Assembly (NCBI RefSeq): GCF_029960785.1 | Contig: NZ_JASBQE010000030.1 | Span: 1-64,000, forward strand | Length of the DNA: 64,000 bases | From: Polyangium sp. 15x6 | GTDB lineage: Bacteria > Myxococcota_A > Polyangia > Polyangiales > Polyangiaceae | Reading direction: 5' to 3' | Shown here: positions 1 through 64,000 of the stretch, one piece after another | Numbering within the stretch: position 1 is the first letter of the stretch | Layout: each line of letters starts with the position of its first letter | Made by a program: the position numbers and the translations under genes | The notes under the pieces: model-generated | The model's database searches: none | What the model was told of the DNA's origin: nothing | What the model saw: only the letters and a program-made list of their open reading frames with translations

Positions 1-291
1 GATCGCCCGGCCCGGTCCTCGCCGAGCGCCGCAACGTGCGGCTCGGCCGAACCCCCCGAGGCCGATCGCGCCGAGCTCGCGGCCGTCGCCGAGCAGCACG
101 CGCGAGCGCCGCGCCGCCGCCTTCATTTCTGCCACTTCGGGCCCCCCGGATGCGGGGGCGGCAGAAATACGCTGTCGAGCGCGGTCCAGGCCCGCGCGCC
201 TCGGGGAAGATGCAATGGCCCTTGGCCCTTGCATCCCGACTGCAGCAGTGCAAGAAGCACCTACCGGCGGTTTCCCGTTGGGCGAGGCCAT
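1..291. other. Left-edge region without a called gene, two hairpins
   Basis: No start-to-stop gene is supported here. The plus-strand frame that becomes the DUF4365 gene is open from base 1, but the residues it would add look like non-coding translation. Two inverted repeats are visible. One has arms ATTTCTGCC (125-133) and GGCAGAAAT (160-168), with an inner GCCCCC/GGGGGC stem (141-146 with 154-159). The other has arms GATGCAA (209-215) and TTGCATC (229-235). They could be a terminator for an upstream gene plus a regulatory dyad for the gene at 292. Both roles are inferred. Confidence 0.4.
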
Positions 292-1191
292 ATGACCACC
301 GTAAGAAATAGTGATTTTGTCGGGAGGCGGGGGGTTCTCAAGCTCCTCGATATCTGCGCCGAGGCAAACCAGATTTGTCGTGAGTTCACGACGCATGACG
401 TGGGGGTCGATGCGCAGATCGAGCTTGTGGACGGGATACATGCTTTGGCGCAGTATGTAAATGTGCAGGTAAAGACAGGAACGTCCCACGTCAACGAGTC
501 GGACGAGTTCTGGTTTGTCGCCGATAGAAAGCACATGTTCTATTGGAACGGCAGCATGATTCCCGTGATTGCAGTGATTTATGACCCACTCACGAATCGC
601 GCCGTCTGGATTGACGTAACGGGTGGCATGGGCGACAGAATAAGTCGGCAGGATTTTCGATGGTCGGTAAAGTTTGGACCGGAGAGCGTTCTTACGCCGG
701 GGACCCTTCTTTCCAAAGTCATACCGACAGTCAAAGACCATATCGATAATGCCTTCTCCCGTCCGAGCGAGGGTGCGACGAGCCACGTAGTGTGGTTCAT
801 GTTGATCGGTATTCTTGTCTGTCCTGAATCGCCCACCCCGCTGGTAGCAGACGCGGCCTATCGCCTGGCCTTGTATCTGGGACAGGTTGACAATGCGCAG
901 GCCGCGGCGGTTGTCGCCACCGTTAGCAGCCTCTCCAATGAACAGCTTCTCAGAGTCGTTGCCGCGGCTGACTATCTGTTTGAAAGAGGCGAATCCTTCG
1001 CCCAGCATGTTGCCAATTTGCTCGATAAAAGCAAAAGCACGATCCGGCAACTTGAGAAATTGATCAAGATGGGCGCAGTTCCGCCGCAGCACTTGGACGT
1101 TGCGATCCAAATTGTCGAGTCGTCGCAAAATGAATTCCGCGAAGATTTGTGGGCTCTTGCGCAGAAGCACAACGGCCCCGTTCTGCCGTAA
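292..1191 (+). CDS. DUF4365-type protein, predicted PD-(D/E)XK-like nuclease fold
   Basis: A 299-aa protein. The first ~150 residues match the DUF4365 pattern: the aspartate of VDAQIE (D40, E44) followed by VQVKTG (Q59, K61), which resembles the D...(E/Q)xK core of PD-(D/E)XK nucleases. The C-terminal half is helical and unrecognised. I chose the ATG at 292 because a GGCGAGG-like ribosome site precedes it and the longer TTG start at 229 lies inside an inverted repeat. Codon use is strikingly poorer in GC than in every neighbour (many A/T third positions), which suggests recent acquisition. It sits at the far end of a phage-like element, so a cargo or defence role is plausible. Catalytic activity is inferred from motifs only. 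Confidence 0.7.
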   Translation: MTTVRNSDFVGRRGVLKLLDICAEANQICREFTTHDVGVDAQIELVDGIHALAQYVNVQVKTGTSHVNESDEFWFVADRKHMFYWNGSMIPVIAVIYDPLTNRAVWIDVTGGMGDRISRQDFRWSVKFGPESVLTPGTLLSKVIPTVKDHIDNAFSRPSEGATSHVVWFMLIGILVCPESPTPLVADAAYRLALYLGQVDNAQAAAVVATVSSLSNEQLLRVVAAADYLFERGESFAQHVANLLDKSKSTIRQLEKLIKMGAVPPQHLDVAIQIVESSQNEFREDLWALAQKHNGPVLP

Positions 1192-1214
1192 GCGCTGTAT
1201 GTTCGGAGGGGCGC

Positions 1215-2096
1215 TCATTGCCCCTCCTTTGGGCTCCGCTCGGACCCGAACCGCACTACCATTGCATGTCCATAAACCCGCTTCGCCGTCCCGCCCCCGT
1301 AATACGCCGCCATCCTCTCCTCGGTTAACCACGTCGTGACAATCGTCCGCAGCCGCGGCTCCTTGTGCCGGTAATCGATCACCTCCCGCGTCCCTGCCAC
1401 CCGATCCGGAATCCACCCCGACCCCTCGGGAGCCGAATCAAGCTCGTCCCCCACGTCATCCAGCACGAGCACCGTCGCCGCCTTCGCCACCTCCCGCGCC
1501 GCCTCCGCCGCCACCGAATCCCCCCGCAGCGCCCGCGCCGCCACGAACCGCGCCCCCCGAGCGATCCGCACTTGCTCCGGTAGCGCCACCTCCACGTGGA
1601 CCGGCCTCCTCGGCGCCCCCGTTTTCGCGAGCGGCCTCGAAGGAGCCGCATTCCCCACGAGCGCCGCCCGCACCTCGGCGGGAAGAGCATCGAACGTCCC
1701 ACGCTGGATCACGTGCCGCAGCACGACGCACGCCGCCGACGTCTTCCCCACCTGCGGCTCCGGCCCGAGGATCACCACGTTTTTCCCCGCCTCGAAAGCC
1801 GCCATCAGCTCTCGCCGTACCCGGGCCCACCCCTGGATCCGCTCGTTTTTCAGCCGCTCCGCGACCTCGTCCCCACCCGGTACCGCCCACGCAAACCGCG
1901 CTGGGATCGAGCGCAGCGCCGGACGCAGCTCCGCATCGAATGCCGCCCGCCGCTCCTCGGTCGCGCACGCCTCGCAGATCCCAGGCAGCCGCGACATCCC
2001 CCCGCACCCGTGCCCGCACGGATACGCGCCCTCCCGCGGCATCGGGAAGAGCTCCCAATCCATGACCGCCGATGCCGAATAACTCGCGCCCGTCAT
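1215..2096 (-). CDS. DnaC/IstB-like helicase-loader ATPase of a mobile element
   Basis: A 293-aa protein. The N terminus has four cysteines (27, 31, 41, 44) spaced like a zinc knuckle. An AAA+ core follows, with a Walker-A-like GPEPQVGKT (111-119; one residue longer than the usual P-loop) and Walker B VLVLDDVG (about 209-216). Phage and plasmid proteins of this type load the replicative helicase at an origin opened by an initiator. The start overlaps the stop of the preceding helix-turn-helix replication gene by 4 nt, so the two are translationally coupled, as lambda O and P are adjacent. A transposon IstB-type ATPase is the alternative, but no transposase is nearby. A second in-frame ATG lies at codon 12. 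Confidence 0.7.
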   Translation of the reverse strand: MTGASYSASAVMDWELFPMPREGAYPCGHGCGGMSRLPGICEACATEERRAAFDAELRPALRSIPARFAWAVPGGDEVAERLKNERIQGWARVRRELMAAFEAGKNVVILGPEPQVGKTSAACVVLRHVIQRGTFDALPAEVRAALVGNAAPSRPLAKTGAPRRPVHVEVALPEQVRIARGARFVAARALRGDSVAAEAAREVAKAATVLVLDDVGDELDSAPEGSGWIPDRVAGTREVIDYRHKEPRLRTIVTTWLTEERMAAYYGGGTAKRVYGHAMVVRFGSERSPKEGQ

Positions 2097-3262
2097 AGGT
2101 AATTACCTCCCGCACAAGCCGGCCCAGATTCGTCCTCATCCGCCCGATCGATGGGCTCGGTCGAGAACAGCGGCTGCGCCCCGATCGCCCGACGTGGACC
2201 AGGGCCCCCCATCCGCGCTTCCTCGGTCTTGCCCTGCTTCCAGGCAAACTTGATCCCCATGCGGATCCAATTTTCCCAGGCTGCCCCCCAATCCGCCCAG
2301 CGCTGATCCTTCGCCCTCGCCTTGCTGCAAAACGTGGCACTCTCGTGCTCCACGTCCGCCTCCGTCCACGCGAGGCCGGCCTTTATCGCTAGGGCCAGCG
2401 CCCATTGACGCATCCCCGGCGAGGGAGCCCAGCCATCCGGCAGCGGTGTCAGCGGTTTTCGCCGTTTCGCCTTCCCGCCTTCGTCGCTCGCCGAGGCAAT
2501 GCCCACGAGCCCCACCTGGCAGGGCGCGGCTTCCCCCGGCGCCGCGCCTCGAGCCCGACGCTTCGAGCTCCCCGGTTTCGTCGCCCCTCTCTCTGTCTTC
2601 TCTTTCTGTCTTTCAAGATCAGGATCCAGATCAAGATGCAGAGAGAGAGAAGGGAGCACCGCTGAACCGCCGGGCGGTCCAGGCAGAACCGCCGGGCGGT
2701 CCAGGCTGGACTGCCGGGCGGTCCAGGCACCCTTGTCCACTGCGCCGCCGCTGGACTGCCGGGCGGTCCAGGCATCGAACGCGCCGTTTTCGACCTCGCC
2801 GCCATCCTGAACCGCTGGGCGGTCCAGACTGGACTGCCCGGCAGTCCAGGCACTTTCATTCTCTGAACCGCCGGGCGGTCCAGGCTGAGCCGCTGGGCGG
2901 TCCAGCGCCCTCCGAGCTCGCACCCGCCGCCGAGGCTCCCCGCTGGGCCCGCCGAGCACTTCGAGCGCAATCCGGAACGCCATCACGGGACGCCGCGCCG
3001 TCGGCCCCTCGACCAAAAGCACGCCGATCTTTCGGAGGAATGCGACCACCTCCGCGACAACCGATTTGGACGTCCCGAGATCCCTTGCGATTGTCCCGTG
3101 GTTCGTCCGCGCGATCCCCTCGTGATCCATGCGTAGCGCGAGGGCCAGGAGCACGGCCTTTTCCGCCAGTTGCAGATCGGCCCGCGTTGCGTTGCGGATC
3201 GCGCCGATGGCGATCACCACGACGCTTGGACGCGAGCCGAGCACCCCAGGATCAAGCACCAT
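2093..3262 (-). CDS. Helix-turn-helix replication initiator-like protein with internal iterons
   Basis: A 389-aa protein. Residues ~25-110 form a winged-helix/HTH region (AEKAVLLALALRMDHEG, then GTIARDLGTSKSVVAEVVAFL) like that of phage replisome organisers. Residues ~120-200 are low complexity and encode DNA repeats read in different frames (LDRPA, PGPPGG and WTARQS are the same DNA unit). Residues ~300-350 form a conserved helical tail (QWALALAIKAGLAWTEADVEHE, split here as a description of a helical segment; followed by WADWGAAWENWIRMG), like the C-terminal domain of phage O-type proteins. The gene lies 1 nt downstream of the methyltransferase and overlaps the DnaC-like gene by 4 nt. I infer that it binds the repeats inside its own gene to start replication of the element. 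Confidence 0.65.
   Translation of the reverse strand: MVLDPGVLGSRPSVVVIAIGAIRNATRADLQLAEKAVLLALALRMDHEGIARTNHGTIARDLGTSKSVVAEVVAFLRKIGVLLVEGPTARRPVMAFRIALEVLGGPSGEPRRRVRARRALDRPAAQPGPPGGSENESAWTAGQSSLDRPAVQDGGEVENGAFDAWTARQSSGGAVDKGAWTARQSSLDRPAVLPGPPGGSAVLPSLSLHLDLDPDLERQKEKTERGATKPGSSKRRARGAAPGEAAPCQVGLVGIASASDEGGKAKRRKPLTPLPDGWAPSPGMRQWALALAIKAGLAWTEADVEHESATFCSKARAKDQRWADWGAAWENWIRMGIKFAWKQGKTEEARMGGPGPRRAIGAQPLFSTEPIDRADEDESGPACAGGNYL
2667..2905. repeat. Eight palindromic 17-bp iterons, candidate replication origin
   Basis: Copies of C(C/T)GCCGGGCGGTCCAGG begin at 2667, 2689, 2711, 2756, 2812, 2834, 2868 and 2890. With its flank each unit forms an imperfect dyad (GGAC-GCC / GGCGGTCC). 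Neighbours within clusters are exactly 22 bp apart, about two helical turns. Since 22 is not a multiple of three, the units are read in different frames of the host gene, which argues that selection acts on the DNA. Next to them, 2586-2655 is a CT-rich then AG-rich tract of much lower GC, a good candidate unwinding element. Iterons inside an O-like gene followed by a DnaC-like gene match the lambda origin plan. Confidence 0.7.
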
Positions 3263-3263
3263 C

Positions 3264-4103
3264 CTATTCCCCGAACAGCCCGAGTTGATTCGCCTTCACC
3301 AGCCGCCGCGCGTCGGTGCATTGCGACTTGATCGCCTCCCGCGCATGCGCCGCGATGCCCGGATCGATCTCGCACCCGACGAACCGCATCCCGAGCCGCC
3401 GCGCGGCAACCCCCGTCGAGCCGCCGCCCGCGAAGAAGTCGACGACCAGGCCCCCGGGAGGAGCCACGACCGAAAGGCACCGCTCGATCAGATCCGGAGG
3501 TTTCGCCGTTTGATGATTCCGGTCCGGCGCAGGGATGCGCGCCTGCCGCAGCACGTTCCCCGTTTTCACATCGTGAAAGACTCCGGTCCCTTTCACGAAA
3601 TGGAGAACAACCTCATGCTGAGCACGAAAACCCGTCCCGAGCCCGGGTTGCTCCTTGTCCCAGATCACCATCGCCTGCCACCGGAGCCCGCTCGATTCGA
3701 GCGCCGGAGCGAGGAGGGGAATCATCTTCCAATCGCAGAAAACCCCGAGGCTCCCGCCCTCGACCAGCACGCGGAACGCCTGCACCGCGACGCACCGCAG
3801 GAGCCACACGAGCCCGGCCGAGCCCATGTTGTCATTGATGAACCAGCCAAGCTTTTTGACGCGCCGGTGCGTGACCATCCCGCGCGCCTGCCGCCGCGCC
3901 GTCTCCGTGAATCCCCCCGAGCAATACGGCGGATCGATCCACACGGCATGCGCGCAGCCGTCCGGCAGCTCCTCGGCGAGCTCGAGCGCGTCCGCCGTCG
4001 CGAGATGCCATCCCGCGCGCCCTTCGAGCACCTCGGCGAGCGACCCTTCGCCGCGAAGCTCCTTCCGCCCGTCCGTCGATCGTGCCGCCGACATCGAGCT
4101 CAC
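3264..4103 (-). CDS. Beta-class DNA methyltransferase (N6-adenine or N4-cytosine)
   Basis: A 279-aa protein. The catalytic motif DPPY (within AVWIDPPYCSGGF, about residues 54-66) precedes the AdoMet-binding motif DFFAGGGSTGVA (about 226-237). That order defines beta-group amino methyltransferases. No restriction endonuclease is adjacent, so it looks like a solitary element-encoded methylase, probably for protecting or regulating element DNA. It is first in the leftward block with the replication gene 1 nt downstream. Its start faces the XRE repressor across a 94-bp intergenic region that contains a perfect dyad, so the operon is probably repressor controlled. Confidence 0.85.
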   Translation of the reverse strand: MSSMSAARSTDGRKELRGEGSLAEVLEGRAGWHLATADALELAEELPDGCAHAVWIDPPYCSGGFTETARRQARGMVTHRRVKKLGWFINDNMGSAGLVWLLRCVAVQAFRVLVEGGSLGVFCDWKMIPLLAPALESSGLRWQAMVIWDKEQPGLGTGFRAQHEVVLHFVKGTGVFHDVKTGNVLRQARIPAPDRNHQTAKPPDLIERCLSVVAPPGGLVVDFFAGGGSTGVAARRLGMRFVGCEIDPGIAAHAREAIKSQCTDARRLVKANQLGLFGE

Positions 4104-4123
4104 GATCCACCCGCCGACCGTAT

Positions 4124-4139
4124 GTTGTCAAGTGACAAC
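4124..4139. promoter_or_regulatory. Palindromic operator between repressor and methylase
   Basis: Arms GTTGTCA (4124-4130) and TGACAAC (4133-4139) form a perfect 7-bp dyad with a 2-bp spacer. It lies in the divergent intergenic region between the leftward replication block and the rightward XRE gene. Size and position fit an operator for the repressor at 4198. Binding is inferred. Confidence 0.55.
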
Positions 4140-4197
4140 GTAGGACCATGCCAGATGGCGCTTGCAACCCGGGCCGGACCGTGCGCAGCATCGAGCC

Positions 4198-4656
4198 ATG
4201 GATCTTGGGGACCGGGTCAAGCAGGCCCGCCAGCTCCGCGGCATCAAGAGCACCGAGCTCGATCGCCTCGCAGGCGTGTCGCAGGGGACGACGAGCCGGC
4301 TCGAAAGCAAGCAGCGGGGGAAGTTCGGAGGGACCGCCACCACGGTTCAGCGCGTCGCGAAGGCCCTGCGCGTGAACATGGAGTGGCTCATGACGGGCCA
4401 GGGACCGATGGAGGAGACGGAGGAAGACCCGATCCCGAATCGCGCCTTGGCCGCGAGCATCGCGCGAGACGGAGGCGTCGACGAGGAGGCGATCCGCGCC
4501 GTGCTCGGGATGCCGGTCAAGGACGCCGAGGCCCGCACCGTCCTGTGGTGGATCGACGCCTTCCGCGCCCGCGAAGCCTTCCTCGCCCAGGAACGAGAGA
4601 TCACCGGCGCAGCCCCAGCGAAGAAGCCGACGCGCACCCGAGCGCGCGCTACGTAG
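4198..4656 (+). CDS. XRE-family (cI-like) transcriptional repressor
   Basis: A 152-aa protein. Residues 1-65 form an HTH_XRE domain: MDLGDRVKQAR, recognition region LAGVSQGTTSRLES, then TVQRVAKALRVNMEWLMTGQG, the usual end of phage-type XRE domains. The C-terminal part is helical and ends in a basic RT/RA-rich tail; I see no S24 protease domain. I used the ATG at 4198, where the domain starts, rather than the one 12 codons upstream. It faces the methylase-replication block across a palindrome and lies upstream of the integrase. I infer that it keeps the element quiescent. Confidence 0.85.
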   Translation: MDLGDRVKQARQLRGIKSTELDRLAGVSQGTTSRLESKQRGKFGGTATTVQRVAKALRVNMEWLMTGQGPMEETEEDPIPNRALAASIARDGGVDEEAIRAVLGMPVKDAEARTVLWWIDAFRAREAFLAQEREITGAAPAKKPTRTRARAT

Positions 4657-4752
4657 GGGAGGGGCGCCATTGTTGGCAGTTGACATGGTTGTCGTCTGCC
4701 AGTACCGTCTCCCGAGCCCCGCGCCGATCGCGCGGGCCGGGAGCGTGCTGCC

Positions 4753-5073
4753 ATGGCGCGAGCGGAGCGACGACGCGACGACCAGGGCGAAGGGCAAGAG
4801 GCCGGCGCGCCGCGCCGAGCGAAAGCCGCCCGAGCACCCACAGCGCGCCCGCGCGTCAGCGGGAAGTGGACGCAAATCGCCCTCCTTCTACGCAGGCTCG
4901 CCGACCTCATCGAGGCGCCCGAAGGCGACGAGCCGGGCGACAACCGGCCGCGCCGTCGCCCCGTGCGATTCGATCTCCCACCGCCGCCGCCGCCCATTCG
5001 TCCCCCGAGTGAGCTCGACATGCAGCGAGCGACGGAAGACCTCCGCCGCCTCGGTTACAAGATAAACAAATGA
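4753..5073 (+). CDS. Small basic protein coupled to the integrase
   Basis: A 106-aa protein of unknown family. The N-terminal ~35 residues are rich in Arg and Ala, followed by a helical stretch (WTQIALLLRRLADLIEAPE), a proline-rich linker with seven consecutive prolines, and a helical end (SELDMQRATEDLRRLGYKI). The stop overlaps the integrase start by 4 nt, indicating translational coupling. By position it could be an excisionase or recombination accessory factor, but there is no clear winged-helix pattern. Upstream, TTGACA at 4680-4685 with TACCGT 17 bp downstream is a possible promoter, flanked by a TGGCAG/CTGCCA dyad. Confidence 0.5.
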   Translation: MARAERRRDDQGEGQEAGAPRRAKAARAPTARPRVSGKWTQIALLLRRLADLIEAPEGDEPGDNRPRRRPVRFDLPPPPPPIRPPSELDMQRATEDLRRLGYKINK

Positions 5074-6341
5074 GCGAGAAGGACAAACGCCGCGGGCGAG
5101 GCCGCGGAACGATCGAGGAGATGCCGAACGGCACGTTCCGCCCCCGCCTCCCCGGGGCCGGCGCGCGCCTCCGCCCGTGCGCCACGTACGAGGAAGCCGA
5201 GGACTTGCTCGAAGCCGCGCTCGTGAAGATCGGCCAAGCGGACGCCACCGAGCCCGGAGGCTTGACGCTTCGAGCGTGGGGCGTGCGCTACCTGGACGAG
5301 CGCGAGCTCGGCGGAAACCGCGACGTCAAGACCGACCGATCCCGCTGGCGAAGGCACATCGACACGGCCTATTTCGCAGACTGGCACGTCGCTTCGATCC
5401 GCACGCAGGACGTCCGCGAGTGGGGACGCGAACTCCTTCGGAAGAAGGCCGCACCCGGGCAGGGCCACAAGAAGACGAAGGATCGCAAAATCTCCCACGA
5501 CACCGCGCAGTACAGCCTGAACCTCCTTCGATGCGCCCTCGAAGCCGCCGTCGAAGCGGGCCACCTCGAGGCGAACCCCGCCCGCGGTGTCCGCCTTCCT
5601 CAGAAGAAGAAGGCCCGCACCCACGACCCGTGGACGTACCTCACCCCCGAGGAGCAGACCGCGCTCATCACGTGCGAGGCGATCCCCCTCGAAGGCCGCT
5701 GCCTCATCGCCTTCGCCCTCGGGACGGGCATGCGCGAAAGCGAGCAGTGGGCGCAGCACCTCACGGACATCGACCTCGCACGGAACATGATCACCGTGCG
5801 CTACGGCTCCCACGGCAAACCGCGCAAGAACGGCCGGATCAACCACATCCCGATCCTGCCCCTCGCGCGCTGGGCCCTCGATCAGTGGCTCCCCATCGTC
5901 GCCGCGCGCCCGAACCCGCACCGCCTGTTGTTCCCGCTCCCCTCGGGAGCTCGACGCCAGGCGAAGAAGGCCCCCGCCGAGTGGCCCGAGTGGCTCGCCG
6001 CCGCGAACCTCCGGCCCGAGCGCCGCCACGACGGCCGCCACGTTCGATGGCACGACCTCCGCCACACGTGCGCGAGCTCTCTCGTCGCCGGATGGTGGGG
6101 CGATCCGTGGACTCTCGAACAAGTCGCCGCGCAGCTCGGGCACGCGTCGAGGGACTCGACCGAGCGGTACGCCCACCTCGCGCCGGGGGCTCTGCTCGCC
6201 CCCGCCGCCCGCCTCGATCTATCCAGGATCTATCCAGCGGCGGGACGGCGAGAGGAGCTAACTACGCGGAATCATTCAGCACCCCCGGCAGGAATCGGAC
6301 CTGCGACCTTCGGTTTAGGAAACCGCTGCTCTATCCACTGA
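5070..6341 (+). CDS. int: Tyrosine-family site-specific integrase
   Basis: A 423-aa recombinase. A SAM-like core-binding domain covers ~residues 65-165, and the catalytic domain follows. It has the first arginine in GTGMRESEQW, the HxLRH box in HDLRHTCASS, and the tyrosine in LGHASRDSTERYAHLAP. The last ~20 residues are read antisense through the 3' part of the tRNA-Arg gene, and the stop codon lies inside the tRNA. The enzyme would integrate the element at this tRNA: the integrase gene lies next to the tRNA 3' end, as is usual. The Arg, HxRH and Tyr landmarks are all present, so it looks functional. The C-terminal tail may vary with the target tRNA. Confidence 0.93.
   Translation: MSEKDKRRGRGRGTIEEMPNGTFRPRLPGAGARLRPCATYEEAEDLLEAALVKIGQADATEPGGLTLRAWGVRYLDERELGGNRDVKTDRSRWRRHIDTAYFADWHVASIRTQDVREWGRELLRKKAAPGQGHKKTKDRKISHDTAQYSLNLLRCALEAAVEAGHLEANPARGVRLPQKKKARTHDPWTYLTPEEQTALITCEAIPLEGRCLIAFALGTGMRESEQWAQHLTDIDLARNMITVRYGSHGKPRKNGRINHIPILPLARWALDQWLPIVAARPNPHRLLFPLPSGARRQAKKAPAEWPEWLAAANLRPERRHDGRHVRWHDLRHTCASSLVAGWWGDPWTLEQVAAQLGHASRDSTERYAHLAPGALLAPAARLDLSRIYPAAGRREELTTRNHSAPPAGIGPATFGLGNRCSIH
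6280..6306. other. Probable attachment-site core in the tRNA 3' end
   Basis: The 3' end of tRNA-Arg abuts and overlaps the integrase gene. Tyrosine integrases of this layout usually recombine at the tRNA 3' half. A second copy of this stretch should mark the other end of the element. I found no copy in bases 1-6279, so the far end probably lies left of the window. Confidence 0.5.
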
Positions 6342-6352
6342 GCTACGGGGGC
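6280..6352 (-). tRNA. tRNA-Arg (anticodon CCT)
   Basis: On the minus strand 73 nt fold as a full tRNA. The acceptor stem GCCCCCG pairs with CGGGGGT (G1-U72 wobble) with discriminator G, the D-arm includes AGCTCAGTGGATAGAGC, the anticodon stem CGGTT/AACCG encloses CCT, and the T-arm carries GGTTCGATTCC. CCA is not encoded. The 3' end faces the integrase gene, whose frame reads into it. Confidence 0.95.
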
Positions 6353-6528
6353 ACGGCTGTCCTTCTTGGAACGAAGGACCGCGGGATCGTACGTGGCGGG
6401 TTGGGCGAGTCAAGGGGCAAGTGCGGTTTGCGATCGGTTCGGGGCTCCTTCCGTGTTCGGTACGACCTTGCATCGGCCTCGGGCTACGTGCTTGCGGTGT
6501 GGGCGGCTTGGGTTGCGGGGGGTTGTGG

Positions 6529-6534
6529 TAGCCT
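6529..6534 (+). promoter_or_regulatory. -10-like element of the HSP90-like operon
   Basis: TAGCCT ends 10 nt before the ATG at 6545, with no Shine-Dalgarno in between. This fits a leaderless or near-leaderless transcript. Confidence 0.45.
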
Positions 6535-6544
6535 CGCGGACGGC

Positions 6545-8266
6545 ATGCCGTATCGTTCCGAGCGCAAGCGTGACGTGGCGGAGAGGCCTGAGGCGGGGCC
6601 GGTGGCCGAGATGGTTCGGCAGTTTGCCGATCCGCATGCGTTCGTCCGGGAGCTCGTGCAGAACAGCATCGATGCGGGGGCGACGGCGATCGTCGTGCGC
6701 GTCGAACGGTCGGGGGGGAGTGTCACGACCTCCGTCCAGGATGACGGCGTGGGCATGGATCGGGCCGTCATCGAGGGGCCTTTGCTCACGCTGTTCAATT
6801 CCTCCAAAGAGGGCGATTCGTCCAAGATCGGCAAATATGGCGTCGGGTTCGTCAGCGTCTTCGCCGTCGATCCCGAGGTCGTCGAGATTGATACTTGGCG
6901 GGATGGGGCTTGCCATCGCGTTCGATTGTTTCGGGATCATCGGTATGAGCTCGAACGGCTCGCGCCGCGGGCCGGCAGTGGGACGATCGTCTCGCTGCAT
7001 CAGACCATGGAGGCGGCTCGGTTCGAGGAGCATCGGGCTCGGATCGAGGGCGCGCTCTTGCGGTGGTGCAGGTATGCGGCCGTGCCCATTGAATTGCACG
7101 TGTCCGATCCGGATCGACCCGAGGGGAGTGGGGCGCGGCGGATCGATGGGCCGCTCGGCGTACCGGCGCCGATCTTCGTGGAGACGCATCGGGGCGGGCA
7201 GCGTATCGTCGTGGGGCCTTCGGCGGGGTCGGAGAGGTTTTGCGCGACGGCGCCCGCGCCCGAGGACCCGGCGTGGGGGAAGCCCACGTTTGCGGGGTTT
7301 TACAATCGCGGGCTCACGCTGTTCGAGACCATCGAGCCCCTCCTCCCGGGGCTCGAGCAGGTGCGGTTTCGCGTCGATAGCCCCCATTTGCGACATACGT
7401 TGAGCCGCGACAACGTGCTCCGGGATCGGGCGTTTCATTCTGTCCTTTCGCAGGTGCGCGACCTCGTCCGGGGATCGCTCGCGCGGGAGCTCGGCTCGCG
7501 GCTCGCGCGGGCGGCACGGGGACTCGCGAAGGCGAAGCCGCCGTACGACGAGGACGTCGTGCTCTCGTACGTCGCATTGCTGGAGGCGGCTTGTGCATCG
7601 CCGCTCGCTTTGCCCAAGGACGAGGTCGTCTTGCCGCTCGTCGCGGCCTGGGAGGGGAGACACGTCGCTGCCGAGGGGAAACTCTTCAAGCGCAAGGAGA
7701 TGTTCGTCGCGCCGATCGCCGATGAGCTCGGCCGCGCGCTCGCGCAAATCGGAGAGCCCGTCGTGCTCGTGCCGCATCCGGCCATCGTCTCGTCGCTCTC
7801 CGCGCGCGGGCCTTTGCCGGGCCCGCTCGCGGTCGAGAAACATTGGCTGCTTTTGCACGAGCTTTCGAGCGAAGAAATCACGAAGGCGGACGGGGAGCTC
7901 TGCCTCGGCGTCCAGGAGGCCCTGCGCGGGGCGGGGATTCGTGTCGATCGGGTGGCGCTCGCGCGGCCGGGCGCGGCCATTGCCGCGCCTTGTGTCCTCG
8001 TCCAGGGCGACGTGCGGTGCGTCGGCGTCGGGGTTTGGCTTTGCCGGATGGGGTTTGCGGATCGGGGGTGGGGTGAGGAGCGGGTCCGGGGTGGGCTCCT
8101 CCTCGACGCGACGAACGAGGCCGTTCTCGCCGCGCGGGAGCGGGCGCGCGAGGATGCGTTCGTCGCGGCGCACCTGCTCGCGCGGATCCTCCTGCTCTCG
8201 CGCGACGACCCGTCCGGCAAGGTCTCCGATGCGCTGTTCGAGGCTTCGGCGAAGGTGATGGCATGA
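6545..8266 (+). CDS. HSP90-like GHKL ATPase, first gene of a two-gene system
   Basis: A 573-aa protein with a complete GHKL ATP site: N-box ELVQNSIDAGA (E36, N40, D43), G1 box DDGVGM (66-71), G2/lid IGKYGVGFVSVF (95-106), and GSGTIVSLH (144-152). Downstream, VDSPHLRHTLSRDNVLRD resembles the middle-domain motif of HSP90 (VDSEDLPLNVSRE type), so both N and M domains seem present. The C-terminal dimerisation domain is not recognisable. It is about 50 aa shorter than HtpG and clearly divergent. The stop overlaps the start of a 1910-aa partner by 4 nt. I infer that the two work as a complex, by analogy with sacsin-like HSP90 modules. Substrate and pathway are unknown. Confidence 0.85.
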   Translation: MPYRSERKRDVAERPEAGPVAEMVRQFADPHAFVRELVQNSIDAGATAIVVRVERSGGSVTTSVQDDGVGMDRAVIEGPLLTLFNSSKEGDSSKIGKYGVGFVSVFAVDPEVVEIDTWRDGACHRVRLFRDHRYELERLAPRAGSGTIVSLHQTMEAARFEEHRARIEGALLRWCRYAAVPIELHVSDPDRPEGSGARRIDGPLGVPAPIFVETHRGGQRIVVGPSAGSERFCATAPAPEDPAWGKPTFAGFYNRGLTLFETIEPLLPGLEQVRFRVDSPHLRHTLSRDNVLRDRAFHSVLSQVRDLVRGSLARELGSRLARAARGLAKAKPPYDEDVVLSYVALLEAACASPLALPKDEVVLPLVAAWEGRHVAAEGKLFKRKEMFVAPIADELGRALAQIGEPVVLVPHPAIVSSLSARGPLPGPLAVEKHWLLLHELSSEEITKADGELCLGVQEALRGAGIRVDRVALARPGAAIAAPCVLVQGDVRCVGVGVWLCRMGFADRGWGEERVRGGLLLDATNEAVLAARERAREDAFVAAHLLARILLLSRDDPSGKVSDALFEASAKVMA

Positions 8267-11200
8267 CCGGAATGGGGGAGGAAGGGCGCGAGATTCTCGC
8301 CCGGGGGCGCATTCGTGTCGACGCGCGGCGCGCGCTCGCCAAGCTGCGCGAGCACCTGCTCGTCGATTTGCACCTGTATGCCGCGGAGATCGCGCGGGCC
8401 GCGGTCGCTTCGGGGGCCACGTTCCTCGACGTGCAATACGACGCCGACGACGTCGTGTTCGTGTTCGACGGCGAGCCGGTGGCGGAGAACGAATTGCCGC
8501 GGCTGCTCGATCACGTGCTCGGGGATTCCGGGGGCTCGGGGCGAGCGTTGCGGGGGCTCGCGCTCGGCGTCAATGCGGCGCTCGGGCTCGGGCCTTCGTT
8601 CGTCGACATTCACATTCGGGCCGCGGGGGAGGCGAAGGCCGCGCGGGTGCGGTTCGTTCCCTCGGTCCTCGCCGGCGAGGATGCGCCGCTGCCGGCGGTC
8701 GAGCGGGTCGCTTTGCCCAAGGCAATGCCGGAGCGGGGCACGCGGGTGCACGTGCGCCGGCGCATTGGATTCGAGACGTTGAAGCGCGCGGCGCGGCGGG
8801 AGCTTCCGCGCGAGATCGGGCTCCTCGCCGATGCGATGCACGACGCGCCGCTCGCGCTCCGGAGAGCCGGGGACAAACTTCCTCTCGCGCCGCGTCCGCC
8901 GGCTCTTTTGCGGGTGCGGTTTCGCGAGAAGGACATCCGGCGGGGCGTCGTCGAAATCCTCGCGGTGCCCGCGGGGCCGCCGGTCGTCGAGTATCTCGAG
9001 CTCGGGGTCCTTCTTTTGCGGCGGCCCTTCGCGGCGGAGCCCATGTTCCCGAGCGCGGCGCACGCGCAGGTCGAGCTCCCGGTTCGCGTGCTGGTCGACG
9101 CGGACGAGCTGCCCACGAATGCCTCGCGCTCCGCATTACGCGAGGACGCGGGCCTCGCTTTGCGCGCGGAGCAGGCGGCGAGGAGCGGGCTCGTCGATGC
9201 GCTGCGCACGCTCGTGACGCTCGTCACGGGCGAGGGAAAACCTTTGCCCGACGTGGAGGTCCTCGAACACGACGAGGCGCGGCTCGAAGACGCGCTCGGC
9301 GCATTCGTATGTGTCGCGGCGGGGGCGCTCGAGCGCGGCGGGGACGTGGCCGAGCAGGCGCGAGCGCTGCTCGAATTGCCGCTGCTTCGAAATGCAGTCG
9401 GCGGGCCGCTCACGCCGATGGCGTTGCTTTCGCGGGGCAACGTCCCCGTGTACGTCTTCGAGGGGAAGGAGCCTGCGCCCGCGGAGCTCGAACCCTGGCT
9501 CGACGACGTGGTCTGGGCGCGTGGTCGCCTCGCGGAGCGGATCCTCGTCGATTTCGAGATCCAGGGCGCGGAGAAGCGCATCGCCGCGGCGCAGGCCGCG
9601 CATGAGCGCAGGCGACGCCTGCATGCGCGACCGCGCAGCGAGCCCTCTGTGCCGCTGGAGTCGGATCACGTCGTCAAGGAGACGTTCCACGTCAAGGACG
9701 GCGTCTTTCGGGGGCTGCGCGGGCAGCTCGCGCTCGGCGCGGAAGGAATCGGCTCGGGGCAACGGCCTTCGACGATTCGGATATACGTCGAGGGGCGGCA
9801 CATCGATACGATCACCGTCGACCGGGACAAACTGCCGCTGGCGATCGACGCGGCCCTTGCCTGGGACGGGCAGATCGTGCCCCGTTTTTCTTACGAGGGC
9901 GTGCACGACAGCGACGCGCTGCGCCTCGCCATTTTCCAGCTCACGCGCCTCTCGCTCCTCGCGCTCGGCTCGCACGTCGAGCGGCTCGCCCAGGAAAAAC
10001 GCGCCGCGGACCTCGAACGATTGCGACCGCTCGTGCGCGCGGCGGTCGGTGCGTTCGTGCTCGCGGCCGAGGCGCTCGGCATCGAAAACCCTCCGCCCGA
10101 GCCGGCGCTCTCCGCGTACACGCCGATCTGGACCCGGAGCTTTTGGCCTTCGCCCGATGCGGACCGGCTCCCGCTGAGCCTCGCCGAGCTGCGCACCTAC
10201 GTCGATCGCACGAATGCCATCTGCCACGTGCCGCCGGGGACCACGGGGGTTGCTCCGGACAAGCGGCCCGTCGTGGTCGCCACGGATCTCGAGCTCGGCT
10301 GGCTCGGAAAAGTATTTCGTGGTGTGACGCTGGTTCCTTATGCGCGGGCCTTGCGGCAACCCCGGGAGCCCGTGACGCAGCGGCTCGCCATGTTCCACGA
10401 GCTCTGTGCGTCGCGACGCGCGGAGGGGCCGTTCGCCGAAGTATTACCGTCGATGCCTTTCGAGGTGCAGCAGGGGCGCGGTGTCATCGCGCCTGCTCGG
10501 AAGGACGAGATTCTCTGGCTTCACGCGGGGGTCTTGCTCCAGGTCGTCGCGACGGAGAAATACATCGAGCCCACCACGATCGTCGTCGATTACGACGGGC
10601 TCGTGCCCGCGCCCTCGTGGGATCGAATCGCGTGGACCCGGGACATGGGGTTTCTCGTGCCCGTGCGCGACGAGCTTTTGAAGCGGATCGTCGGGGCGCT
10701 CGAAGGGAACCCGGAGGCGCGCGCGGCGCTGAAGGATGCGCCGACGGGCGCGCCGGGGCCCCTGCTCCGGGCGTATGTCATCGAGGCGATCACGCGGCAC
10801 CGAAATCACCCGCTCACGGAGCGGATCGAGGCGCTCCCGCTCGTGCCGGTCCTCGACGAGGAGGGGCGGCCGGAGCTCGTCTCGCTCGAATCGGTGCGGA
10901 AGAGGTATCCGGAGCCGGAGATGATTCCGTTCCTTCGGGCAGCGCCGGATTTTCCGACGCTCTCCTGGCGCCCGGTCCTTTGCCTCGACGACCGCGAGGC
11001 GTACGCGTTCGAGCGGTGGGCGGGCGGTCGCGCCAAAAATGCGAAGGACGAGCTCGAAGCGCGGCGGCAAGGCGCGCGCACCGCGTACGACAGGCGGGTA
11101 TTTCGCGCCAAACCCGCGCTCGATCCCTTCGTGTGCGGGCCGCTCGCCGAGCCCGAGGGGCTGACGGCGCTCTGGTACGAGGAGGAGCAGACCGAGACGT

Positions 11201-13995
11201 CCATGTCCGTCGCGGCGGCCTTGCCGAAGCGCGGGCTCGAGCTTCCCGCGGCCGAGATCGAGATCCTCCTCGACAAGCGGCTCCTCTGCACGCGGGAGCT
11301 CACCGGAATGCCCGTCCCCGTCGTGGCGCGTATTCTCCTCGCCTCGGAGGCGTTCGTCGTGCCCTTCTCGGACGTGACGCCCGCGGGCGTGTCGGTCGCG
11401 GAGGCGCGCGTCTATTCGGCGGCCTGCTCGCTCGCGGCCGGGCTCGTCGAGCGCGCGAAGGGCCGAGAGCGCGCCGCGTTTTTCGGGGACATCCGGGTCC
11501 TGCGCCTCGTCGCCGCGCTGTACAAAGTCTCGGCGCAGGATCGCACCCGCTCGGAGATCCTCCAGGCGGATTTCGCGCTCCGCTCGGCGGATTTCCGCTG
11601 GCCCACCGTGCAAGGAGACGAGCGCGCGTTCGCCGAGCTCGTCCCGGGCGCGAGCAAGCTCTTTCATGGGCGGGAGCGTTATTCGCAATGGCAAACCCCG
11701 ACGCGCGGCGGGAGCGAGCTCGACGCGCCGATCGTGCACGTGCCATCCTCGCCGGAGGGGAATCTCTTGCGGGAGATCCTCGCCGGCATGGGTTACGAGC
11801 TCGTCGACGTGAGCGAGGCCATCGCGGCTTTGCAGGCGCGGCGCACGGGCGAAGCGGCGCACGGTCGGCCGAGGCTCCCGGGCTCGCCGGCGCACCCCGC
11901 GCTGCGGATCGATCTCGCGTCGTTGCATTCGCATTACGAGGGGGAAATCGAGCTCACGGAGAGCGAGCGCGCGGACGTGCAGGTCGAGACCTTGCGCGGG
12001 GAGATCGTGGCGCTCGACGTCGAGGGGATGTTCCCGTTCCGCGCGAAGGTGCGGGTCGAGGACGTCGAGCTCGACGACAAGGACAAACACCACCTCGCCG
12101 TGGATCTCACGAAATCGGCGAAGAAGCACCTCGAATCGCTCGCCGACAAGCTCGACGAGCTTCCCTCGTTCGTCCGGACCTCGCTCCGTCGGGTCGTCTG
12201 CGCGCATTCGCGCAAGGATCAGACGCTCGCCAAGCGTCGGACCGCGATGCGCGTGTTCCCCGATATCCTCGGCGGATTCCATTCGATCGCCGACATCGAG
12301 GGGGATGGTTCGTCCCCGTATCCGTACGTCAACTTCCCGCCGCCCTATCCCACGTCGCCGCGCCCGCGTCCGCCGCTCGCGCTCACGGTCGAGGAGTTCG
12401 AGGCGATCCGCTCGCGTGCCGCGTTCGAGGACGTGTCGCAGGCCCTCAAGCGCGAGCTTGCGGCCGAACAACGAAGGCTCGCCCCGCAGCTCGATTTCAT
12501 CGGCCTCGACGCGACGCAGCGGGCGAAATGCATGGAGGTGATCCCGCTCCGCGGCGACGGCGTCCTCGGTGAGATCGGGATCCTCATGCCCGAGCACGCG
12601 GCTGCGCGCGGGATTCACGTGCACACGACGCGGCGGCTTCTTTGCCGCGTGCTCGACGGCGACGGCTGGCCCGTCCTCGCCGTGGTGAACGACGACGCGC
12701 TTCCGACGAACCGCGGATTCGATGGGATCAAGGGGCACGCGGCGCGCGAGGGCCTGCGGGCGCGCGTCGTCGGGCAAGCGAACGAGCACCTCGGAAAGTG
12801 GTTTGTCCCGCCGCCCGGGGTCCTCGCCGAGCTCGCCGTGCACGGCCCGGTCCCCGGCGTGCCGCTCTTCGTGAAGGGAATGTTGTGGCTCTCGCCCTCC
12901 TGGGCCGGCGCGGGGCGCATCGAGGTGCGGGACGCGACGCAGAAGGAGACGGTTGCCCGCCATTACGAGATCCCGGGCCTGAAGCATTTCGATGGCACGG
13001 TGCCGGTCTGCGGGCGGCTGCTCGTCGCGCCGACCAAGGTCGGGAACCTCGACAAGGCGGAGACGCGCGGGGCGCTCACGAAGTTCCTCCTGCATCGAAC
13101 GGTCGAAATGGTCGACGCCGCCCGAGAGCAGGGCGCGCCCGCGGACCTGCTCGAAGGGTATCGGTGGATCTTGAAGTTTCTCGGCGGCGACGTGGGCGAG
13201 CTCGACGTCGTGGCGGCCGATGGATCACGCGTGCCGGCGTCCGAGGTCGTGGCGCAGGTCGAGGCGAAAGGCGAGGTGTGGGTCACGCGCGGCGAGGGCA
13301 CGAGCGAAGGGGTTTTTCCGGGGCAGGCGCCGTCGTTCGTCCTGCGCGACGGCGGCGTGCTCGCGTCGGTGCTCCGGGCGAGGACGCGGATCGTTCGGGA
13401 GCTCGGCGGGATCGTCCTGGAGAGGCGCGCCGCGCCGCCGCCCGAGGCGATGCAGCCCGCGGTGCTCGCGGCCGTGCACGCGTTCACCTATGGGTCTGTC
13501 GTGCCAACCCCGCCGGCCGATCCGAGCATCGAGATCACGCCGTTCATCGCGCCCGACATCGTCGAGCCCAAGGCGCCCGAGGCCGAGGCCGGCATCGAGG
13601 AGGAGCCTGCTTCCTCGTGGTTCGGCGGGCTCGTATCGCGCGTGGTCATGCTCTTCGATCCGCCCGAGCCGGTGGAGCCGGCCACGCGCGCGCTCGGTCC
13701 TTGGCTCTTGCAGGCGATCGACAAACTCGGCCTCGCGCCGACGAAGGTCGTCACGGGGGTGCGGTATGCGCGGAGCGGCCGGCCTCTTCGCTTCGATGCC
13801 GAATCCGGAAAACTCGTCCTGAACCGCTCGCATCCGGAGGTGCGCGCCCTCGCCGCGAAAGCCGCGGAGGATCCGCGCGCCCGCGCCTTGCTCGTCGCGG
13901 CGGCCGTGCGTGAGATCAACCGCGTCCTCGAGGTCGTCACGGATGCCACGGAGAAGCGCGTCCTTCTGTCGCTGCTCCGCGGCGAGCCGCTCTGA
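8263..13995 (+). CDS. Giant protein with degenerate HSP90-like N terminus, partner of the upstream ATPase
   Basis: A 1910-aa protein that I cannot assign to a named family. Residues ~25-120 parallel the HSP90-like partner (DLHLYAAEIARAAVASGA, then DDVVFVFDGEPV, then GLALGVNAALGLGPSFVDIH), but the N-box Glu/Asn/Asp and the DxGxG glycines are lost, so it is probably a pseudo-ATPase. At ~275-300 VDADELPTNASRSALRED matches the HSP90 middle-domain motif. A similar phrase recurs near residue 1470 (NDDALPTNRGFDG), suggesting repeated modules. Residues ~1750-1800 are acidic and proline-rich. No signal peptide or convincing transmembrane helix is seen. Coupling by ATGA overlap makes co-function with the ATPase likely. 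No nuclease, protease or TIR motif is evident. Confidence 0.85.
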   Translation: MTGMGEEGREILARGRIRVDARRALAKLREHLLVDLHLYAAEIARAAVASGATFLDVQYDADDVVFVFDGEPVAENELPRLLDHVLGDSGGSGRALRGLALGVNAALGLGPSFVDIHIRAAGEAKAARVRFVPSVLAGEDAPLPAVERVALPKAMPERGTRVHVRRRIGFETLKRAARRELPREIGLLADAMHDAPLALRRAGDKLPLAPRPPALLRVRFREKDIRRGVVEILAVPAGPPVVEYLELGVLLLRRPFAAEPMFPSAAHAQVELPVRVLVDADELPTNASRSALREDAGLALRAEQAARSGLVDALRTLVTLVTGEGKPLPDVEVLEHDEARLEDALGAFVCVAAGALERGGDVAEQARALLELPLLRNAVGGPLTPMALLSRGNVPVYVFEGKEPAPAELEPWLDDVVWARGRLAERILVDFEIQGAEKRIAAAQAAHERRRRLHARPRSEPSVPLESDHVVKETFHVKDGVFRGLRGQLALGAEGIGSGQRPSTIRIYVEGRHIDTITVDRDKLPLAIDAALAWDGQIVPRFSYEGVHDSDALRLAIFQLTRLSLLALGSHVERLAQEKRAADLERLRPLVRAAVGAFVLAAEALGIENPPPEPALSAYTPIWTRSFWPSPDADRLPLSLAELRTYVDRTNAICHVPPGTTGVAPDKRPVVVATDLELGWLGKVFRGVTLVPYARALRQPREPVTQRLAMFHELCASRRAEGPFAEVLPSMPFEVQQGRGVIAPARKDEILWLHAGVLLQVVATEKYIEPTTIVVDYDGLVPAPSWDRIAWTRDMGFLVPVRDELLKRIVGALEGNPEARAALKDAPTGAPGPLLRAYVIEAITRHRNHPLTERIEALPLVPVLDEEGRPELVSLESVRKRYPEPEMIPFLRAAPDFPTLSWRPVLCLDDREAYAFERWAGGRAKNAKDELEARRQGARTAYDRRVFRAKPALDPFVCGPLAEPEGLTALWYEEEQTETSMSVAAALPKRGLELPAAEIEILLDKRLLCTRELTGMPVPVVARILLASEAFVVPFSDVTPAGVSVAEARVYSAACSLAAGLVERAKGRERAAFFGDIRVLRLVAALYKVSAQDRTRSEILQADFALRSADFRWPTVQGDERAFAELVPGASKLFHGRERYSQWQTPTRGGSELDAPIVHVPSSPEGNLLREILAGMGYELVDVSEAIAALQARRTGEAAHGRPRLPGSPAHPALRIDLASLHSHYEGEIELTESERADVQVETLRGEIVALDVEGMFPFRAKVRVEDVELDDKDKHHLAVDLTKSAKKHLESLADKLDELPSFVRTSLRRVVCAHSRKDQTLAKRRTAMRVFPDILGGFHSIADIEGDGSSPYPYVNFPPPYPTSPRPRPPLALTVEEFEAIRSRAAFEDVSQALKRELAAEQRRLAPQLDFIGLDATQRAKCMEVIPLRGDGVLGEIGILMPEHAAARGIHVHTTRRLLCRVLDGDGWPVLAVVNDDALPTNRGFDGIKGHAAREGLRARVVGQANEHLGKWFVPPPGVLAELAVHGPVPGVPLFVKGMLWLSPSWAGAGRIEVRDATQKETVARHYEIPGLKHFDGTVPVCGRLLVAPTKVGNLDKAETRGALTKFLLHRTVEMVDAAREQGAPADLLEGYRWILKFLGGDVGELDVVAADGSRVPASEVVAQVEAKGEVWVTRGEGTSEGVFPGQAPSFVLRDGGVLASVLRARTRIVRELGGIVLERRAAPPPEAMQPAVLAAVHAFTYGSVVPTPPADPSIEITPFIAPDIVEPKAPEAEAGIEEEPASSWFGGLVSRVVMLFDPPEPVEPATRALGPWLLQAIDKLGLAPTKVVTGVRYARSGRPLRFDAESGKLVLNRSHPEVRALAAKAAEDPRARALLVAAAVREINRVLEVVTDATEKRVLLSLLRGEPL

Positions 13996-14020
13996 CGTGC
14001 GCGTGGAGCGGGGCGCGTGC

Positions 14021-14026
14021 TACAAG
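14021..14026 (+). promoter_or_regulatory. -10-like element of the thioesterase gene
   Basis: TACAAG lies 11 nt before the ATG at 14038 and no Shine-Dalgarno intervenes. It is part of the window-wide leaderless-type pattern. Confidence 0.35.
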
Positions 14027-14037
14027 TGCCCGATCCC

Positions 14038-14829
14038 ATGATTGATTTCGTCGCTCTTACGACCCCGCGCCTCGTCGCGCCGGGCCGATGTTCGCTCGAC
14101 GTCCCGGATGGCTGGCAGCAGGGGCGCGGCGCGTTCGGAGGGTTTTGCCTCGCCGTGCTCGTGCGGGCCATCGAATCGATGGAGGACGACAAGGAGAGGC
14201 CTTTGCGTTCGCTGACGGCCGAGCTCTGCGGGCCGCTTCTTCCCGGGCCTGCGGAGGTGCTCGTCGAGGTCCTGCGCCGCGGCTCCGGCATGACGACCGT
14301 GGCGGCGCGTATCGTGCAAGAAGGCTCCGTGATCTCGCACGCCGTCGGCATTCTCGCGCGTTCGCGGGCCGATACCACCAAGCTCCGCACGTTCACGCCG
14401 CCTTCGCTCCCGCCGTGGAACGACGTCGCTCCCTTGGCTTCGCAAGAATGGCCGACCTTCGCGAAGTTTTTCGAGTATCGCGTGACGGGCCCAATGCCTT
14501 TTTCGCGGCATTCGTCGCCGGTCACGGAGAACTGGGTACGGCTGCGTCCTCCGTGCCCCGAGCTCGACGCCGCGTATCTCACGGCGCTCGCGGACGCGAC
14601 CTGGCCCGCGTCGTTTTCCGTCATGCCCGAGCCGCGCCCCGTCGGCACCGTCTCGTTCACGCTCCAGCTCTTTCCGCCGTTCGACCGCGGGAAACCCGAC
14701 GCGCCGCTCTATCACCGCGGTGAGGTGCTCGTCGCGGCCGACGGATACTCGGTCGAACGGCGAGAGCTCTGGACCGAGGGGGGAGAGCTCCTGGCGCTGA
14801 ACCACCAGACCATCGCCACGATTCGTTGA
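14038..14829 (+). CDS. Acyl-CoA thioesterase-like hotdog protein
   Basis: A 263-aa protein resembling double-hotdog (TesB/4HBT_3-like) thioesterases: the N-terminal GRGAFGGFCLAVLVRAIE helix, the segment LRSLTAELCGPLLPGPAEV, and the C-terminal ALADATWPASFSV and HQTIATIR strands. Such enzymes hydrolyse acyl-CoA thioesters in the cytoplasm. I used the ATG at 14038, where similarity begins; a longer start 7 codons upstream overlaps the -10-like element. It follows the giant gene by 42 bp but seems to have its own promoter. Substrate chain length cannot be read from the sequence. Confidence 0.75.
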   Translation: MIDFVALTTPRLVAPGRCSLDVPDGWQQGRGAFGGFCLAVLVRAIESMEDDKERPLRSLTAELCGPLLPGPAEVLVEVLRRGSGMTTVAARIVQEGSVISHAVGILARSRADTTKLRTFTPPSLPPWNDVAPLASQEWPTFAKFFEYRVTGPMPFSRHSSPVTENWVRLRPPCPELDAAYLTALADATWPASFSVMPEPRPVGTVSFTLQLFPPFDRGKPDAPLYHRGEVLVAADGYSVERRELWTEGGELLALNHQTIATIR

Positions 14830-14925
14830 CATAGGGCGCGTGGACGGCGGGCTAGGGGGCGGGGGGTCGCTCCCCACACCTCGGGCGAACCGGGCAGGGG
14901 GTGGTGGGCGCTCGACTCCCCGTGG

Positions 14926-14931
14926 TAGCCT
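14926..14931 (+). promoter_or_regulatory. -10-like element of the PP2C gene
   Basis: TAGCCT lies 8 nt before the ATG at 14940 with no ribosome site between. The same hexamer precedes the HSP90-like operon. Confidence 0.45.
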
Positions 14932-14939
14932 CGGGTCCG

Positions 14940-16331
14940 ATGGCGCTGTCCGAAAACATCCAGTTCTACGCCGCGACGGACGTAGGCCGCGTACGTGATC
15001 ACAACGAGGACAACTTCCTCGTCGACAAGAAGCTCGCGCTCTCCATCGTCGCGGATGGCATGGGCGGGCATGCGGCCGGCGAAGTGGCGAGCGCGCTCGC
15101 GGTGCGGATCATTCACGAGGAGGTCAAGAAGCACAAGGACGTCGTCGAGAAGTACGCGCGCGAGGGCGTGAGCGGTCGGGCAGGCGCCAAGGAGATCCTC
15201 GCGATGCTGGAGCTCGCCGTGCAGCGAGCCTGCGCGAAGATCCACGACGAGGCGAAGCAAGACGCGAACAAACGCGGCATGGGCACGACGCTGTCGGCCC
15301 TCCTGATCGTGGCCTCGCACGGCTTCATCGCGCACGTCGGCGACAGCCGCATCTACCTGCTGCGCGGCGGGAAGGTGCAGCAAATCACCGAGGATCACAC
15401 CGTCTACAACGAGCTCATCAAGCGCGGCAAGCTCACGCGCGATCAGATCGAGAAGGTCGCGCAGAAGAACGCGATCACGCGCGCCGTCGGCGTCTACGAG
15501 CGGGTCGAGGTCGACACGCTGACGATCGAGGTGCTGCCCGGCGACCAGTTCCTGCTCGCCTCCGACGGCCTGCACGGATACATCGCGCACACGGCGGAGC
15601 TCGAGCCGTACTTCGAGGAAGCCGACGGCGAGACGGCGACGCGGGAGCTCATCGATCTCGCGAACCGGAAGGGCGGCAAGGACAACATCACCGCGATCCT
15701 GGTTCGCCTCGGCGCCGGCGACAAACAGGACGACACGCGCGCGCGGCGGCTTCACCTCAAGCGCGAGGTGCTCGCGAAGATGCCGCTCTTCTCGCGCCTG
15801 TCCGAGCGCGAGATGCTCCGGATCATGCAGGTCGCGGACGTGGTCTCCTACGACGTCGATCAGGTCGTCGTGCAGGAAGGCGATCGCGGCGACGAGCTCT
15901 TCATCGTGCTCTCGGGCCAGGTGCGCATCAGCCGCGGCGAGACGGTGCTGAACGAGTTCGGCCCGGGCGAGCATTTCGGCGAGATGGCGCTGATCCGCGC
16001 GATGCCGCGATCGGCGACGGTGACCGCGATCGAGCCGAGTGAGCTCATCGTGCTGCACAGGAACGACTTCTTCGAGATCCTGCGCAAGGAGCACGAGCTC
16101 GCGGTGAAGCTGCTCTGGCAGTTCCTCGGCGTGCTCGCGGACAGGCTCGATCAGACCTCGCGTGATCTCAGCTCGGCGCGCGAGGAGCTCAACGCGGAGG
16201 ACATCACGGACGCGATCTTCCCGGACGAGATCGAGCCGGGCATGGACGACGCGCCCATCACCGAGCCTCGCCCCCGCGACAGCTTCCTCCCCGAGCCCCC
16301 CTCGGACCCATCGCCCCTTCCCGGGGCCTGA
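14940..16331 (+). CDS. PP2C-family Ser/Thr phosphatase fused to a cyclic-nucleotide-binding domain
   Basis: A 463-aa cytoplasmic protein. Residues ~1-255 are a PP2C (PPM) domain with VRDHNEDN (near 18-25), VADGMGGHAAGEVAS (near 38-52), GDSRIYLLR, ASDGLHGYI and GKDNITAIL, so the metal-binding aspartates are present. Residues ~275-400 are a cNMP-binding beta-roll with GDELFIVLSGQV and the phosphate-binding cassette FGEMALIRAMPRSATV. The tail is acidic and Pro-rich. The fusion implies dephosphorylation of Ser/Thr-kinase targets gated by a nucleotide; cassette residues E and R fit cAMP/cGMP-type ligands. I began at the ATG that follows the -10-like element, not at the GTG 13 codons upstream. Confidence 0.92.
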   Translation: MALSENIQFYAATDVGRVRDHNEDNFLVDKKLALSIVADGMGGHAAGEVASALAVRIIHEEVKKHKDVVEKYAREGVSGRAGAKEILAMLELAVQRACAKIHDEAKQDANKRGMGTTLSALLIVASHGFIAHVGDSRIYLLRGGKVQQITEDHTVYNELIKRGKLTRDQIEKVAQKNAITRAVGVYERVEVDTLTIEVLPGDQFLLASDGLHGYIAHTAELEPYFEEADGETATRELIDLANRKGGKDNITAILVRLGAGDKQDDTRARRLHLKREVLAKMPLFSRLSEREMLRIMQVADVVSYDVDQVVVQEGDRGDELFIVLSGQVRISRGETVLNEFGPGEHFGEMALIRAMPRSATVTAIEPSELIVLHRNDFFEILRKEHELAVKLLWQFLGVLADRLDQTSRDLSSAREELNAEDITDAIFPDEIEPGMDDAPITEPRPRDSFLPEPPSDPSPLPGA

Positions 16332-16377
16332 GAAGGGCCGCGCCGCCTGGGGCATACGGGTTTCCTGGTAGTTCCAA

Positions 16378-16407
16378 TTGACACGTTCGCCCCAGCGCCG
16401 GTAGCGT
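16378..16407 (+). promoter_or_regulatory. Possible sigma-70-like promoter for the outer-membrane protein
   Basis: TTGACA (16378-16383) is followed 18 bp later by TAGCGT (16402-16407), and the gene starts at 16430 behind a GGAAAGG ribosome site. The -10 match is weak. Confidence 0.35.
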
Positions 16408-16429
16408 CCGTCCAACGGAAAGGTCTGCC

Positions 16430-18046
16430 ATGGAAGGCGCAACGTTCTGCGATCGCAAGGGCAATGGCTTTCGCCTCGGGCGGCGGGGCCTGGGATCGCC
16501 TGTCTCGCTCGCGCTCACCCTCGCTTCGGGGCTCGTGTCGTCGCTCGTGACGACCGGCGCGCTCGCGGACGAACCGCGCAGCGCCACCGAGCCGCGCGTG
16601 ATGCAGGAGCCCGGCGAGGTGGTGAACGTGATCGACGCCTTCGACGAGGGCGACGCGTTCGACATCGCGATCAGCCTCGGCTTCCAGTACTCGACGAAGA
16701 GCGCGAAGGTCCAGCGCGAGACGAACGTCTTCGGGCCGGGCCTCACGTCGGGCGGGTTCACGTCGAACCTCATGAACGTGGCGCAGTTCAGCGAGCAGAC
16801 CTCGCGCCTCATCCCGCGCGTCGACATCGGCCTCTACAAGGATCTCGCGCTCTACTTCCGCACGCCGATCATCCTGAACAACTCGCGCGAGCTCACGGGC
16901 CTCAACGGCAGCGATCGCGTGCAGAGCGTGGTGCTTCAGGGCGCGCCGGGCGAGCAGCTCTTCAGCCTGCCGTTCAACTCACCCGATCGCAGCGGCCTCG
17001 AGTACCTCGCGGTCGGCATCGACACGAGCGCGTTCATGAACCAGGCGCGTGATCGCACGAAGCCCACGCTGCTCTTCGGCGTCGAGGGTCGCTTCGCGCT
17101 CGGCACGCCCATGCACGCGTGCAACCCCGACGCGCCTTCGGGACAGCTCAAGTGCGCGCACCCGTCGGACATCAACCGCAACGGGCAGCGTGACGTCACC
17201 GCTCCGAACGACCCGAACAACAACCTCGAAGGCTTCGACGTCTCCGAGCGCGACCCCGGCGTCACGCGCGGCACGATCGGGCTCGAGGTGCACACGCTCG
17301 TCTCGAAGCGCATCAAGTACCTCGAGCCGTACGGCGGCTTCTCCGCGCTCTTCGAGTTCCAGCAGGAGGACTCGGATTACGGCATCACGGATCTCGAGGG
17401 CTCGCTCGTGAACCGTCCGCCGATCCGGGGCACGATGACGCTCGGCCTCATGATCATCCCGTGGGAGAACCGCGAGAAGTTCGGCCGGCTCACCTTCGAT
17501 CTGCGCGTGCAGGGCACGTACACGTCGGAGGGCCGCGATTACTCGGAGATCTACGATGCGCTCGGCGCGAGCACGGCGGCCTCGCTGCGCCAGCCGCAGT
17601 GGGCGAAGTACATGTCCAACCCGGCCTACAACCCGGACGCGCAGCCCGGGATGGAGCAAGCGCACTCGATCATCGATCCGCAGTCGCAGAAGACGTACGT
17701 CACGGGTCTGACCGACGTGCAGCAATACGCGTCGATCCGCGGGCAAGCGTCGGTGACGTGGCAGGCGAGCGAGTACGTGAAGTTCAACCTGGGCTTCGGG
17801 TTCACGCATGATCAGAAGCACGGGATCACGGCGGATCAGCCGTGCAACCCGTCGTTCAAGGACAACCCGGGCGCGACGGGCCCCTGCAACTTCAAGACCG
17901 ATCTTTCGGGCGGCGGTGAGCTGATCACCGCCACGGGTATTCCGAACCCGAACTATCGGCCCACGATCAACGCAGTCGGGAGGCGGTTCTGGGTGAGCGA
18001 CAGCAACACCTTCGACGTCTTCGCGAGCGGCGTGGTGATGTTCTGA
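16430..18046 (+). CDS. Exported outer-membrane beta-barrel-like protein
   Basis: A 538-aa protein with a signal peptide (basic RRGLGS region, hydrophobic SLALTLASGLVSSLV, cleavage near ALA-DEP at ~47). The mature part alternates short amphipathic strands (DIAISLGFQYS, RLIPRVDIGLYKDLALYFR, KFNLGFGFTHDQ) and ends in FDVFASGVVMF, a C-terminal aromatic residue typical of outer-membrane barrels. A segment around residues 240-270 (DINRNGQRDVTAPNDPNNN) resembles a calcium-binding loop. The family is unknown to me. The next gene overlaps its stop, so the two are probably co-translated. Confidence 0.75.
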   Translation: MEGATFCDRKGNGFRLGRRGLGSPVSLALTLASGLVSSLVTTGALADEPRSATEPRVMQEPGEVVNVIDAFDEGDAFDIAISLGFQYSTKSAKVQRETNVFGPGLTSGGFTSNLMNVAQFSEQTSRLIPRVDIGLYKDLALYFRTPIILNNSRELTGLNGSDRVQSVVLQGAPGEQLFSLPFNSPDRSGLEYLAVGIDTSAFMNQARDRTKPTLLFGVEGRFALGTPMHACNPDAPSGQLKCAHPSDINRNGQRDVTAPNDPNNNLEGFDVSERDPGVTRGTIGLEVHTLVSKRIKYLEPYGGFSALFEFQQEDSDYGITDLEGSLVNRPPIRGTMTLGLMIIPWENREKFGRLTFDLRVQGTYTSEGRDYSEIYDALGASTAASLRQPQWAKYMSNPAYNPDAQPGMEQAHSIIDPQSQKTYVTGLTDVQQYASIRGQASVTWQASEYVKFNLGFGFTHDQKHGITADQPCNPSFKDNPGATGPCNFKTDLSGGGELITATGIPNPNYRPTINAVGRRFWVSDSNTFDVFASGVVMF

Positions 18047-19470
18047 AAGGCAGCCGCGCGGCTCGGCTTCTGGGGGTCGTCGCGGCGCTCGGCTTCGCGA
18101 GTCCCGCCCTGGCCGAAGCCCCGCGGACGAACGGCGCGGCGAGCGCGAGCGCAGAGCCCTCGCGTAGCTCCGCCGTCCTGTTTCCCACGAAGATCCGGCG
18201 GCGCCCGGGGACCACGGGCGAACCCGGCGAAGGCGCGGATCTCGTGCCGATCGCGGGGCAGCTCGACGCGTTGCTCGCGGACGCGGCGCAGGATCTCGGG
18301 CTCGTGCTGGATCTCGATCAGCGCGGCGCGGCGCCCGACGACGAGGCCGAGCTCGTGGCGCTTTCGAGCTCGCTCGGCGGTACGCTGATCGTGCCGAGCG
18401 TGAAGGCGCGGGACGGCGAGATCGAGCTTCGGATCGTGCTCGCCGAGGCGTCGTCGCCCGAGCTCCGGGTCCGGATCGAGCGAGTGAGCCGCGACGATCT
18501 TTCGGTGCGCGCGGTCGTGATGCTGCGGGATCTCGTGACGGGGCTGCGCTCGCAGCCGGCGCGGCGAGCCGAGCCGCGGCGCGCGCCCGAGGGGACGCTG
18601 ACGGTCCCCGCGAAGAGCGCGGGCCGCACGGCGCTCGCGGTGAATGCGACGCTCTTCGGCGGGGTGCTCGGGTATTCGATCCAGCGTGCGAGCGGCTCGG
18701 AGGATCCGCGGCTCCTGTATCCGCTGCTCGCGGTCGGCGCGGGGGGCGGGCTCGTGATGTCGATCCTCGCGGCGGAGGAGTGGGACGTCGGGGTGGGCTC
18801 CGCGTGGTTCGTCGCGTCGGGCGCGTGGTGGCCGTCGATCGCGGGGCACCTGATCTACGCGGGTCGGTTCGGCACGGCGTGGGCCGAGGGCGAGCAGTGG
18901 ACGGCGGGGCTCGTGGCGGGGACGACGGGGCTTTCGCTCTCGACGCTGGCGCTCGCGCTGCGCGGGATGTCGGAGGGCGGGGCGCTGCTCGCGCACTCGG
19001 GCGGCGGGCTCGGGCTCGTGCTCGGGGGCGTGACGGAGGCGCTCGTGCGGGGCAACGTGGACAGCTTTCCGATCACGGGGATGGGGTACGGCGCGGGGCT
19101 CGGCTGGCTCGGTGCGGCGGCGCTGGCGGTGCACTGGCGGCCCCCGGCGAACCGGGTGGTGGCGATGGATCTCGGGGCGCTGCTCGGCGGTCTCGGTGGC
19201 GCGGCGCTCGGCAGCCCGCTCTTGCTCGACGGGCCGAACGAGACGCAGCAGCGGGTCTGGGTCGGGATGACGGGCGGCATGGCGCTCGCAGGGGCCGCGA
19301 TCGGGTGGTTCATGACGAAGCCGAAGGCGGAGGCGTCAGAAAAATCGCGGAAGCAAGCGCACGGGGAGGCCCCGGGGATGCTGCCGATCTTCGGGGTGAT
19401 CGGGCAGAGCCAGGTGGGAGAGCGGCGCGCGCCCGTCGTGGGGCTATCGTGGAGCGGGACGTTGCGGTAG
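18043..19470 (+). CDS. Exported glycine-rich membrane-associated protein, likely CTG start
   Basis: A 475-aa protein if translation starts at CTG 18043. The only ATG/GTG/TTG-type start in frame near the front is GTG 18244, which would discard a textbook signal peptide: KGSRAARLLGVVAALGFASPALA followed by EAPR. The CTG overlaps the stop of the barrel gene (TTCTGA), so termination-reinitiation is likely. The C-terminal half has several hydrophobic, glycine-rich segments (LLAVGAGGGLVMSILAA, GGLGLVLGGVTEALV, GGLGGAALGSPLLL), possible membrane spans. I do not recognise the family. Co-expression with the barrel suggests an envelope role. Confidence 0.6.
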   Translation: MKGSRAARLLGVVAALGFASPALAEAPRTNGAASASAEPSRSSAVLFPTKIRRRPGTTGEPGEGADLVPIAGQLDALLADAAQDLGLVLDLDQRGAAPDDEAELVALSSSLGGTLIVPSVKARDGEIELRIVLAEASSPELRVRIERVSRDDLSVRAVVMLRDLVTGLRSQPARRAEPRRAPEGTLTVPAKSAGRTALAVNATLFGGVLGYSIQRASGSEDPRLLYPLLAVGAGGGLVMSILAAEEWDVGVGSAWFVASGAWWPSIAGHLIYAGRFGTAWAEGEQWTAGLVAGTTGLSLSTLALALRGMSEGGALLAHSGGGLGLVLGGVTEALVRGNVDSFPITGMGYGAGLGWLGAAALAVHWRPPANRVVAMDLGALLGGLGGAALGSPLLLDGPNETQQRVWVGMTGGMALAGAAIGWFMTKPKAEASEKSRKQAHGEAPGMLPIFGVIGQSQVGERRAPVVGLSWSGTLR

Positions 19471-19513
19471 AGCAGCGAGCGTTCGTCGCAGGCGGCGGAC
19501 ATCACGGAAGACC

Positions 19514-20461
19514 ATGAAGATCACGGTGAACGAGGCGCAGGCGGGGGTTCGTTTGGACAAGCTCCTGCTCGAGGTGATGCCGACGCTCGGGCGAGCGGGG
19601 GCGAAGCGGCTGTTCGAGGCCGGCAAGGTCCGCCTGCACGAGGGCGGCGGCGAGCGCGGGCGCAGGGTGGCGAAGGGAGACGTGGCGCGCGCGGGGGACG
19701 TGGTCTCGGTCGAGCTCGAGACGGCGTCGCTCGCGGGCGGCGCGGTGCCGGACGCGGAAGCGCCGCTCACGGTGGTGTTCGAGACGAGCCAGGTGGTCGT
19801 CCTCGACAAACCGGCGGGGCAACCGACGGCGCCGCTCGAGCCGGGGGAGCGTGGGACGCTCGCGAACGCGCTCGTGGCGCGGTACCCGGAGTGCGCGGGG
19901 ATCGGGTTTTCGGCGCGAGAGCCGGGGCTGTGCCATCGGCTCGACACGGAGACGAGCGGGCTCGTGCTGGCGGCGCGGACGCGGGAGGCGTTCGAGGTGC
20001 TGACGGGGGCGATCAAGGAGGAGCGTCTCGACAAACGGTATTTGCTGGTCTGCGCGGCGAAGGATTTGCCGGAGACGGGGACGATCGAGATTCCGCTGGC
20101 GCCGCACCCGAAGGATCGGCGTCGGGTGTATCCGTGCGTGCATCCGCGCGACGTGGAGCGGTATGCGCCGCGGCCGGCGCACACGACGTACCGGAAGCTG
20201 TCGGAGCGGGGAGAATGGGCGCTCGTGGAGGCGCGGGCCGGGAAGGCGACGCGGCACCAGATCCGGGCACATTTCGCGGCGATCGAGCATCCGCTCGCGG
20301 GCGATACGCTGTACGGTGGGCAGAGCGTGCCGGGACTTTCGCGGCATGCATTGCATGCGTCGCGGATCGCGTGGGGCGGGGATGCGAAGGTGCCGGCGTT
20401 CACGGCGAGCTCGCCGCTGCCGGGGGATATTGCGGGGATCGTGGGGGAAGAGGGCGGCTGA
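19514..20461 (+). CDS. RluA-family pseudouridine synthase
   Basis: A 315-aa enzyme. An S4 RNA-binding domain occupies residues ~1-65 (RLDKLLLEVMPTLGRAGAKR). The synthase domain has the catalytic motif HRLDTETSGLVLAAR (aspartate near residue 142), then DKRYLLVCA and KATRHQIRAHFAAIEHPLAGD, both typical of RluA/RluC/RluD enzymes that isomerise uridines in rRNA or tRNA. A GGAAG ribosome site precedes the ATG. It sits alone among envelope genes. Which of the RluA-type substrates it modifies cannot be told from sequence. Confidence 0.93.
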   Translation: MKITVNEAQAGVRLDKLLLEVMPTLGRAGAKRLFEAGKVRLHEGGGERGRRVAKGDVARAGDVVSVELETASLAGGAVPDAEAPLTVVFETSQVVVLDKPAGQPTAPLEPGERGTLANALVARYPECAGIGFSAREPGLCHRLDTETSGLVLAARTREAFEVLTGAIKEERLDKRYLLVCAAKDLPETGTIEIPLAPHPKDRRRVYPCVHPRDVERYAPRPAHTTYRKLSERGEWALVEARAGKATRHQIRAHFAAIEHPLAGDTLYGGQSVPGLSRHALHASRIAWGGDAKVPAFTASSPLPGDIAGIVGEEGG

Positions 20462-20483
20462 GCCGGCCCTTTCAAAGCCGCAT

Positions 20484-21041
20484 TCAACGTTTGGGGGCTT
20501 CGCTCGGACCAGCCGAGCTACGCCCCCAAACCCCCTCGGGCCGCGGAACCTCTTTCTCCCGCTTCCGGATCCTCGCCGCCACCTGCTCCGCCGCCGCCAT
20601 CATCTCCTGCGTGGGAATCCCCGCATTGCGTGGCCTCGGCATCCCATACCCCACCTCGTACGTCTCCGTCTGGATCGGCGGCGGCGGTTTGCCCGTTCCT
20701 TTCGGGCCGATTCCCACCGAGAAGAAGACCTCGCCTTTTTGCAGCTCCATCCAGACGACGGATTCGTTCGTCGGGTAGAAGTTCACCACCTTCCACCCAT
20801 TCAGCTCGGCCCCCACGGATAGCCCGTCCAGCAATGCGACGAGCGCCGGATCGGGCGGCGCGGGTTGCGGGCCGAACGCCTCGGCCGGCGCGGGTACGTC
20901 GGCTTCCGGCGAACCGGCGGGTGGTGCTGGTGTGTTCGAGCCGCTCTGCGCGGTTACCAGGAACCCGAGGAGCCCGAGGAGCAACGCGGCGGCGGCGATC
21001 CGGGCGAGCAGGCGAGGGGGTTTTTCGGAAGGGGCGGTCAC
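20484..21041 (-). CDS. Membrane-anchored protein of unknown function, repeat-derived C terminus
   Basis: A 185-aa protein. One N-terminal hydrophobic helix (RIAAAALLLGLLGFLV) is followed by a Pro/Ala-rich linker and a domain (LNGWKVVNFYPTNESVVWMEL, VFFSVGIGPKGTGKPPPP) of no known family. A GAGGG ribosome site precedes the GTG start. The last 16 residues (GVWGRSSAGPSEAPKR) and the stop are encoded by a hairpin repeat seen elsewhere in the window, so the C terminus was probably rewritten by repeat insertion. Confidence 0.65.
   Translation of the reverse strand: MTAPSEKPPRLLARIAAAALLLGLLGFLVTAQSGSNTPAPPAGSPEADVPAPAEAFGPQPAPPDPALVALLDGLSVGAELNGWKVVNFYPTNESVVWMELQKGEVFFSVGIGPKGTGKPPPPIQTETYEVGYGMPRPRNAGIPTQEMMAAAEQVAARIRKREKEVPRPEGVWGRSSAGPSEAPKR
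20485..20535. repeat. Hairpin repeat (family A) at a gene 3' end
   Basis: Arms TTTGGGGGC (20490-20498) and GCCCCCAAA (20522-20530) enclose CGCTCGG/CCGAGC. The CGTT edge and GGGGTTTGGGGGC motif match the repeats at 36133 and 43036. The copy encodes the C terminus and stop of the leftward gene. Confidence 0.7.
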
Positions 21042-21078
21042 GGGCGCCCTCGAAGCAAGCGGGAAAACCTGCCCGGCG

Positions 21079-22941
21079 TCAAGCCGCGCGACCGTCCTCG
21101 GAGACCGCGACGACCTGGGCAGACCGCCGAATGCCCGAGCGCTCCTCCGCCGCCTTGCGACCTTCGCGCAAAAGCCCCACGAGGCGCGTGACGAGGTCGG
21201 CCGTCATCCACGCCGTCGGCAAGCGCGGGACGAGGGTGATCACGCGCTCCGTCGGGCGCTTTCCGCGCTGCGATCGGCCTTGCTGCGCGATCGCCTCCAC
21301 GGCCTCCTCGCACGCCGTCCCCGTCGTCACGCGGAGCAGGACCTCGGGCGAGCGCAACGTCGAGCCCGCGGCCGGCGTGAGCACCACGCCCACCTCGAGC
21401 CCGGAGAAGCCCGGGAGCGGCGAGCGCGGGACCACGGCGAGCCGCAGCTCGTCGGCCTTCGCGCTGCCCTCGGGCACCCGGATGCGCGGGACGATGCGGA
21501 CCTCCTCGCCAGCCTTTTTCGTCGCCTTGCGGACGCGCTTGGCGACGTCGCGCAGGAGCGGCGCGGCCGAGGTGACCGGGTCGGGCGGCAACTCCGCGCG
21601 CCGGCCCGTGCAGAAGAGCGCGAGCAGGGCCACGGCGTCGTAAGCGAGGAGCTCGGCGTGGTACATCGAGGTGCCGGAGACGAAATACACCGCCGCGCCG
21701 AGAAGGAGCAGGCCGAGCGCGAAGAGGGCTTTTCCGGCGCGGGTGGAGACGTCGAGCAGGCCCTCGCGGGCGGACGGGCGCGCGGCGCGGGCGAAGGCCT
21801 CGTCCTCGGAGACGGGGAGCCACGTGCCCGGGCCACGAAGCGAGGAGGCGCGAATCCAGCGCGGGGCCCGGAACGCGGCGAACGCCGAGGCGAGCGCGAC
21901 GAGGAGCGCGCCCGCCGTGCCCGTGGGCAAGGTGAGCTGCAAGGCGAGGCCCCCGACGAGCGCGAGGCCCGCGCCCGTGGCACGCACGAAGAGCGGGGCC
22001 GGGATCAAGGGTCGAGGCTCGGCGCCGGCCGCGCGCGCGGCGCGTTCGACCTCGCGGGTCTTCCAGGCGACGAGCAGGGCATACAGGACAAACGCGAGGC
22101 CCCCGCCGAGCAGCACGAAGGTGCGGCGATCCGGGGCGAGCGCCGCGGGGCCCGGGGACACGGCGGTGATCGGCTCGGCTTTCGGCGCGGTGACGTCGAG
22201 GGCGCGGGCGTCGAGCCGGACGAGCCAGGTGATGGGCTCGGCTTTCGGCGCGTACGGCCGCAAGAGCTCGAGCTCGTCGCGGCCCGTGGCGCGGCGGACG
22301 GTGGAGAGGACCGAGGGCGGCGCGGCGGATTCGCCCGCGGGATCGGCGGCGACGCCGGCCTCGTCGGGGCGCGGCTCGGTCGGGCCGGCGGGCAGGACGA
22401 ACGTGGCGCGCGCGGAGTCGAAGCCGTCTTCCCACACGAGCCCGGTCCAGCGGAGGCGGGCCATGGAGCCGTCGCGCTGGACGAGGCCGCGGCGGAAGAG
22501 CTCGGTGCGGTACCGGACGAACACCACGAAGACGCCCCGCGACAAACCCTTGTCCGCGTCGAAGCGGATGCGCATGGCCGAGGGGTTCGGCTGGCCGTCG
22601 TCGCGCGGGCGGCTCGGCGGCGGAAGCATCTCCGTGGTGATGGGCGCGGCCGAGGCGAGCGAGTTCGTGGCGGCGTCGCGGCCCGGGACGACGTAGCCGT
22701 CGGGCTCGGGGACGGCGTCGGCGTCGACGCCTTTCAGGTCGATCGATTTGAGCGGCCCGCCGGAGACGCGCAGGGTGATCTTGTGCTCGACGCGGGCCGA
22801 GCCGTCCTTGTTCACGTCGACCCGCACGTCGTCGCCCGCGACGTGCACGTCGACCCAGGCCAGGGCGGGCGCCGAGGGCGTGACGAGGCCGAGGACGAGG
22901 CCTGCGCCTACGAGGCAAGGCCGGGCGACACGAATGGACAT
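21079..22941 (-). CDS. Polytopic membrane protein with large exported N-terminal domain
   Basis: A 620-aa protein. A signal peptide (CLVGAGLVLGLVTPSAPALA) leads into an extracytoplasmic beta-rich domain of ~270 residues containing VDVNKDGSARVEHKITLRV, resembling the N terminus of DUF2207-type membrane proteins. Transmembrane helices follow (FVLLGGGLAFVLYALLVAW, LALVGGLALQLTLP, ALFALGLLLLGAAVYFVSG) and then a cytoplasmic C-terminal domain. I chose the ATG at 22941 because GGGAGGT lies 8 nt upstream; the longer start at 22977 would place that site inside the gene. The 37-bp gap to the next leftward gene suggests an operon. Function unknown. Confidence 0.7.
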   Translation of the reverse strand: MSIRVARPCLVGAGLVLGLVTPSAPALAWVDVHVAGDDVRVDVNKDGSARVEHKITLRVSGGPLKSIDLKGVDADAVPEPDGYVVPGRDAATNSLASAAPITTEMLPPPSRPRDDGQPNPSAMRIRFDADKGLSRGVFVVFVRYRTELFRRGLVQRDGSMARLRWTGLVWEDGFDSARATFVLPAGPTEPRPDEAGVAADPAGESAAPPSVLSTVRRATGRDELELLRPYAPKAEPITWLVRLDARALDVTAPKAEPITAVSPGPAALAPDRRTFVLLGGGLAFVLYALLVAWKTREVERAARAAGAEPRPLIPAPLFVRATGAGLALVGGLALQLTLPTGTAGALLVALASAFAAFRAPRWIRASSLRGPGTWLPVSEDEAFARAARPSAREGLLDVSTRAGKALFALGLLLLGAAVYFVSGTSMYHAELLAYDAVALLALFCTGRRAELPPDPVTSAAPLLRDVAKRVRKATKKAGEEVRIVPRIRVPEGSAKADELRLAVVPRSPLPGFSGLEVGVVLTPAAGSTLRSPEVLLRVTTGTACEEAVEAIAQQGRSQRGKRPTERVITLVPRLPTAWMTADLVTRLVGLLREGRKAAEERSGIRRSAQVVAVSEDGRAA

Positions 22942-23004
22942 GGCCGTGACCTCCCACGGGGCGAGGTCACGGGCCAAGTTCTGGGCGTCGCCCGGCGCGA
23001 CGCG

Positions 23005-23346
23005 TCAGCTCAAGTTGCCCGGTCTCGCGTTCGTGGTGGTGCGCGTGACGGGGCGGCTCGGGAGGAAGGCGAAGACCGCGACGGCGATGCCGACCACGAT
23101 GTCGTTCACCACGGCCCTTCCGCCGAAGTACCCGAGGACGAACGGCGCGATGATCAGCCACATGCCGAGCACGACGTTCACGAAGCGCGCCTTCGGCGCC
23201 CAGAGGGCGACGATCGCCGAGGCCGCGATCAGGATGCCGAGCAGGCGGTCATTGTTCACCGCGTATGCGTCGACGTATCCGAGCACCGCCGGGGCGATGA
23301 GCAGCCAGATACCCAGTACGACATTGATCCATCGGGGCCATGTCAT
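23005..23346 (-). CDS. SPW-repeat integral membrane protein
   Basis: A 113-aa protein with two copies of the SPW-type module (INVVLGIWLLIAPAVLGY and VNVVLGMWLIIAPFVLGY) and four predicted membrane helices. GAGGAG lies just before the ATG. These small proteins occur widely in bacteria with no firm biochemical role. It lies between two small genes and upstream of the DUF2207-like gene in the same orientation, so stress-related co-expression is possible but not shown. Confidence 0.85.
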   Translation of the reverse strand: MTWPRWINVVLGIWLLIAPAVLGYVDAYAVNNDRLLGILIAASAIVALWAPKARFVNVVLGMWLIIAPFVLGYFGGRAVVNDIVVGIAVAVFAFLPSRPVTRTTTNARPGNLS

Positions 23347-23370
23347 GGTTTTCTCCTCGGGCGATAGGTT

Positions 23371-23574
23371 TCACGCGGCGTGCCGCTTCTCGGCCTCCTG
23401 CTCGTGCCGCATTCCCTGCTCGTGATACCGCCGAGCCTCGATCGCGTGCCGGATGGCCTCGGCCTCGTTCCCCTGCTCGTGCTGCTCCGCGGCCATCCGA
23501 TGGTGCACGGCTGCGTTCTCGAAATGCTCGGCGGCCTTTCGATGGTGATCGGCCACGCTTTCGGTACGGATCAT
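23371..23574 (-). CDS. Small His/Glu-rich helical protein
   Basis: A 67-aa protein beginning MIRTESVADHHRKAAEHF. It is almost wholly helical with many His, Glu and Ala residues (HHRMAAEQHEQGNEAEA, RRYHEQGMRHEQEAEK), like the short helical-bundle stress proteins of myxobacteria. The longer frame upstream has non-coding character, and GGAGCAAGGA sits directly before the chosen ATG. It is tightly spaced with the SPW gene. The histidines could bind metal; no function is known. Confidence 0.65.
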   Translation of the reverse strand: MIRTESVADHHRKAAEHFENAAVHHRMAAEQHEQGNEAEAIRHAIEARRYHEQGMRHEQEAEKRHAA

Positions 23575-23692
23575 TCCTTGCTCCGTGGGCGATTCGTGCC
23601 GCGAGGCGGCGTCCCCGACGATCCGATGCAAACGAAAGCCCAGCCGCGGCGGACGAACCCGGCTGCGGCTGGGGGAATGGGGTGGATATGTT

Positions 23693-24571
23693 TTACGAAG
23701 CACCATTGAGGCCCGATTTTCGGACCTCGATTTGGCCGTCGCGGACGCGCGTCTCGTAATGGGGCTCCGAGTCGGTCGCGGGGCCGACCATCACCCGGCC
23801 GTCGCGCAGCCGGAACTGCGAGCCGTGGCAGGCGCACACGACGCGCTCGCCGTCGAGCCGGCCCGCGCTGAGCGAGCAGCCGAGGTGCGTGCAGGTATCG
23901 CCGATCGCGTGGACGCGGCCGTTCGCGCGGGCGAGCAGGATCGGCGCGCCCTCGGCCACGACGCGGCGGAGCTGCCCTTCGACGAGCTCGTCATTGCGCA
24001 GCACCGGCACGAAGCCCGAGGGCCCGCCTTGCTCGAAGGCCCGGTGGCTCACGCCGATCCCGTAATGGTACGACATGACCCCGCCGAGCCACGCGCTGCC
24101 GATCACGATGCCGAAGCCCGCCGTCGACGCGGCGATGCCCGCCCCGCGCCGTCCGTTCTTGCGCAGGAGCAGCGAGACGCCGAAGAGGCTGGCCGCGACC
24201 GTGTTCAGCGCCGCGTGCACGAAGCCCACGCGCCGCGGCTTGCCGTCGAGATAACTCCAGTCCGCGAGCCCGGCCAGGGCCGCCACGCCCGCGGCCGCCA
24301 GACCGAAGGCGTGCGCGGTGAAGGCTGCGTCGTCGAGCCCTTTCTTCCGCCGCCCGAGCCCCGCGATGTCCAGGACGACCCCCGTCGCCCACGCGCCGAC
24401 CGGGAAATCGGTGAGCGCCGCGTGGAGCGGGTGCCCGAGCCACGTCCCGTCGAGCGTGGTCCGGAGCTCCGGGCGCTTTTGCAGGACCGCCTGGACCGGC
24501 CGGTGCACGGCCTCGGCGAGCGTGTCGACGCTCGAGCGATTCTCGACTGTCGTAAGGAGCGACGTCGCCAT
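23693..24571 (-). CDS. DUF2231-Rieske [2Fe-2S] membrane protein
   Basis: A 292-aa protein. Residues ~45-185 are a DUF2231 membrane region with about four helices (HPLHAALTDFPVGAWATGVV; FGIVIGSAWLGGVMSYHYG). Residues ~200-285 are a Rieske domain with both ligand motifs intact: CTHLGC and CHGSQF. Such fusions are predicted membrane electron carriers. I started at the ATG after AAAGGGG, since the longer frame upstream is antisense to another gene. The adjacent leftward SPW and His-rich genes suggest one envelope or stress operon. Confidence 0.88.
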   Translation of the reverse strand: MATSLLTTVENRSSVDTLAEAVHRPVQAVLQKRPELRTTLDGTWLGHPLHAALTDFPVGAWATGVVLDIAGLGRRKKGLDDAAFTAHAFGLAAAGVAALAGLADWSYLDGKPRRVGFVHAALNTVAASLFGVSLLLRKNGRRGAGIAASTAGFGIVIGSAWLGGVMSYHYGIGVSHRAFEQGGPSGFVPVLRNDELVEGQLRRVVAEGAPILLARANGRVHAIGDTCTHLGCSLSAGRLDGERVVCACHGSQFRLRDGRVMVGPATDSEPHYETRVRDGQIEVRKSGLNGAS

Positions 24572-24721
24572 CCCGTTCCCCTTTCGTGCTTCGGTGCGGG
24601 GGCCTCTCCCCCGAACACACCTCGCTGTGCAATCGCCGCGCCGGCCATGACGCTCGTGCCCTGCCTTCCGGGCCGCCGGTCTCGAGCGATTTCGTGATTC
24701 CGTGAGGGGCATGGCCGTTGC

Positions 24722-24727
24722 TATCGT
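24722..24727 (+). promoter_or_regulatory. -10-like element of the lipoprotein pair
   Basis: TATCGT lies 9 nt before the ATG at 24737, without a ribosome site. It is one of the best -10 matches in the leaderless-type set. Confidence 0.5.
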
Positions 24728-24736
24728 CGACGGGCC

Positions 24737-25450
24737 ATGCCATTCACCCGATTTTTGCTTCCTTTCCTCGCGCTCGCGACCGGATGCGCCCAGGGCTCGT
24801 CCGGCGCGCTCGGCCAGACCGACACGACCGCGGCTTGCCCCCCGAGCGAGCTCGTCTGCGCCGTCGCAGGCATCGACGCCCCCATCGCCAAGGGCGCCGC
24901 CTTGCCGATCCAGGTCTCCGTGACCTCCGAGGGCGCCGCCACGCCGCCGCTCTCGTTCGTCTCGGCAAACCCGGCCATCTTCACGATCGACGACGCCCGC
25001 ATCCACGCCCAGGCGCCCGGGCTCGCGTCGATGCTCATCACCACGGCGGGGGTTGGGGCGCAGGACGCCGAAGGCGATCCGAAGCCCCAAGCGTCGAACA
25101 GCGATCTCGTCGTGGATTTTCTTCACGTCTGGGTCGCGGAAGCGGACGCGCTGCGGCTCCACCGCGTGACCACCGGAGGCCTCCAGACTTCGCCCTTGCC
25201 CGCTGCGATGGAGATGCTCGTCGGCGACGAGCTCACCCTCGTCGCGGCGCCGCATCGCGGCCCGCAGCGGCTGCTCGGCGAGCTCGACGCGGCGTTCGAA
25301 GCCGATCCGCAAGTGGTCCTGATGCTCGACGAGGGCGTGGCCGGCAGCCGGCGCATCGTCGCCACGGCCCCGGGCGAGACGACCGTCACCGTCAAGGCGC
25401 TCGACATCGAGGTCGCGGTCGCGCTGACCGTGCTGGAGGTGAAGCCGTGA
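24737..25450 (+). CDS. Lipoprotein with bacterial Ig-like features
   Basis: A 237-aa protein with lipobox LATGC (Cys17). The mature part alternates beta strands; GDELTLVAAP and the closing RRIVATAPGETTVTVKALD are typical of BIG2/Ig-like folds. It is likely tethered to the outer membrane or periplasmic face. The next gene starts inside its stop (GTGA overlap), so the two lipoproteins form a coupled pair and may assemble together. No enzymatic motif is seen. Confidence 0.75.
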   Translation: MPFTRFLLPFLALATGCAQGSSGALGQTDTTAACPPSELVCAVAGIDAPIAKGAALPIQVSVTSEGAATPPLSFVSANPAIFTIDDARIHAQAPGLASMLITTAGVGAQDAEGDPKPQASNSDLVVDFLHVWVAEADALRLHRVTTGGLQTSPLPAAMEMLVGDELTLVAAPHRGPQRLLGELDAAFEADPQVVLMLDEGVAGSRRIVATAPGETTVTVKALDIEVAVALTVLEVKP

Positions 25451-25854
25451 GCCCTCGCGCCGCCCTCCTGCTCCTCGCGGCCGCCGCGCTCGCCGCGGGC
25501 TGCGAACCCAACCTCGTCGCGCTCACCGTCGCGCCCCCCACGGCCGTCGCCGAGCTCGACAGCACCGAGAAGGACGTGCGTCTCTCGGAAGGCATCGCGC
25601 TCGCGATCGAGTGCACCTACCAGGGCAGCCCTTGCGAGAACGCGACCGCGAGCTCGAGTGATCCGGACATCGTGCGCGTCATGCCCGGCTTCGTGGATCT
25701 GCTCGCGCCGGGCGACCCCTACCAGCGGTATCCCGCCGACGAGCCGCGCTCCGTCTTCATCTTCGTCGGGGGCAAGCCGGGCGACGCCACGGTCACCCTC
25801 ACGTCGACCGATGCCAATGCGACGATCGACGTCAAGGTGCTCTCGCTTCCCTGA
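25447..25854 (+). CDS. Small lipoprotein, partner of the upstream lipoprotein
   Basis: A 135-aa protein starting with GTG, with signal sequence ALLLLAAAALAAGC (lipobox LAAGC). The mature domain is beta-rich (VAELDSTEKDVRLSEGIALAIE; DATVTLTSTDANATIDVKVLSL), similar in style to the Ig-like end of its partner. It is translationally coupled by a 4-nt overlap. Probably a surface or periplasmic structural component. I do not recognise the family. Confidence 0.75.
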   Translation: MSPRAALLLLAAAALAAGCEPNLVALTVAPPTAVAELDSTEKDVRLSEGIALAIECTYQGSPCENATASSSDPDIVRVMPGFVDLLAPGDPYQRYPADEPRSVFIFVGGKPGDATVTLTSTDANATIDVKVLSLP

Positions 25855-26043
25855 AGGCCCGCCCGGGGGTGCCACGGCTTCGGCCGTTACCCCCCGTTTT
25901 CAGCCGGATTTCCGCCCTCTGTGGATGCGGATCCCTGCGGATTCTCGGAGAGCACAATTTCCCGCGCCGCGGGCATCAGGTGGAACTTGATGCACATGGG
26001 CATCTTCCCGTATGTAGGAGGGACGCATCGGAGACCATCGGGG

Positions 26044-26883
26044 ATGACGGACACAACCGACGAGTCGGTAGTGGTGGAGGGGAAGCGGATCGAACGCGTC
26101 CTGGAGGCGCTTTCGCTCGCTTCCGTCGGGGCCTTCGACGAGGCCATCGGGCTCTCCGGCGCGCTGACCGAGGACCGCTTCGGGGCGCTCGAAGAGAGCC
26201 TGCTCGTGCTGCTCAGGGAGCTCAAGCAGACCCGCGAAGAGCACGACAAGGCGATGAGTGATCTCGAGGCGTCGCGGCGCGATCTCGAGGAGCAACTCGC
26301 CACGGTGGAGCGGCAGCGCATCGCGATCCGCGAGCTCAGCGTGCCCATCATCGACGTGTGGGACGACGTGCTCACGCTGCCGCTCGTCGGCGCGATCGAC
26401 AGCGCGCGCGCCGCCGAGATGACCGAGAAGCTCCTGCAGCGGATCGCGGATCGCGGCGCGGAGTACGTGATCATCGATCTGACGGGCGTCGACGTGGTCG
26501 ACACGATGACGGCCGCGCACCTCGTGCGGCTGACGCACGCGGCGAAGCTGCTCGGCGCGAAGTGCGTGCTCACCGGCGTGCGGCCCGACGTGGCGCGCAC
26601 GCTCGTGGAGATCGGCGTGCACCTCGGCGGGCTCATGACGCTGCGCACGCTGAAGGACGGCCTGCGCGCCTGCCTCAACATGCGCGAGGCCGACCGCATC
26701 AGCCTGCGCAAGAAGCCCGGCGAAGGCGACAAGGACAAGAAGGCGCAGGCCTCGAAGGACGAAGGTCAAGACCGCGCGATGAGCCGCGGCGAGCGCCGCC
26801 AGCGGCCGCCGCGGCCGGAGACTTCGCCGAGCCCGTCGACGGTGCCGGCGTCGCTGCCCGTGTCCGAGGACATCGGGGTGTAG
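26044..26883 (+). CDS. STAS-domain RsbR-like regulator
   Basis: A 279-aa protein. The N-terminal ~65 residues are helical, residues ~55-95 form a coiled coil (LLRELKQTREEHDKAMSDLE), and ~95-210 form a STAS domain with IRELSVPIIDVWDDVLTLPL and VIIDLTGVDVVDTMTAAHLVR, where the DTxTAAHL threonines match the phosphorylation region of RsbR-type stressosome proteins. The tail is charged and Pro-rich. RsbR relatives partner with RsbS/RsbT, but none are adjacent. I chose the ATG at 26044; an upstream ATG adds residues of non-coding look. The gene ends before a strong terminator. Confidence 0.85.
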   Translation: MTDTTDESVVVEGKRIERVLEALSLASVGAFDEAIGLSGALTEDRFGALEESLLVLLRELKQTREEHDKAMSDLEASRRDLEEQLATVERQRIAIRELSVPIIDVWDDVLTLPLVGAIDSARAAEMTEKLLQRIADRGAEYVIIDLTGVDVVDTMTAAHLVRLTHAAKLLGAKCVLTGVRPDVARTLVEIGVHLGGLMTLRTLKDGLRACLNMREADRISLRKKPGEGDKDKKAQASKDEGQDRAMSRGERRQRPPRPETSPSPSTVPASLPVSEDIGV

Positions 26884-26928
26884 CCGCGCGGCGCGGCGAT
26901 TCGTTCGAAGTCGAAAGAACTTCTCATG

Positions 26929-26960
26929 AAAGCCCTTCTCCCTCGTGGGAGAAGGGCTTT
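26929..26960. terminator. Strong bidirectional hairpin terminator
   Basis: A perfect 14-bp stem AAAGCCCTTCTCCC / GGGAGAAGGGCTTT with loop TCGT lies between the convergent STAS gene (ends 26883) and Clp gene (ends 26969). Its A/T-rich ends give a short U tract for either direction. Confidence 0.85.
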
Positions 26961-26968
26961 CGTGCTTT

Positions 26969-29572
26969 TCAAGCGCCCGTCGCGAGCTCGCCGGCGGCCT
27001 CGTCGACCGCGTCGACGACGATCTGCCCTCGATCGACCGAGAGGAGCGCGACCGATCCCGAGGGCAGCTCGCCGCGCAGGATCATCTCGGCGATCGGCGC
27101 CTCGACGTGGCGCATGATCGCGCGCTTCATGGGGCGCGCGCCGAGTCCCTCGTCGAAGCCGCCCTCGGCGATGAGCACGTCGAGCACGGTCGGCTCCACG
27201 TCGAGCCGGATGCCCTTCTCCTCGAGCCCGCGGCCGAGCCCCGCGAGCAGCCTCCGCGCGACCTCCTTCACCTCGGCCTTGCCGAGCGGGCCGAAGACGA
27301 GCACCTCGTCGATGCGGTTGTAGAGCTCCGGCGGCAGCGCCCCGCGCGCGGCGGCGAGCATCGTGGATTCGAGCTTGTCCGGCGAAACCTGCGTCGCGCC
27401 GCGGGAAAAACCGACCGAACGTTCGCTCTTCAACGCCCCGGCCTCGGCCGCGCCGAGGTTCGAGGTCAGCACGATGACCGTGTTCGTGAAATCGACTCGC
27501 CGGCCGCGGCCGTCGGTCATGCGGCCCTCGTCGAAGACCTGGAGGAAGGCTTCGAGCACGTCGCGGTGCGCTTTTTCGATCTCGTCGAGCAGGATCACCT
27601 GGTAGGCGCGGCGGCGCACGGCCTCCGTGAGCTGACCGCCGGCCTCGTGCCCGACGTACCCGGGCGGCGCGCCGATGAGCCGCGCCGTCGCGTGCGCCTC
27701 GCTGTACTCGGAGAGGTCGAGCCGCGTCATCGCGTCGGCCGAATGGAAGAGCGACTCGGCGATGGCCTTCGCGGTCTCCGTCTTGCCGACGCCCGTCGGG
27801 CCGAGCAGGAGGAACGTGCCGAGCGGCCGATCCGCGCGAATCCCCGCGGCATTGCGGCGAAGGACCCTCGCAATGCGGGCGAGCGGCGCCGTGTGGCCGA
27901 CGACCCGATCGGCGAGGAGTTTTTCCAGATTGAGCATTCGCTCGCGGTCGGTCTCGAGCAAGCGCTCCTCGGGGATGTCGGCGAGGCTCGCGAGGACCTC
28001 GGCGACCTCGGGAGGACCGACCGGCGGGAGCTTTCCGGCCCCGGCGCGCCTGCGGGCGCGGGCGCCGGCGAGGTCGAGGATCCCGATCGCCTTGTCGGGC
28101 AAGGCGCGGCCCGGCAGATATCGCACGGACCACGAGACCGCGGACGCGATCGATTCGTCCGTGTACCCGAGCCCGTGGTGGGCGCCGAGGCCCTGACAAA
28201 CCTGTTTGCAGAGGAGGAAGGCCGACGCCTCGTCCGGCTCCTCGATTTCGACGACGGAGAAGCGCCGCGCGAGGGCGGGGTCGGGCTCGAAGGTGCGCCG
28301 GTGCTCCTCGGGCGTCGTGGCGCCGACGAGGCGGAGATCGCCGCGAGCGAGGGCGAGCTTGATCTCGGCCGTCGCCTCGTCGAGGCCGCCGGAGAAGAGC
28401 TCGTGGATCTCGTCGACGAAGAGGATGATCGCGCGCCCCTCCTCGCGAATCTCGCGCAAAATGGCGTTCATGCGCTCGGCGAGCGCGCCGCGCGTGCCGG
28501 TGCCGGCGACGAGCTCGGAGACCGCGACCTCGACGAAGAGCCGCGCCGCGGACGGATCCCGATCGGCCTCGCGGGCGAGGCGCTCGGCGATGCCACGCGC
28601 GACCGAGGTTTTCCCGACGCCGGCCGGGCCCACGAGCAGGCAGCTATTCTGGTTTTTCTTGGCCAGGATATCGAGCGTCGCGTCGACCTCGGCGTCGCGG
28701 CCGATCACGGGATCGATCTCCCCGAGGCAAGCCGCGAGCGTGAGGTTTTTCCCGAGCGCGGCGAGCGCCGGCGTCTTCGCGCGATCGAGCGCGAGCGGAT
28801 GCCCTTCCGGAATCGTGGGCCCGGGGCCGAGGTCTTTGCGCGCGTTGGTCTTTCGGTCCTTCTCGGCCGGCTTTGCGGGCGCGGTCGCGGGGAGCGGGAT
28901 CGGCGTCGCGGTCGCGGTGGCCTGCGGCGGGGGCGGCGAGGGCGTCGCGCTCGGCGGCACCGCTTGCGCCTTCGTGGGCGGACGTTGCTCCTGGCCGAGC
29001 CGACCCGGCGGCGGGAAGAGCGGGACGGTCACGCCCGTGCCCGTCGGCCGCTTCGGGGGCGTGGGCGCGGGTTTGTCGAGGTCGATCCGCGTCGGCGTAC
29101 GCGGGGCCGGCCGGGGCTCGGCCTCCGTGGTTTTTCCGCCCGCCATTGGGGGCACACGCCGGGCCGCGACGACGCCGAGCGAGAGCTGCATGGCCGCCGT
29201 GCGCAGCCGCCCCGTATCCACGCCGGCCTGCACGAGGGCGCGGTGCGCGGCGGAGCTGCGATCCGCGAGCAGGGCGAGGAGCAGGTGCAGCGCGTTCGGC
29301 TCCCCGAGCGGCGCACGCTTGCCGAGCTCGCGGGCCGCGACGGCGGCGCGGGCGAGGGGATCGGGCGTGTCCTCGTCGAAGGATCGACCGGCCTTGAGCA
29401 GCGTGTCCGCGTCGAGGCGCCGCTCGCGGAGCAGCTCGCCGGCCTGGCCATCACGCGAAGCGATGGCGGCGAGGAGGTGAACGCTCGTCGGGCGCTCCTT
29501 GCGCGCAGCGGCCAGATCCTGGGCGAGCTTGCGCAGCGTGACGAGCTCGGCCTGCGAGCGGGGGATCGTCAT
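26969..29572 (-). CDS. ClpA/ClpC-like double-AAA+ unfoldase with long Pro-rich linker
   Basis: An 867-aa protein. Two Clp N repeats (VHLLAAIASRDG at ~31; ALHLLLALLADRS at ~94) are followed by a proline/alanine-rich linker (~145-260), AAA-1 with Walker A GPAGVGKT (315-322) and Walker B ILFVDEIHE (~383-391), and AAA-2 with Walker A GPTGVGKT (591-598) and VILLDEIEKAH. There is no long ClpB-type middle coiled coil. SVGFSRG lies where ClpP-contact loops (IGF/IGL) occur, so protease partnership is possible, but no clpP is nearby. The ~115-residue linker is unusual for ClpA/ClpC. Start: ATG 29572; the longer frame is not supported. Confidence 0.92.
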   Translation of the reverse strand: MTIPRSQAELVTLRKLAQDLAAARKERPTSVHLLAAIASRDGQAGELLRERRLDADTLLKAGRSFDEDTPDPLARAAVAARELGKRAPLGEPNALHLLLALLADRSSAAHRALVQAGVDTGRLRTAAMQLSLGVVAARRVPPMAGGKTTEAEPRPAPRTPTRIDLDKPAPTPPKRPTGTGVTVPLFPPPGRLGQEQRPPTKAQAVPPSATPSPPPPQATATATPIPLPATAPAKPAEKDRKTNARKDLGPGPTIPEGHPLALDRAKTPALAALGKNLTLAACLGEIDPVIGRDAEVDATLDILAKKNQNSCLLVGPAGVGKTSVARGIAERLAREADRDPSAARLFVEVAVSELVAGTGTRGALAERMNAILREIREEGRAIILFVDEIHELFSGGLDEATAEIKLALARGDLRLVGATTPEEHRRTFEPDPALARRFSVVEIEEPDEASAFLLCKQVCQGLGAHHGLGYTDESIASAVSWSVRYLPGRALPDKAIGILDLAGARARRRAGAGKLPPVGPPEVAEVLASLADIPEERLLETDRERMLNLEKLLADRVVGHTAPLARIARVLRRNAAGIRADRPLGTFLLLGPTGVGKTETAKAIAESLFHSADAMTRLDLSEYSEAHATARLIGAPPGYVGHEAGGQLTEAVRRRAYQVILLDEIEKAHRDVLEAFLQVFDEGRMTDGRGRRVDFTNTVIVLTSNLGAAEAGALKSERSVGFSRGATQVSPDKLESTMLAAARGALPPELYNRIDEVLVFGPLGKAEVKEVARRLLAGLGRGLEEKGIRLDVEPTVLDVLIAEGGFDEGLGARPMKRAIMRHVEAPIAEMILRGELPSGSVALLSVDRGQIVVDAVDEAAGELATGA

Positions 29573-29676
29573 GATGGGGAGGGGGGTCTCACGGACGCGC
29601 GGCGTGGGACAAGTTTTCGGCCGGGGACGGGGCGGGGCGTTCGTGTAGGATGGGCCGCGGAGAGCACCCATCCGTG

Positions 29677-30444
29677 ATGACACGACGAACCGCCCTTCTT
29701 TTTCTGGCTTCGCTCGGGCTCCTCGTCTCGCGCGAGGCGCGGGCCGACCTCGTCGACCCCGGGGAGAAGCGCGTCGACTACACGTTCGAGCTGGAGAACG
29801 CCTCGAGTTTCCCCGAGTACGTGTTCTTGGCGCATCCGTACACGACGTCCTTCGGCGCGCCCATGCCCGAGCTCGGCGTGCTCGGCGGGTTGCCGCTGAT
29901 GGTGGGGAAGTACGTCCAGCCCGTCGTCTATGCGATGAAAAGGTCCGATTTCGAGGCGTCCTCGCTGCGCAAGCTGGAGGGGGCGGCCCTCGAAATGTTC
30001 TTCGCGGAGGGAAAAGGGCTCGTCTCGTCGGGGCTGACGATCCGGCCGCAGCATTTCGTGCCCGACCGCTGGCCCGTGAAGGGAATTCATGACGTCGTCC
30101 GGGTCGAGAAGCTCGAAGCAGGCGTGTTCGTCGCCCGGCTCGCGAAGGTCGTCTACTCCATGGACGACGGCAAGAGCGTGACCGTCGATTACCCGGCCGA
30201 TGGAAAACGGCCCGATCCGCCCGGCGTCGCGTCGGCCCCGGCGCGATCCGAGCCCGCAGAGCCGCCTCCGACGAGCGCGACCGCCGATCCTGCCGAGACC
30301 ACGCCGGTCGCGCCCGCGCACGCGCCGAGCGGCTGCGGCGGGTGCGCCGTCAAAGGCGAGGAGGGCGCCGCGGGGTTCGTGTTCCTGCTCGGCGTCTTCG
30401 CGGCGTTCCGAGCGCGGAGGCGCGGCGGCTCAATGGCGCCGTGA
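29677..30444 (+). CDS. Exported protein with MYXO-CTERM-like sorting tail
   Basis: A 255-aa protein. A signal peptide (RRTALLFLASLGLLVSREARA) precedes a domain of about 150 residues of unknown family. A Pro/Ala/Thr-rich linker then leads to GCGGCA, a hydrophobic segment (AAGFVFLLGVFAAF) and RARRRG. Cys-rich motif, single helix and Arg cluster are the layout of MYXO-CTERM surface-sorting signals. The 3' end overlaps the convergent selenoprotein gene by 15 bp. The ATG at 29677 directly precedes the basic n-region of the signal peptide and is preferred over 29650. Confidence 0.75.
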   Translation: MTRRTALLFLASLGLLVSREARADLVDPGEKRVDYTFELENASSFPEYVFLAHPYTTSFGAPMPELGVLGGLPLMVGKYVQPVVYAMKRSDFEASSLRKLEGAALEMFFAEGKGLVSSGLTIRPQHFVPDRWPVKGIHDVVRVEKLEAGVFVARLAKVVYSMDDGKSVTVDYPADGKRPDPPGVASAPARSEPAEPPPTSATADPAETTPVAPAHAPSGCGGCAVKGEEGAAGFVFLLGVFAAFRARRRGGSMAP

Positions 30445-30999
30445 TTCGACGAGCGCGCGGTCGACGATATCGAGGAGCTCGGCGGTGCTCGGCCGGTCGG
30501 CCATGCTCTCGCCGATCTGCCGGAAGAAGATCCGACCATCCGGCAAGATGACGAAGGTCGAGGGGACCGCGATGTCCTGGCCCTGCATGGCCACGCCGTA
30601 CGCGAGCGCGGTCTTCAAGCCGTCGTCCCGCAAGAGCGGGTAATGCACGTCGAGCTTCGCGGCGAGCTCGCGGGACTCCTCCTCGGAATCGACGCTGATC
30701 GCCGCGAGGCCCACGCCGAGCCTCCGGAATCGATCGTTCATTCTTGCCAGCTGCCCGAGCTGGCTACGACAGTACGGTCACCAGTGGCCGCGGTAAAACA
30801 CCACGACCGCGGGGCCTTTCTGGGTGAGGCTCGCCAGGGTGACGGTCTCGCCCGTGTGCGACGGGAGCGAGAATGCGGGCGCCGGGGCCGAGGTCGCGAG
30901 CGCGGGTCCGCGCGTCTTCAGGGTGCAGCCGGAAGCGACGGCGAGGAGCGCGGCACCGAGGAGAAAGAGGCGGCGCGAAGCGCGGATCGGCGCGGACAT
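30430..30999 (-). CDS. Lipoprotein peroxiredoxin-like selenoprotein (Sec at UGA codon 74)
   Basis: A 189-aa AhpC/TSA (redoxin) family protein read through one in-frame UGA (30778-30780). Before it: lipobox AVASGC, PAPAFSLPSHTGETVTL and VVVFYRGHW. After it in the same frame: PYCRSQLGQL, ISVDSEEESRELAAKL, VPSTFVILPDGRIFF. Cysteine homologues read FYRG-W-CPYC here, so UGA replaces the active-site Cys of the CxxC pair (UxxC). A 7-bp stem with a CGGGC loop starts 13 nt after the UGA, as bacterial SECIS elements do. Conservation on both sides argues against a broken gene. SelB, SelA and tRNA-Sec are not in the window. Likely a thiol peroxidase or disulfide reductase on the envelope. Confidence 0.85.
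30746..30764 (-). promoter_or_regulatory. Bacterial SECIS-like hairpin
   Basis: On the minus strand GCCAGCT pairs perfectly with AGCTGGC around loop CGGGC. The loop guanines lie about 22-24 nt after the UGA, within the spacing known for SelB-binding hairpins, and GG in a small apical loop is the usual recognition feature. Confidence 0.75.
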
Positions 31000-31007
31000 G
31001 GCCCGGG

Positions 31008-31013
31008 AGCATA
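31008..31013 (-). promoter_or_regulatory. -10-like element of the selenoprotein gene
   Basis: On the minus strand TATGCT lies 8 nt before the ATG at 30999, with no ribosome site between. It suggests independent, leaderless-type transcription. Confidence 0.5.
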
Positions 31014-31050
31014 CAGGGGCAAGCCCGAGGCGGCAAGCCCTGGAAAAACG

Positions 31051-32004
31051 TCAGAAGCCGCCGCCGGTGGCCGTCCCCGTGGGCAGCGGTCGCTTCGGCG
31101 TGGGGGACGGGCTGGGGTTCGGCGAGGGCGTGGCGCCCGCGGTGGCCTCGCGCTTGACGATGAACTCGACCAGCGCGTCGCACCGGCCGGAGCTCGTGCC
31201 GCCGGTCTCGTCGAGGCAGGAGACGACGAGCGCGCGGCCCTTCGTCACCTCGGTGACGAGGAGCGTCGAGGTCCAGGCTTGTCCGTCGACGCGCGTGGAC
31301 CATCCGGGTTTGTCGGCGATCGTCGGTTTTCCGCGCGTCCTCCGCATCTTCGGCGATTGCTGCTCGAATCCGGTCAGGATCGCGTCGGCGAATTTCTCGT
31401 CCACGGCGCGCACGGGCATGTCCGTGACCTTGAGCGTTTGCTTGTCGCAGACGATCGAGACCGTGCGAATGCCGTCTTTCTCCTCGGCGGTCTTCTTGCA
31501 ATTGCTCATTGCGTCGCCGCCGCCGGGGGCGAACATGATCGGATAGACGACCTTGACCACGCCGCCCTCGGGCGCGGGGAACGTCAGGCTTTCGACGGCC
31601 GCGAGGACACATTTCACCACGTCGGGATCGGGGAGGGTCGCAGGTGAGTCTTCCCCGGCCTGGCCGACCTTGCCGTCCTTGCCGATGACGAACCGGATCG
31701 CGATGCGACCTTCGAGGTTCGGGGTCTTTTGCAGGCCCTCCTCGTAACAGGCCCGGAGCGCTTTGAAGTTGCCGCGGATGACCTTCTGGATTTCGGCCGG
31801 CTCGAGCTTGCCCTCCGGGGCGTCGAGCGCTCCGATCGCGTTCGTTTCCTTGGTCGGGGGCTCGGCCTTGGCCTCGGGCGCGGGGGGCGCCTCGGCGGGC
31901 GGGGCGTTCGCCTCCGGGTTCGGCGGCGCGTCGGCCGGCGGCGTGGCGCCGGCGCAGCCGACGAGCAGGAGGGCGAGGGACGAGGGCCAAAGGACGCGGA
32001 GCAT
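31051..32004 (-). CDS. Lipoprotein with AgmX/PglI C-terminal-type domain
   Basis: A 317-aa protein. The lipobox is LLVGC (Cys17), followed by a Pro/Ala/Glu-rich linker to ~residue 65. Residues ~70-160 match the myxobacterial AgmX/PglI domain: VIRGNFKALRACYEEGLQ, then GRIAIRFVIGKDGKVGQA, then VVKCVLAAVESLTFPAPEGG and VVYPIMF. Proteins with this domain occur with gliding and envelope machines in myxobacteria. The remaining ~150 residues are unassigned and end in a Pro/Thr-rich tail. The selenoprotein gene follows 51 bp downstream in the same direction. Confidence 0.85.
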   Translation of the reverse strand: MLRVLWPSSLALLLVGCAGATPPADAPPNPEANAPPAEAPPAPEAKAEPPTKETNAIGALDAPEGKLEPAEIQKVIRGNFKALRACYEEGLQKTPNLEGRIAIRFVIGKDGKVGQAGEDSPATLPDPDVVKCVLAAVESLTFPAPEGGVVKVVYPIMFAPGGGDAMSNCKKTAEEKDGIRTVSIVCDKQTLKVTDMPVRAVDEKFADAILTGFEQQSPKMRRTRGKPTIADKPGWSTRVDGQAWTSTLLVTEVTKGRALVVSCLDETGGTSSGRCDALVEFIVKREATAGATPSPNPSPSPTPKRPLPTGTATGGGF

Positions 32005-32012
32005 CGGCGCGG

Positions 32013-32018
32013 ATGCTA
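32013..32018 (-). promoter_or_regulatory. -10-like element of the AgmX-type gene
   Basis: On the minus strand TAGCAT lies 8 nt before the ATG at 32004, another leaderless-type example. The rest of the divergent region to 32388 shows no gene. Confidence 0.5.
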
Positions 32019-32269
32019 GGAGGCACGCCGGGGTGCGTCAAGGCGACCCCAGGAATGCGCATTGCAAGCCCTTCCCGTCGGTCGCGATTTTCCACGAGCC
32101 CGCGCCGCCCGCGACTGCAGAGCACACTCTCGCCGCGCCCGAGCACGTTGTCGTCGTGGCGTCGTTATCCTTCCTGCGCATGACGCGGCGCCTTCAATGG
32201 GCATGGCATTTCACGCTCCTGTCGGAATGGATGGGGGCGTACGCGTGACGTTGCGGCACCAACGATGCC

Positions 32270-32302
32270 GTTTTCAGAACGTTCCGGCGGGACGTTGAAA
32301 AC
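32270..32302. promoter_or_regulatory. 33-nt palindrome upstream of the DUF1501-like operon
   Basis: Outer arms GTTTTCA (32270-32276) and TGAAAAC (32296-32302) enclose ACGTTCC/GGGACGT. It lies in the 384-bp divergent region (32005-32388), which otherwise holds no gene I can see, about 90 bp before the next rightward start. It could be an operator or RNA hairpin; the regulator is unknown. Confidence 0.45.
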
Positions 32303-32388
32303 TTGATTGACCACCCCTTCCGCGCGAGAGAACGTAGACGCGTGCCGGACGGCATGGTTCGTCCGGGCACGATGACTTGGAGGCTTAC

Positions 32389-33909
32389 GTGAAGCGTCGC
32401 GATTTTCTCAAGGGCGCAGGGCTCGTCGCCGCGACGGCCGCCAGCGGCCTCGGCGTATCGCTCTGGGGCATGCGGCAAGCGCGTGCGTTCGGAGAGGTGC
32501 CCAAGGAGGCCGAGGGCGCCATGCTGCCGCTCGAACTGCAGGCCGAAAATATCCTCGAGATCTTTCTTTACGGCGGCGTGAGCCAGTACGAGTCGTTTTA
32601 CTGCGTGCCCTCGCTCGGAGAGGCGAGCGGGACGCAGTGGCACGCGTACCTGCAGTCCGGTCACGTGCAGGCGGCCGTCGACCAGTGTGCGTTTCAAGGC
32701 CCGCTGACCGAGCCCTTCGCGGCCGACTCGATGGGCCAAGCCGTGCACCTCGGGCCCTACGTGATGCCCCTGCGTGAGCGGCCCGATGTGATGGAACGGA
32801 CACGCGTCTCCATCTCGGCGCACGACCTCGAGCCACACGAGGGCGCGATCCCCATGATGCTCGGCGGTCGCGGGCTCGGGCATCCGGCGTTCTCGGGGCT
32901 CGGCGCGCACGTGCAGCGTTACTTCCTCGAACGGTTCGCCGAGCCGGGGCGCGCGCCGTACTCGTATGCGCTCATGTCGAACGGCGCGAACGGGCTGCCG
33001 ACGGACAACGTTCGCAGCGTCGTGTCGATCGGAATGCACCCCGGCGCGGCGCGCCCGCTCGCCATCAAGGTCGACGCGGCGGGTGACCTCACGAGCCTGC
33101 TCGCCCGCGGGACGATCGGGCAGAACCGCGCGCAGTACGACGCGCTGATGCAGGGCTACATCGATCGCTACCACGAGCGGCTGCGCTGGAGGGGGCAGGC
33201 CAATCCGCTGCGCGCGCCACGCCTCGGCGAGCTCGAAGCGGCGTCGAGCTCGATCGCGAACGCGCAAGCGATCCAAGGCGTGCTCGAGCCGCAGTTCTTC
33301 ACGAAGGTCCCCGGGTCGAACTGCGGGGACAACTCGAACACCGACGCGATGACGATGAACCTGAAGCTCGCGGCGCACTTGCTCCGGCACCCGACGGTGC
33401 CCGCGAAGTACGTGTGCATCGTCGACACGGGGCTCATCTCGGCCGACGGCGGCGGCGGGTACGACACGCACGGCGAGAACTCGTTCACGCAGGCGCGGAA
33501 CCTGTCGCACACGCTCCGGCAGCTGCTCTCGGTGGTGAACGCGCCGGGCGAGAACAACCCGGCGAAGCTCGACCTCGACAAGACGCTGATCGTGCTGACC
33601 ACGGAGTTCGGGCGCACGCCGTACAAGCAAGGCAACCAGGGTCGGAATCACTGGCCGTACGGCTTTCCGGTGGTGTTCATCGGCGGGCCGGTGCGGCCCT
33701 CGGGCAAGGGCGTGTTCGGCGCGTGCGGAGAGGACGGGCGCGCGACGATCGCGTCGACGCCGCAGGAAAACCGCATGGCGGCGCTGCTCTCGCTGGGTAT
33801 CTGGCCCTTCGCGCAGGAGAGCTTCAACGTCTCCGACGTGCCGGGCGCGACGACGGAGATCGAGGCCGCGAAGCTCGTGCAGCAGCGGCAGCTGGGGGTG
33901 GTGGCATGA
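32389..33909 (+). CDS. Tat-exported DUF1501-like protein
   Basis: A 506-aa protein starting at GTG 32389, with GGAGG only 5 nt upstream; the TTG at 32377 would overlap that site. It begins with a twin-arginine signal (KRRDFLKGAG, hydrophobic stretch, QARA). DUF1501 landmarks from the alkaline-phosphatase-like fold include GGGGYDTHGEN and LIVLTTEFGRTPY. Homologues in planctomycetes and myxobacteria are paired with cytochrome-c-like DUF1549/DUF1553-type proteins. The next gene overlaps by 4 nt. Substrate unknown. Confidence 0.85.
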   Translation: MKRRDFLKGAGLVAATAASGLGVSLWGMRQARAFGEVPKEAEGAMLPLELQAENILEIFLYGGVSQYESFYCVPSLGEASGTQWHAYLQSGHVQAAVDQCAFQGPLTEPFAADSMGQAVHLGPYVMPLRERPDVMERTRVSISAHDLEPHEGAIPMMLGGRGLGHPAFSGLGAHVQRYFLERFAEPGRAPYSYALMSNGANGLPTDNVRSVVSIGMHPGAARPLAIKVDAAGDLTSLLARGTIGQNRAQYDALMQGYIDRYHERLRWRGQANPLRAPRLGELEAASSSIANAQAIQGVLEPQFFTKVPGSNCGDNSNTDAMTMNLKLAAHLLRHPTVPAKYVCIVDTGLISADGGGGYDTHGENSFTQARNLSHTLRQLLSVVNAPGENNPAKLDLDKTLIVLTTEFGRTPYKQGNQGRNHWPYGFPVVFIGGPVRPSGKGVFGACGEDGRATIASTPQENRMAALLSLGIWPFAQESFNVSDVPGATTEIEAAKLVQQRQLGVVA

Positions 33910-36128
33910 AGACCAGGCGTTTCTCCGGGCTCTCGACGCTCACCCTGGCGATCACGTGCGCGGCCGCGATGGCCGCAGCGCCCGCATGCAGCGGCGGCGG
34001 GACGAACCCGTCCGAGCCCTCGGGGCCCGGCGTTGGCGGCAGCGGCGGCGGCGACGGCGGCGCAGGCGGCGACGGCGGCGCAGGCGGAGGCGGCGGTGAG
34101 GGTGGTGATTCGACGCCGCACACGCCCGAGCACGTGTGGACCGAGTGCCAGGCGAGTGATCAAGCGTGGGTGCGCCGCGCGATCGTCGCGGTGAGCGGCC
34201 GCAAGCCGTGGGGCCAGGCCGAGGTGAACGCGTACACCGACGCGATCACGGCGCTCCGCAAGGCAGACCTCGAGGCCGCCGGCAAGTTCGGCGAGCTCGG
34301 CGGCGCGCTTCCGCCCTACGGCGAGGACCTCGTCAACGCGCGCAAGATCGTGGTCCGCGCGCTCATGCGCGAGGACGCGTTCCGGCAGCGGTGGAGCGAC
34401 TTCTTCATGGACACGCTGCGCGTGAACCGCATCGAGACGAAGTCGCTGCAGCAGTGCTACGGCTCGCCGCCGGCCGCGGCGTTCGACAGCGGGAACCTCG
34501 CCGCGTGGGTGCGCGACAACGACGCGAACGCGAAGAACCCGCCGAACCCCGGGTTCACCATGAACCAGCTCCTCTCGTCGGCGCTCGAGCTCGACGACCT
34601 CTCGCCCGTCTACCGCGCGAACCTCTTCGCGATGATGTCGCAGCCGTACTCGGGCGCGAACGTGGGCGAATACGAGATGGAGCGCGCGCGGCGGCAGAAC
34701 TTCGGCACGATCTTCGAGCGGGCCTACCTGCATCGTGATCGGGTTTGTCTGACCTGCCACAACAGCGAGTACTCCGTGACGTACAGCGACGATCCGGCGC
34801 TGAACCGGGCCTGGCCCGTGCCGGGGCTCTTCGAGGTCGCGCTCTACGGCAACTCGGTCGGCGTGCACCCCGAGGAGGAGCAGGAGACGAAGGGCACGGA
34901 CGAGATGCGCGCCCTGTCGATGCTGCGTTACTGGGGCGTCGCCGACGGCGGCGGGACTTCGCCCTACGGCTGGAGCGGCAACGCGTGCGGCAGCTTCCGC
35001 GTGCCGACGGAGGACGATCCGCTCGGCGTCGACACGTTCTTCGGCTCGATCCGCTCGACGCCCGAAGCGCCGAACAAGGGCCGCCGCGCGAGCGTGTGGG
35101 ACCTCGAACGCGCGCTCAAGCGCGGCGTGGACCGGCTCGCGGCGCACGGGCTCGTGCGTTTGCCCGGGGGCGAGCTCGCCGATTCGGACGAGGCGTTCGC
35201 GTACATGGTCGCGCAGAACATCGTCGACGTCGTGTGGGCCGAGGTGATGGGCACGCGGCTGACGATCGCGAACTACTTCCCGCGCACCGAGGTGCAGCGC
35301 GACATCCTGATGGGCCTCACGGAGAAGTTCGTCGCGTCGCACTTCTCGCTGCGCGAGCTGCTCACCGACATCCTCGCGCACCCGGCCTTCAACCTGAAGG
35401 CGCCGGAAGAGGGCTGCGGCAACGCGGCCTACGAGGTGCCGCGGATCTTCGATCCGTGGACGATCGCAGACAAGGACGTCGGCCGGCGCGGCAACAGCCC
35501 CGCCGACGGCGTCTTCGCGGTCTCGTCGCGCCCGCTGCGCCGCAGCCTGCACCGCGCCATGGAGTGGCCGAGCTACAGCGAGTATCCGCAAGACGGCTCG
35601 GAGGAGAGCTTCCAGCTCGCCATCGGGTTCGCGCTGAAGGACGCGGAGCCGGGCTTCCGCGGGCTCGACTTCCAGGGGCGGCTCTCGTGGGAGGCGACGT
35701 ACGGCGCGTGCAAGGCGCTCAGCGGCAACGACTTCATCTCGAAGATCGTGTCGAGGGCGCAGGCGACGCCGGGCGCGACCGTCGGCGACGCGGTGATCGC
35801 GCTGAAGGATCGGCTCATCGGCGAGCCGTGGGTCGAGCCGGTGACGGAGAAGCCGCAGATCGAGGCGCTCGTGAAGTCGACCCTCGCCGACACGAACCTC
35901 TCGGGCCTCGACGCGAAGCTGCGCTCGTTCTGCGGCGTCCTCGTCGCGGCGCCGCAGTTCATGCTCGGCGGCGTCGTCCCCAAGGACGCGACCGACGTGC
36001 CGAAGCTGACGCCGCCGGAGATCTCGTACGAGGGTACGTGCGGATACGTGTCGTTCGTCGCGGGGCAGATCGGCGCGCCGTACACGATCACCTGCGGTCC
36101 GGCTACGATCACCGCGAAGAAGCAGTGA
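33906..36128 (+). CDS. Large lipoprotein with CxxCH motif, partner of DUF1501
   Basis: A 740-aa protein. A signal ending in APAC gives a lipid-modified Cys, followed by a glycine-rich linker (~35-75). The body contains AIVAVSGRKPWGQAEVNAYTD, FRQRWSDFFMDTLRVNR and one heme-type motif RVCLTCHNSEYS, followed by domains resembling DUF1549-type secreted cytochrome proteins. It overlaps the DUF1501 gene by ATGA, so the two are coupled. I infer an exported redox or hydrolytic complex. One CxxCH suggests a single c-type heme; an axial methionine cannot be assigned by eye. Confidence 0.75.
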   Translation: MKTRRFSGLSTLTLAITCAAAMAAAPACSGGGTNPSEPSGPGVGGSGGGDGGAGGDGGAGGGGGEGGDSTPHTPEHVWTECQASDQAWVRRAIVAVSGRKPWGQAEVNAYTDAITALRKADLEAAGKFGELGGALPPYGEDLVNARKIVVRALMREDAFRQRWSDFFMDTLRVNRIETKSLQQCYGSPPAAAFDSGNLAAWVRDNDANAKNPPNPGFTMNQLLSSALELDDLSPVYRANLFAMMSQPYSGANVGEYEMERARRQNFGTIFERAYLHRDRVCLTCHNSEYSVTYSDDPALNRAWPVPGLFEVALYGNSVGVHPEEEQETKGTDEMRALSMLRYWGVADGGGTSPYGWSGNACGSFRVPTEDDPLGVDTFFGSIRSTPEAPNKGRRASVWDLERALKRGVDRLAAHGLVRLPGGELADSDEAFAYMVAQNIVDVVWAEVMGTRLTIANYFPRTEVQRDILMGLTEKFVASHFSLRELLTDILAHPAFNLKAPEEGCGNAAYEVPRIFDPWTIADKDVGRRGNSPADGVFAVSSRPLRRSLHRAMEWPSYSEYPQDGSEESFQLAIGFALKDAEPGFRGLDFQGRLSWEATYGACKALSGNDFISKIVSRAQATPGATVGDAVIALKDRLIGEPWVEPVTEKPQIEALVKSTLADTNLSGLDAKLRSFCGVLVAAPQFMLGGVVPKDATDVPKLTPPEISYEGTCGYVSFVAGQIGAPYTITCGPATITAKKQ

Positions 36129-36139
36129 CGGAAGGGGTT

Positions 36140-36176
36140 TGGGGCTGCGCTCGGCTTGTCCGAGCGCAGCCCCAAG
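36140..36176. repeat. Perfect 16-bp hairpin (family A repeat) inside the operon
   Basis: TTGGGGCTGCGCTCGG pairs with CCGAGCGCAGCCCCAA around loop CTTGT. It is flanked by GGGGTT and CGTTGAA, as in the copy at 20485. Located 12 nt after the large lipoprotein gene and 20 nt before the next start, it may attenuate or stabilise the mRNA. Confidence 0.8.
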
Positions 36177-36195
36177 CGTTGAAAGGACGACCGGG

Positions 36196-37527
36196 ATGGG
36201 TTTGTCGCGGGCAGCCAGGGCGATCGGGGCACTCTCGATCGCCCTGGTGATGACAGCCGGATGCGGAGCCGACGAGGGCGTCGACCTCACCGGCGGCACG
36301 GGCGGAAACGGGAACGGCGGCGCAGGCGGGAGCGGCGGCGCGGGTGGCACGGGCGGCAGCGGCGGCAGCGGCGGCGGCGCGGGCGGCAGCGACGATCCGG
36401 CGGAGGCGATCTACCCGAACATCGCGTCGCTGCACGCGCTCGGCGTCGCGCAGACATGCTCGCTCAACCAGGGCGTGTGCCATTCGTCGCGGCAGTACCC
36501 CGAGCTCGGCGGCGTGAAGGACATGGTCGCGCTCGTGAACGCGCCCTGTCAGATCACGGCGGCCGAGCCGAGCCTCGTTCCCGACGAGTGCGAGCGTCCC
36601 GGGGACAAACTCGTGATCGGCGGGCAAGAGCGGGAGATCTTGCAGGTCGTCCTCGACAAGAACGCGCCGTTCCCGCCGGCGAGCGTGGAGCTGCGCCTCG
36701 CCTCCGCGCCGCCGTCGCTCGACGCGAACGGCGCGCGCATCCGCAGGCTCGACGACGCCGGCGCCGAGGTGCTCAGCGTGCCCCTCGACGGCGCGTCGTT
36801 CGCGGCAGGAGGATCGCCGACGAGCGTGATCGTGAACCTCGCCGCGTCGCCCGCGTCGCTGAAAGGTTTCCTCGACGTACGCGTGACCGATCTCGATCGG
36901 GTGCGCGTCGGCGACGCGAACGGCAACGGCAACGCGCATCCCTCGGCCATGCCGTGGTCGCTCGTCACGCCGGGCGATCCGGGGCGGAGCTACCTCTACA
37001 AGCGGCTGCTCTCGGACGAGCTCGGCCCGCGCATGCCGCTCCTCCAGCGCACGTGGACCGCGCTCTCGACGCGCGCCGTGTGGTGCTGGATCCGCGGGAT
37101 GAAGCCGGACGCGAAGCCGGGCGACATGTCGATCCTCGAGCCGATCGACTACGGAAATTGTCCCCCCGACCCCGACGCGCCCGATCCGAACACGGCCGGC
37201 ACGTGGGGGAGCGTGCGCACGCTGATGGCCTCGCGCTGCGCGACGTCGAAGTGCCACGACAGCACGGACAAGGCGGGCGATCTGGATCTGTCGCCCGACG
37301 CGTCGACGTTCCTTGCGAACGTGATCAACGCGCCGAGCGTGCAGACGGGCGCGCAGCGCGTGGTGCCGGGACAACCGGCGGCGAGTTATCTGCTCTGCAA
37401 GGTCGATCCGCACTGCGAAGGGCGCGCGGACATGACGAGCCTCATGCCGCTCTCGGGCGCGCCGCTGACGGACGCCGAGATCAAGTCGATCGCGACCTGG
37501 ATCCAGGCCGGGGCGAAGCTCGAGTAG
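36196..37527 (+). CDS. Cytochrome-c-like lipoprotein with glycine-rich linker
   Basis: A 443-aa protein. The lipobox is MTAGC, followed by a Gly/Ser/Thr linker (~30-70). Two atypical heme-like motifs occur, CSLNQGVCH and CATSKCH, with wider spacing than CxxCH. The end (DAEIKSIATWIQAGAKLE) is the usual closing helix of class I cytochrome c domains. It starts after AAAGGA. It completes a rightward set with the Tat-exported DUF1501-like protein and the CxxCH lipoprotein, and probably works with them on the cell surface. Whether heme is bound at the wide motifs is uncertain. Confidence 0.75.
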   Translation: MGLSRAARAIGALSIALVMTAGCGADEGVDLTGGTGGNGNGGAGGSGGAGGTGGSGGSGGGAGGSDDPAEAIYPNIASLHALGVAQTCSLNQGVCHSSRQYPELGGVKDMVALVNAPCQITAAEPSLVPDECERPGDKLVIGGQEREILQVVLDKNAPFPPASVELRLASAPPSLDANGARIRRLDDAGAEVLSVPLDGASFAAGGSPTSVIVNLAASPASLKGFLDVRVTDLDRVRVGDANGNGNAHPSAMPWSLVTPGDPGRSYLYKRLLSDELGPRMPLLQRTWTALSTRAVWCWIRGMKPDAKPGDMSILEPIDYGNCPPDPDAPDPNTAGTWGSVRTLMASRCATSKCHDSTDKAGDLDLSPDASTFLANVINAPSVQTGAQRVVPGQPAASYLLCKVDPHCEGRADMTSLMPLSGAPLTDAEIKSIATWIQAGAKLE

Positions 37528-38236
37528 GCACGCGCTCGCTGGCGGCGGCGACGCCGAACTCGACGAGCGCCCGCCGCACCTCGCTCGCGTCCTTCGCGAC
37601 CCGCGCCCGCTCGCCGAGCGCGCGCTTCGGATCCCCGCCGAACCACACCGCGCGCATCCCCGCGCCGAGCGCGCCCTCCACATCGGCGGCGAGCGAGTCG
37701 CCGATGTGCACGATCCGATCGAGCGACCTCCCGAGCCGCCCGGCGGTCCAGGCGAAGATCGCGCGGTCGGGTTTGTCCATGCCGAGCCGGCCGCTGTCGG
37801 CGAGCACGAGGAACCGATCGTCCCAGCCGAGCTCCGCGACGAGCTCGGCGAGCCGGCCCTCCGAGTTCGAGATGATGCCCACGGGCACGCCCGCGTCGGA
37901 GAGGTCCTCCGCGAGCTCCAGCATGCCGGGGATCGGGCGCCGCCAGAGGTTTTTCCGGGGCTGCTCGGACCAGAGGAAGTCCACGGCGCCCACGAGCGCT
38001 TCCTCGTCGAGCGGTGACGCGGCCGCGCGTTCGAGCAGCGCGCGCATGAAGATCTTCCAGGGATGACCGCCGAGGCCGCGGTGGATGGCGTCATCGTAGA
38101 CGCGCCATGCGTCGGGGAGGGCGACCTCGATTCGTTTGGGGTCGAACGATAGGCTCCGCTCGGCGAGGCGGGCGGCCGTGAGGTCCGCGTCGAGGGCGGC
38201 GAGGGTCTGTCCGAAGTCGAAGGTGACGGCGTGCAT
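37481..38236 (-). CDS. HAD-superfamily hydrolase
   Basis: A 251-aa protein. Motif I is VTFDFGQTL, with Gly in place of the second Asp of DxDxT, a variation known in some HAD branches. A helical cap follows, then motif II GIISNSEGR, motif III lysine in MDKPDRAIF, and motif IV HIGDSLAADVEGA. It is probably a small-molecule phosphatase or related hydrolase in the cytoplasm. The 3' end overlaps the convergent cytochrome-like gene by 47 bp, so the last ~15 residues (RASPRPGSRSRST) may be a non-conserved tail. Confidence 0.88.
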   Translation of the reverse strand: MHAVTFDFGQTLAALDADLTAARLAERSLSFDPKRIEVALPDAWRVYDDAIHRGLGGHPWKIFMRALLERAAASPLDEEALVGAVDFLWSEQPRKNLWRRPIPGMLELAEDLSDAGVPVGIISNSEGRLAELVAELGWDDRFLVLADSGRLGMDKPDRAIFAWTAGRLGRSLDRIVHIGDSLAADVEGALGAGMRAVWFGGDPKRALGERARVAKDASEVRRALVEFGVAAASERVPTRASPRPGSRSRST

Positions 38237-38289
38237 GGCGCCCGCTCCGTTAGCACGGAGCAGAGGCGCCCGGGGGGTTCGTCGCAGCG

Positions 38290-40086
38290 TCAGGCGTCCT
38301 GCGCGCCCTCGTACATGCGGTCGATCTCGCGGGCGTAGTGGTCGTAGACCACGCGGCGCTTGAGCTTCAGCGTGGGCGTGAGCTCACCATCCTCGATCGT
38401 GAAGGGGCGATCGAGGATGTGAAATTTCTTCACGGTCTCCACGCGAGCGAGCGTGGAATTCACACTATCGACCGCTTTCTGGACCGCGGCCACCACCGCG
38501 GGGTCGTCGCGCAGCTTTGCCAGATCTGCCCCGGGCGCGCCCGCGAGCTCGCTGGCGGCGGCGGGATCGAGCACCACGAGCGCGGTGAGGTACTTGCGCC
38601 GGTCGCCGATGACCACGGCCTCGGCGATGGGCGTGTGGTTCTTCAGGGCCGCCTCGATGTTCTTCGGGGCGATGTTCTTGCCGCCCGCCGTGATGATGAT
38701 CTCCTTCTTGCGGCCCGTGATCGACAGGAAGCCGTCCTTGTCGAACTGACCGAGATCACCCGAGTGCATCCAGCCGTCGACGAGCGTGTCGGCCGTCGCT
38801 TGCGGCTCCTTGTAGTAGCCGAGGAACACGTTCGGGCCCTTCACCAGGATCTCGCCGTCCTCGGCGATCTTCACCTCGATCCCGTCGAGCTTCGTGCCGA
38901 CCGCGCCGAGCTTCATGTTGCTCCCGCGGTTGAACGTGGTCGGGCCCGTGTCTTCGCTCTGGCCGTAGACCTCGGAGACGATGATGTCGAGGCTCGCGAA
39001 GAACTCGAGGATCTCCTTGGACACGGGCGCGGCGCCGGATACACACGTGCGCGCGCGCGACAGGCCGATGGCGCTCTTCAGCTTCGTGAACACGAGCTTC
39101 TGCGCGAGCTTGTACTGGAGACCCAGCGCGCCCTCGGGCTGCGCGCCGCGCATCTTCACCGCCGTCGCCTCGCGCGCGATGTCCATCGCCCACGCGACGA
39201 GCGCCTTCTTCGCGCCCTTGGCTTCCTTGAGTTTGCCCTGGACGCCGGCGTGGAACTTCTCCCAGATGCGCGGGACGCCGAAGAAGAGCGTCGGCTGCAC
39301 TTCCTTGAGGTTGTCCGGGACCTTGTCGATGCTCTCGGCGAAGTAGGCCGATCCGCCCATCGTGATGCAGCCGTGGATGGTGAAGACCTGCTCCGCGATG
39401 TGCGAGAGCGGCAAGTACGAGAGCACGCAGTCCTGCGCCGTGCCGCCCACGAGCTTCTGCGCCGTGTCCGAGGTCCACGCGAGGTTCTGGTGCGAGAGCA
39501 TCACGCCCTTCGGCGGCCCCGTCGTGCCCGAGGTGTAAATCAACGTCGCGAGGCCCTGCGGCTCGAGCGCCGCGAGCCGCGCGAAGAAGTCCGCGTCGGA
39601 GACGTCCTTGCCCTTGTCGAGGAACGCCTCGTACGAGGCGACGAGCGGGTGATCGATGTGCGGCGCGCCGCGCATCGTGACGACTTGCTTGAGGCGCGGC
39701 AGTTCGCCGAGCATCTTCTCGATCTTCGCCCACTGGCCTTCGTTCTCGACGAGGACGATCTCGCTCTCGGCGTGGTGGACGATGTACGCGACCTCCTCGG
39801 GCGAACAGGTGGTGTAGATGCCGGCGGGCGCGCCGCCCGTGGCCATGGCCGCGACGTCGAAGGCGACCCACTCGGACCGGTTGAAGCCGAGGATGCACAC
39901 GGTGAAGCCCGGCTTCTGGCCGAGCGCGATCATCGCCTTGCCCAGGCGTTTGACCTCGTCCGCGAGCTCCCGGTAGCTCTTCGGCCGGTAGACGCCGCCC
40001 GATTTGATGTGATGGGCAGGCGCGTCGGGCCTGCGTTCGGCTTGCTTGAAGAGCCGGGAAGCGATGGTGTCGTTCGGCGTAGACAT
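38290..40086 (-). CDS. Long-chain fatty-acid-CoA ligase (AMP-forming)
   Basis: A 598-aa ANL-family enzyme of normal length. It activates fatty acids to acyl-AMP and then acyl-CoA. The P-loop-like motif is YTSGTTGPPKGVMLSHQN. SEVYGQSEDTGP is the A5-type motif, HSGDLGQFDKDGFLSITG the A7/A8 region, and RKKEIIITAGGKNIAPKNIE the long-chain FACS signature hinge. It is close to FAA1-type ligases with a short N terminus and no signal peptide. It stands alone between a HAD gene and a membrane protein gene, with its own -10-like element. Confidence 0.95.
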   Translation of the reverse strand: MSTPNDTIASRLFKQAERRPDAPAHHIKSGGVYRPKSYRELADEVKRLGKAMIALGQKPGFTVCILGFNRSEWVAFDVAAMATGGAPAGIYTTCSPEEVAYIVHHAESEIVLVENEGQWAKIEKMLGELPRLKQVVTMRGAPHIDHPLVASYEAFLDKGKDVSDADFFARLAALEPQGLATLIYTSGTTGPPKGVMLSHQNLAWTSDTAQKLVGGTAQDCVLSYLPLSHIAEQVFTIHGCITMGGSAYFAESIDKVPDNLKEVQPTLFFGVPRIWEKFHAGVQGKLKEAKGAKKALVAWAMDIAREATAVKMRGAQPEGALGLQYKLAQKLVFTKLKSAIGLSRARTCVSGAAPVSKEILEFFASLDIIVSEVYGQSEDTGPTTFNRGSNMKLGAVGTKLDGIEVKIAEDGEILVKGPNVFLGYYKEPQATADTLVDGWMHSGDLGQFDKDGFLSITGRKKEIIITAGGKNIAPKNIEAALKNHTPIAEAVVIGDRRKYLTALVVLDPAAASELAGAPGADLAKLRDDPAVVAAVQKAVDSVNSTLARVETVKKFHILDRPFTIEDGELTPTLKLKRRVVYDHYAREIDRMYEGAQDA

Positions 40087-40095
40087 GGCCGCGCC

Positions 40096-40101
40096 AGTCT
40101 A
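40096..40101 (-). promoter_or_regulatory. -10-like element of the acyl-CoA ligase gene
   Basis: On the minus strand TAGACT lies 9 nt before the ATG at 40086 with no ribosome site, a leaderless-type arrangement. Confidence 0.5.
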
Positions 40102-40154
40102 GTCGAGCGGCCGGCCATTCGTTCCACCCGAAAACGGAAACGCTGCCGTAAGAT

Positions 40155-41261
40155 TCAGCGCGGCTTCGGCGGCGGAGCTGGCTCCGGCGCGGGGCTTTCG
40201 GAGGGCGCCGGCTTCGGGTTTGGCGGGGGCGGATCCTTCCGGTCTTCCTCGACAGGGGGCCTTTGCCGCCCTGCCGCGGCGCGCAAGGCGATCACGCGCG
40301 TCACGAGCTCGGTCGCCTCGTCCGTCGACATGTCCACGCGCGCCGAGATGCGCGGGCCCTCCGCGCCGATCCGCAATCGCTCGAGGATCGGCCCGAGGCC
40401 CATCAGGCGCACGAGCGTGTCGTCCGCCTGCGCGGCGCGTTTTCCGTCGAAAATGTTCGCCAGTTCGGCGCACGGCGCCGGCGCGTCGCAGGCCACGACC
40501 CCCGACAAACCCACGCGTTCGCCGATGGAAACCGAGAGCCCGAGGCCCACGACCGACGCCGCCGGCGAACCCTGCGCCCCGTTCAGCGCGATCTCCTCGA
40601 GCAGCGTGCGCCGCTGCTCCGGCGTGAGCACCACGGTCACGCGCAGCGCGCCCGGGCCCGCTTCCGACGCGAGCTTCGTGTGATCCCCGTCGGCGCGCGC
40701 GGAAGGCACGCGGCCCTCCGCCGCGTCGATCATCGAGCGCAGGTAGTTGCCCGCGCCGAGGAGGATGGGTCCGCCCTCGCGCACGGCGATCTCCGCGCCG
40801 CTCGTCGACTGGCGCGCGTCGCGCACCGTGCGGAACGCGCCGATCGGGTTCACCACGGAGCGGCCGCCGCGCGCCTCGATGACCTTGCTCGCGCAGGCGA
40901 GCAGGGCGTCCGGGTCGATGGCGCCCGAGGCGACGAGGCCGAAGTCGCCGTCGCCGCCCGCCGCGGGCACGGCCACGCCGAGCTCCGTGAGGCCGGCCAT
41001 GGGGTCGAAGCCGCAGACGTCGCGCACCTTGCCGAGGCCGGGGATTTCGCGGGTCTCGGAGAGCAGGGGCGCGAAGGCGCCCGAGCGCCGCAGGGCGCCG
41101 AGGTCGGCCGTGGCCACGAGGAGCGCGCCTTCGGGGATGGCGTCGAGCGTCCCGGGCAGCGGGCGCGCCATCTCGCGTTTTTGCCAGACCCAGACGACGG
41201 CCGCGACGACCACCGCCGCGGCGGCCGCGAAGACGAGGGCGTTGCGCGTGCGCGTCTGCAC
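40155..41261 (-). CDS. Membrane-anchored protein of unknown function
   Basis: A 368-aa protein. A short basic start (QTRTRN) is followed by one transmembrane helix (ALVFAAAAAVVVAAVVWVW). A ~300-residue extracytoplasmic domain has IPEGALLVATADLGALRRSG near its start, a pattern common in myxobacterial proteins of unknown role that resemble DUF3352-like periplasmic domains. The C terminus is a Pro-rich tail. I chose GTG 41261; a GTG at 41357 would add 32 very Arg-rich residues. No catalytic motif is seen. Confidence 0.65.
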   Translation of the reverse strand: MQTRTRNALVFAAAAAVVVAAVVWVWQKREMARPLPGTLDAIPEGALLVATADLGALRRSGAFAPLLSETREIPGLGKVRDVCGFDPMAGLTELGVAVPAAGGDGDFGLVASGAIDPDALLACASKVIEARGGRSVVNPIGAFRTVRDARQSTSGAEIAVREGGPILLGAGNYLRSMIDAAEGRVPSARADGDHTKLASEAGPGALRVTVVLTPEQRRTLLEEIALNGAQGSPAASVVGLGLSVSIGERVGLSGVVACDAPAPCAELANIFDGKRAAQADDTLVRLMGLGPILERLRIGAEGPRISARVDMSTDEATELVTRVIALRAAAGRQRPPVEEDRKDPPPPNPKPAPSESPAPEPAPPPKPR

Positions 41262-41450
41262 GGGCCGAGCCCTACCACGTTTTTCACGAGACCGCGCGCG
41301 TCGGCTTCCGCGAGGCGCGTCGCGCGCGCCAGGCTGCTTCCCGCGCGGGAAGACCACGTCGTGCGGCAGAGCTCGTGCCGCTCGTCGCCTCCATGCTCCG
41401 ACGCTGCGTTCTGCAAATGCAGAATGCTAGGTTCGGCGGTGATGCTTGGC

Positions 41451-41603
41451 TCAGGCTTCCTTCGACGGGCCCGTCCTCTTGGCTTTGCGCTCGAAGTAGC
41501 CGCCGATGGCCTCGCCGATCCGAGGGACGACCGAATGGATGACCACGAGCCCGACCAGGAAGGCCACCAGCGCGAGCTCTCGGGGGGTGCCGAAGGCGGA
41601 CAT
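41451..41603 (-). CDS. TatA-like micro-protein (50 aa)
   Basis: A 50-aa ORF. MSAFGTPRELALVAFLVG begins a single membrane helix, followed by a hinge and an amphipathic helix (VVPRIGEAIGGYFERKAK) and a basic tail. This is the order seen in TatA/TatE subunits of the twin-arginine translocase (short periplasmic start, helix, PxLG-like hinge, amphipathic helix). It is shorter than typical TatA and lacks the FG hinge, so it could be another small membrane protein. It reads toward the membrane-anchored protein gene. Two Tat or Sec exported operons lie nearby. Confidence 0.5.
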   Translation of the reverse strand: MSAFGTPRELALVAFLVGLVVIHSVVPRIGEAIGGYFERKAKRTGPSKEA

Positions 41604-41739
41604 GCGCCTTTCGTCTTATCACCGGATACACTGAGCGGCGCGGCCCAAATGTTGGAACGAACGCCGCCTTGGACGTAGGAAGGGAAGACCCCAGGGCCAC
41701 GCGTTGACAGCCTGGCGCATCGGGTCGAAGGATCACGCC

Positions 41740-44310
41740 GTGCCCGCGATGGAGGAAGCCCCGAACACGCCGCGTCGCGACGTGATCCTGATCGCGGATG
41801 CCTCCGCGGAAGGGCAAACGATCGCGTCGGCGCTGCGCGCGCAAGGCTTCGCCGTGGCCTTCGCGCCGATCGAGCGGCTCGAAGCGCGCGTGCTCGACGA
41901 GTCGCCGCGGGTCCTGCTCGTCGACATCGATCAGCCAGGCGCGCGTGACGCCATCGAGCGGCTGCGCGAGTTGCCCGGCGGAGAAGACGCCGAGCTCGTT
42001 TGTCTGGGGAGCCAGAGCCGCGCCGCCGAGATCGGCGCGCACTCGGCCGCCGGTCGCTCCTTCGCGCGGCCGCTCGACATCCACGCGATCGTCGCCCAGA
42101 TCGCCGCGCTCGCCGACCCGGCCCCGCTCGACGAAGACTCGATCGTCGACGACCGCGGCGCCCGGGCGATCCGCTCCGGCGAGACCGTGCCCCCGGGCCT
42201 GCTCGACGACGGCACCAGCTCCTTCCCGCCGGCCTTCCAGTCCGCGTTCCCCGGCGCGCCCGAGATCGCCGAGATGGGCGTGTCGATCTTTCCGCCCGAC
42301 GAGAGCGACGGACAATCGCCGCCGACGCTGCTGCCCCCGCACCCCATGCAGCTCTCGCCCGAGCTCATGAACCTGCTCGCCGCGGCCGAGCAACGCGTGC
42401 TCGCGGAGACGCCGTCGTCGTCCACGCCGCCGCAAGCCGTGGCCGCCGAGGAGGAGCTCGACCTCATCCTCGCCGACGAGTTCCTCGCCATCCTCGAAGA
42501 GCCGCTCGACGCCGAGGCGGACAGCTCCCAGTCGGACCTCGGCACGGGCGGAATCGATCCGGGTACGGGGCCCAACGCGCTCGGCATCACGACCGGTTCG
42601 TTTGCCCTGAGCGAAGGGAACACGACCGCGCCGAACCCGCCGGTGTCCTCGACCGGAGCCATCGAGCCGCCGAGCGTGGGCGACCTCGTGCTCGACGTGC
42701 CGTCCGCGCCGCAGCCGAGCGAGCCTTCAGGGAAGAGCGCGCCCGCGGGCTCGACGCCGCGCTCGCCGGACGTCCGAGCCATCTCCTCGGAGGCCCCCTC
42801 GACGGCCTGGGAGGCACGCGGGAGTCGCGTCGTGGTCGCCGACGATGCGGGCACGCCGGTCCGGCCCACGGAGACGACCACGGCCACCCGCTCGGTCGAG
42901 CCGCGGCCCGCATCCGCGCCCACACCGCCGCGCCCGCCGCCGCCCGTGATCGAGCCCATGATCGACGTCGCGCCGCCGACGGTCTTCCCGGCCCGATGGA
43001 CGGTCCCGGGCAGCATGCCGCGCCTCGCTTCCACACTTGGGGGCTACGCTCCGGCAAGCGGAGCTACGCCAAACCCCCCTACGCTCGGGGGTTACGCTCC
43101 AGCGAGCGGAGCCACGTCCCCAAACCCCCTGGCCCCGCCGACGGCCCCCAGCATCCTCGGGCGCGGTTCCGACGCCCCGCCGCCGTCGGTGCGCCTCGCC
43201 CCGCCCGTGCCGCCGCCGCCGGCGCCGGTTCCGTCCGCGCAGCCCGCGCATTCCTCGCAGGCACCGCGCAACCCGCACCCCACGGTGCTCGGCCCCGGCG
43301 ACGCGCCGCGCGCCCTCGCCCGCGCCATCGCCAGCCGCGCCACGGGCTCGCTCGCGGTGCACGAAGGCGGCGCGGTGCGACGTGTCGTCTTGCAGGACGG
43401 CGACGTGGTCACGGCCGGATCGGGCGTCGCCGACGAGGCGCTTCTCACCTTTCTCTCGGCCCGCGGCGACCTCGAGCGCGACGTCGCGTATCGGCTCGCG
43501 GGCAAGCTCCCGCCCTCGGGCCGGCATGCGGGCGCGGCGCTCATCGCGCACGGATTTCTCCAGCAGGACGCCCTCTGGCCCGTCCTCCGCGCGCATGCCG
43601 AGTGGATCATCGGCCGGGCGATCCTCATCGAGTCCGGCACCCTGGAGCTCGAGGCCGAGCCGCCGGGCCGCCTGCGCGCCGAGCCCAACGTGTTCGGCGG
43701 CGCCACCGGGGCCGAGGTCTTCGTCGAGATCGTCCGGCGCGTGATTCCGCCCGAAGTCGCGGTCGCGCGTCTCGGCGGCGCGGCGGCGCGGTTCGACGCC
43801 GGCACGCGCATGACGCTCCTCTCCGAGTGTGCGCTCCTTCCCGACGAAGCGGCGCTCGTGGGGCAGGCGCCGGGCACGACCGTCGGCGAGCTCGCGGCCC
43901 GATCGGGGCCCGACATGATGCCGCTGCTTTACGCGCTCGTTTGTCTGGAGGTCCTCACGGCGCTCACGCCGGCGCGGCCTGCCACGGCCGAGCGACGGCC
44001 CGCGGAGGATCCGCTCGACGAGGAGGCGATCCGCATGCGGGTGCGGGCGCGGGTCGCGCTCGTCGAGGACGGCGACTACTTCGCGCTGCTCGGCATCGGG
44101 CGCGCGGCGACGAGTTACGAAATCCGGCGGGCTTACCTGGAGCTCCGGCGCTTCTTCGAACCCTCGCGCTTGCTCACGGCGGCGACGGTCGATCTCCAGA
44201 GCGACGTGCGCCTGGTGATCGAGGTGCTCGACGAGGCCTACGAGATTTTGAAGGATGGGACGCGGCGGGAGCGGTACCGGCGGGCGATCGAGGCGGGGCC
44301 GCCGTCTTGA
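41740..44310 (+). CDS. Receiver-like / DUF4388-type / J-domain fusion regulator
   Basis: An 856-aa protein. Residues ~10-115 look like a response-regulator receiver (DVILIADASAEGQTIASAL; RVLLVDIDQPGARDA). A long Pro/Ser/Ala-rich region (~120-500) follows and includes two in-frame copies of a hairpin repeat. Residues ~520-680 resemble a DUF4388/PATAN-like domain (ALARAIASRATGSLAVHEGGAVRRV, then VVTAGSGVADEALLTFL). The C terminus is a J-domain-like helical unit (YFALLGIGRAATSYEIRRAYLELRR ... YEILKDGTRRERYRRA; split motif), without the HPD tripeptide. I used GTG 41740 after AAGGA; ATG 41749 is an alternative. Probably a signalling scaffold. Confidence 0.8.
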   Translation: MPAMEEAPNTPRRDVILIADASAEGQTIASALRAQGFAVAFAPIERLEARVLDESPRVLLVDIDQPGARDAIERLRELPGGEDAELVCLGSQSRAAEIGAHSAAGRSFARPLDIHAIVAQIAALADPAPLDEDSIVDDRGARAIRSGETVPPGLLDDGTSSFPPAFQSAFPGAPEIAEMGVSIFPPDESDGQSPPTLLPPHPMQLSPELMNLLAAAEQRVLAETPSSSTPPQAVAAEEELDLILADEFLAILEEPLDAEADSSQSDLGTGGIDPGTGPNALGITTGSFALSEGNTTAPNPPVSSTGAIEPPSVGDLVLDVPSAPQPSEPSGKSAPAGSTPRSPDVRAISSEAPSTAWEARGSRVVVADDAGTPVRPTETTTATRSVEPRPASAPTPPRPPPPVIEPMIDVAPPTVFPARWTVPGSMPRLASTLGGYAPASGATPNPPTLGGYAPASGATSPNPLAPPTAPSILGRGSDAPPPSVRLAPPVPPPPAPVPSAQPAHSSQAPRNPHPTVLGPGDAPRALARAIASRATGSLAVHEGGAVRRVVLQDGDVVTAGSGVADEALLTFLSARGDLERDVAYRLAGKLPPSGRHAGAALIAHGFLQQDALWPVLRAHAEWIIGRAILIESGTLELEAEPPGRLRAEPNVFGGATGAEVFVEIVRRVIPPEVAVARLGGAAARFDAGTRMTLLSECALLPDEAALVGQAPGTTVGELAARSGPDMMPLLYALVCLEVLTALTPARPATAERRPAEDPLDEEAIRMRVRARVALVEDGDYFALLGIGRAATSYEIRRAYLELRRFFEPSRLLTAATVDLQSDVRLVIEVLDEAYEILKDGTRRERYRRAIEAGPPS
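43036..43126. repeat. Two tandem family-A hairpin repeats inside a coding region
   Basis: Copies at about 43036-43078 and 43083-43126 carry TTGGGGGCTACGCTCC...GGAGC and CGGGGGTTACGCTCC...GGAGCC, each closing with CCAAACCCC. They are read in frame as two near-identical peptides (LGGYAPASGAT twice). The core matches the repeats at 20485 and 36140. Confidence 0.75.
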
Positions 44311-44349
44311 GGACGAGCGGCCGACGGACGCGGCCGCTCGGTGGGAAGA

Positions 44350-44664
44350 TCATTCCTCGGCGTCGGGAGCGGGCGTCCTCGACCGTACGGAATCGGGCGG
44401 CAGGCTCTCGAGAATGTCGACGACGTGCGAGGCGAGCGAATGCGCCAGCGAGAGCTCGTGCTGCGCTGCCGCATTGACCCCGAAGCCGCGGGTATCGCCG
44501 AGCGCGTCGGCCAGCGCTTGCGCGAGGGACAGCGCTCGCGTCACCGGGGAGACGTCATCCGCTCGGGTCGTCGATGGGGGACGGGCATCGCTGGGCCCGC
44601 TCGTGTCGGGCTGGGTACCAAGGGCCGTACGTTGTCCGTGGGAGATCGATAGATCGAGCGCCAT
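44350..44664 (-). CDS. Small hypothetical protein
   Basis: A 104-aa ORF convergent with the DUF4388-type gene. Residues 1-45 are Ser/Thr/Pro-rich and probably disordered, while 45-90 are helical (VTRALSLAQALADAL; HELSLAHSLASHVVDILESL). Base composition at third positions fits the genome, but there is no family match and no clear ribosome site. It may be real or a fortunate ORF. Confidence 0.4.
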   Translation of the reverse strand: MALDLSISHGQRTALGTQPDTSGPSDARPPSTTRADDVSPVTRALSLAQALADALGDTRGFGVNAAAQHELSLAHSLASHVVDILESLPPDSVRSRTPAPDAEE

Positions 44665-45005
44665 GGGCTAGAGCCTCGCAGTTCGGGGACGTGGATCGAG
44701 CGCCGGATCTGCCCATGCAAGCTCGTGGCCAGAGCGTGGAAACGCGCGCGCTCGAGCGAGGCTCATTCAGCCGGGGCGCAGCGGAGCGTCGGGACCGAGG
44801 GGACGCGCGGAAGGTTTGTCGGGGGATGCCTGCCGTGCGGCGCGTCAACGTTGGGGAAAACTGAGGGGCAGGATCCAATGCGGGGACGAGCGGAGATCCT
44901 GCACGCTCGTGGCTCGGATCGCGGGGTGCGCGAAAAGCGCGCAGTGCCTCGCTCCGAGCGCATCGCTCGCGCCGTCGCGCTCGCCTCCCTCGTCGTGACG
45001 GCCTG
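44665..45005. other. 341-bp region without a convincing gene
   Basis: No supported gene. Its GC is somewhat lower than the surroundings. Near 44955-45010 the plus strand could encode a lipoprotein-like signal (ARAVALASLVVTAC), but the frame runs antisense into the methyltransferase and has no plausible body. It may be a remnant of a deleted gene. Confidence 0.4.
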
Positions 45006-45617
45006 CTACGCCCGCGGCTTCGTCAGCGCGAGGATCCACGGGTACGACGTCCGCAGCTCCAGCACCTCGAAGTCCGGCTCGAGCAGCGCGCGGAACGAGC
45101 CGAGTCCCCAGTGGTTCTTGTGGTCGATGTCGTTGCCGAAGCGGGACACGTTCTTCCCGCGCAGCAAGTTCGACAGCATGAAGAACGGCTCGTGCGGCAC
45201 CGAGACGAGCGCTCGCCGGGCCCCGAGCTTGCGCAGCTCCGCGAGCGCCCCGCGCGGATCGTCGAGGTGCTCCAGCACCTCGCAGCACACGATCACGTCG
45301 GGCTTCTTCGTCAGGAAGCCGAGGTCGTAGATCGAGCCCACGTGCGCCTCGATCCGCGGGAAGAGGCGGCGCAGGCGCGTGACGTCGTCCGGGTTGTACT
45401 CGACGCCGACGAAGCTCGTGTCTTCGAGCTTCTCCGACAGGTAGCCCGAGAGGAACCCTTCGCCGCAGCCCACCTCGAGCACCGTGCGCGCCGGCAGGGC
45501 TTCGAGGAACATCGCGTGCAGCGTGGCGGCGAAGCGGCGGATGAGCATCCGCTGGACCGGGTTCTTGGCCCGGTACTTCGGCGTCTCGAAGCGGTCGAAG
45601 TACGCGTCGGGGATCAC
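45006..45617 (-). CDS. Class I SAM-dependent methyltransferase
   Basis: A 203-aa protein starting at GTG inside the stop of the glycosyltransferase gene (GTGA overlap). The AdoMet motif VLEVGCGEGFLSGYL lies near residues 48-62, followed by FVGVEYNPDDVTRL and DVIVCCEVLEHLDDP. It is a Rossmann-type methyltransferase of the group that often modifies lipids or glycans. Coupling to a GT2 enzyme with membrane helices suggests the two act on the same lipid-linked sugar. Acceptor unknown. Confidence 0.88.
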   Translation of the reverse strand: MIPDAYFDRFETPKYRAKNPVQRMLIRRFAATLHAMFLEALPARTVLEVGCGEGFLSGYLSEKLEDTSFVGVEYNPDDVTRLRRLFPRIEAHVGSIYDLGFLTKKPDVIVCCEVLEHLDDPRGALAELRKLGARRALVSVPHEPFFMLSNLLRGKNVSRFGNDIDHKNHWGLGSFRALLEPDFEVLELRTSYPWILALTKPRA

Positions 45618-46636
45618 AGGATTTCCTCGCGGATCGGCGGCTCGTCTTCGAGGTGACGTGTCTGGCTCTGGTACGTCAGGAACTCGCCGATGAAGCCCAT
45701 CGAGAAGAGCTGGATGCCCGTGACGATCATGAGCACGCCGAGCATGAGCAGCGGACGGTCGCCGATCTTGTGCCCGAGGCACCAGAGCACCGTCAGGTAG
45801 AGCTCGATCAGCATGCCGATGCTCGCGAGCGAGAGGCCCGCGAAGCCGAAGAGGTGCATCGGCCTCTTCTGGTACCGCGTCAGGAAGAGCACGCTCATGA
45901 GGTCGAACGAGCCCCGCAGGATGCGCTCGAGCCCGTAACGCGAAGAGCCGTACTTGCGCGCGTGGTGCTTGATCGGGATCTCGGTGACGCTGAAGCCCTG
46001 CGACGCCGCGAGCGCCGGGATGAACCGGAACAGGTCGCCGTAGATCGGGATCGAACGGATCACCTCGCACCGGTACGCCTTGAAGCCGCAGTTCATGTCG
46101 TGCAGCTTCACGCCCGTCATGAAGCCGACGGTGCCGTTGAAGATCCGCGAGAGGAAAAGGCGGTTCGTCGGATCGAGGCGCTGCACCTTCCAGCCGACGA
46201 CCACGTCGTGACCCTCCTCCAGCTTGGTGAGGAAGTTCGGCAGGTCTGCCGGGTCGTCCTGGAGATCGGCGTCCATCGTCACGAAGATCGTGCCGCGCGC
46301 CTTGCGGAAGCCGGCCGTGAGGGCCTGGGCCTTGCCGAAGTTCTTCCGCAGACGCACGCCCCGCACGGCCGGGTTCTCCGAGGCCAGGCGCTTGATCACG
46401 GCCCACGAGTCGTCCGTGCTGCCGTCGTCCACGAAGATGAGCTCGTACTGCTCCTTGCCGGCGAGCGCCTCGTCGATGCGCCGCGCGAGCTCAGGCAGGC
46501 TTTTCCCCTCGTTCAGGCCCGGGACCACGAGCGAAACGCGCGGGAGGATGACCACCGGGCTCTCGGCCGCCTTTCGGGCCAGGGCGATGGCAGGAGGCTC
46601 GCCCGGAGAGGGCTGGGTGATGTCCACGGCGCTCAC
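45614..46636 (-). CDS. GT2 family glycosyltransferase (DPM1/ArnC-like) with membrane helices
   Basis: A 340-aa protein. The GT-A domain includes VSLVVPGLNEGKSLPELARR, FVDDGSTDDSW and DADLQDDPADLP, the nucleotide-sugar and metal-binding aspartates. Two C-terminal transmembrane helices (GFAGLSLASIGMLIELYL; LLMLGVLMIVTGIQLFSMG) follow, as in polyprenyl-phosphate glycosyltransferases. It likely moves a sugar onto undecaprenyl phosphate. The start is GTG 46636 or GTG 46627; the long upstream frame is antisense to the epimerase. It is divergent from the epimerase gene with an 87-bp gap. Confidence 0.9.
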   Translation of the reverse strand: MSAVDITQPSPGEPPAIALARKAAESPVVILPRVSLVVPGLNEGKSLPELARRIDEALAGKEQYELIFVDDGSTDDSWAVIKRLASENPAVRGVRLRKNFGKAQALTAGFRKARGTIFVTMDADLQDDPADLPNFLTKLEEGHDVVVGWKVQRLDPTNRLFLSRIFNGTVGFMTGVKLHDMNCGFKAYRCEVIRSIPIYGDLFRFIPALAASQGFSVTEIPIKHHARKYGSSRYGLERILRGSFDLMSVLFLTRYQKRPMHLFGFAGLSLASIGMLIELYLTVLWCLGHKIGDRPLLMLGVLMIVTGIQLFSMGFIGEFLTYQSQTRHLEDEPPIREEIL

Positions 46637-46707
46637 GGCGGCGGAGGATAGCAGAACGGTCCGTCCGCACGAGGCCCCGGAGTGCAGGCAAGGCGAGATC
46701 GGGGTGC

Positions 46708-46713
46708 TACCCT
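46708..46713 (+). promoter_or_regulatory. -10-like element of the first epimerase gene
   Basis: TACCCT lies 10 nt before the ATG at 46724, with no ribosome site between. Confidence 0.45.
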
Positions 46714-46723
46714 CGCGCCCGCG

Positions 46724-47668
46724 ATGAAGCTGCTCGTGACCGGCATCGCCGGGTTCATCGGATCCCACCTGGCGGAGCGCCTCCTCGATCGAGGCGACAC
46801 CGTCGTCGGCCTCGACAGCTTCGATCCCTTCTACGCGCGCTCGATCAAGGAGCGAAATCTCGACCGCATCCGAGGCCGCGCCCACGTCGTCGAGGCCGAC
46901 CTCCTCGACGACGCGGCCGTCGCGGATCTCCTCTCGGCCACGGATTTCGACGTCGTCGTGCACCTCGCGGGCCTCGCGGGCGTGCGCCCGAGCCTCACCG
47001 CGCCGTCGCGCTACCAGCGCGTGAACGTCGAGGGCACGGCGCGCCTCGCCGAGCTCGCTCGCGCGCGGGGTGTCACCCGCTTCGTGTTCGCGTCGAGCTC
47101 CTCGGTCTACGGAGCGAGCAAGCGCCTGCCCTTCGCCGAGGACGACCGCGCCGACGAGCCGATGAGCCCGTACGCCGCGAGCAAGCGCGCCGCCGAGCTC
47201 GTGCTCCGCGCCCTCGTGCACACGCACGGCCTCGGGGTCACGTCGCTCCGCTATTTCACGGTCTACGGTCCGCGCCAGCGACCCGAGATGGCCATTCACG
47301 CGTTCTGCCGCGCCATCGACCGCGGCGAGACGATCGAGCTCTACGGCACGGGCGAGGCGAGCCGCGACTACACCTACGTCGACGACGTGATCGACGGCAC
47401 GGTGCGCGCGATCGATCGGGTCGGCGAGGGCTACCGCGTCTACAACCTCGGCGCCGGGGGCGCGCCGACCACGTTGAACGAGGTCGTCACGCTCCTCGCC
47501 GAGGCCCTCGGCAAGCCCGCGCGCGTGCATCGGGGCCCTTCGATCGTCGGCGACGTCGAGCACACGATCGCGGACATCGGCGCGGCCCGCGCGGCGCTCG
47601 GGTACGAGCCGAAGACGGGGATTCGCGAGGGCATTCAGAAATTCGTGGACTGGTATTCTCGGACGTAA
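46724..47668 (+). CDS. Nucleotide-sugar 4-epimerase-like SDR enzyme
   Basis: A 314-aa extended SDR. The NAD-binding motif is TGIAGFIGSHLAERL at the N terminus, followed by a catalytic serine in FASSSSVYG and YxxxK in YAASK. LRYFTVYGPRQRPEMA is typical of UDP-glucuronate 4-epimerases and related enzymes. It is likely cytoplasmic and supplies an epimerised UDP-sugar to the adjacent GT2 enzyme. I used the ATG after the -10-like element. Exact sugar specificity is not readable. Confidence 0.9.
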   Translation: MKLLVTGIAGFIGSHLAERLLDRGDTVVGLDSFDPFYARSIKERNLDRIRGRAHVVEADLLDDAAVADLLSATDFDVVVHLAGLAGVRPSLTAPSRYQRVNVEGTARLAELARARGVTRFVFASSSSVYGASKRLPFAEDDRADEPMSPYAASKRAAELVLRALVHTHGLGVTSLRYFTVYGPRQRPEMAIHAFCRAIDRGETIELYGTGEASRDYTYVDDVIDGTVRAIDRVGEGYRVYNLGAGGAPTTLNEVVTLLAEALGKPARVHRGPSIVGDVEHTIADIGAARAALGYEPKTGIREGIQKFVDWYSRT

Positions 47669-48082
47669 TCACCGCGCCTTGGGCCGCGCCCCGCTCGCCC
47701 GATGGTGCGTCCGTTTCCTCTTCCGGGGCACGAGCTCCGGCACGGGCCCGTATTTCGCCAGGATCTCGCCGAGCGCCTCGTCGGGGAGCGTCCGCGAGAG
47801 CGCGATGAGCGCGTGGCGTGGGCTCTCGTCGGGGTCGATGACCAGGTCGACGAGCTCCACGTCGAGCCCTTCGAGGGCCTCGGCGATGCGTTGCAACGTC
47901 TCGACCGTGGGGTTCGCGAGCCCGTGCTCGATGCTCGAGATATGACCCTTGTTGGCGAGTGACTCGCCGGGCGCGTGACCTTCGGCCACTTCCTCCTGGG
48001 TCAGCCCGGCGGCGAGCCGGAACGCCTTCACGCGCTCGCCGATCGTGAGGAAGAGCTTCTTGGGGCGGACTCTGCGCGGCAT
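47669..48082 (-). CDS. XRE-family transcriptional regulator
   Basis: A 137-aa protein. The HTH_XRE domain covers ~residues 12-75 ([39 protein letters not shown]), followed by a short helical region and a basic tail (RKRKRTHHR). The sequence [14 protein letters not shown] inserts a few residues within the HTH. GAGGAG precedes the ATG. It lies convergently against one epimerase and divergently from the other, so it may control the sugar genes. Confidence 0.85.
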
Positions 48083-48162
48083 GTGCTCCTCGCTACCTCT
48101 CGATCGACGTACTGCGCCGAGCGCGTAGGGGTGGTATCGCCTTCTCCAAGGTCGTGGTTGCC

Positions 48163-49125
48163 ATGCCGATGTTCCCTCTCTCTGACTCCAAGATCCTCGT
48201 CACAGGCGGCGCCGGGTTCCTCGGCTCGCACGTCGTGGAAGTGCTGAAGGCGCGTGGCGCGCGGCAGATCGTGGTCCCCCGTTCGGCCGAGTTCGATCTG
48301 ACGGACGCGCACGCGACGCGATCTCTCTTTGAAACGCACCGCCCCGACCTCGTCTTGCACCTGGCCGCGCGTGTCGGCGGAATCGGCGCGAACCGCCGCC
48401 ACCCCGGCACCTTCTTCCGCGACAACATGGCCATGGGCCTGCACGTCCTCGAAGAAGCGCGGCGCGCGGGGACGCCCAAGGTTGTAGTGGCCGGTACCAT
48501 TTGTGCCTATCCGAAGTTCGCGCCGGTACCGTTCCGGGAAGAGGATCTCTGGAACGGGTATCCGGAGGAGACGAATGCGCCGTACGGGATCGCCAAGAAG
48601 GCGCTGCTCGTGATGGCGCAGGCGTACCGGAAAGAGTTCGGGTCGAAGTTTGTCGTCGTCTTCCCGGTGAACCTCTACGGGCCGCGGGACAACTTCGACC
48701 TCGAGGACTCGCACGTGATCCCGGCGATGATCCGGAAGTTCGTGGAGGCGCGCCTCCGCGGAGAGCGGTCGGTCGTGCTCTGGGGGGACGGTTCGCCGAC
48801 GCGGGAGTTCCTCTATGTGGAGGACGCAGCCGAGGGGCTCGTGCGGGCGGCCGAGCGGTACGACGGAGAGGAGCCGGTGAACCTCGGCGCGGGGCGTGAG
48901 GTGTCGATGCGGGATCTGGCGGCGACGATCGCGAAGGCGTGCGGGTACGACGGGGACATCGTGTGGGATACCGCGCGCCCGAACGGTCAGCCGCGCCGGA
49001 TGCTCGATGTGTCGCGAGCGCGGGAATGGTTCGGGTTCGAGGCGCGGACGACGCTGGAAGAGGGGCTCGCGAAGACGATCGGCTGGTACGAGGCGAATCG
49101 GGGGCGGATCGTCGAAAAATCGTGA
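48163..49125 (+). CDS. fcl: GDP-L-fucose synthase-like SDR enzyme
   Basis: A 320-aa extended [22 protein letters not shown] binds NAD(P). [17 protein letters not shown] is a strong match to GDP-fucose synthases (epimerase-reductases). The catalytic triad is in [10 protein letters not shown] and [10 protein letters not shown], and [26 protein letters not shown] (split motif) is also typical. It would convert GDP-4-keto-6-deoxymannose to GDP-fucose. No gmd gene is in the window, so a related sugar is possible. I used ATG 48163 after AAGG; a GTG lies 3 codons upstream. Confidence 0.85.
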
Positions 49126-49385
49126 TCCTGGTGCGGTCCGCGGCTGCGCGGGCCGAGGTGAGGCGTGATCCTCGAGGGCTCCGGGCGCGCCCGCGGGGGA
49201 GGGATGTGCGATCTTTGCTCGGGCGGGCGCCGAGCTGGGTCAGGGGAGGCGTGATCTGGCGGTGGTCACGGGGTGTCGGGGGGGAGGATCGATTCGAATT
49301 TCGAGGAGCTCACGCCGTGAGCGGGGGTAGGTGAGGGATGATCTGGCTCCTTCCCGATGCGGAGCGGGGGGAGGTGACGGTTTTG

Positions 49386-50195
49386 TCACCAGCCGAGGGC
49401 TTGGGGGACGGCGTGGAAGAGGTCGCGGAGGACGGGGAGGAGGGCGTGCTGGCGCTTCATCTCGGCCCAGACCGTGGGGTGACCGCGCTCCTGGATGTCT
49501 CGTTCGAGCTGGCGGAGCCTGCGTGCCGGTGCGCCTTGGGCCAGGCTCGTGCGGTACTGCGACAGGTGGGCCTTGTAGTCCTTGAAGGCTTGCTGTCGCG
49601 CTTTGGGCAAGAGGTCGCGCTTGTTGAGGCCGAGGACGTCGATCGTGTACCTGGCGCGCTCGAGCTCCGTCGGCCCGAGGGAGGCCAAGGGCGTGAAAAA
49701 GAATGTGTTCTGCAGATCGAGCCAGAGGAATGCGCTGGGATCCTCCTTGCGTGGATCGATCAACACTGGTGCTCCTGGCACAGGTGGGACGACCGGGGCC
49801 TTGCGGCGACGCGTGACGTCGGTGAAGTTTCCTGTCGCCTGCGCGAAGACGGCGTACCGGTTGTTCTTGGGTCCGTTGCACGGGCCGCACGCATAAAGGT
49901 AGTTCGACCAGAGGAACGCGGCCTCGGGGTAGAGGCTCTTCGGCCGGATGTGCTCGACCTCGTCCGCCGCGGAGTCCTCGCAGTAGGCGCAACGTTGCGC
50001 GCCGGAGCACATTGCGGTGAGGGTCTTTTTGACGGCGTCGAAGGTCGGGTCGCCCTTGCGGTTGCGCGCAGCGAAGCTCGTTTTGGCTCGTTCGACGCGG
50101 TCGGCGTAGTCGGGGAGTGCGTCGATCTCGTCCTGGTACTCGCAGAGCTTCTCCCGAGCCGCTTTGGGGAGCACTCGTTTCGGGAGGCGGATCAC
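49386..50195 (-). CDS. ptuB: Septu-type HNH endonuclease PtuB
   Basis: A 269-aa protein. The zinc-bound HNH unit has CAYCEDS (C69, C72), EVEHIRPKSLYP (catalytic His82), then WSNYLYACGPCNGPKNNR (Asn98, C103, C106). The arrangement matches McrA/PtuB-like nucleases. The start overlaps the stop of an AAA ATPase gene by 4 nt, the known order ptuA-ptuB. In Septu systems the ATPase holds the nuclease until phage infection changes nucleotide levels or provides a trigger; the nuclease then degrades DNA. Identity rests on motifs plus gene pairing. Confidence 0.85.
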   Translation of the reverse strand: MIRLPKRVLPKAAREKLCEYQDEIDALPDYADRVERAKTSFAARNRKGDPTFDAVKKTLTAMCSGAQRCAYCEDSAADEVEHIRPKSLYPEAAFLWSNYLYACGPCNGPKNNRYAVFAQATGNFTDVTRRRKAPVVPPVPGAPVLIDPRKEDPSAFLWLDLQNTFFFTPLASLGPTELERARYTIDVLGLNKRDLLPKARQQAFKDYKAHLSQYRTSLAQGAPARRLRQLERDIQERGHPTVWAEMKRQHALLPVLRDLFHAVPQALGW

Positions 50196-51472
50196 TCGTC
50201 GTCCTCCGCCCCTTCGCTGGCCGCCGTGGGGAGCATCGCCCGGAGCTCCTTCTGCTTCTTCTTCTCCTTCGCGGAGAGCCCTTCGGCGAGCTCCTTCTGG
50301 TTCAACATGGCGAGCTGTTCGAGGAGCTCCAGAGCCTCCGGGGATCGTGTGGCGACGTCGCCGAATGCGCCCGTGCCGTACGCGTCGAGCACGTTGCCGT
50401 AGAGGAGGCGATCGAGTTCGGTCCCCGTGACCATCCCCGCTTCCTCGTCGCTGCCTGGTCGGGGCAACCGGAAGACGCTGCCGGGCTTGGCGGCCTGGCA
50501 GATGAGCGGGCTGTGCGTAGTGACGATGAACTGGATCTGGGGGAAGTGCTCGCGGAACCAGCGTCCGACCCGCCGTTGCCAGGTGGGATGCAGGTGTGCG
50601 TCGATTTCGTCGATGAGAACGACACCCGGGGCAATGATCTTCGTGGGGTCGTTCGGGTCGAAGATGACATCGGCGCCGTAGGTGGCTGCGAGCTGTCGGA
50701 TGAGCTCGAAGGTCATGCTCAGGATCGAGCGGTAACCGTCGCTCAGGTTCTCGACCGGGACCTCACATTCGTTCCCGTCGACGAAGCGCACGCCTTTCGA
50801 GGAGATCGATTCGAGCCGAGCATCATGCGGGAGGAAGCCGCTCTGGTTGACGAATGCCTTCACCGGTTCGAGGAGGTTGCCTTCCGGGTCACCTTCGAGC
50901 GTCTTGTAATGGAGGCGGATCAGCCATTCGAGGCATTCGCTGAGCGCCACGGACTCCCCGAACACCGACAAATGGCGAGCGAGCTTCGGGTTCGAATAGA
51001 AGAGTTTTTCGAGGTCCTTGTCGCCGCCCGTGAAGCGACGGAATGGGCCGTACGATGCGGAGAACCAGCCCCAGGATGGCCCCCAGACGTGCCGATCGCC
51101 CTTCTCCCAGGCATGAAGCGTCACTGGGTGAGGCTCCCCTGCGGTCCGCTCCAACCAGATGCCTGCTTTGAGATGCCCCTTCGGCCGATTGCCTCTCTTC
51201 GACAGCCTGTCAAAGATAGGATCACCAGCCAAGTGCAGGTATATACCGCCCTCGGCTTCGCCCCTCCGGAGCCAATCGTTCCAATCCTGCCGAAGGGCGA
51301 GTGCCTCTTGAGGGCCCACGAGAGCCAGCGCGATCGCTCGGAGCAGCCCGCTCTTCCCCGCGCCATTGTCCCCAATGATCACGTGCCAGCCGTAGGCATC
51401 CACATCGTCGATCTCCCATACGAGACGCTTGAGGGACCGCAGGTTGTACAGATCGATCTTGAGGAGGAACAC
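50192..51472 (-). CDS. ptuA: Septu-type ABC/AAA ATPase PtuA
   Basis: A 426-aa SMC-like ATPase. Walker A IIGDNGAGKSG (34-41), signature NLSDGYRSI, Walker B VVLIDEIDAHLHP and the His-switch TTHSPLICQ are all intact. The insert between Walker A and signature is short, without the long coiled coils of SMC/RecN, as in PtuA and OLD-like proteins. The start is GTG 51472 after AAGGA. It is coupled to ptuB. Expression from the region shared with the divergent membrane glycosyltransferase is likely. It is a probable anti-phage defence component. Confidence 0.87.
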   Translation of the reverse strand: MFLLKIDLYNLRSLKRLVWEIDDVDAYGWHVIIGDNGAGKSGLLRAIALALVGPQEALALRQDWNDWLRRGEAEGGIYLHLAGDPIFDRLSKRGNRPKGHLKAGIWLERTAGEPHPVTLHAWEKGDRHVWGPSWGWFSASYGPFRRFTGGDKDLEKLFYSNPKLARHLSVFGESVALSECLEWLIRLHYKTLEGDPEGNLLEPVKAFVNQSGFLPHDARLESISSKGVRFVDGNECEVPVENLSDGYRSILSMTFELIRQLAATYGADVIFDPNDPTKIIAPGVVLIDEIDAHLHPTWQRRVGRWFREHFPQIQFIVTTHSPLICQAAKPGSVFRLPRPGSDEEAGMVTGTELDRLLYGNVLDAYGTGAFGDVATRSPEALELLEQLAMLNQKELAEGLSAKEKKKQKELRAMLPTAASEGAEDDE

Positions 51473-51634
51473 GCGGCATCCTTGCCGGGGAGCGCGGAGA
51501 GCGTCAAGCGGGAGGTGTGCCCCTCACGTGACGCCGCCGACGCACGACCCCCTAGAACTTCCCCCCGGATGTACTAGTCTCCGCCCCGCGGGCGCCGGAT
51601 CCCGCCCTTGACGTTGCTGCCGGATCTTCCCTCG

Positions 51635-54424
51635 ATGCTCCTCGAAATCGTCGCCGCCGCGGCCGAAGTCATCCAGGCCAGCTTGCCCCTCCTCGCCGGC
51701 CTCCTCCTCGGCGCGGTCCTCCTGCTCCTCCTCGAGCGTTTCCTCGCCGGCCGCGTCTCGATCGCCGTCAAGCGCGTCCTCTACGCGGTCGTCCTCCTCG
51801 GCGGCATCGGCGCCGGCCTCTTCCTCGCGTGGAAGATCCGATGGCTGTGTGACGACGCGTTCATCTCGTTCCGATACGCGCGAAACTTTTCGCGTGGCGA
51901 GGGCCTCGTCTTCAACCCGGGCGAGTGGGTCGAGGGATACACGAATTTTCTGTGGACGCTGGTGCTCGGGCTCCTCGCCAAGCTCCGCGTCTCGATCCCG
52001 CACGCCGGGCTCTTCGGCAACCTCGCGGCCTACGCGGTCGCGATCGTGTTCGTGGCGCTCGTCGTGCGAAAGGCGAGCCCGAAGCCCGCGATCATTCCCT
52101 TCGCCGCGCTTTGCCTCGCCGGGAGCCGGCCGTTCTACACGTTCGCCTCGTCGGGCCTCGAGACCATGCCCGCCGCGATGCTCGTGGCCGTGGGCATGTG
52201 GGCCTCGCTCCGCAAGAATGGCGCATTCAGCGCGGGGCTCGCGTTCATCGCCGCCGCGCTCACGCGGCCGGATCACCTGCTCCTCTACGGATGCATGGGC
52301 CTCGCGATCGTCGCCGAGGATCTCATCCACCACGAGGAGCGGCCGTTCTGGAAGCGCCTCGATTTCCGCCGGTATTTCGCGTACGGCGCGCCGCTCGTCC
52401 TGTTCTACGCCCCGTACTTCCTCTGGCGCTGGCGCGCGTACGGCGATCTCTTTCCGAATACCTATTACGCCAAATCGGGGAACCTGACGTACTGGTCGCA
52501 GGGCCTCGTCTACGCGACGCATTTCGTCTTCACGACCGGCGCGGTGATCTGGATCCCGCTCTTTCTCTTCGCGCTCGCCGGGCGGGCTCGCAATCCGGCC
52601 GAGACGCGCCTCCGGATCTTCGCGTTCCTCTCGCTGCTCGTTTACGGCCGCTATGTGGTGAAGGTCGGCGGCGATTTCATGGAGCACCGGTTCTTCGTCT
52701 CGCTCCTGCCGATCCTCGCGGTCGGGACCGAGGTCTCGCTCCGGTATCGGCTGCGCGAGCTCGGCGGGCCGGCACGCGCGCTCGTCGGCTCGGCCGCGGC
52801 GCTCGCGGTCGCGGCCGCCGTCCTGCCCATCCGCGTGCTCAAGCCCTACGAGAAGCGCTGGAACCTCGCCGAGGAGAACACGTTCTACCCGGTGAAGAGC
52901 GTCATTCCGTTCGAATCCGGCTCGATCTACGCGGGCATGGGCGAGCGGGTCCACAAGACGTTCATCGCCCGCGGGCTCAAGCCCAAGCTTTCGATCGATT
53001 GCATCGGTCTCGTGGGCTGGTACGCGGATCTGCCGATCGTCGACACGTACGGCCTCGCGAACCGGCGCATCGCGCACAAGCCCATCGAGAAGCGCGGGCG
53101 GCCGGGGCACGAGAAGCGCGGCTCGCTGCAGGAGTTGCTCGCCGAGGGCGCGGTCGTGGATCTCAGCAATCCCTGGGGCGAGAAATACAAGGAAGAGACG
53201 CGCGCCAACGTCGACGGGAGCGCGTTCCATTTCCTGCGCTGGGACCCCGAGGTCGTGAAGGTGCTCCGCGCCGTCAAGAATGCCCAGCTCCCGGATCCTG
53301 CCCGCGACATCGCGGCGCTCACGCGAACGGGCACGCGGAACGATATCCTCGATTCGCTGGAGTTTTACGAGGTCTTTCTGGAGCGTCACCCGGACCGGGA
53401 CAAGCTCATCGGCGAGCTCCGGGGGCGGCTCGGCGAGATCGCCGATTTCGAGGGCAATCTGCCCGCAGGCACGACGGTGCACGGCGCGGGGCTGCGCATC
53501 GAGAAGAGCCGGCGCGTGGGCGCGACGGGCACGAGCCTGCTCGTCTCGCTGCCGGACGTGGGGGGCGGCACGGGGACGCTGGAAATCGATCTCGGTGTGC
53601 TGACGAAGCCCGAGCTTCGTTTCGCGCTCGGCGGCCGATCGAGCGCCGGCGTGCGCGTGGAGCTCGTCGTCGACGGCGCCGTCCTGCGCGCGGTCCGCCC
53701 GCGGGTCGACCGGAAGCTCGTGCCCGAAGCCTGGCAGATCGAGGATTTGCAGGGCCGTCGCGCGACGCTCCGGATCGTCGACGAGGACAAGGCGCCGGGA
53801 ATCGGCCTTTACATCGACGGGATTCACTGGTCCGCCGGGACGAAGGAAGACATCCGCGCACGGCTCCGGTCGGCCGCGCCAGGCAATGGGGTCGACCTCT
53901 TCCGCGCGGCCCGCACCGAGCTGCCCGAGAACGATCCCGACGTGATCGCATTCGCAGCGCGGTTCTCGACGCATCACAGCTTCGACGAGGCGTTCCCCGA
54001 GGGAACCGAGGTGACGGGCACGGCATTCGGCAAGGCGCCGACGACGGGCCCGACGGGCAATCAGCAGGATGTCGCGGGCTTCTTCGGCCGCGCATTCGCG
54101 AACGGGTACCACGGCGGCGACGCGGCAAAGGGCAAGCTCGCACTCCCAATGATGACGCTCGACGGCCAGCCGATTCACGTGCTCGTGGGCGGCGGCAAGG
54201 ATTGTCAGAAGACGTTCGTGGGCCTGGAAGTCGAAGGGCGCATCGTGGCGCGATCCTGCGGCAAGAACGACGAGATCCTCCGGCCAACCGAGCTCTCGAC
54301 GAGCGCATACGCAGGCAAGCAGGGGCGAGTCGTGATCGTGGACGAATCAAACGGGAACTGGGGGCACATCCTCGCAGACGACGTGCTCGTCGCAACGCGC
54401 CCCCCAGCCGCGCGCGTGAACTGA
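51635..54424 (+). CDS. GT-C-type polytopic glycosyltransferase-like protein with large C-terminal domain
   Basis: A 929-aa protein. About ten transmembrane helices fill residues 1-430. The loop CDDAFISFRYARNFSRGEG ... NPGEWVEGYTNFLW is the acidic first-loop signature of GT-C enzymes, close to mycobacterial AftB-like arabinosyltransferases. HRFFVSLLPIL lies later. The C-terminal ~480 residues are soluble and unassigned, probably extracytoplasmic and carbohydrate-related. It would transfer sugars from lipid-phosphate donors to an envelope glycan. The start is ATG 51635; TTG 51608 is possible. It ends next to a complex inverted repeat. Confidence 0.8.
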   Translation: MLLEIVAAAAEVIQASLPLLAGLLLGAVLLLLLERFLAGRVSIAVKRVLYAVVLLGGIGAGLFLAWKIRWLCDDAFISFRYARNFSRGEGLVFNPGEWVEGYTNFLWTLVLGLLAKLRVSIPHAGLFGNLAAYAVAIVFVALVVRKASPKPAIIPFAALCLAGSRPFYTFASSGLETMPAAMLVAVGMWASLRKNGAFSAGLAFIAAALTRPDHLLLYGCMGLAIVAEDLIHHEERPFWKRLDFRRYFAYGAPLVLFYAPYFLWRWRAYGDLFPNTYYAKSGNLTYWSQGLVYATHFVFTTGAVIWIPLFLFALAGRARNPAETRLRIFAFLSLLVYGRYVVKVGGDFMEHRFFVSLLPILAVGTEVSLRYRLRELGGPARALVGSAAALAVAAAVLPIRVLKPYEKRWNLAEENTFYPVKSVIPFESGSIYAGMGERVHKTFIARGLKPKLSIDCIGLVGWYADLPIVDTYGLANRRIAHKPIEKRGRPGHEKRGSLQELLAEGAVVDLSNPWGEKYKEETRANVDGSAFHFLRWDPEVVKVLRAVKNAQLPDPARDIAALTRTGTRNDILDSLEFYEVFLERHPDRDKLIGELRGRLGEIADFEGNLPAGTTVHGAGLRIEKSRRVGATGTSLLVSLPDVGGGTGTLEIDLGVLTKPELRFALGGRSSAGVRVELVVDGAVLRAVRPRVDRKLVPEAWQIEDLQGRRATLRIVDEDKAPGIGLYIDGIHWSAGTKEDIRARLRSAAPGNGVDLFRAARTELPENDPDVIAFAARFSTHHSFDEAFPEGTEVTGTAFGKAPTTGPTGNQQDVAGFFGRAFANGYHGGDAAKGKLALPMMTLDGQPIHVLVGGGKDCQKTFVGLEVEGRIVARSCGKNDEILRPTELSTSAYAGKQGRVVIVDESNGNWGHILADDVLVATRPPAARVN

Positions 54425-54442
54425 CATCGCAAGCCGCCGCGC

Positions 54443-54737
54443 CGGGGTTTCACCCCGGACCCGACCAGGGGCTGTTCGCCCCTGGACCCGAACCAGGGCA
54501 AGCCCTGGACCTTCTGGGAAGAACTGCGCGATGCGCAGTTCTTCCACGGGCCGGTGGCAAGACCAGGGACAGCGTTGCCAGTCACGGCGGTCTTGGTTGG
54601 CAGGATCGTAGCTGGTCTTGCCTCGGCCTGTTCGATGAACTGCGCATCGCGCAGTTCATCGACCCAAGGTCCAGCGCTTGCGCTGGTCCGGGTCCAGGGG
54701 TGGACAACCCCTGGTGGGGCCTGGGGCGAAGCCCCAG
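54443..54737. repeat. Two inverted copies of a four-hairpin repeat
   Basis: Left copy, in order: hairpins at 54442-54458 (CCGGGG/CCCCGG), 54465-54485 (CCAGGGG/CCCCTGG), 54493-54508 (CCAGGGC/GCCCTGG) and 54517-54545 (13-bp stem with GAACTGCGC). Right copy, in exact reverse order: 54634-54660 (12-bp stem, same GAACTGCGC core), 54671-54686, 54694-54714 and 54721-54737. Both copies also share GGCAAGACCAG at their inner edges. Apart from this repeat the 324-bp convergent gap holds no gene. Confidence 0.85.
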
Positions 54738-54748
54738 CGAAGCGCCCC

Positions 54749-57226
54749 TCAGGGGGTGACGGGGATCGTCGGGAGGCCGGGGCGGCGGCGGTAGAGCTCC
54801 ATTGCATTGAACTCGCTGTACCGCCGGCGCTTCGCGATGAGCTCGAAGGCGCGTGCAATGTCCGCGGGCCTGGTCTTGTCCTTGTAGCAGCTCTCCTCGA
54901 TGACCACGTATTGGGCCATCGGGAGCAGGGCCTCGGCCTCTTCCTTGGTCTTCGCGGGCTTGATGGGCGCGGGGAAATCGTCCGCGCCGGGCCCGAAGGG
55001 CAGGGCGCGCAGGTCCCGCACGTGGAAGAGGCCCTTGGGCGGCGCCTTGCGCGAGCAGCTGATGACCGCGGTGTGGTCCACGAGGGGCGCCGGAATGGGC
55101 TTTTCCGGGAGCTTGCCGAGGACGCCGACGGCGATGAGCTTGCGCTCGCCGAGGTGGGAGGCGAAGTCCCAGAAGAGAAGGTCCGCCGCGATGGAGTTCG
55201 CTCCGTCGCTCTCCTTCTCGGGCTCGGCGAAGACGTGCGTGACGCCCATGTCCTCCAGCGTCTTGCGGACCCCCTCGGGCGACCCGGCCGCGCCGTATTC
55301 CAGGCCGAATTGCCAGAGGTATGCGTCGAGCACCGTCTTGCGCCACGTCCCGAGGTGGGCGTGGTTGTCGGGCCAGATGTGCAGGAGGAGCTGCGATCCG
55401 GGCGGCGTCGCATTGCCGACGTCCTGCCAGTGCCCCTGGATGCCGAAGCGCGCGTCGTATTTCTTGTCGAACCCGGCGCTCATGAGGTCGATGGCCTCCT
55501 TGAGCGGCGAGCGGGCGTGCGCGTGCGTCTGGAAAAAGTACACGTCGCCGCCCCACACCACCTGAAGCCCGAGCGAAGCCGCGAGGGCGACGCGCGCGCC
55601 CGTGCCGAACGAGCGCCAGACGAGCAGCGTGATCGCCGCCGTGACCGCCGCCATGAGGGGCATGAGCGCCTGGAGGTACCGGTCCTGGTGATGGACGGAG
55701 TACCAGATGAAGACGCCGCCGTGGACGAGCAGGACGACGAGCCAGATACGCTTCGTCTTTTTCAGGAAGGGGAGGCAGCCGAGCAGGAGCGTGAACGCCG
55801 AGCCGAAGACGGGCACGTTCCGGTGGAACTTGGGCCAGTCATTCGGGACGAACGAGAAATCGACGAGCGCGACGAGGGTCTGGAGCAGGCCCTTCAGATC
55901 GCGGGTCGGCGCCCATAACTTGGCCTCGACGTAGCCGTATTTGAATCGATATCCGGCCTGGTCCGTGAAGGGGTGCGCCTTCACCTTCGCGCCGAGCAGC
56001 GGATAGAACGGGTCGCCGTAGAAAAGGAGGTTCTTGAGCCAGAGCGGAGAGCTCGCCGCGAGGCCGACGCCGGCGAGCACGAGCGGCGCGACGAGGAAGC
56101 GGCGCCGGAGCTCGGGCGGGAGGCGCCCCCGGAACGATTGCACGCCGAGGGTGACGGCTCGAACGCCGACGAGCAGGAGCGGCGGCGGCACGAGCATGAT
56201 GGCGACCGTCTCCTTCGTGAGCGCCGCGGCGGCGCAGAGGACGCCGAGCACCGAGACGTACCGGAGGTCGAGCTCGCGGAGCGTGCGGAAGAGGACGAGC
56301 GCGATCGCCGTGCCGAACATCGCGCCGACGTGGTCGGCGCCGCCGCTGACGGAGCTGTCGTAGAGCAGGACGCCGGGGAAGACGAAGCGCGCCGCCCAGA
56401 TCCACCGGGGATCGGCGCGCGGCACGAGCCGCCGGACGAGCGCCGGGATGCCGGCGACGGTCGTCACCACGAAGAGGGCGAATTCGAGGTGGGCCGCGAG
56501 CGTCATCTTGTCGAAGAGGCGCCCGGGGACGAGGAATGCCCACGTGTAAAGGTACGAGGTGAAATGCGGGCGGGCCGTGAAGACCCAGCCTTCGACCGCG
56601 GGCCGCACGGCGCCGCGCACCGCGTAGCTCTCGGCGAGGGCCATGTGCTTCCACCGCGCGTCGAACTGGATGTTCGACGGCGTGAGCACATAAAAATAAA
56701 TCATTCCCAGGCCGAGGATGCCGAACACGAGCGCGAGCGCGGAGAGCCCGAGCTTGGGGCGGGTCGGGGCGGAGCGGGCGAGGACGCGGCGGATGTGGAG
56801 CGCGTGCTTGTAGAGCGGTACGGCGACGGCGCCGAGGAGCGCGATGGGCAGGACGAAAAATGTGGTCGTGCGGTAGAGCCCGAGGAGCCCGACCACGAAC
56901 ATCAGGAGCTCGAAGCCGTAGACGCCGAGGGCCATCGAGACCATTGCATGCTCGAGGAGCGGCATGCGCGTCCGGAGGACCCGGTGGAGCACGACGTGCC
57001 CAATGCCGTAGCTCCCCGTCCCGACGACGAGGGTGCCGAGCCAGTAGCCGGCGTAGCGCCAGAAGAGCCACTTCTGGATCGGGTAGTGCTTGTGGACGAC
57101 CCAACCGAACACCAGGATCCCGGCCACGAGCATCGTCGTGGCGAGGACCGGGCGCACGAGTGCGCGTGCTGCGTCGAGTAGGCGTGATCCAGCAGACGGT
57201 GCAGGCGCGGCCGAGTCCGACTCCAT
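54749..57226 (-). CDS. Polytopic membrane protein, GT-C-like, tandem paralogue 1
   Basis: An 825-aa protein with about 12 transmembrane helices in the first ~560 residues and a soluble C-terminal domain. Conserved loops include FDARWKHMALAESYA (acidic Asp/Arg loop) and LTKETVAIMLVPPPLL; GGDVYFFQTHAHARSP marks the domain junction. About half of its residues match the next leftward gene over the whole length. It probably acts in envelope polysaccharide assembly like the neighbouring GT-C protein. ATG 57226 begins MESD, matching MESG of the paralogue, which supports both starts. Confidence 0.75.
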   Translation of the reverse strand: MESDSAAPAPSAGSRLLDAARALVRPVLATTMLVAGILVFGWVVHKHYPIQKWLFWRYAGYWLGTLVVGTGSYGIGHVVLHRVLRTRMPLLEHAMVSMALGVYGFELLMFVVGLLGLYRTTTFFVLPIALLGAVAVPLYKHALHIRRVLARSAPTRPKLGLSALALVFGILGLGMIYFYVLTPSNIQFDARWKHMALAESYAVRGAVRPAVEGWVFTARPHFTSYLYTWAFLVPGRLFDKMTLAAHLEFALFVVTTVAGIPALVRRLVPRADPRWIWAARFVFPGVLLYDSSVSGGADHVGAMFGTAIALVLFRTLRELDLRYVSVLGVLCAAAALTKETVAIMLVPPPLLLVGVRAVTLGVQSFRGRLPPELRRRFLVAPLVLAGVGLAASSPLWLKNLLFYGDPFYPLLGAKVKAHPFTDQAGYRFKYGYVEAKLWAPTRDLKGLLQTLVALVDFSFVPNDWPKFHRNVPVFGSAFTLLLGCLPFLKKTKRIWLVVLLVHGGVFIWYSVHHQDRYLQALMPLMAAVTAAITLLVWRSFGTGARVALAASLGLQVVWGGDVYFFQTHAHARSPLKEAIDLMSAGFDKKYDARFGIQGHWQDVGNATPPGSQLLLHIWPDNHAHLGTWRKTVLDAYLWQFGLEYGAAGSPEGVRKTLEDMGVTHVFAEPEKESDGANSIAADLLFWDFASHLGERKLIAVGVLGKLPEKPIPAPLVDHTAVISCSRKAPPKGLFHVRDLRALPFGPGADDFPAPIKPAKTKEEAEALLPMAQYVVIEESCYKDKTRPADIARAFELIAKRRRYSEFNAMELYRRRPGLPTIPVTP

Positions 57227-57299
57227 TGCCGGGGCGGAGTACTCTCCGGCACCTCGCGCGTCAAGCCTGACGTGGGCTCGGAACGAGCGACCTCGAGGA

Positions 57300-57317
57300 T
57301 GGGGGCCGTTGCCCCCA
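57300..57317. terminator. Hairpin between the tandem paralogues
   Basis: TGGGGGC (57300-57306) pairs with GCCCCCA (57311-57317) around loop CGTT, 11 nt after the end of the upstream paralogue on the minus strand. It could terminate or attenuate transcription into the second copy. No U tract is evident. Confidence 0.4.
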
Positions 57318-57328
57318 AATGTCGCGGC

Positions 57329-59728
57329 TCAGCGTTTCCGCACCCAGATCTCGAGCTTCTTCCAGACGCCGCTGCTCCTGCGCTCCACGAGGAGCTCGTA
57401 GCCCTGGAGCAGCGCCGCCGGCTTGTCCTCGTAGCATTGTTTTTCGAGGATCACGTATTCGGCGCTCGGAATCAGCCGCTCGGCGGCCTCCTTCGTGGCG
57501 GCCTCCGTTTGCGGCGCCGGGAAGTCGAGCGTCTTCGGGCCATACGGCAGCACGTGCAGGTCGTTCACGCGATAAAGCCCGCGCGGCGGCGCGTCCTTCG
57601 TGCAGCCGAGCACGAGGGCCGCGTCGTGGAAGGGGGCCGTGATCGGCGCGTCCTTCACGCGCCCGAGGACGCCGCCCTCCACGATGCGGCGCTCTTCGAG
57701 CCCGGTCTGTGCGAATTCCCAGAACAGGATGTCCGCGGCGATCGAATTCGAACCGTCGCTCTCTTTTTCGGGCGCGAGGAACGCGTGCGTGACCCCGAGC
57801 TCGCGAAGGCGCTTGCGCACGCCCTCGGGGGAGCCGGCGCGGCCGTATTCGATGCCGAATTGCCAGAGGTAATTGTCGAGCACCGTTTGATGGCCCGTGC
57901 CGAGGTGGCCGTGGTGCACGTGCATGAGGTGCAGCAGCAGGCGAGATCCCTTCGGCACCTCGGCGCCGAGGGTCTGGAAGCGTTTCTGGACGGCGAAACG
58001 CTCCTCGTATTTCTGGTCGAACCCGCCGCTCAGGAGGTCGATCACATGCTTGGGCGGCGATTTCGCGTAGGCGTGCGTCTGGATGAAATACACGTCCCCG
58101 CCCCAGACGACCTGCAATCCCACGAGCCCGAAGAGCGCGGCCCGCGCGGGACGTCCGAACGATCGATACAAGGAGAGCACGAGCACCGCCGTGACGGCCG
58201 TCATCAGCGGGACCTCGGCCTGGAGATACCGGTCCTGGTGGTGGACCGAGTACCACGCGAAGATCGCCGCGTGGATCCACGCGACGAGGAGCCACACGCG
58301 CCTGTCCACGCGCACGAGGAGCAGGGCCGGGAGCAAGAGGGTGAAGAGCGAGCCGAAGACGGGGACGTCGCCGTGGAATTTCCCCCAGTCGTTCGGGAGA
58401 AACGAGAAGAGCCAGAGCGCGCTCACCGTCTCGGCGAGGCCCGCGAGGTCCCGCGTCGGGGCCCACATCTTCCCTTCGAGATAACCGTACTGGAATCGAT
58501 ACGCGGCGTCCTCGGAGAATGGATGCAGATTCAGGAAGCGGTGCGAGAGCGGATAGACCGGGTCGCCATAAAAGACGAAGTTCTTCAGCCAGAGCGGTGA
58601 CGTGGCGACGAGGGCGGTGAGGCCGAAGACGAGCGGGGCGCGGAGGGCGCTTCGCGTGGTCCGCGCAGCGCGGATCGACTGGACGAGGAGCGCGAGCGCC
58701 GGGAAGGGGACCAGCATGATCGCCACGGTCTCCTTCGTGAGCGCCGCGCCGGCCGCGAGCACGCCGAGGAGGGCCGCCCGGCGCGGATCGAAATCGCGGA
58801 GCACGCGGAAGGTGCAGAGCGCGATCGGGACGGAGTACATCGCCCCGAAGTGATCGGCCCCGCCGCTCACGGAGCTGTCGTAGAGCAGGACGCCCGGGAA
58901 GAGGAAACGGACGGCCCAGATCCAGCGAGGATCGGCGCGCGGGACGAGGCGACGGACGAGCGCGGGGATGCCGACGACGGTGGTGAACAGGAAAACCGCG
59001 AATTCGAGGTGGGCCGCGAGGACCATGCGGTCGAAGAGGCGGCTCGAGGGCCGGAGGAAGGCCCAGGTGTAGAGATACGAGCTGAAATGGGGGCGCGCCG
59101 AGAAGACCCAGCCCTCGGCCGAGGGGTGAATGCCGCCGTGGAGCGCGTAATCCTCGGCGAGCGCCATGTGCTTCCACCGCGCGTCGAACTGGACGTTTTG
59201 CGGGGTGAGCACGTTGAAATACACGAGCCCGAGCCCGAGGCAGCCGAACGCGAGCGCGAGGATCGCCCCGTTTCCGAGCCGCGGCGCGCGCCGCGAGGCC
59301 CGCGCGAGGACGCGGCGCACGTGCGCGAGGTGGCGCGCGAGGGGCACGGCGACGGCGGCGAGCAGGCCGAGCGGGAGGGCGAAAAACGTGGCCGCCCGAT
59401 AAAGCTGGAAAACCCCCGCCAGGAAGACGAGGATTTCATAGCCGAAGACGCCGACGGCGAGGGACGTGATCGCGTGTTCGAGGAGCGGGAGGCGCGAGGC
59501 CAGGGCGCGGCGGACGAGGACGTGGCCGAGGCCGTAGGCGCCGGCGAGGACGACGAGCACGCCGAGCCACGCGCCGGCGTAATGCCAGACGAGCCACTGC
59601 TGGATGGGGTAATGGGCGTGGACGACCTTGCCGAAGAAGCCCATCCCCGCGAGGAGCACGAGGGTGAGGGCGGCGCTCCCGAGGCGCGGGCCCGAGCGGC
59701 CCTGGATCCGAGCCTCTCCCGACTCCAT
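57329..59728 (-). CDS. Polytopic membrane protein, GT-C-like, tandem paralogue 2
   Basis: A 799-aa protein with the same plan as its neighbour: ~12 helices, loop FDARWKHMALAEDYA, ADPRWIWAVRFLFPGVLLYD, TKETVAIMLVPFPAL, GGDVYFIQTHAYAKSP, and a soluble C-terminal domain with EKESDGSNSIAADILFWEF. Almost every motif has a twin in the adjacent gene, so a tandem duplication followed by divergence is clear. The ATG at 59728 aligns with the start of the twin; a longer frame adds 13 residues. Substrates may differ between copies. Confidence 0.75.
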   Translation of the reverse strand: MESGEARIQGRSGPRLGSAALTLVLLAGMGFFGKVVHAHYPIQQWLVWHYAGAWLGVLVVLAGAYGLGHVLVRRALASRLPLLEHAITSLAVGVFGYEILVFLAGVFQLYRAATFFALPLGLLAAVAVPLARHLAHVRRVLARASRRAPRLGNGAILALAFGCLGLGLVYFNVLTPQNVQFDARWKHMALAEDYALHGGIHPSAEGWVFSARPHFSSYLYTWAFLRPSSRLFDRMVLAAHLEFAVFLFTTVVGIPALVRRLVPRADPRWIWAVRFLFPGVLLYDSSVSGGADHFGAMYSVPIALCTFRVLRDFDPRRAALLGVLAAGAALTKETVAIMLVPFPALALLVQSIRAARTTRSALRAPLVFGLTALVATSPLWLKNFVFYGDPVYPLSHRFLNLHPFSEDAAYRFQYGYLEGKMWAPTRDLAGLAETVSALWLFSFLPNDWGKFHGDVPVFGSLFTLLLPALLLVRVDRRVWLLVAWIHAAIFAWYSVHHQDRYLQAEVPLMTAVTAVLVLSLYRSFGRPARAALFGLVGLQVVWGGDVYFIQTHAYAKSPPKHVIDLLSGGFDQKYEERFAVQKRFQTLGAEVPKGSRLLLHLMHVHHGHLGTGHQTVLDNYLWQFGIEYGRAGSPEGVRKRLRELGVTHAFLAPEKESDGSNSIAADILFWEFAQTGLEERRIVEGGVLGRVKDAPITAPFHDAALVLGCTKDAPPRGLYRVNDLHVLPYGPKTLDFPAPQTEAATKEAAERLIPSAEYVILEKQCYEDKPAALLQGYELLVERRSSGVWKKLEIWVRKR

Positions 59729-59774
59729 GGAGGGCGAGGGCGTAGCTGCCCGGGAGGGCGGCGTCAAGCGCGGC

Positions 59775-61820
59775 TCACCGTCGATACGGGGGGACGTAGC
59801 CCTCGCGTTTCAGGGTGTGCGTGGCGAGGAACCGGCGCAGGTGCGACAGCGGCGTGTGGAGGCGCGCCGGGTCGTCCGCGAGGCTCTGCGTCTCGCCTGG
59901 ATCCGAGGCGAGGTCGAAGACCTCCACGGTGTGGCTGCGATCGTCGACGATGATCTTCGTACCGTCGCGCAGGACGAGGGCGCGCTTCATGCGGGTCTCG
60001 GCGAGGATCGGGCGCGTGAGCGTGGGGCTCTCGCCGCGCAGGTAGGGCACGAGGCTCTGGCCCATGAAGGTGCCGGGCGTGCTCTCGCCGAAGAGGTCGA
60101 GGATCGTGGGGCCGAGGTCGACGGCCGAGACAGGCGCGTCGACGACGCGCGGCGCGAAGCGCTGGCTCTGCACGATGAGCGGCACGCGCAAGAGCTCGTC
60201 GTACAGCGAATTCGCGTGCACCCACTGTCCATGCTCGCCGAACGCCTCGCCATGATCACTCGTCAGGACGACGGCGGCGCGCTCGGCGAGCGGCGAGCGC
60301 TCGATCAAGGTGAGCAGACGGCCGATCTGGGCGTCGACGAGGGCGACTTCGCCGAGGTAACGGTCGAACTCGGAGCCCCCCGTGCCCGCGAGGTTGTAGG
60401 GGTTGTGCGCGTCGAGGAAATGGATGTACAGGAAAAACGGCTCGCCGTGCACTTTCGCGAGCCGCGCGACCGCCGCGTCGACGAGGGGTTTGCTCATGGT
60501 CCAGCGGCTGTTTCCGGCGGGGCGGACGAAGGTCTCCTCGGAGAAGCCCCGGACGATCCCGTACTGGTTGACGAGCCAGGCCGCGCTCGCGAAGGTGATC
60601 GTGGTGGCGCCGCGGGCGCGCAAGAGCTCGGGGAAGCGCGGGGTCTCGTCCTTGGCGGGCCAGAGGCCGAGAATGGGCCCCGCGTTCGGCGTCCAGTACT
60701 GCTGGGAGAAGTACGTGCCCGCGAAGAGCGCCGAGAGGCTGTAGACGGTCTGCGAGCCGGCGGAGCGGGCCGAACGAAAATACACGCCGCGCTTGCGGAG
60801 GGAGGCGAGGTTCGGGAGCTTGTCGTCGTATTTGCCGGACGCGAGGACGTCGTTCCGCAGGCAATCGATGCTGAAGAGGAACACCGCGGGGTTGGCAGGG
60901 AAAACGGCGGGGGAGCTCGGCGGTACGGGAGGCGCGGCCTTGCGGTCGACGAACCACGGGGCCATTTCGGGGGGCACGGGGGCGTCGTAGGAAACCGTCT
61001 TTTCGCGGAGCGCGCCGAGGAAGGGCGGAAGGAGCGAGCCGCTCGGGCTCTGCATGGCCATGGCCACGGTGGGCCGCGGCGGGACGACGAGCGAGGCGGC
61101 GGCGCCGAGCGAGGCGACGGCGAGGAAGGAGGCGCGGAGGGGACGCAATCGGGCGGCGAAAGGAGCGAGGCGCGCGGGCCATGCGGCGCCGGCGAGCGCG
61201 GCGGCGAAGAGGGCCACGGCGGCAAACGCGACGAAGAGGCGGACGCCGGCGTAATCGCCTTGGAGGAGGACGGGGCTGATCGAGAGGACAGCGGCGGCGA
61301 CGGCGGCGGCGACCCAGCGGAGATAAGGGCGCGCCGCGAGGCGGCCGAGCAGGACGGCGAGGGGGATGGTGAGCGCGAGGAGCGCGACGAAGAGGACGAG
61401 CAGCGCCGGCTGGACCCAGGCGGCGCGGCCCGAGGCGTGGCGTTCGATGGCCGTCGCGAGGTCCGAGGGCAAGACGAGGGCGCCGAGGGCGAGCGAGAGC
61501 ACGAGGAGCACGGCGGCGGATGCGCGCGGGCGCGCGCGGCCGAAACGAACGTGCAGGCCCACGAGGCCAGCGGAGGCGAGGCCGAGGGCGAGGAAATGGC
61601 CGGCGTCGAAGCCGTGATGCAGGACGCGCGTGACGAGGCGCGGCGGCAAGGCGATGGACCGCGCGATGGTGATCGCATTCGTGACGGCCGCGGTGATCCA
61701 GGCGAAGAGGACCGCGTCGGGGCCGGAGACGGAAGTCCGTCGGGGCTCGGCTTCGTTCACGGTCTCGCCATCGGCAGGGAACACGGATGCCACGAAAGCA
61801 CGTTGGCTCGGGACGGACAA
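59775..61820 (-). CDS. Membrane-anchored sulfatase / alkaline-phosphatase-superfamily enzyme
   Basis: A 681-aa protein. About five N-terminal helices (~residues 35-235) are followed by an extracytoplasmic catalytic domain: FLFSIDCLRNDVLAS (metal Asp), SAGSQTVYSLSALFAGTYF (likely Ser/Thr nucleophile region), FLYIHFLDAHNPY and VLTSDHGEAFGEHGQWVHA (metal Asp/His). The layout resembles LtaS or EptA-like transferases and periplasmic sulfatases. A CxPxR sulfatase cysteine is not obvious, so phosphoglycerol or phosphoethanolamine transfer is possible. The TTG start at 61820 is uncertain; GTG starts lie 9 and 20 codons in. It may be co-transcribed with the GT-C pair. Confidence 0.82.
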   Translation of the reverse strand: MSVPSQRAFVASVFPADGETVNEAEPRRTSVSGPDAVLFAWITAAVTNAITIARSIALPPRLVTRVLHHGFDAGHFLALGLASAGLVGLHVRFGRARPRASAAVLLVLSLALGALVLPSDLATAIERHASGRAAWVQPALLVLFVALLALTIPLAVLLGRLAARPYLRWVAAAVAAAVLSISPVLLQGDYAGVRLFVAFAAVALFAAALAGAAWPARLAPFAARLRPLRASFLAVASLGAAASLVVPPRPTVAMAMQSPSGSLLPPFLGALREKTVSYDAPVPPEMAPWFVDRKAAPPVPPSSPAVFPANPAVFLFSIDCLRNDVLASGKYDDKLPNLASLRKRGVYFRSARSAGSQTVYSLSALFAGTYFSQQYWTPNAGPILGLWPAKDETPRFPELLRARGATTITFASAAWLVNQYGIVRGFSEETFVRPAGNSRWTMSKPLVDAAVARLAKVHGEPFFLYIHFLDAHNPYNLAGTGGSEFDRYLGEVALVDAQIGRLLTLIERSPLAERAAVVLTSDHGEAFGEHGQWVHANSLYDELLRVPLIVQSQRFAPRVVDAPVSAVDLGPTILDLFGESTPGTFMGQSLVPYLRGESPTLTRPILAETRMKRALVLRDGTKIIVDDRSHTVEVFDLASDPGETQSLADDPARLHTPLSHLRRFLATHTLKREGYVPPYRR

Positions 61821-61838
61821 GGGTGGAGGTGCAGGGCT

Positions 61839-62393
61839 TCACCAGGTCCAGAGCGCACCGAGGTCCAATTCGATTTCGTGGAACGGTGCGATCCGTTCGC
61901 ACACGTCCCCCTCGTACACTTCGACCTGTAAATAACCTTCGCTGGTGAGCTGATAGACTTCGGCCATTCGATCGCGCGGACTCACGAGCCAGAGGTGGGC
62001 GACGCCCTCGCGGCGGTAAACCCGGATCTTCCGCGCGCGCTCCCTGGGATACGTCTCCGGCCAGAGAACCTCGCAGATCCAGTCAGGCGTGAGCGTGAGC
62101 GCCTCGACATCGGGTATTTCCGGCATCCGCTCCCGGCGCCAACCTGCCAGGTCGGGCTGCAGCTTGTCCGGACGCGGACCGAAGTGCAGCACGGGGTTGC
62201 TCAGGAGGACCCAGCCGTCAGGTTCGCCATGGCGTGATGGCAAGGGGACGAGCTGCTGGATGAGGCGGGTCTTGGCCAGACAATGCAACAGGTGCTGGCC
62301 TGGCTGTACATGGAGCTCACCGTCGATGATCTCGGCGATCTGCTCTTCCGGGACGGCGTCGTAGGCTGCTTCGACTTCCGGGGCGTTGGGCAT
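61839..62393 (-). CDS. Uma2-family protein (PD-(D/E)XK nuclease-like)
   Basis: A 184-aa protein of standard Uma2 length: EIIDGELHVQPG, DKLQPDLAGWRRERMPE (conserved Asp), DWICEVLWPETYPRERARKIRVYRREGVAHLWLVSP, split into its usual E-x-L-x-P/T, K and Y-WLV elements. The fold is related to restriction endonucleases, but the cellular role of these widespread cyanobacterial and myxobacterial proteins is unknown. It lies 18 bp before the sulfatase and has its own -10-like element. Confidence 0.88.
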   Translation of the reverse strand: MPNAPEVEAAYDAVPEEQIAEIIDGELHVQPGQHLLHCLAKTRLIQQLVPLPSRHGEPDGWVLLSNPVLHFGPRPDKLQPDLAGWRRERMPEIPDVEALTLTPDWICEVLWPETYPRERARKIRVYRREGVAHLWLVSPRDRMAEVYQLTSEGYLQVEVYEGDVCERIAPFHEIELDLGALWTW

Positions 62394-62399
62394 GCGCCC

Positions 62400-62405
62400 A
62401 TCGTA
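62400..62405 (-). promoter_or_regulatory. -10-like element of the Uma2 gene
   Basis: On the minus strand TACGAT lies 6 nt before the ATG at 62393, with no ribosome site. It is a very short leader or leaderless arrangement. Confidence 0.5.
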
Positions 62406-62408
62406 GCA

Positions 62409-63443
62409 TCAAGAGGTTCGTCCGGGAACGTCCGGTTTGTCCCCGAACGGCGGCGGCGCCAGGTACCACCCGACAAACCCCATCGCCGCCACGCCCACGT
62501 AGATCACCAGGAACACCACGAGTCCGTAGAGCAAGCCCGTGTCCCCGGGATGGCCGAGCGCAGGGAAGACCATCGAGAAAAAGAGCTCGCGCACGCCCAG
62601 GCCCGAGACCGAGATCGGCAGGAGGCCGAGCAGGCTCGCCACCGCGAGCAGGCAGACGACGTCGTAGAAGGCCAGATCGAAATGCAGCGATTGCGCGATC
62701 AGATACCCCTGGAGGTAATTCACGCCGAACGCGAGGATCGTCAGCACCACCGCGGACGCGAGGTGCCTCGGGCGCTGGGCGCGCAGGGCCAGAAGAAAAC
62801 GATCGAATCCCTCGCCCGTGGGGTCGCCGAGCATTTTCTTGTAAAGCGCGCGCATCGCCGTCTGCGCGAACGAGGGAACGAAGAGCACGAGCGGACCGAG
62901 CGCCGTGACCAGGACCCCGCCCCACGTGACGAGCGCGAGATCCCCGACGAAGAACGAGCTCCATCGCGCCACGCCGACGGCCACGAACCCGACGAGCACG
63001 TAGAGGTCGCAGAGCCGGTCGATCACGACGACCGCGACCCCTTCGGAATAAGGCATCCCGAGGTCGTGCCGGAAGTATTGCGCGCGCAGCACGTCGCCCA
63101 CGCGGCCCGGCGTGAACATGCCGACGAAGACCGACGAGAGGAAGCCGAGCCAGGCGCGCTTGCGTGGATAGTCGTAGCCGCGCGCCGAGAGCAGGACGTC
63201 GGAGCGGACGATCTTGAGCCAGTAGCTCGCCGCGTTCAGCGCGAATGCGAGCCCGAGCGGCAGGAGCGAGGCCGTCGCGAGCGCATCCCACGCAGCGCGC
63301 GCGTCGCGCATGCGCAAGAACACGACCACGAGCAGGGCCGGGCCCACGAGGCGCACGGCGAGCCGCACGAGCGAGCGCGGCGCGCCTTTCTTCGAAGCCT
63401 CGTTCGGGGAAGGATCGCTCACGAGCGCCTCGGTCTCTCGCAC
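62409..63443 (-). CDS. Lysyl-PG synthase TM-region / flippase-like membrane protein
   Basis: A 344-aa protein with about eight transmembrane helices. Family landmarks include LKIVRSDVLLSARGYDYP, SSVFVGMFTPGRVGDVLRAQYFR and PISVSGLGVRELFF, as in UPF0104/AglD-like proteins and the flippase half of MprF. Such proteins are predicted lipid or lipid-linked sugar transporters. Its setting beside GT-C enzymes and a sulfatase supports a role in envelope glycolipid export. The start is GTG 63443, 19 bp after the preceding leftward gene ends. Confidence 0.88.
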   Translation of the reverse strand: MRETEALVSDPSPNEASKKGAPRSLVRLAVRLVGPALLVVVFLRMRDARAAWDALATASLLPLGLAFALNAASYWLKIVRSDVLLSARGYDYPRKRAWLGFLSSVFVGMFTPGRVGDVLRAQYFRHDLGMPYSEGVAVVVIDRLCDLYVLVGFVAVGVARWSSFFVGDLALVTWGGVLVTALGPLVLFVPSFAQTAMRALYKKMLGDPTGEGFDRFLLALRAQRPRHLASAVVLTILAFGVNYLQGYLIAQSLHFDLAFYDVVCLLAVASLLGLLPISVSGLGVRELFFSMVFPALGHPGDTGLLYGLVVFLVIYVGVAAMGFVGWYLAPPPFGDKPDVPGRTS

Positions 63444-63462
63444 GAAGCGCCGCCTGTCAAGC

Positions 63463-64000
63463 TCAGCGGAGCGAGTCCGTGATCACCTTGAAGCGACGCT
63501 CCGCCATGATCGCGTCGTCGTCCGAGCGCTGGATCAGCACCGAAATGGTGAGCTTGTTCTTGCGCAGGACGAAGATCTCGGTCCGCATCGATTCCTTCGC
63601 GAGCGTGAACTCGAGCCGCGTCCCCTCGACGTTCTCGCCGCGCAGGCGCCGGGTCACGGTGGTGCCGCTGTCCGGGTGAAACTGACCGCCGCGCGAGCGC
63701 ATCTCCTTCTCGATGCCGTCCACGAGCGACTGGCTCAGCGCCTTCGGGTCGACGTCCACCGAATAGACCTGGAGCATCAAGAACGTCGAATCGGCCGCCT
63801 CGACCGTGATGTTCGAAACGCCCGTGGACCTCTCCTCCTCCAGGGTCATTTCTTTCGGATAGCGGAAGGAGATCCCGTTCGCCTGGTATTGCAGGACCTG
63901 CTTCGATCGGATCGTGGCCTCGAAGCGCTCGCCGCCGAGCTGCACCTCGAACGGTTTGCCGTCGGCCACGGAGTAGACCTTGCCACCGATCGAAAGCTCG
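63463..64000 (-). CDS. Hypothetical protein, truncated by the right edge
   Basis: Only the C-terminal ~178 residues are in the window; the frame stays open to the edge (IGGKVYSVADGKPFEVQLG continues upstream of any start). Visible strands (FEATIRSKQVLQYQANGISF; GVSNITVEAADSTFLMLQ) and DGIEKEMRSRGGQFHPDSG suggest a beta-rich extracytoplasmic domain. It lies 19 bp before the flippase-like gene and is probably its operon partner. The family is not recognised. Confidence 0.7.
   Translation of the reverse strand, partial: ELSIGGKVYSVADGKPFEVQLGGERFEATIRSKQVLQYQANGISFRYPKEMTLEEERSTGVSNITVEAADSTFLMLQVYSVDVDPKALSQSLVDGIEKEMRSRGGQFHPDSGTTVTRRLRGENVEGTRLEFTLAKESMRTEIFVLRKNKLTISVLIQRSDDDAIMAERRFKVITDSLR

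Follow-up and report, generated by a model that had tools for sequence, protein, structure and literature searches.

A probable peroxiredoxin-like UxxC selenoprotein with a predicted lipid anchor, encoded across an in-frame UGA in Polyangium sp. 15x6

In a stretch of 64,000 nucleotides of Polyangium sp. 15x6 (contig NZ_JASBQE010000030.1), hereafter the window, two open reading frames lie in one and the same frame and are separated by a single UGA codon, which raises the question of whether the gene is broken or whether its UGA encodes selenocysteine (Sec). The initial annotation, which had proposed an envelope selenoprotein, placed both frames correctly at 30430-30999 and left unstated the strand, which is the minus strand. 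With UGA read as Sec, 30999-30430 (minus strand) specifies a product of 189 residues, MSAPIRASRRLFLLGAALLAVASGC...VVVFYRGHW-UGA-PYCRSQLGQL...ESRRH-UGA, whose only Cys or Sec residues are the lipobox Cys25, Sec74 and Cys77 (Table 1). The two flanks of the UGA had both been described as conserved redoxin sequence. This was borne out for the joined segments, which matched the Pfam AhpC-TSA profile with 99.5 bits, and for the segment 3' of the UGA by itself (57.5 bits; cut-off 26), but the 5' segment by itself stayed below that cut-off (22.2 bits, E 1.4e-4).

Table 1. Features of the selenoprotein locus and of a second candidate in the same genome (positions are those of the window unless a contig is named).
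Feature	Position	Strand	Remarks
UxxC selenoprotein gene, Prx-like/TlpA-like, predicted lipoprotein	30430..30999	-	PF00578 99.5 bits, PF08534 80 bits
Cys25 of lipobox VASGC, predicted lipidation site	30925..30927	-	pattern match
Predicted Sec, first position of UxxC (FYRGHW-UGA-PYC)	30778..30780	-	sole internal stop, codon 74
Cys77, second residue of UxxC	30769..30771	-	lines up with the peroxidatic Cys in peroxiredoxins of this genome
Predicted bacterial SECIS, 7-bp stem GCCAGCT/AGCTGGC, 5-nt loop CGGGC	30746..30764	-	loop 20 nt and stem 13 nt past the UGA
Pro146, invariant in 27 aligned rows	30562..30564	-	at the Trx-like cis-Pro site, where Prx have Arg
Natural stop codon, likewise UGA	30430..30432	-	
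AgmX/PglI C-terminal domain protein	31051..32004	-	upstream, ends 51 nt before the start codon
MYXO-CTERM-tail protein	29650..30444	+	convergent, 15-nt overlap with the selenoprotein 3' end; 20.6 bits, cut-off 20
Second UxxC candidate selenolipoprotein, TlpA/ResA-like, HPT-U-SAC	L092 469-1059 = G000:C74:9668-10258		

We analyzed whether relatives share the interrupted frame. A family search in 108 genomes (E 1e-15) returned 28 matches in 24 genomes, in which the codon-74 site is UGA in 22 matches (20 genomes) and Cys in six; Cys also occupies the site in 25 further, more distant loci. The UGA form was present in all six genomes of the genus Polyangium, and six of the UGA rows lie at 31–40% identity. 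Disruption of the sequence after the UGA in close relatives had been named as evidence against a selenoprotein; the frame is, on the contrary, intact in relatives, and its dN/dS past the UGA was 0.15, 0.13, 0.19, 0.45 and 0.27 in five between-species comparisons within the genus. Judged by these ratios, the codons past the UGA are under purifying selection. Since the same codon recurs in 22 of the 28 matches and is followed by sequence with dN/dS values of 0.13–0.45, the in-frame UGA exceeds what chance would produce.

The machinery for selenocysteine, a search for which had been proposed as a check, was found complete with regard to the four components named. The genome (13.38 Mb in 275 contigs, 98% complete) encodes a tRNA-Sec with a UCA anticodon (71.3 bits; cut-off 47), SelB (318.3 bits over two pieces), whose gene adjoins that of tRNA-Sec in divergent orientation, SelA (490 bits) and SelD (392 bits, without an in-frame stop). 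Across the genomes compared, selA exceeded its cut-off in 19 of the 20 with the UGA gene versus 17 of the 88 others (Fisher 2e-10), and selB in 18 of 20 versus 17 of 88 (Fisher 4e-9), both values being uncorrected for relatedness. With regard to the exceptions, UGA genome G080 had no selA or selB match but a tRNA-Sec of 69.4 bits, G019 had no selB match, and tRNA-Sec was not above cut-off in G019 and G053; all three are fragmented assemblies, and G019 and G053 are also less complete. Altogether, tRNA-Sec was above cut-off in four of the ten genomes tested (G013, G015, G039 and G080). The Cys-only genomes G041, G062, G063 and G081 gave no match to selA or selB and no tRNA-Sec above cut-off, and 17 selA-positive genomes were without such a UGA gene at E 1e-15.

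As a further signature, a 7-bp stem with a GG-containing 5-nt loop had been predicted 13 nt past the UGA, and exactly this element (GCCAGCT/CGGGC/AGCTGGC) is found there. According to excerpts of PMC13188914, bacterial SECIS elements have a loop of 3–9 nt, a stem of 4–16 bp, a G at loop position 1 or 2, a spacing of 16–37 nt and a minimum free energy (MFE) of -7.5 kcal/mol or lower. The window gene lies within all these limits (a 5-nt loop with G as its second base, a 7-bp stem, a spacing of 20 nt and -10.8 kcal/mol), and the N1-N2 loop pair usual in SECIS elements is unformed in it (C-C). An unbroken hairpin inside the published limits was present in 20 of 22 UGA genes compared with 3 of 31 Cys homologues, counts from which L049-L051 were excluded as repeats of L023, L022 and L024, and L076 was excluded from the Cys set as it lacks the motif. 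The energy limit was missed by the UGA genes L026 (-7.4 kcal/mol) and L040 (-4.1 kcal/mol), while the Cys genes inside all limits (L046, L054, L060) carry unrelated hairpins. A SECIS consensus, CAGCT-[AC]G[GT][GTC][CG]-AG[CT]TG, could be drawn from 21 of the 22 UGA rows.

Whether selection acts on this hairpin as RNA was approached in several ways. Its stability was unexceptional against synonymous resampling (p = 0.110 for the window gene; p < 0.05 in 2 of 22 UGA genes), which we attribute to the Gln-Leu-Gly-Gln-Leu codons pairing among themselves in any case. In the alignment of 21 UGA genes, four of the seven stem pairs never vary, five rows have G-C or U-A as the second pair instead, and the outermost one is A-U in one row and broken in 11; the core CAGCT...AGCTG is thus almost invariant, so that covariation carries little information. 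Cells changed on both sides numbered 6 of 147, whereas shuffles gave 1.4 and none of the 500 reached this count; the covariation score was 0.156 versus at most 0.059 in slid controls. In total, three of five measures (cells paired, cells with two-sided change, covariation score) exceeded all 500 shuffles, and two lay within them, namely pairs with two-sided change (2; 136/500) and further pair types (4; 250/500). The better sign of RNA constraint at the hairpin is codon choice. A final G is seen in the stem Leu codon of all 21 shared-hairpin rows and of L048, compared with 148 of 386 Leu codons in the rest of these genes; GGC encodes the loop Gly in one of 19 rows, compared with 192 of 292 Gly codons outside the loop, the rows in these counts being related and not independent. 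When a SECIS model (R1) was run on the own genome, this gene was recovered with 63.8 bits, in a first look at which 150 of 14771 candidates were scored. Two weak R1 matches (23.7 and 18.1 bits) were discarded, as the DNA has no UGA at the right place. The SECIS consensus is compact and strongly conserved, and can be used for finding further selenoproteins.

The machinery, the co-occurrence with selA, the conservation of the UGA and the fit of the SECIS element together make a real selenoprotein very probable, and we are highly confident that the gene belongs to the known peroxiredoxin-like (Prx-like) thiol:disulfide oxidoreductase (UxxC) kind. An in-frame stop, considered alone, would also be expected in a pseudogene arisen by nonsense mutation or in a sequencing error, but the same UGA stands in 20 family genomes, i.e., in independent assemblies, and with selection past the UGA, the hairpin and the Sec machinery also speaking against it, this explanation is exceedingly improbable. 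Hardly more credible is that the UGA is a genuine stop behind a 73-residue lipopeptide, with a separate protein starting at the ATG at 30741: such an ATG does exist and opens a 103-aa ORF (30430-30741), yet the stretch between UGA and ATG, which contains the conserved PYC together with the greater part of the following helix, would be lost, the Cys homologues continue across the site with Cys, and the hairpin and the selA co-occurrence would be left unexplained. We give the same very small credence to insertion of another amino acid without selenium, by near-cognate read-through or a code change. Although UGA is known to be leaky in many bacteria, this gene itself terminates in UGA, its homologues carry Cys at the site and not Trp or Arg, and it tracks selA. 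Conservation, hairpin, Cys homologues and selA tracking thus led us to reject all three, and the selenoprotein reading is followed below.

What kind of enzyme this selenoprotein might be was addressed with structure and alignment. The AlphaFold model (mean pLDDT 87.9, low in the first 25 residues) had both peroxiredoxin (AhpE) and ResA neighbours in Foldseek, whereas a sequence search of solved structures ranked ResA and thioredoxin-like proteins highest and had peroxiredoxins, too, among its 41 matches. Peroxiredoxins are defined by a PxxxT/SxxC motif and a catalytic Arg. When the protein was aligned with four peroxiredoxins that this genome encodes, Sec74 paired with the Thr of PxxxTxxC and Arg70 with its Pro, and Pro146, inferred to be in the cis form, matched the Pro found in TlpA-like proteins. 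The UGA had been described as standing at the redox cysteine of AhpC/TSA proteins; it does stand at the first Cys of a CxxC, where true peroxiredoxins have their Thr rather than the peroxidatic Cys. The Pro, Thr and Arg of the peroxiredoxin active-site type are therefore all replaced (Arg70, U74, Pro146), and we do not retain the designation of the protein as a peroxiredoxin, since the features that define one are missing.

A true membrane-bound seleno-peroxiredoxin, with Sec as the peroxidatic residue, would be in keeping with the AhpC-TSA score and with the peroxiredoxins, BcpB and AhpE among them, that head the Foldseek matches by E-value. This alternative is nevertheless improbable, if less so than those above, considering the position of Sec at the Thr of PxxxTxxC, the substitution of Arg70 and Pro146 for the Prx Pro and Arg, and the rank of ResA and thioredoxin-like proteins among the best sequence matches of solved structure; moreover, the known Sec peroxiredoxins are TxxU and not UxxC, according to the portion of PMC1088965 available. 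Classical peroxiredoxin identity is thus unlikely, although Sec may confer some peroxidase activity without a Prx site. From the UxxC motif, Pro146 and the aligned active site, we read the protein as a TlpA/ResA-like thiol-disulfide oxidoreductase, and its sequence fits the Prx-like thiol:disulfide oxidoreductases of the UxxC kind. No NCBIfam model reached its cut-off with the window protein (14 families listed), and the branch is an uncurated subfamily, new here, that fits none of the curated family models searched.

In the mechanism that we propose, SelB and Sec-tRNA-Sec, together with the downstream hairpin, would decode UGA74 as Sec, as suggested by the machinery present in the genome and by the conserved anatomy. 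We predict that the product is exported and fixed to the membrane via the lipidated Cys25; its thioredoxin-fold domain would then serve as an envelope thiol-disulfide oxidoreductase. There, the Sec74 selenolate would attack an oxidized substrate (a disulfide, a sulfenic acid or a peroxide), Cys77 would then form a selenenylsulfide with Sec74, and an envelope reductant would return the enzyme from this selenenylsulfide to its starting form. We consider this thiol-disulfide reaction of the Sec74/Cys77 protein likely.

Anchoring to the envelope via lipidated Cys25 is likewise probable, and the membrane tether deduced from the lipobox in the initial annotation stands as a prediction. The lipobox pattern used, PS51257, was matched by 18 of the 22 UGA rows and by four of the six Cys rows of the family, so that the lipobox does not go with Sec specifically. 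The residue equivalent to Cys25 and Sec are spaced by 48–51 residues in 12 rows (L021-L031, L034). The pattern was missed by four UGA rows (L032, L033, L035 and L036): L033 has Pro at -2, with its near-copy L034 matching, and the remaining three show, by eye, a hydrophobic N-terminal stretch instead. An RR pair ahead of the hydrophobic stretch is common in the rows. The SRRLFL of the window protein looks Tat-like by eye; its sole NCBIfam signal match was TIGR02811 with 13.7 bits (cut-off 48.45), and two relatives had none.

The genomic neighborhood was compared in 14 wider loci and the window, with ORFs chosen by a rough GC3 rule, and no adjoining gene was common across genera. Within the genus of the window, the window and L078 have neighbors in common, as have L080-L082 in genus g48. 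In particular, a homologue of the upstream AgmX/PglI gene lies beside the selenoprotein gene in L078 (G089, same genus) and was found in none of the 13 wider loci of other genera; the remaining shared neighbor matches are more than 1 kb away. A promoter and terminator scan found nothing, and an Rfam scan of the window returned one tRNA only. Further out in the window, we observed a Clp-type double AAA ATPase (26969-29683, minus strand), which stayed under the cut-offs of the NCBIfam models for ClpA, ClpB and ClpV, and a DUF1501 protein whose Tat signal is weak (32377-33909, plus strand).

The history of the Sec residue was inspected in a tree built from 22 rows with UGA and 31 with Cys, 19 of its 50 inner branches being uncertain. 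The UGA/Cys label needs five changes on this tree, two of them forced by well-supported branches. One UGA row, L048 (G051:C424; UGA at 1675-1677, minus strand), is nested in a Cys clade (support 97/82 and 99/88) made up of longer CxxC proteins with the lipobox pattern, and its hairpin is unlike the shared one. Both observations point to an apparently independent Cys-to-Sec change in L048, as far as sequence and tree can indicate. L048, being of another clade with a differing hairpin, was excluded from row sets A1 and A2, and of the 26 non-Polyangium loci that one search returned, A1 includes just 6. The repeats L049-L051 were left out of the tree as well.

The own genome was surveyed for PF00578, PF00384 and selD. 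Two of its 20 AhpC-TSA matches contain a UGA, and the second one is, judging from its sequence, a candidate for another UxxC selenolipoprotein, new here (Table 1). Close copies were found in four of the six genomes of the genus, each with UGA at the site; of the remaining genomes, G085 had no match and G086 a 35% match without a stop. Outside these copies, the match in G105 (42% identity) has UGA at the site, its other UGA being the terminal stop, and that in G046 (46%) has Cys. The own copy shows a long hairpin past the UGA, with a loop lacking the expected G. During the search for this second candidate, three UGA codons were set aside as ordinary terminal stops, one each in L115 and L133 and the second one in L109.

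None of the seven molybdopterin oxidoreductase (PF00384) matches, one of which spans just the profile end, has an in-frame stop, and neither does selD; there is thus no sign of a Sec-FdhA or Sec-SelD in this genome. As of 2006, by the section of PMC1794560 consulted, every selenoproteome contained one or the other. It is conceivable, although we regard it as doubtful, that large-genome soil myxobacteria keep the Sec machinery for envelope thiol redox and not for formate dehydrogenase or SelD. If this were true, membrane-anchored UxxC selenolipoproteins (the window protein and the second candidate) would repair or reduce envelope proteins.

Our literature search on selenoproteins of myxobacteria, Sorangium or Polyangium returned nothing on topic, judged by title, and that on lipobox, Tat or [NiFeSe] selenoproteins found no text. 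Anaeromyxobacter is itself a myxobacterium. It is listed with 11 selenoproteins in an extract of PMC1794560. What this locus adds is that a seemingly broken gene is very probably a conserved selenoprotein in its bacterial family, and it suggests that an anchored thiol-disulfide enzyme can make use of Sec on the outer face of the cytoplasmic membrane. Precedents for envelope selenoproteins are the Tat-exported Sec formate dehydrogenases and the lipid-anchored [NiFeSe] hydrogenase, enzymes that are unrelated to the window protein. We see the finding as an extension and not as a new principle.

Compared with the Sec peroxiredoxins (TxxU; PrxU, NF040737), the window protein belongs to the same superfamily and scores 35 bits versus a cut-off of 270, its Sec stands three residues earlier, and the Prx Pro, Thr and Arg are absent. 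Its best NCBIfam match, the SelL-related redox protein NF040769, gave 56.8 bits versus a cut-off of 120. ResA, TlpA and DsbE are envelope-tethered thiol-disulfide oxidoreductases, the tether being only predicted for the window protein. They share with it the fold, the position of the CxxC and the Pro at the cis-Pro site, and differ in that it has Sec for the first Cys and FYRG-W for FWA-W, with NCBIfam scores far under the cut-offs. The closest known system is the Prx-like family with UxxC replacing TxxU, described by 2005 in the passages seen of PMC1088965; as Prx-like UxxC selenoproteins were already known then and are also listed in parts of PMC1794560, PMC2398784, PMC9312934 and PMC13188914, the word unusual in the initial annotation was overstated. 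Judging from the same partial texts, the Prx-like UxxC/UxxU selenoproteins ('Prx-like 1', from marine metagenomes) have in common with the window protein PF00578, the UxxC and a SECIS just downstream, and Prx-like UxxC members occur, as here, in Deltaproteobacteria in the older sense. Compared by description with these known members, the protein reported here has a lipobox or hydrophobic N-terminus and represents a subfamily from one myxobacterial family.
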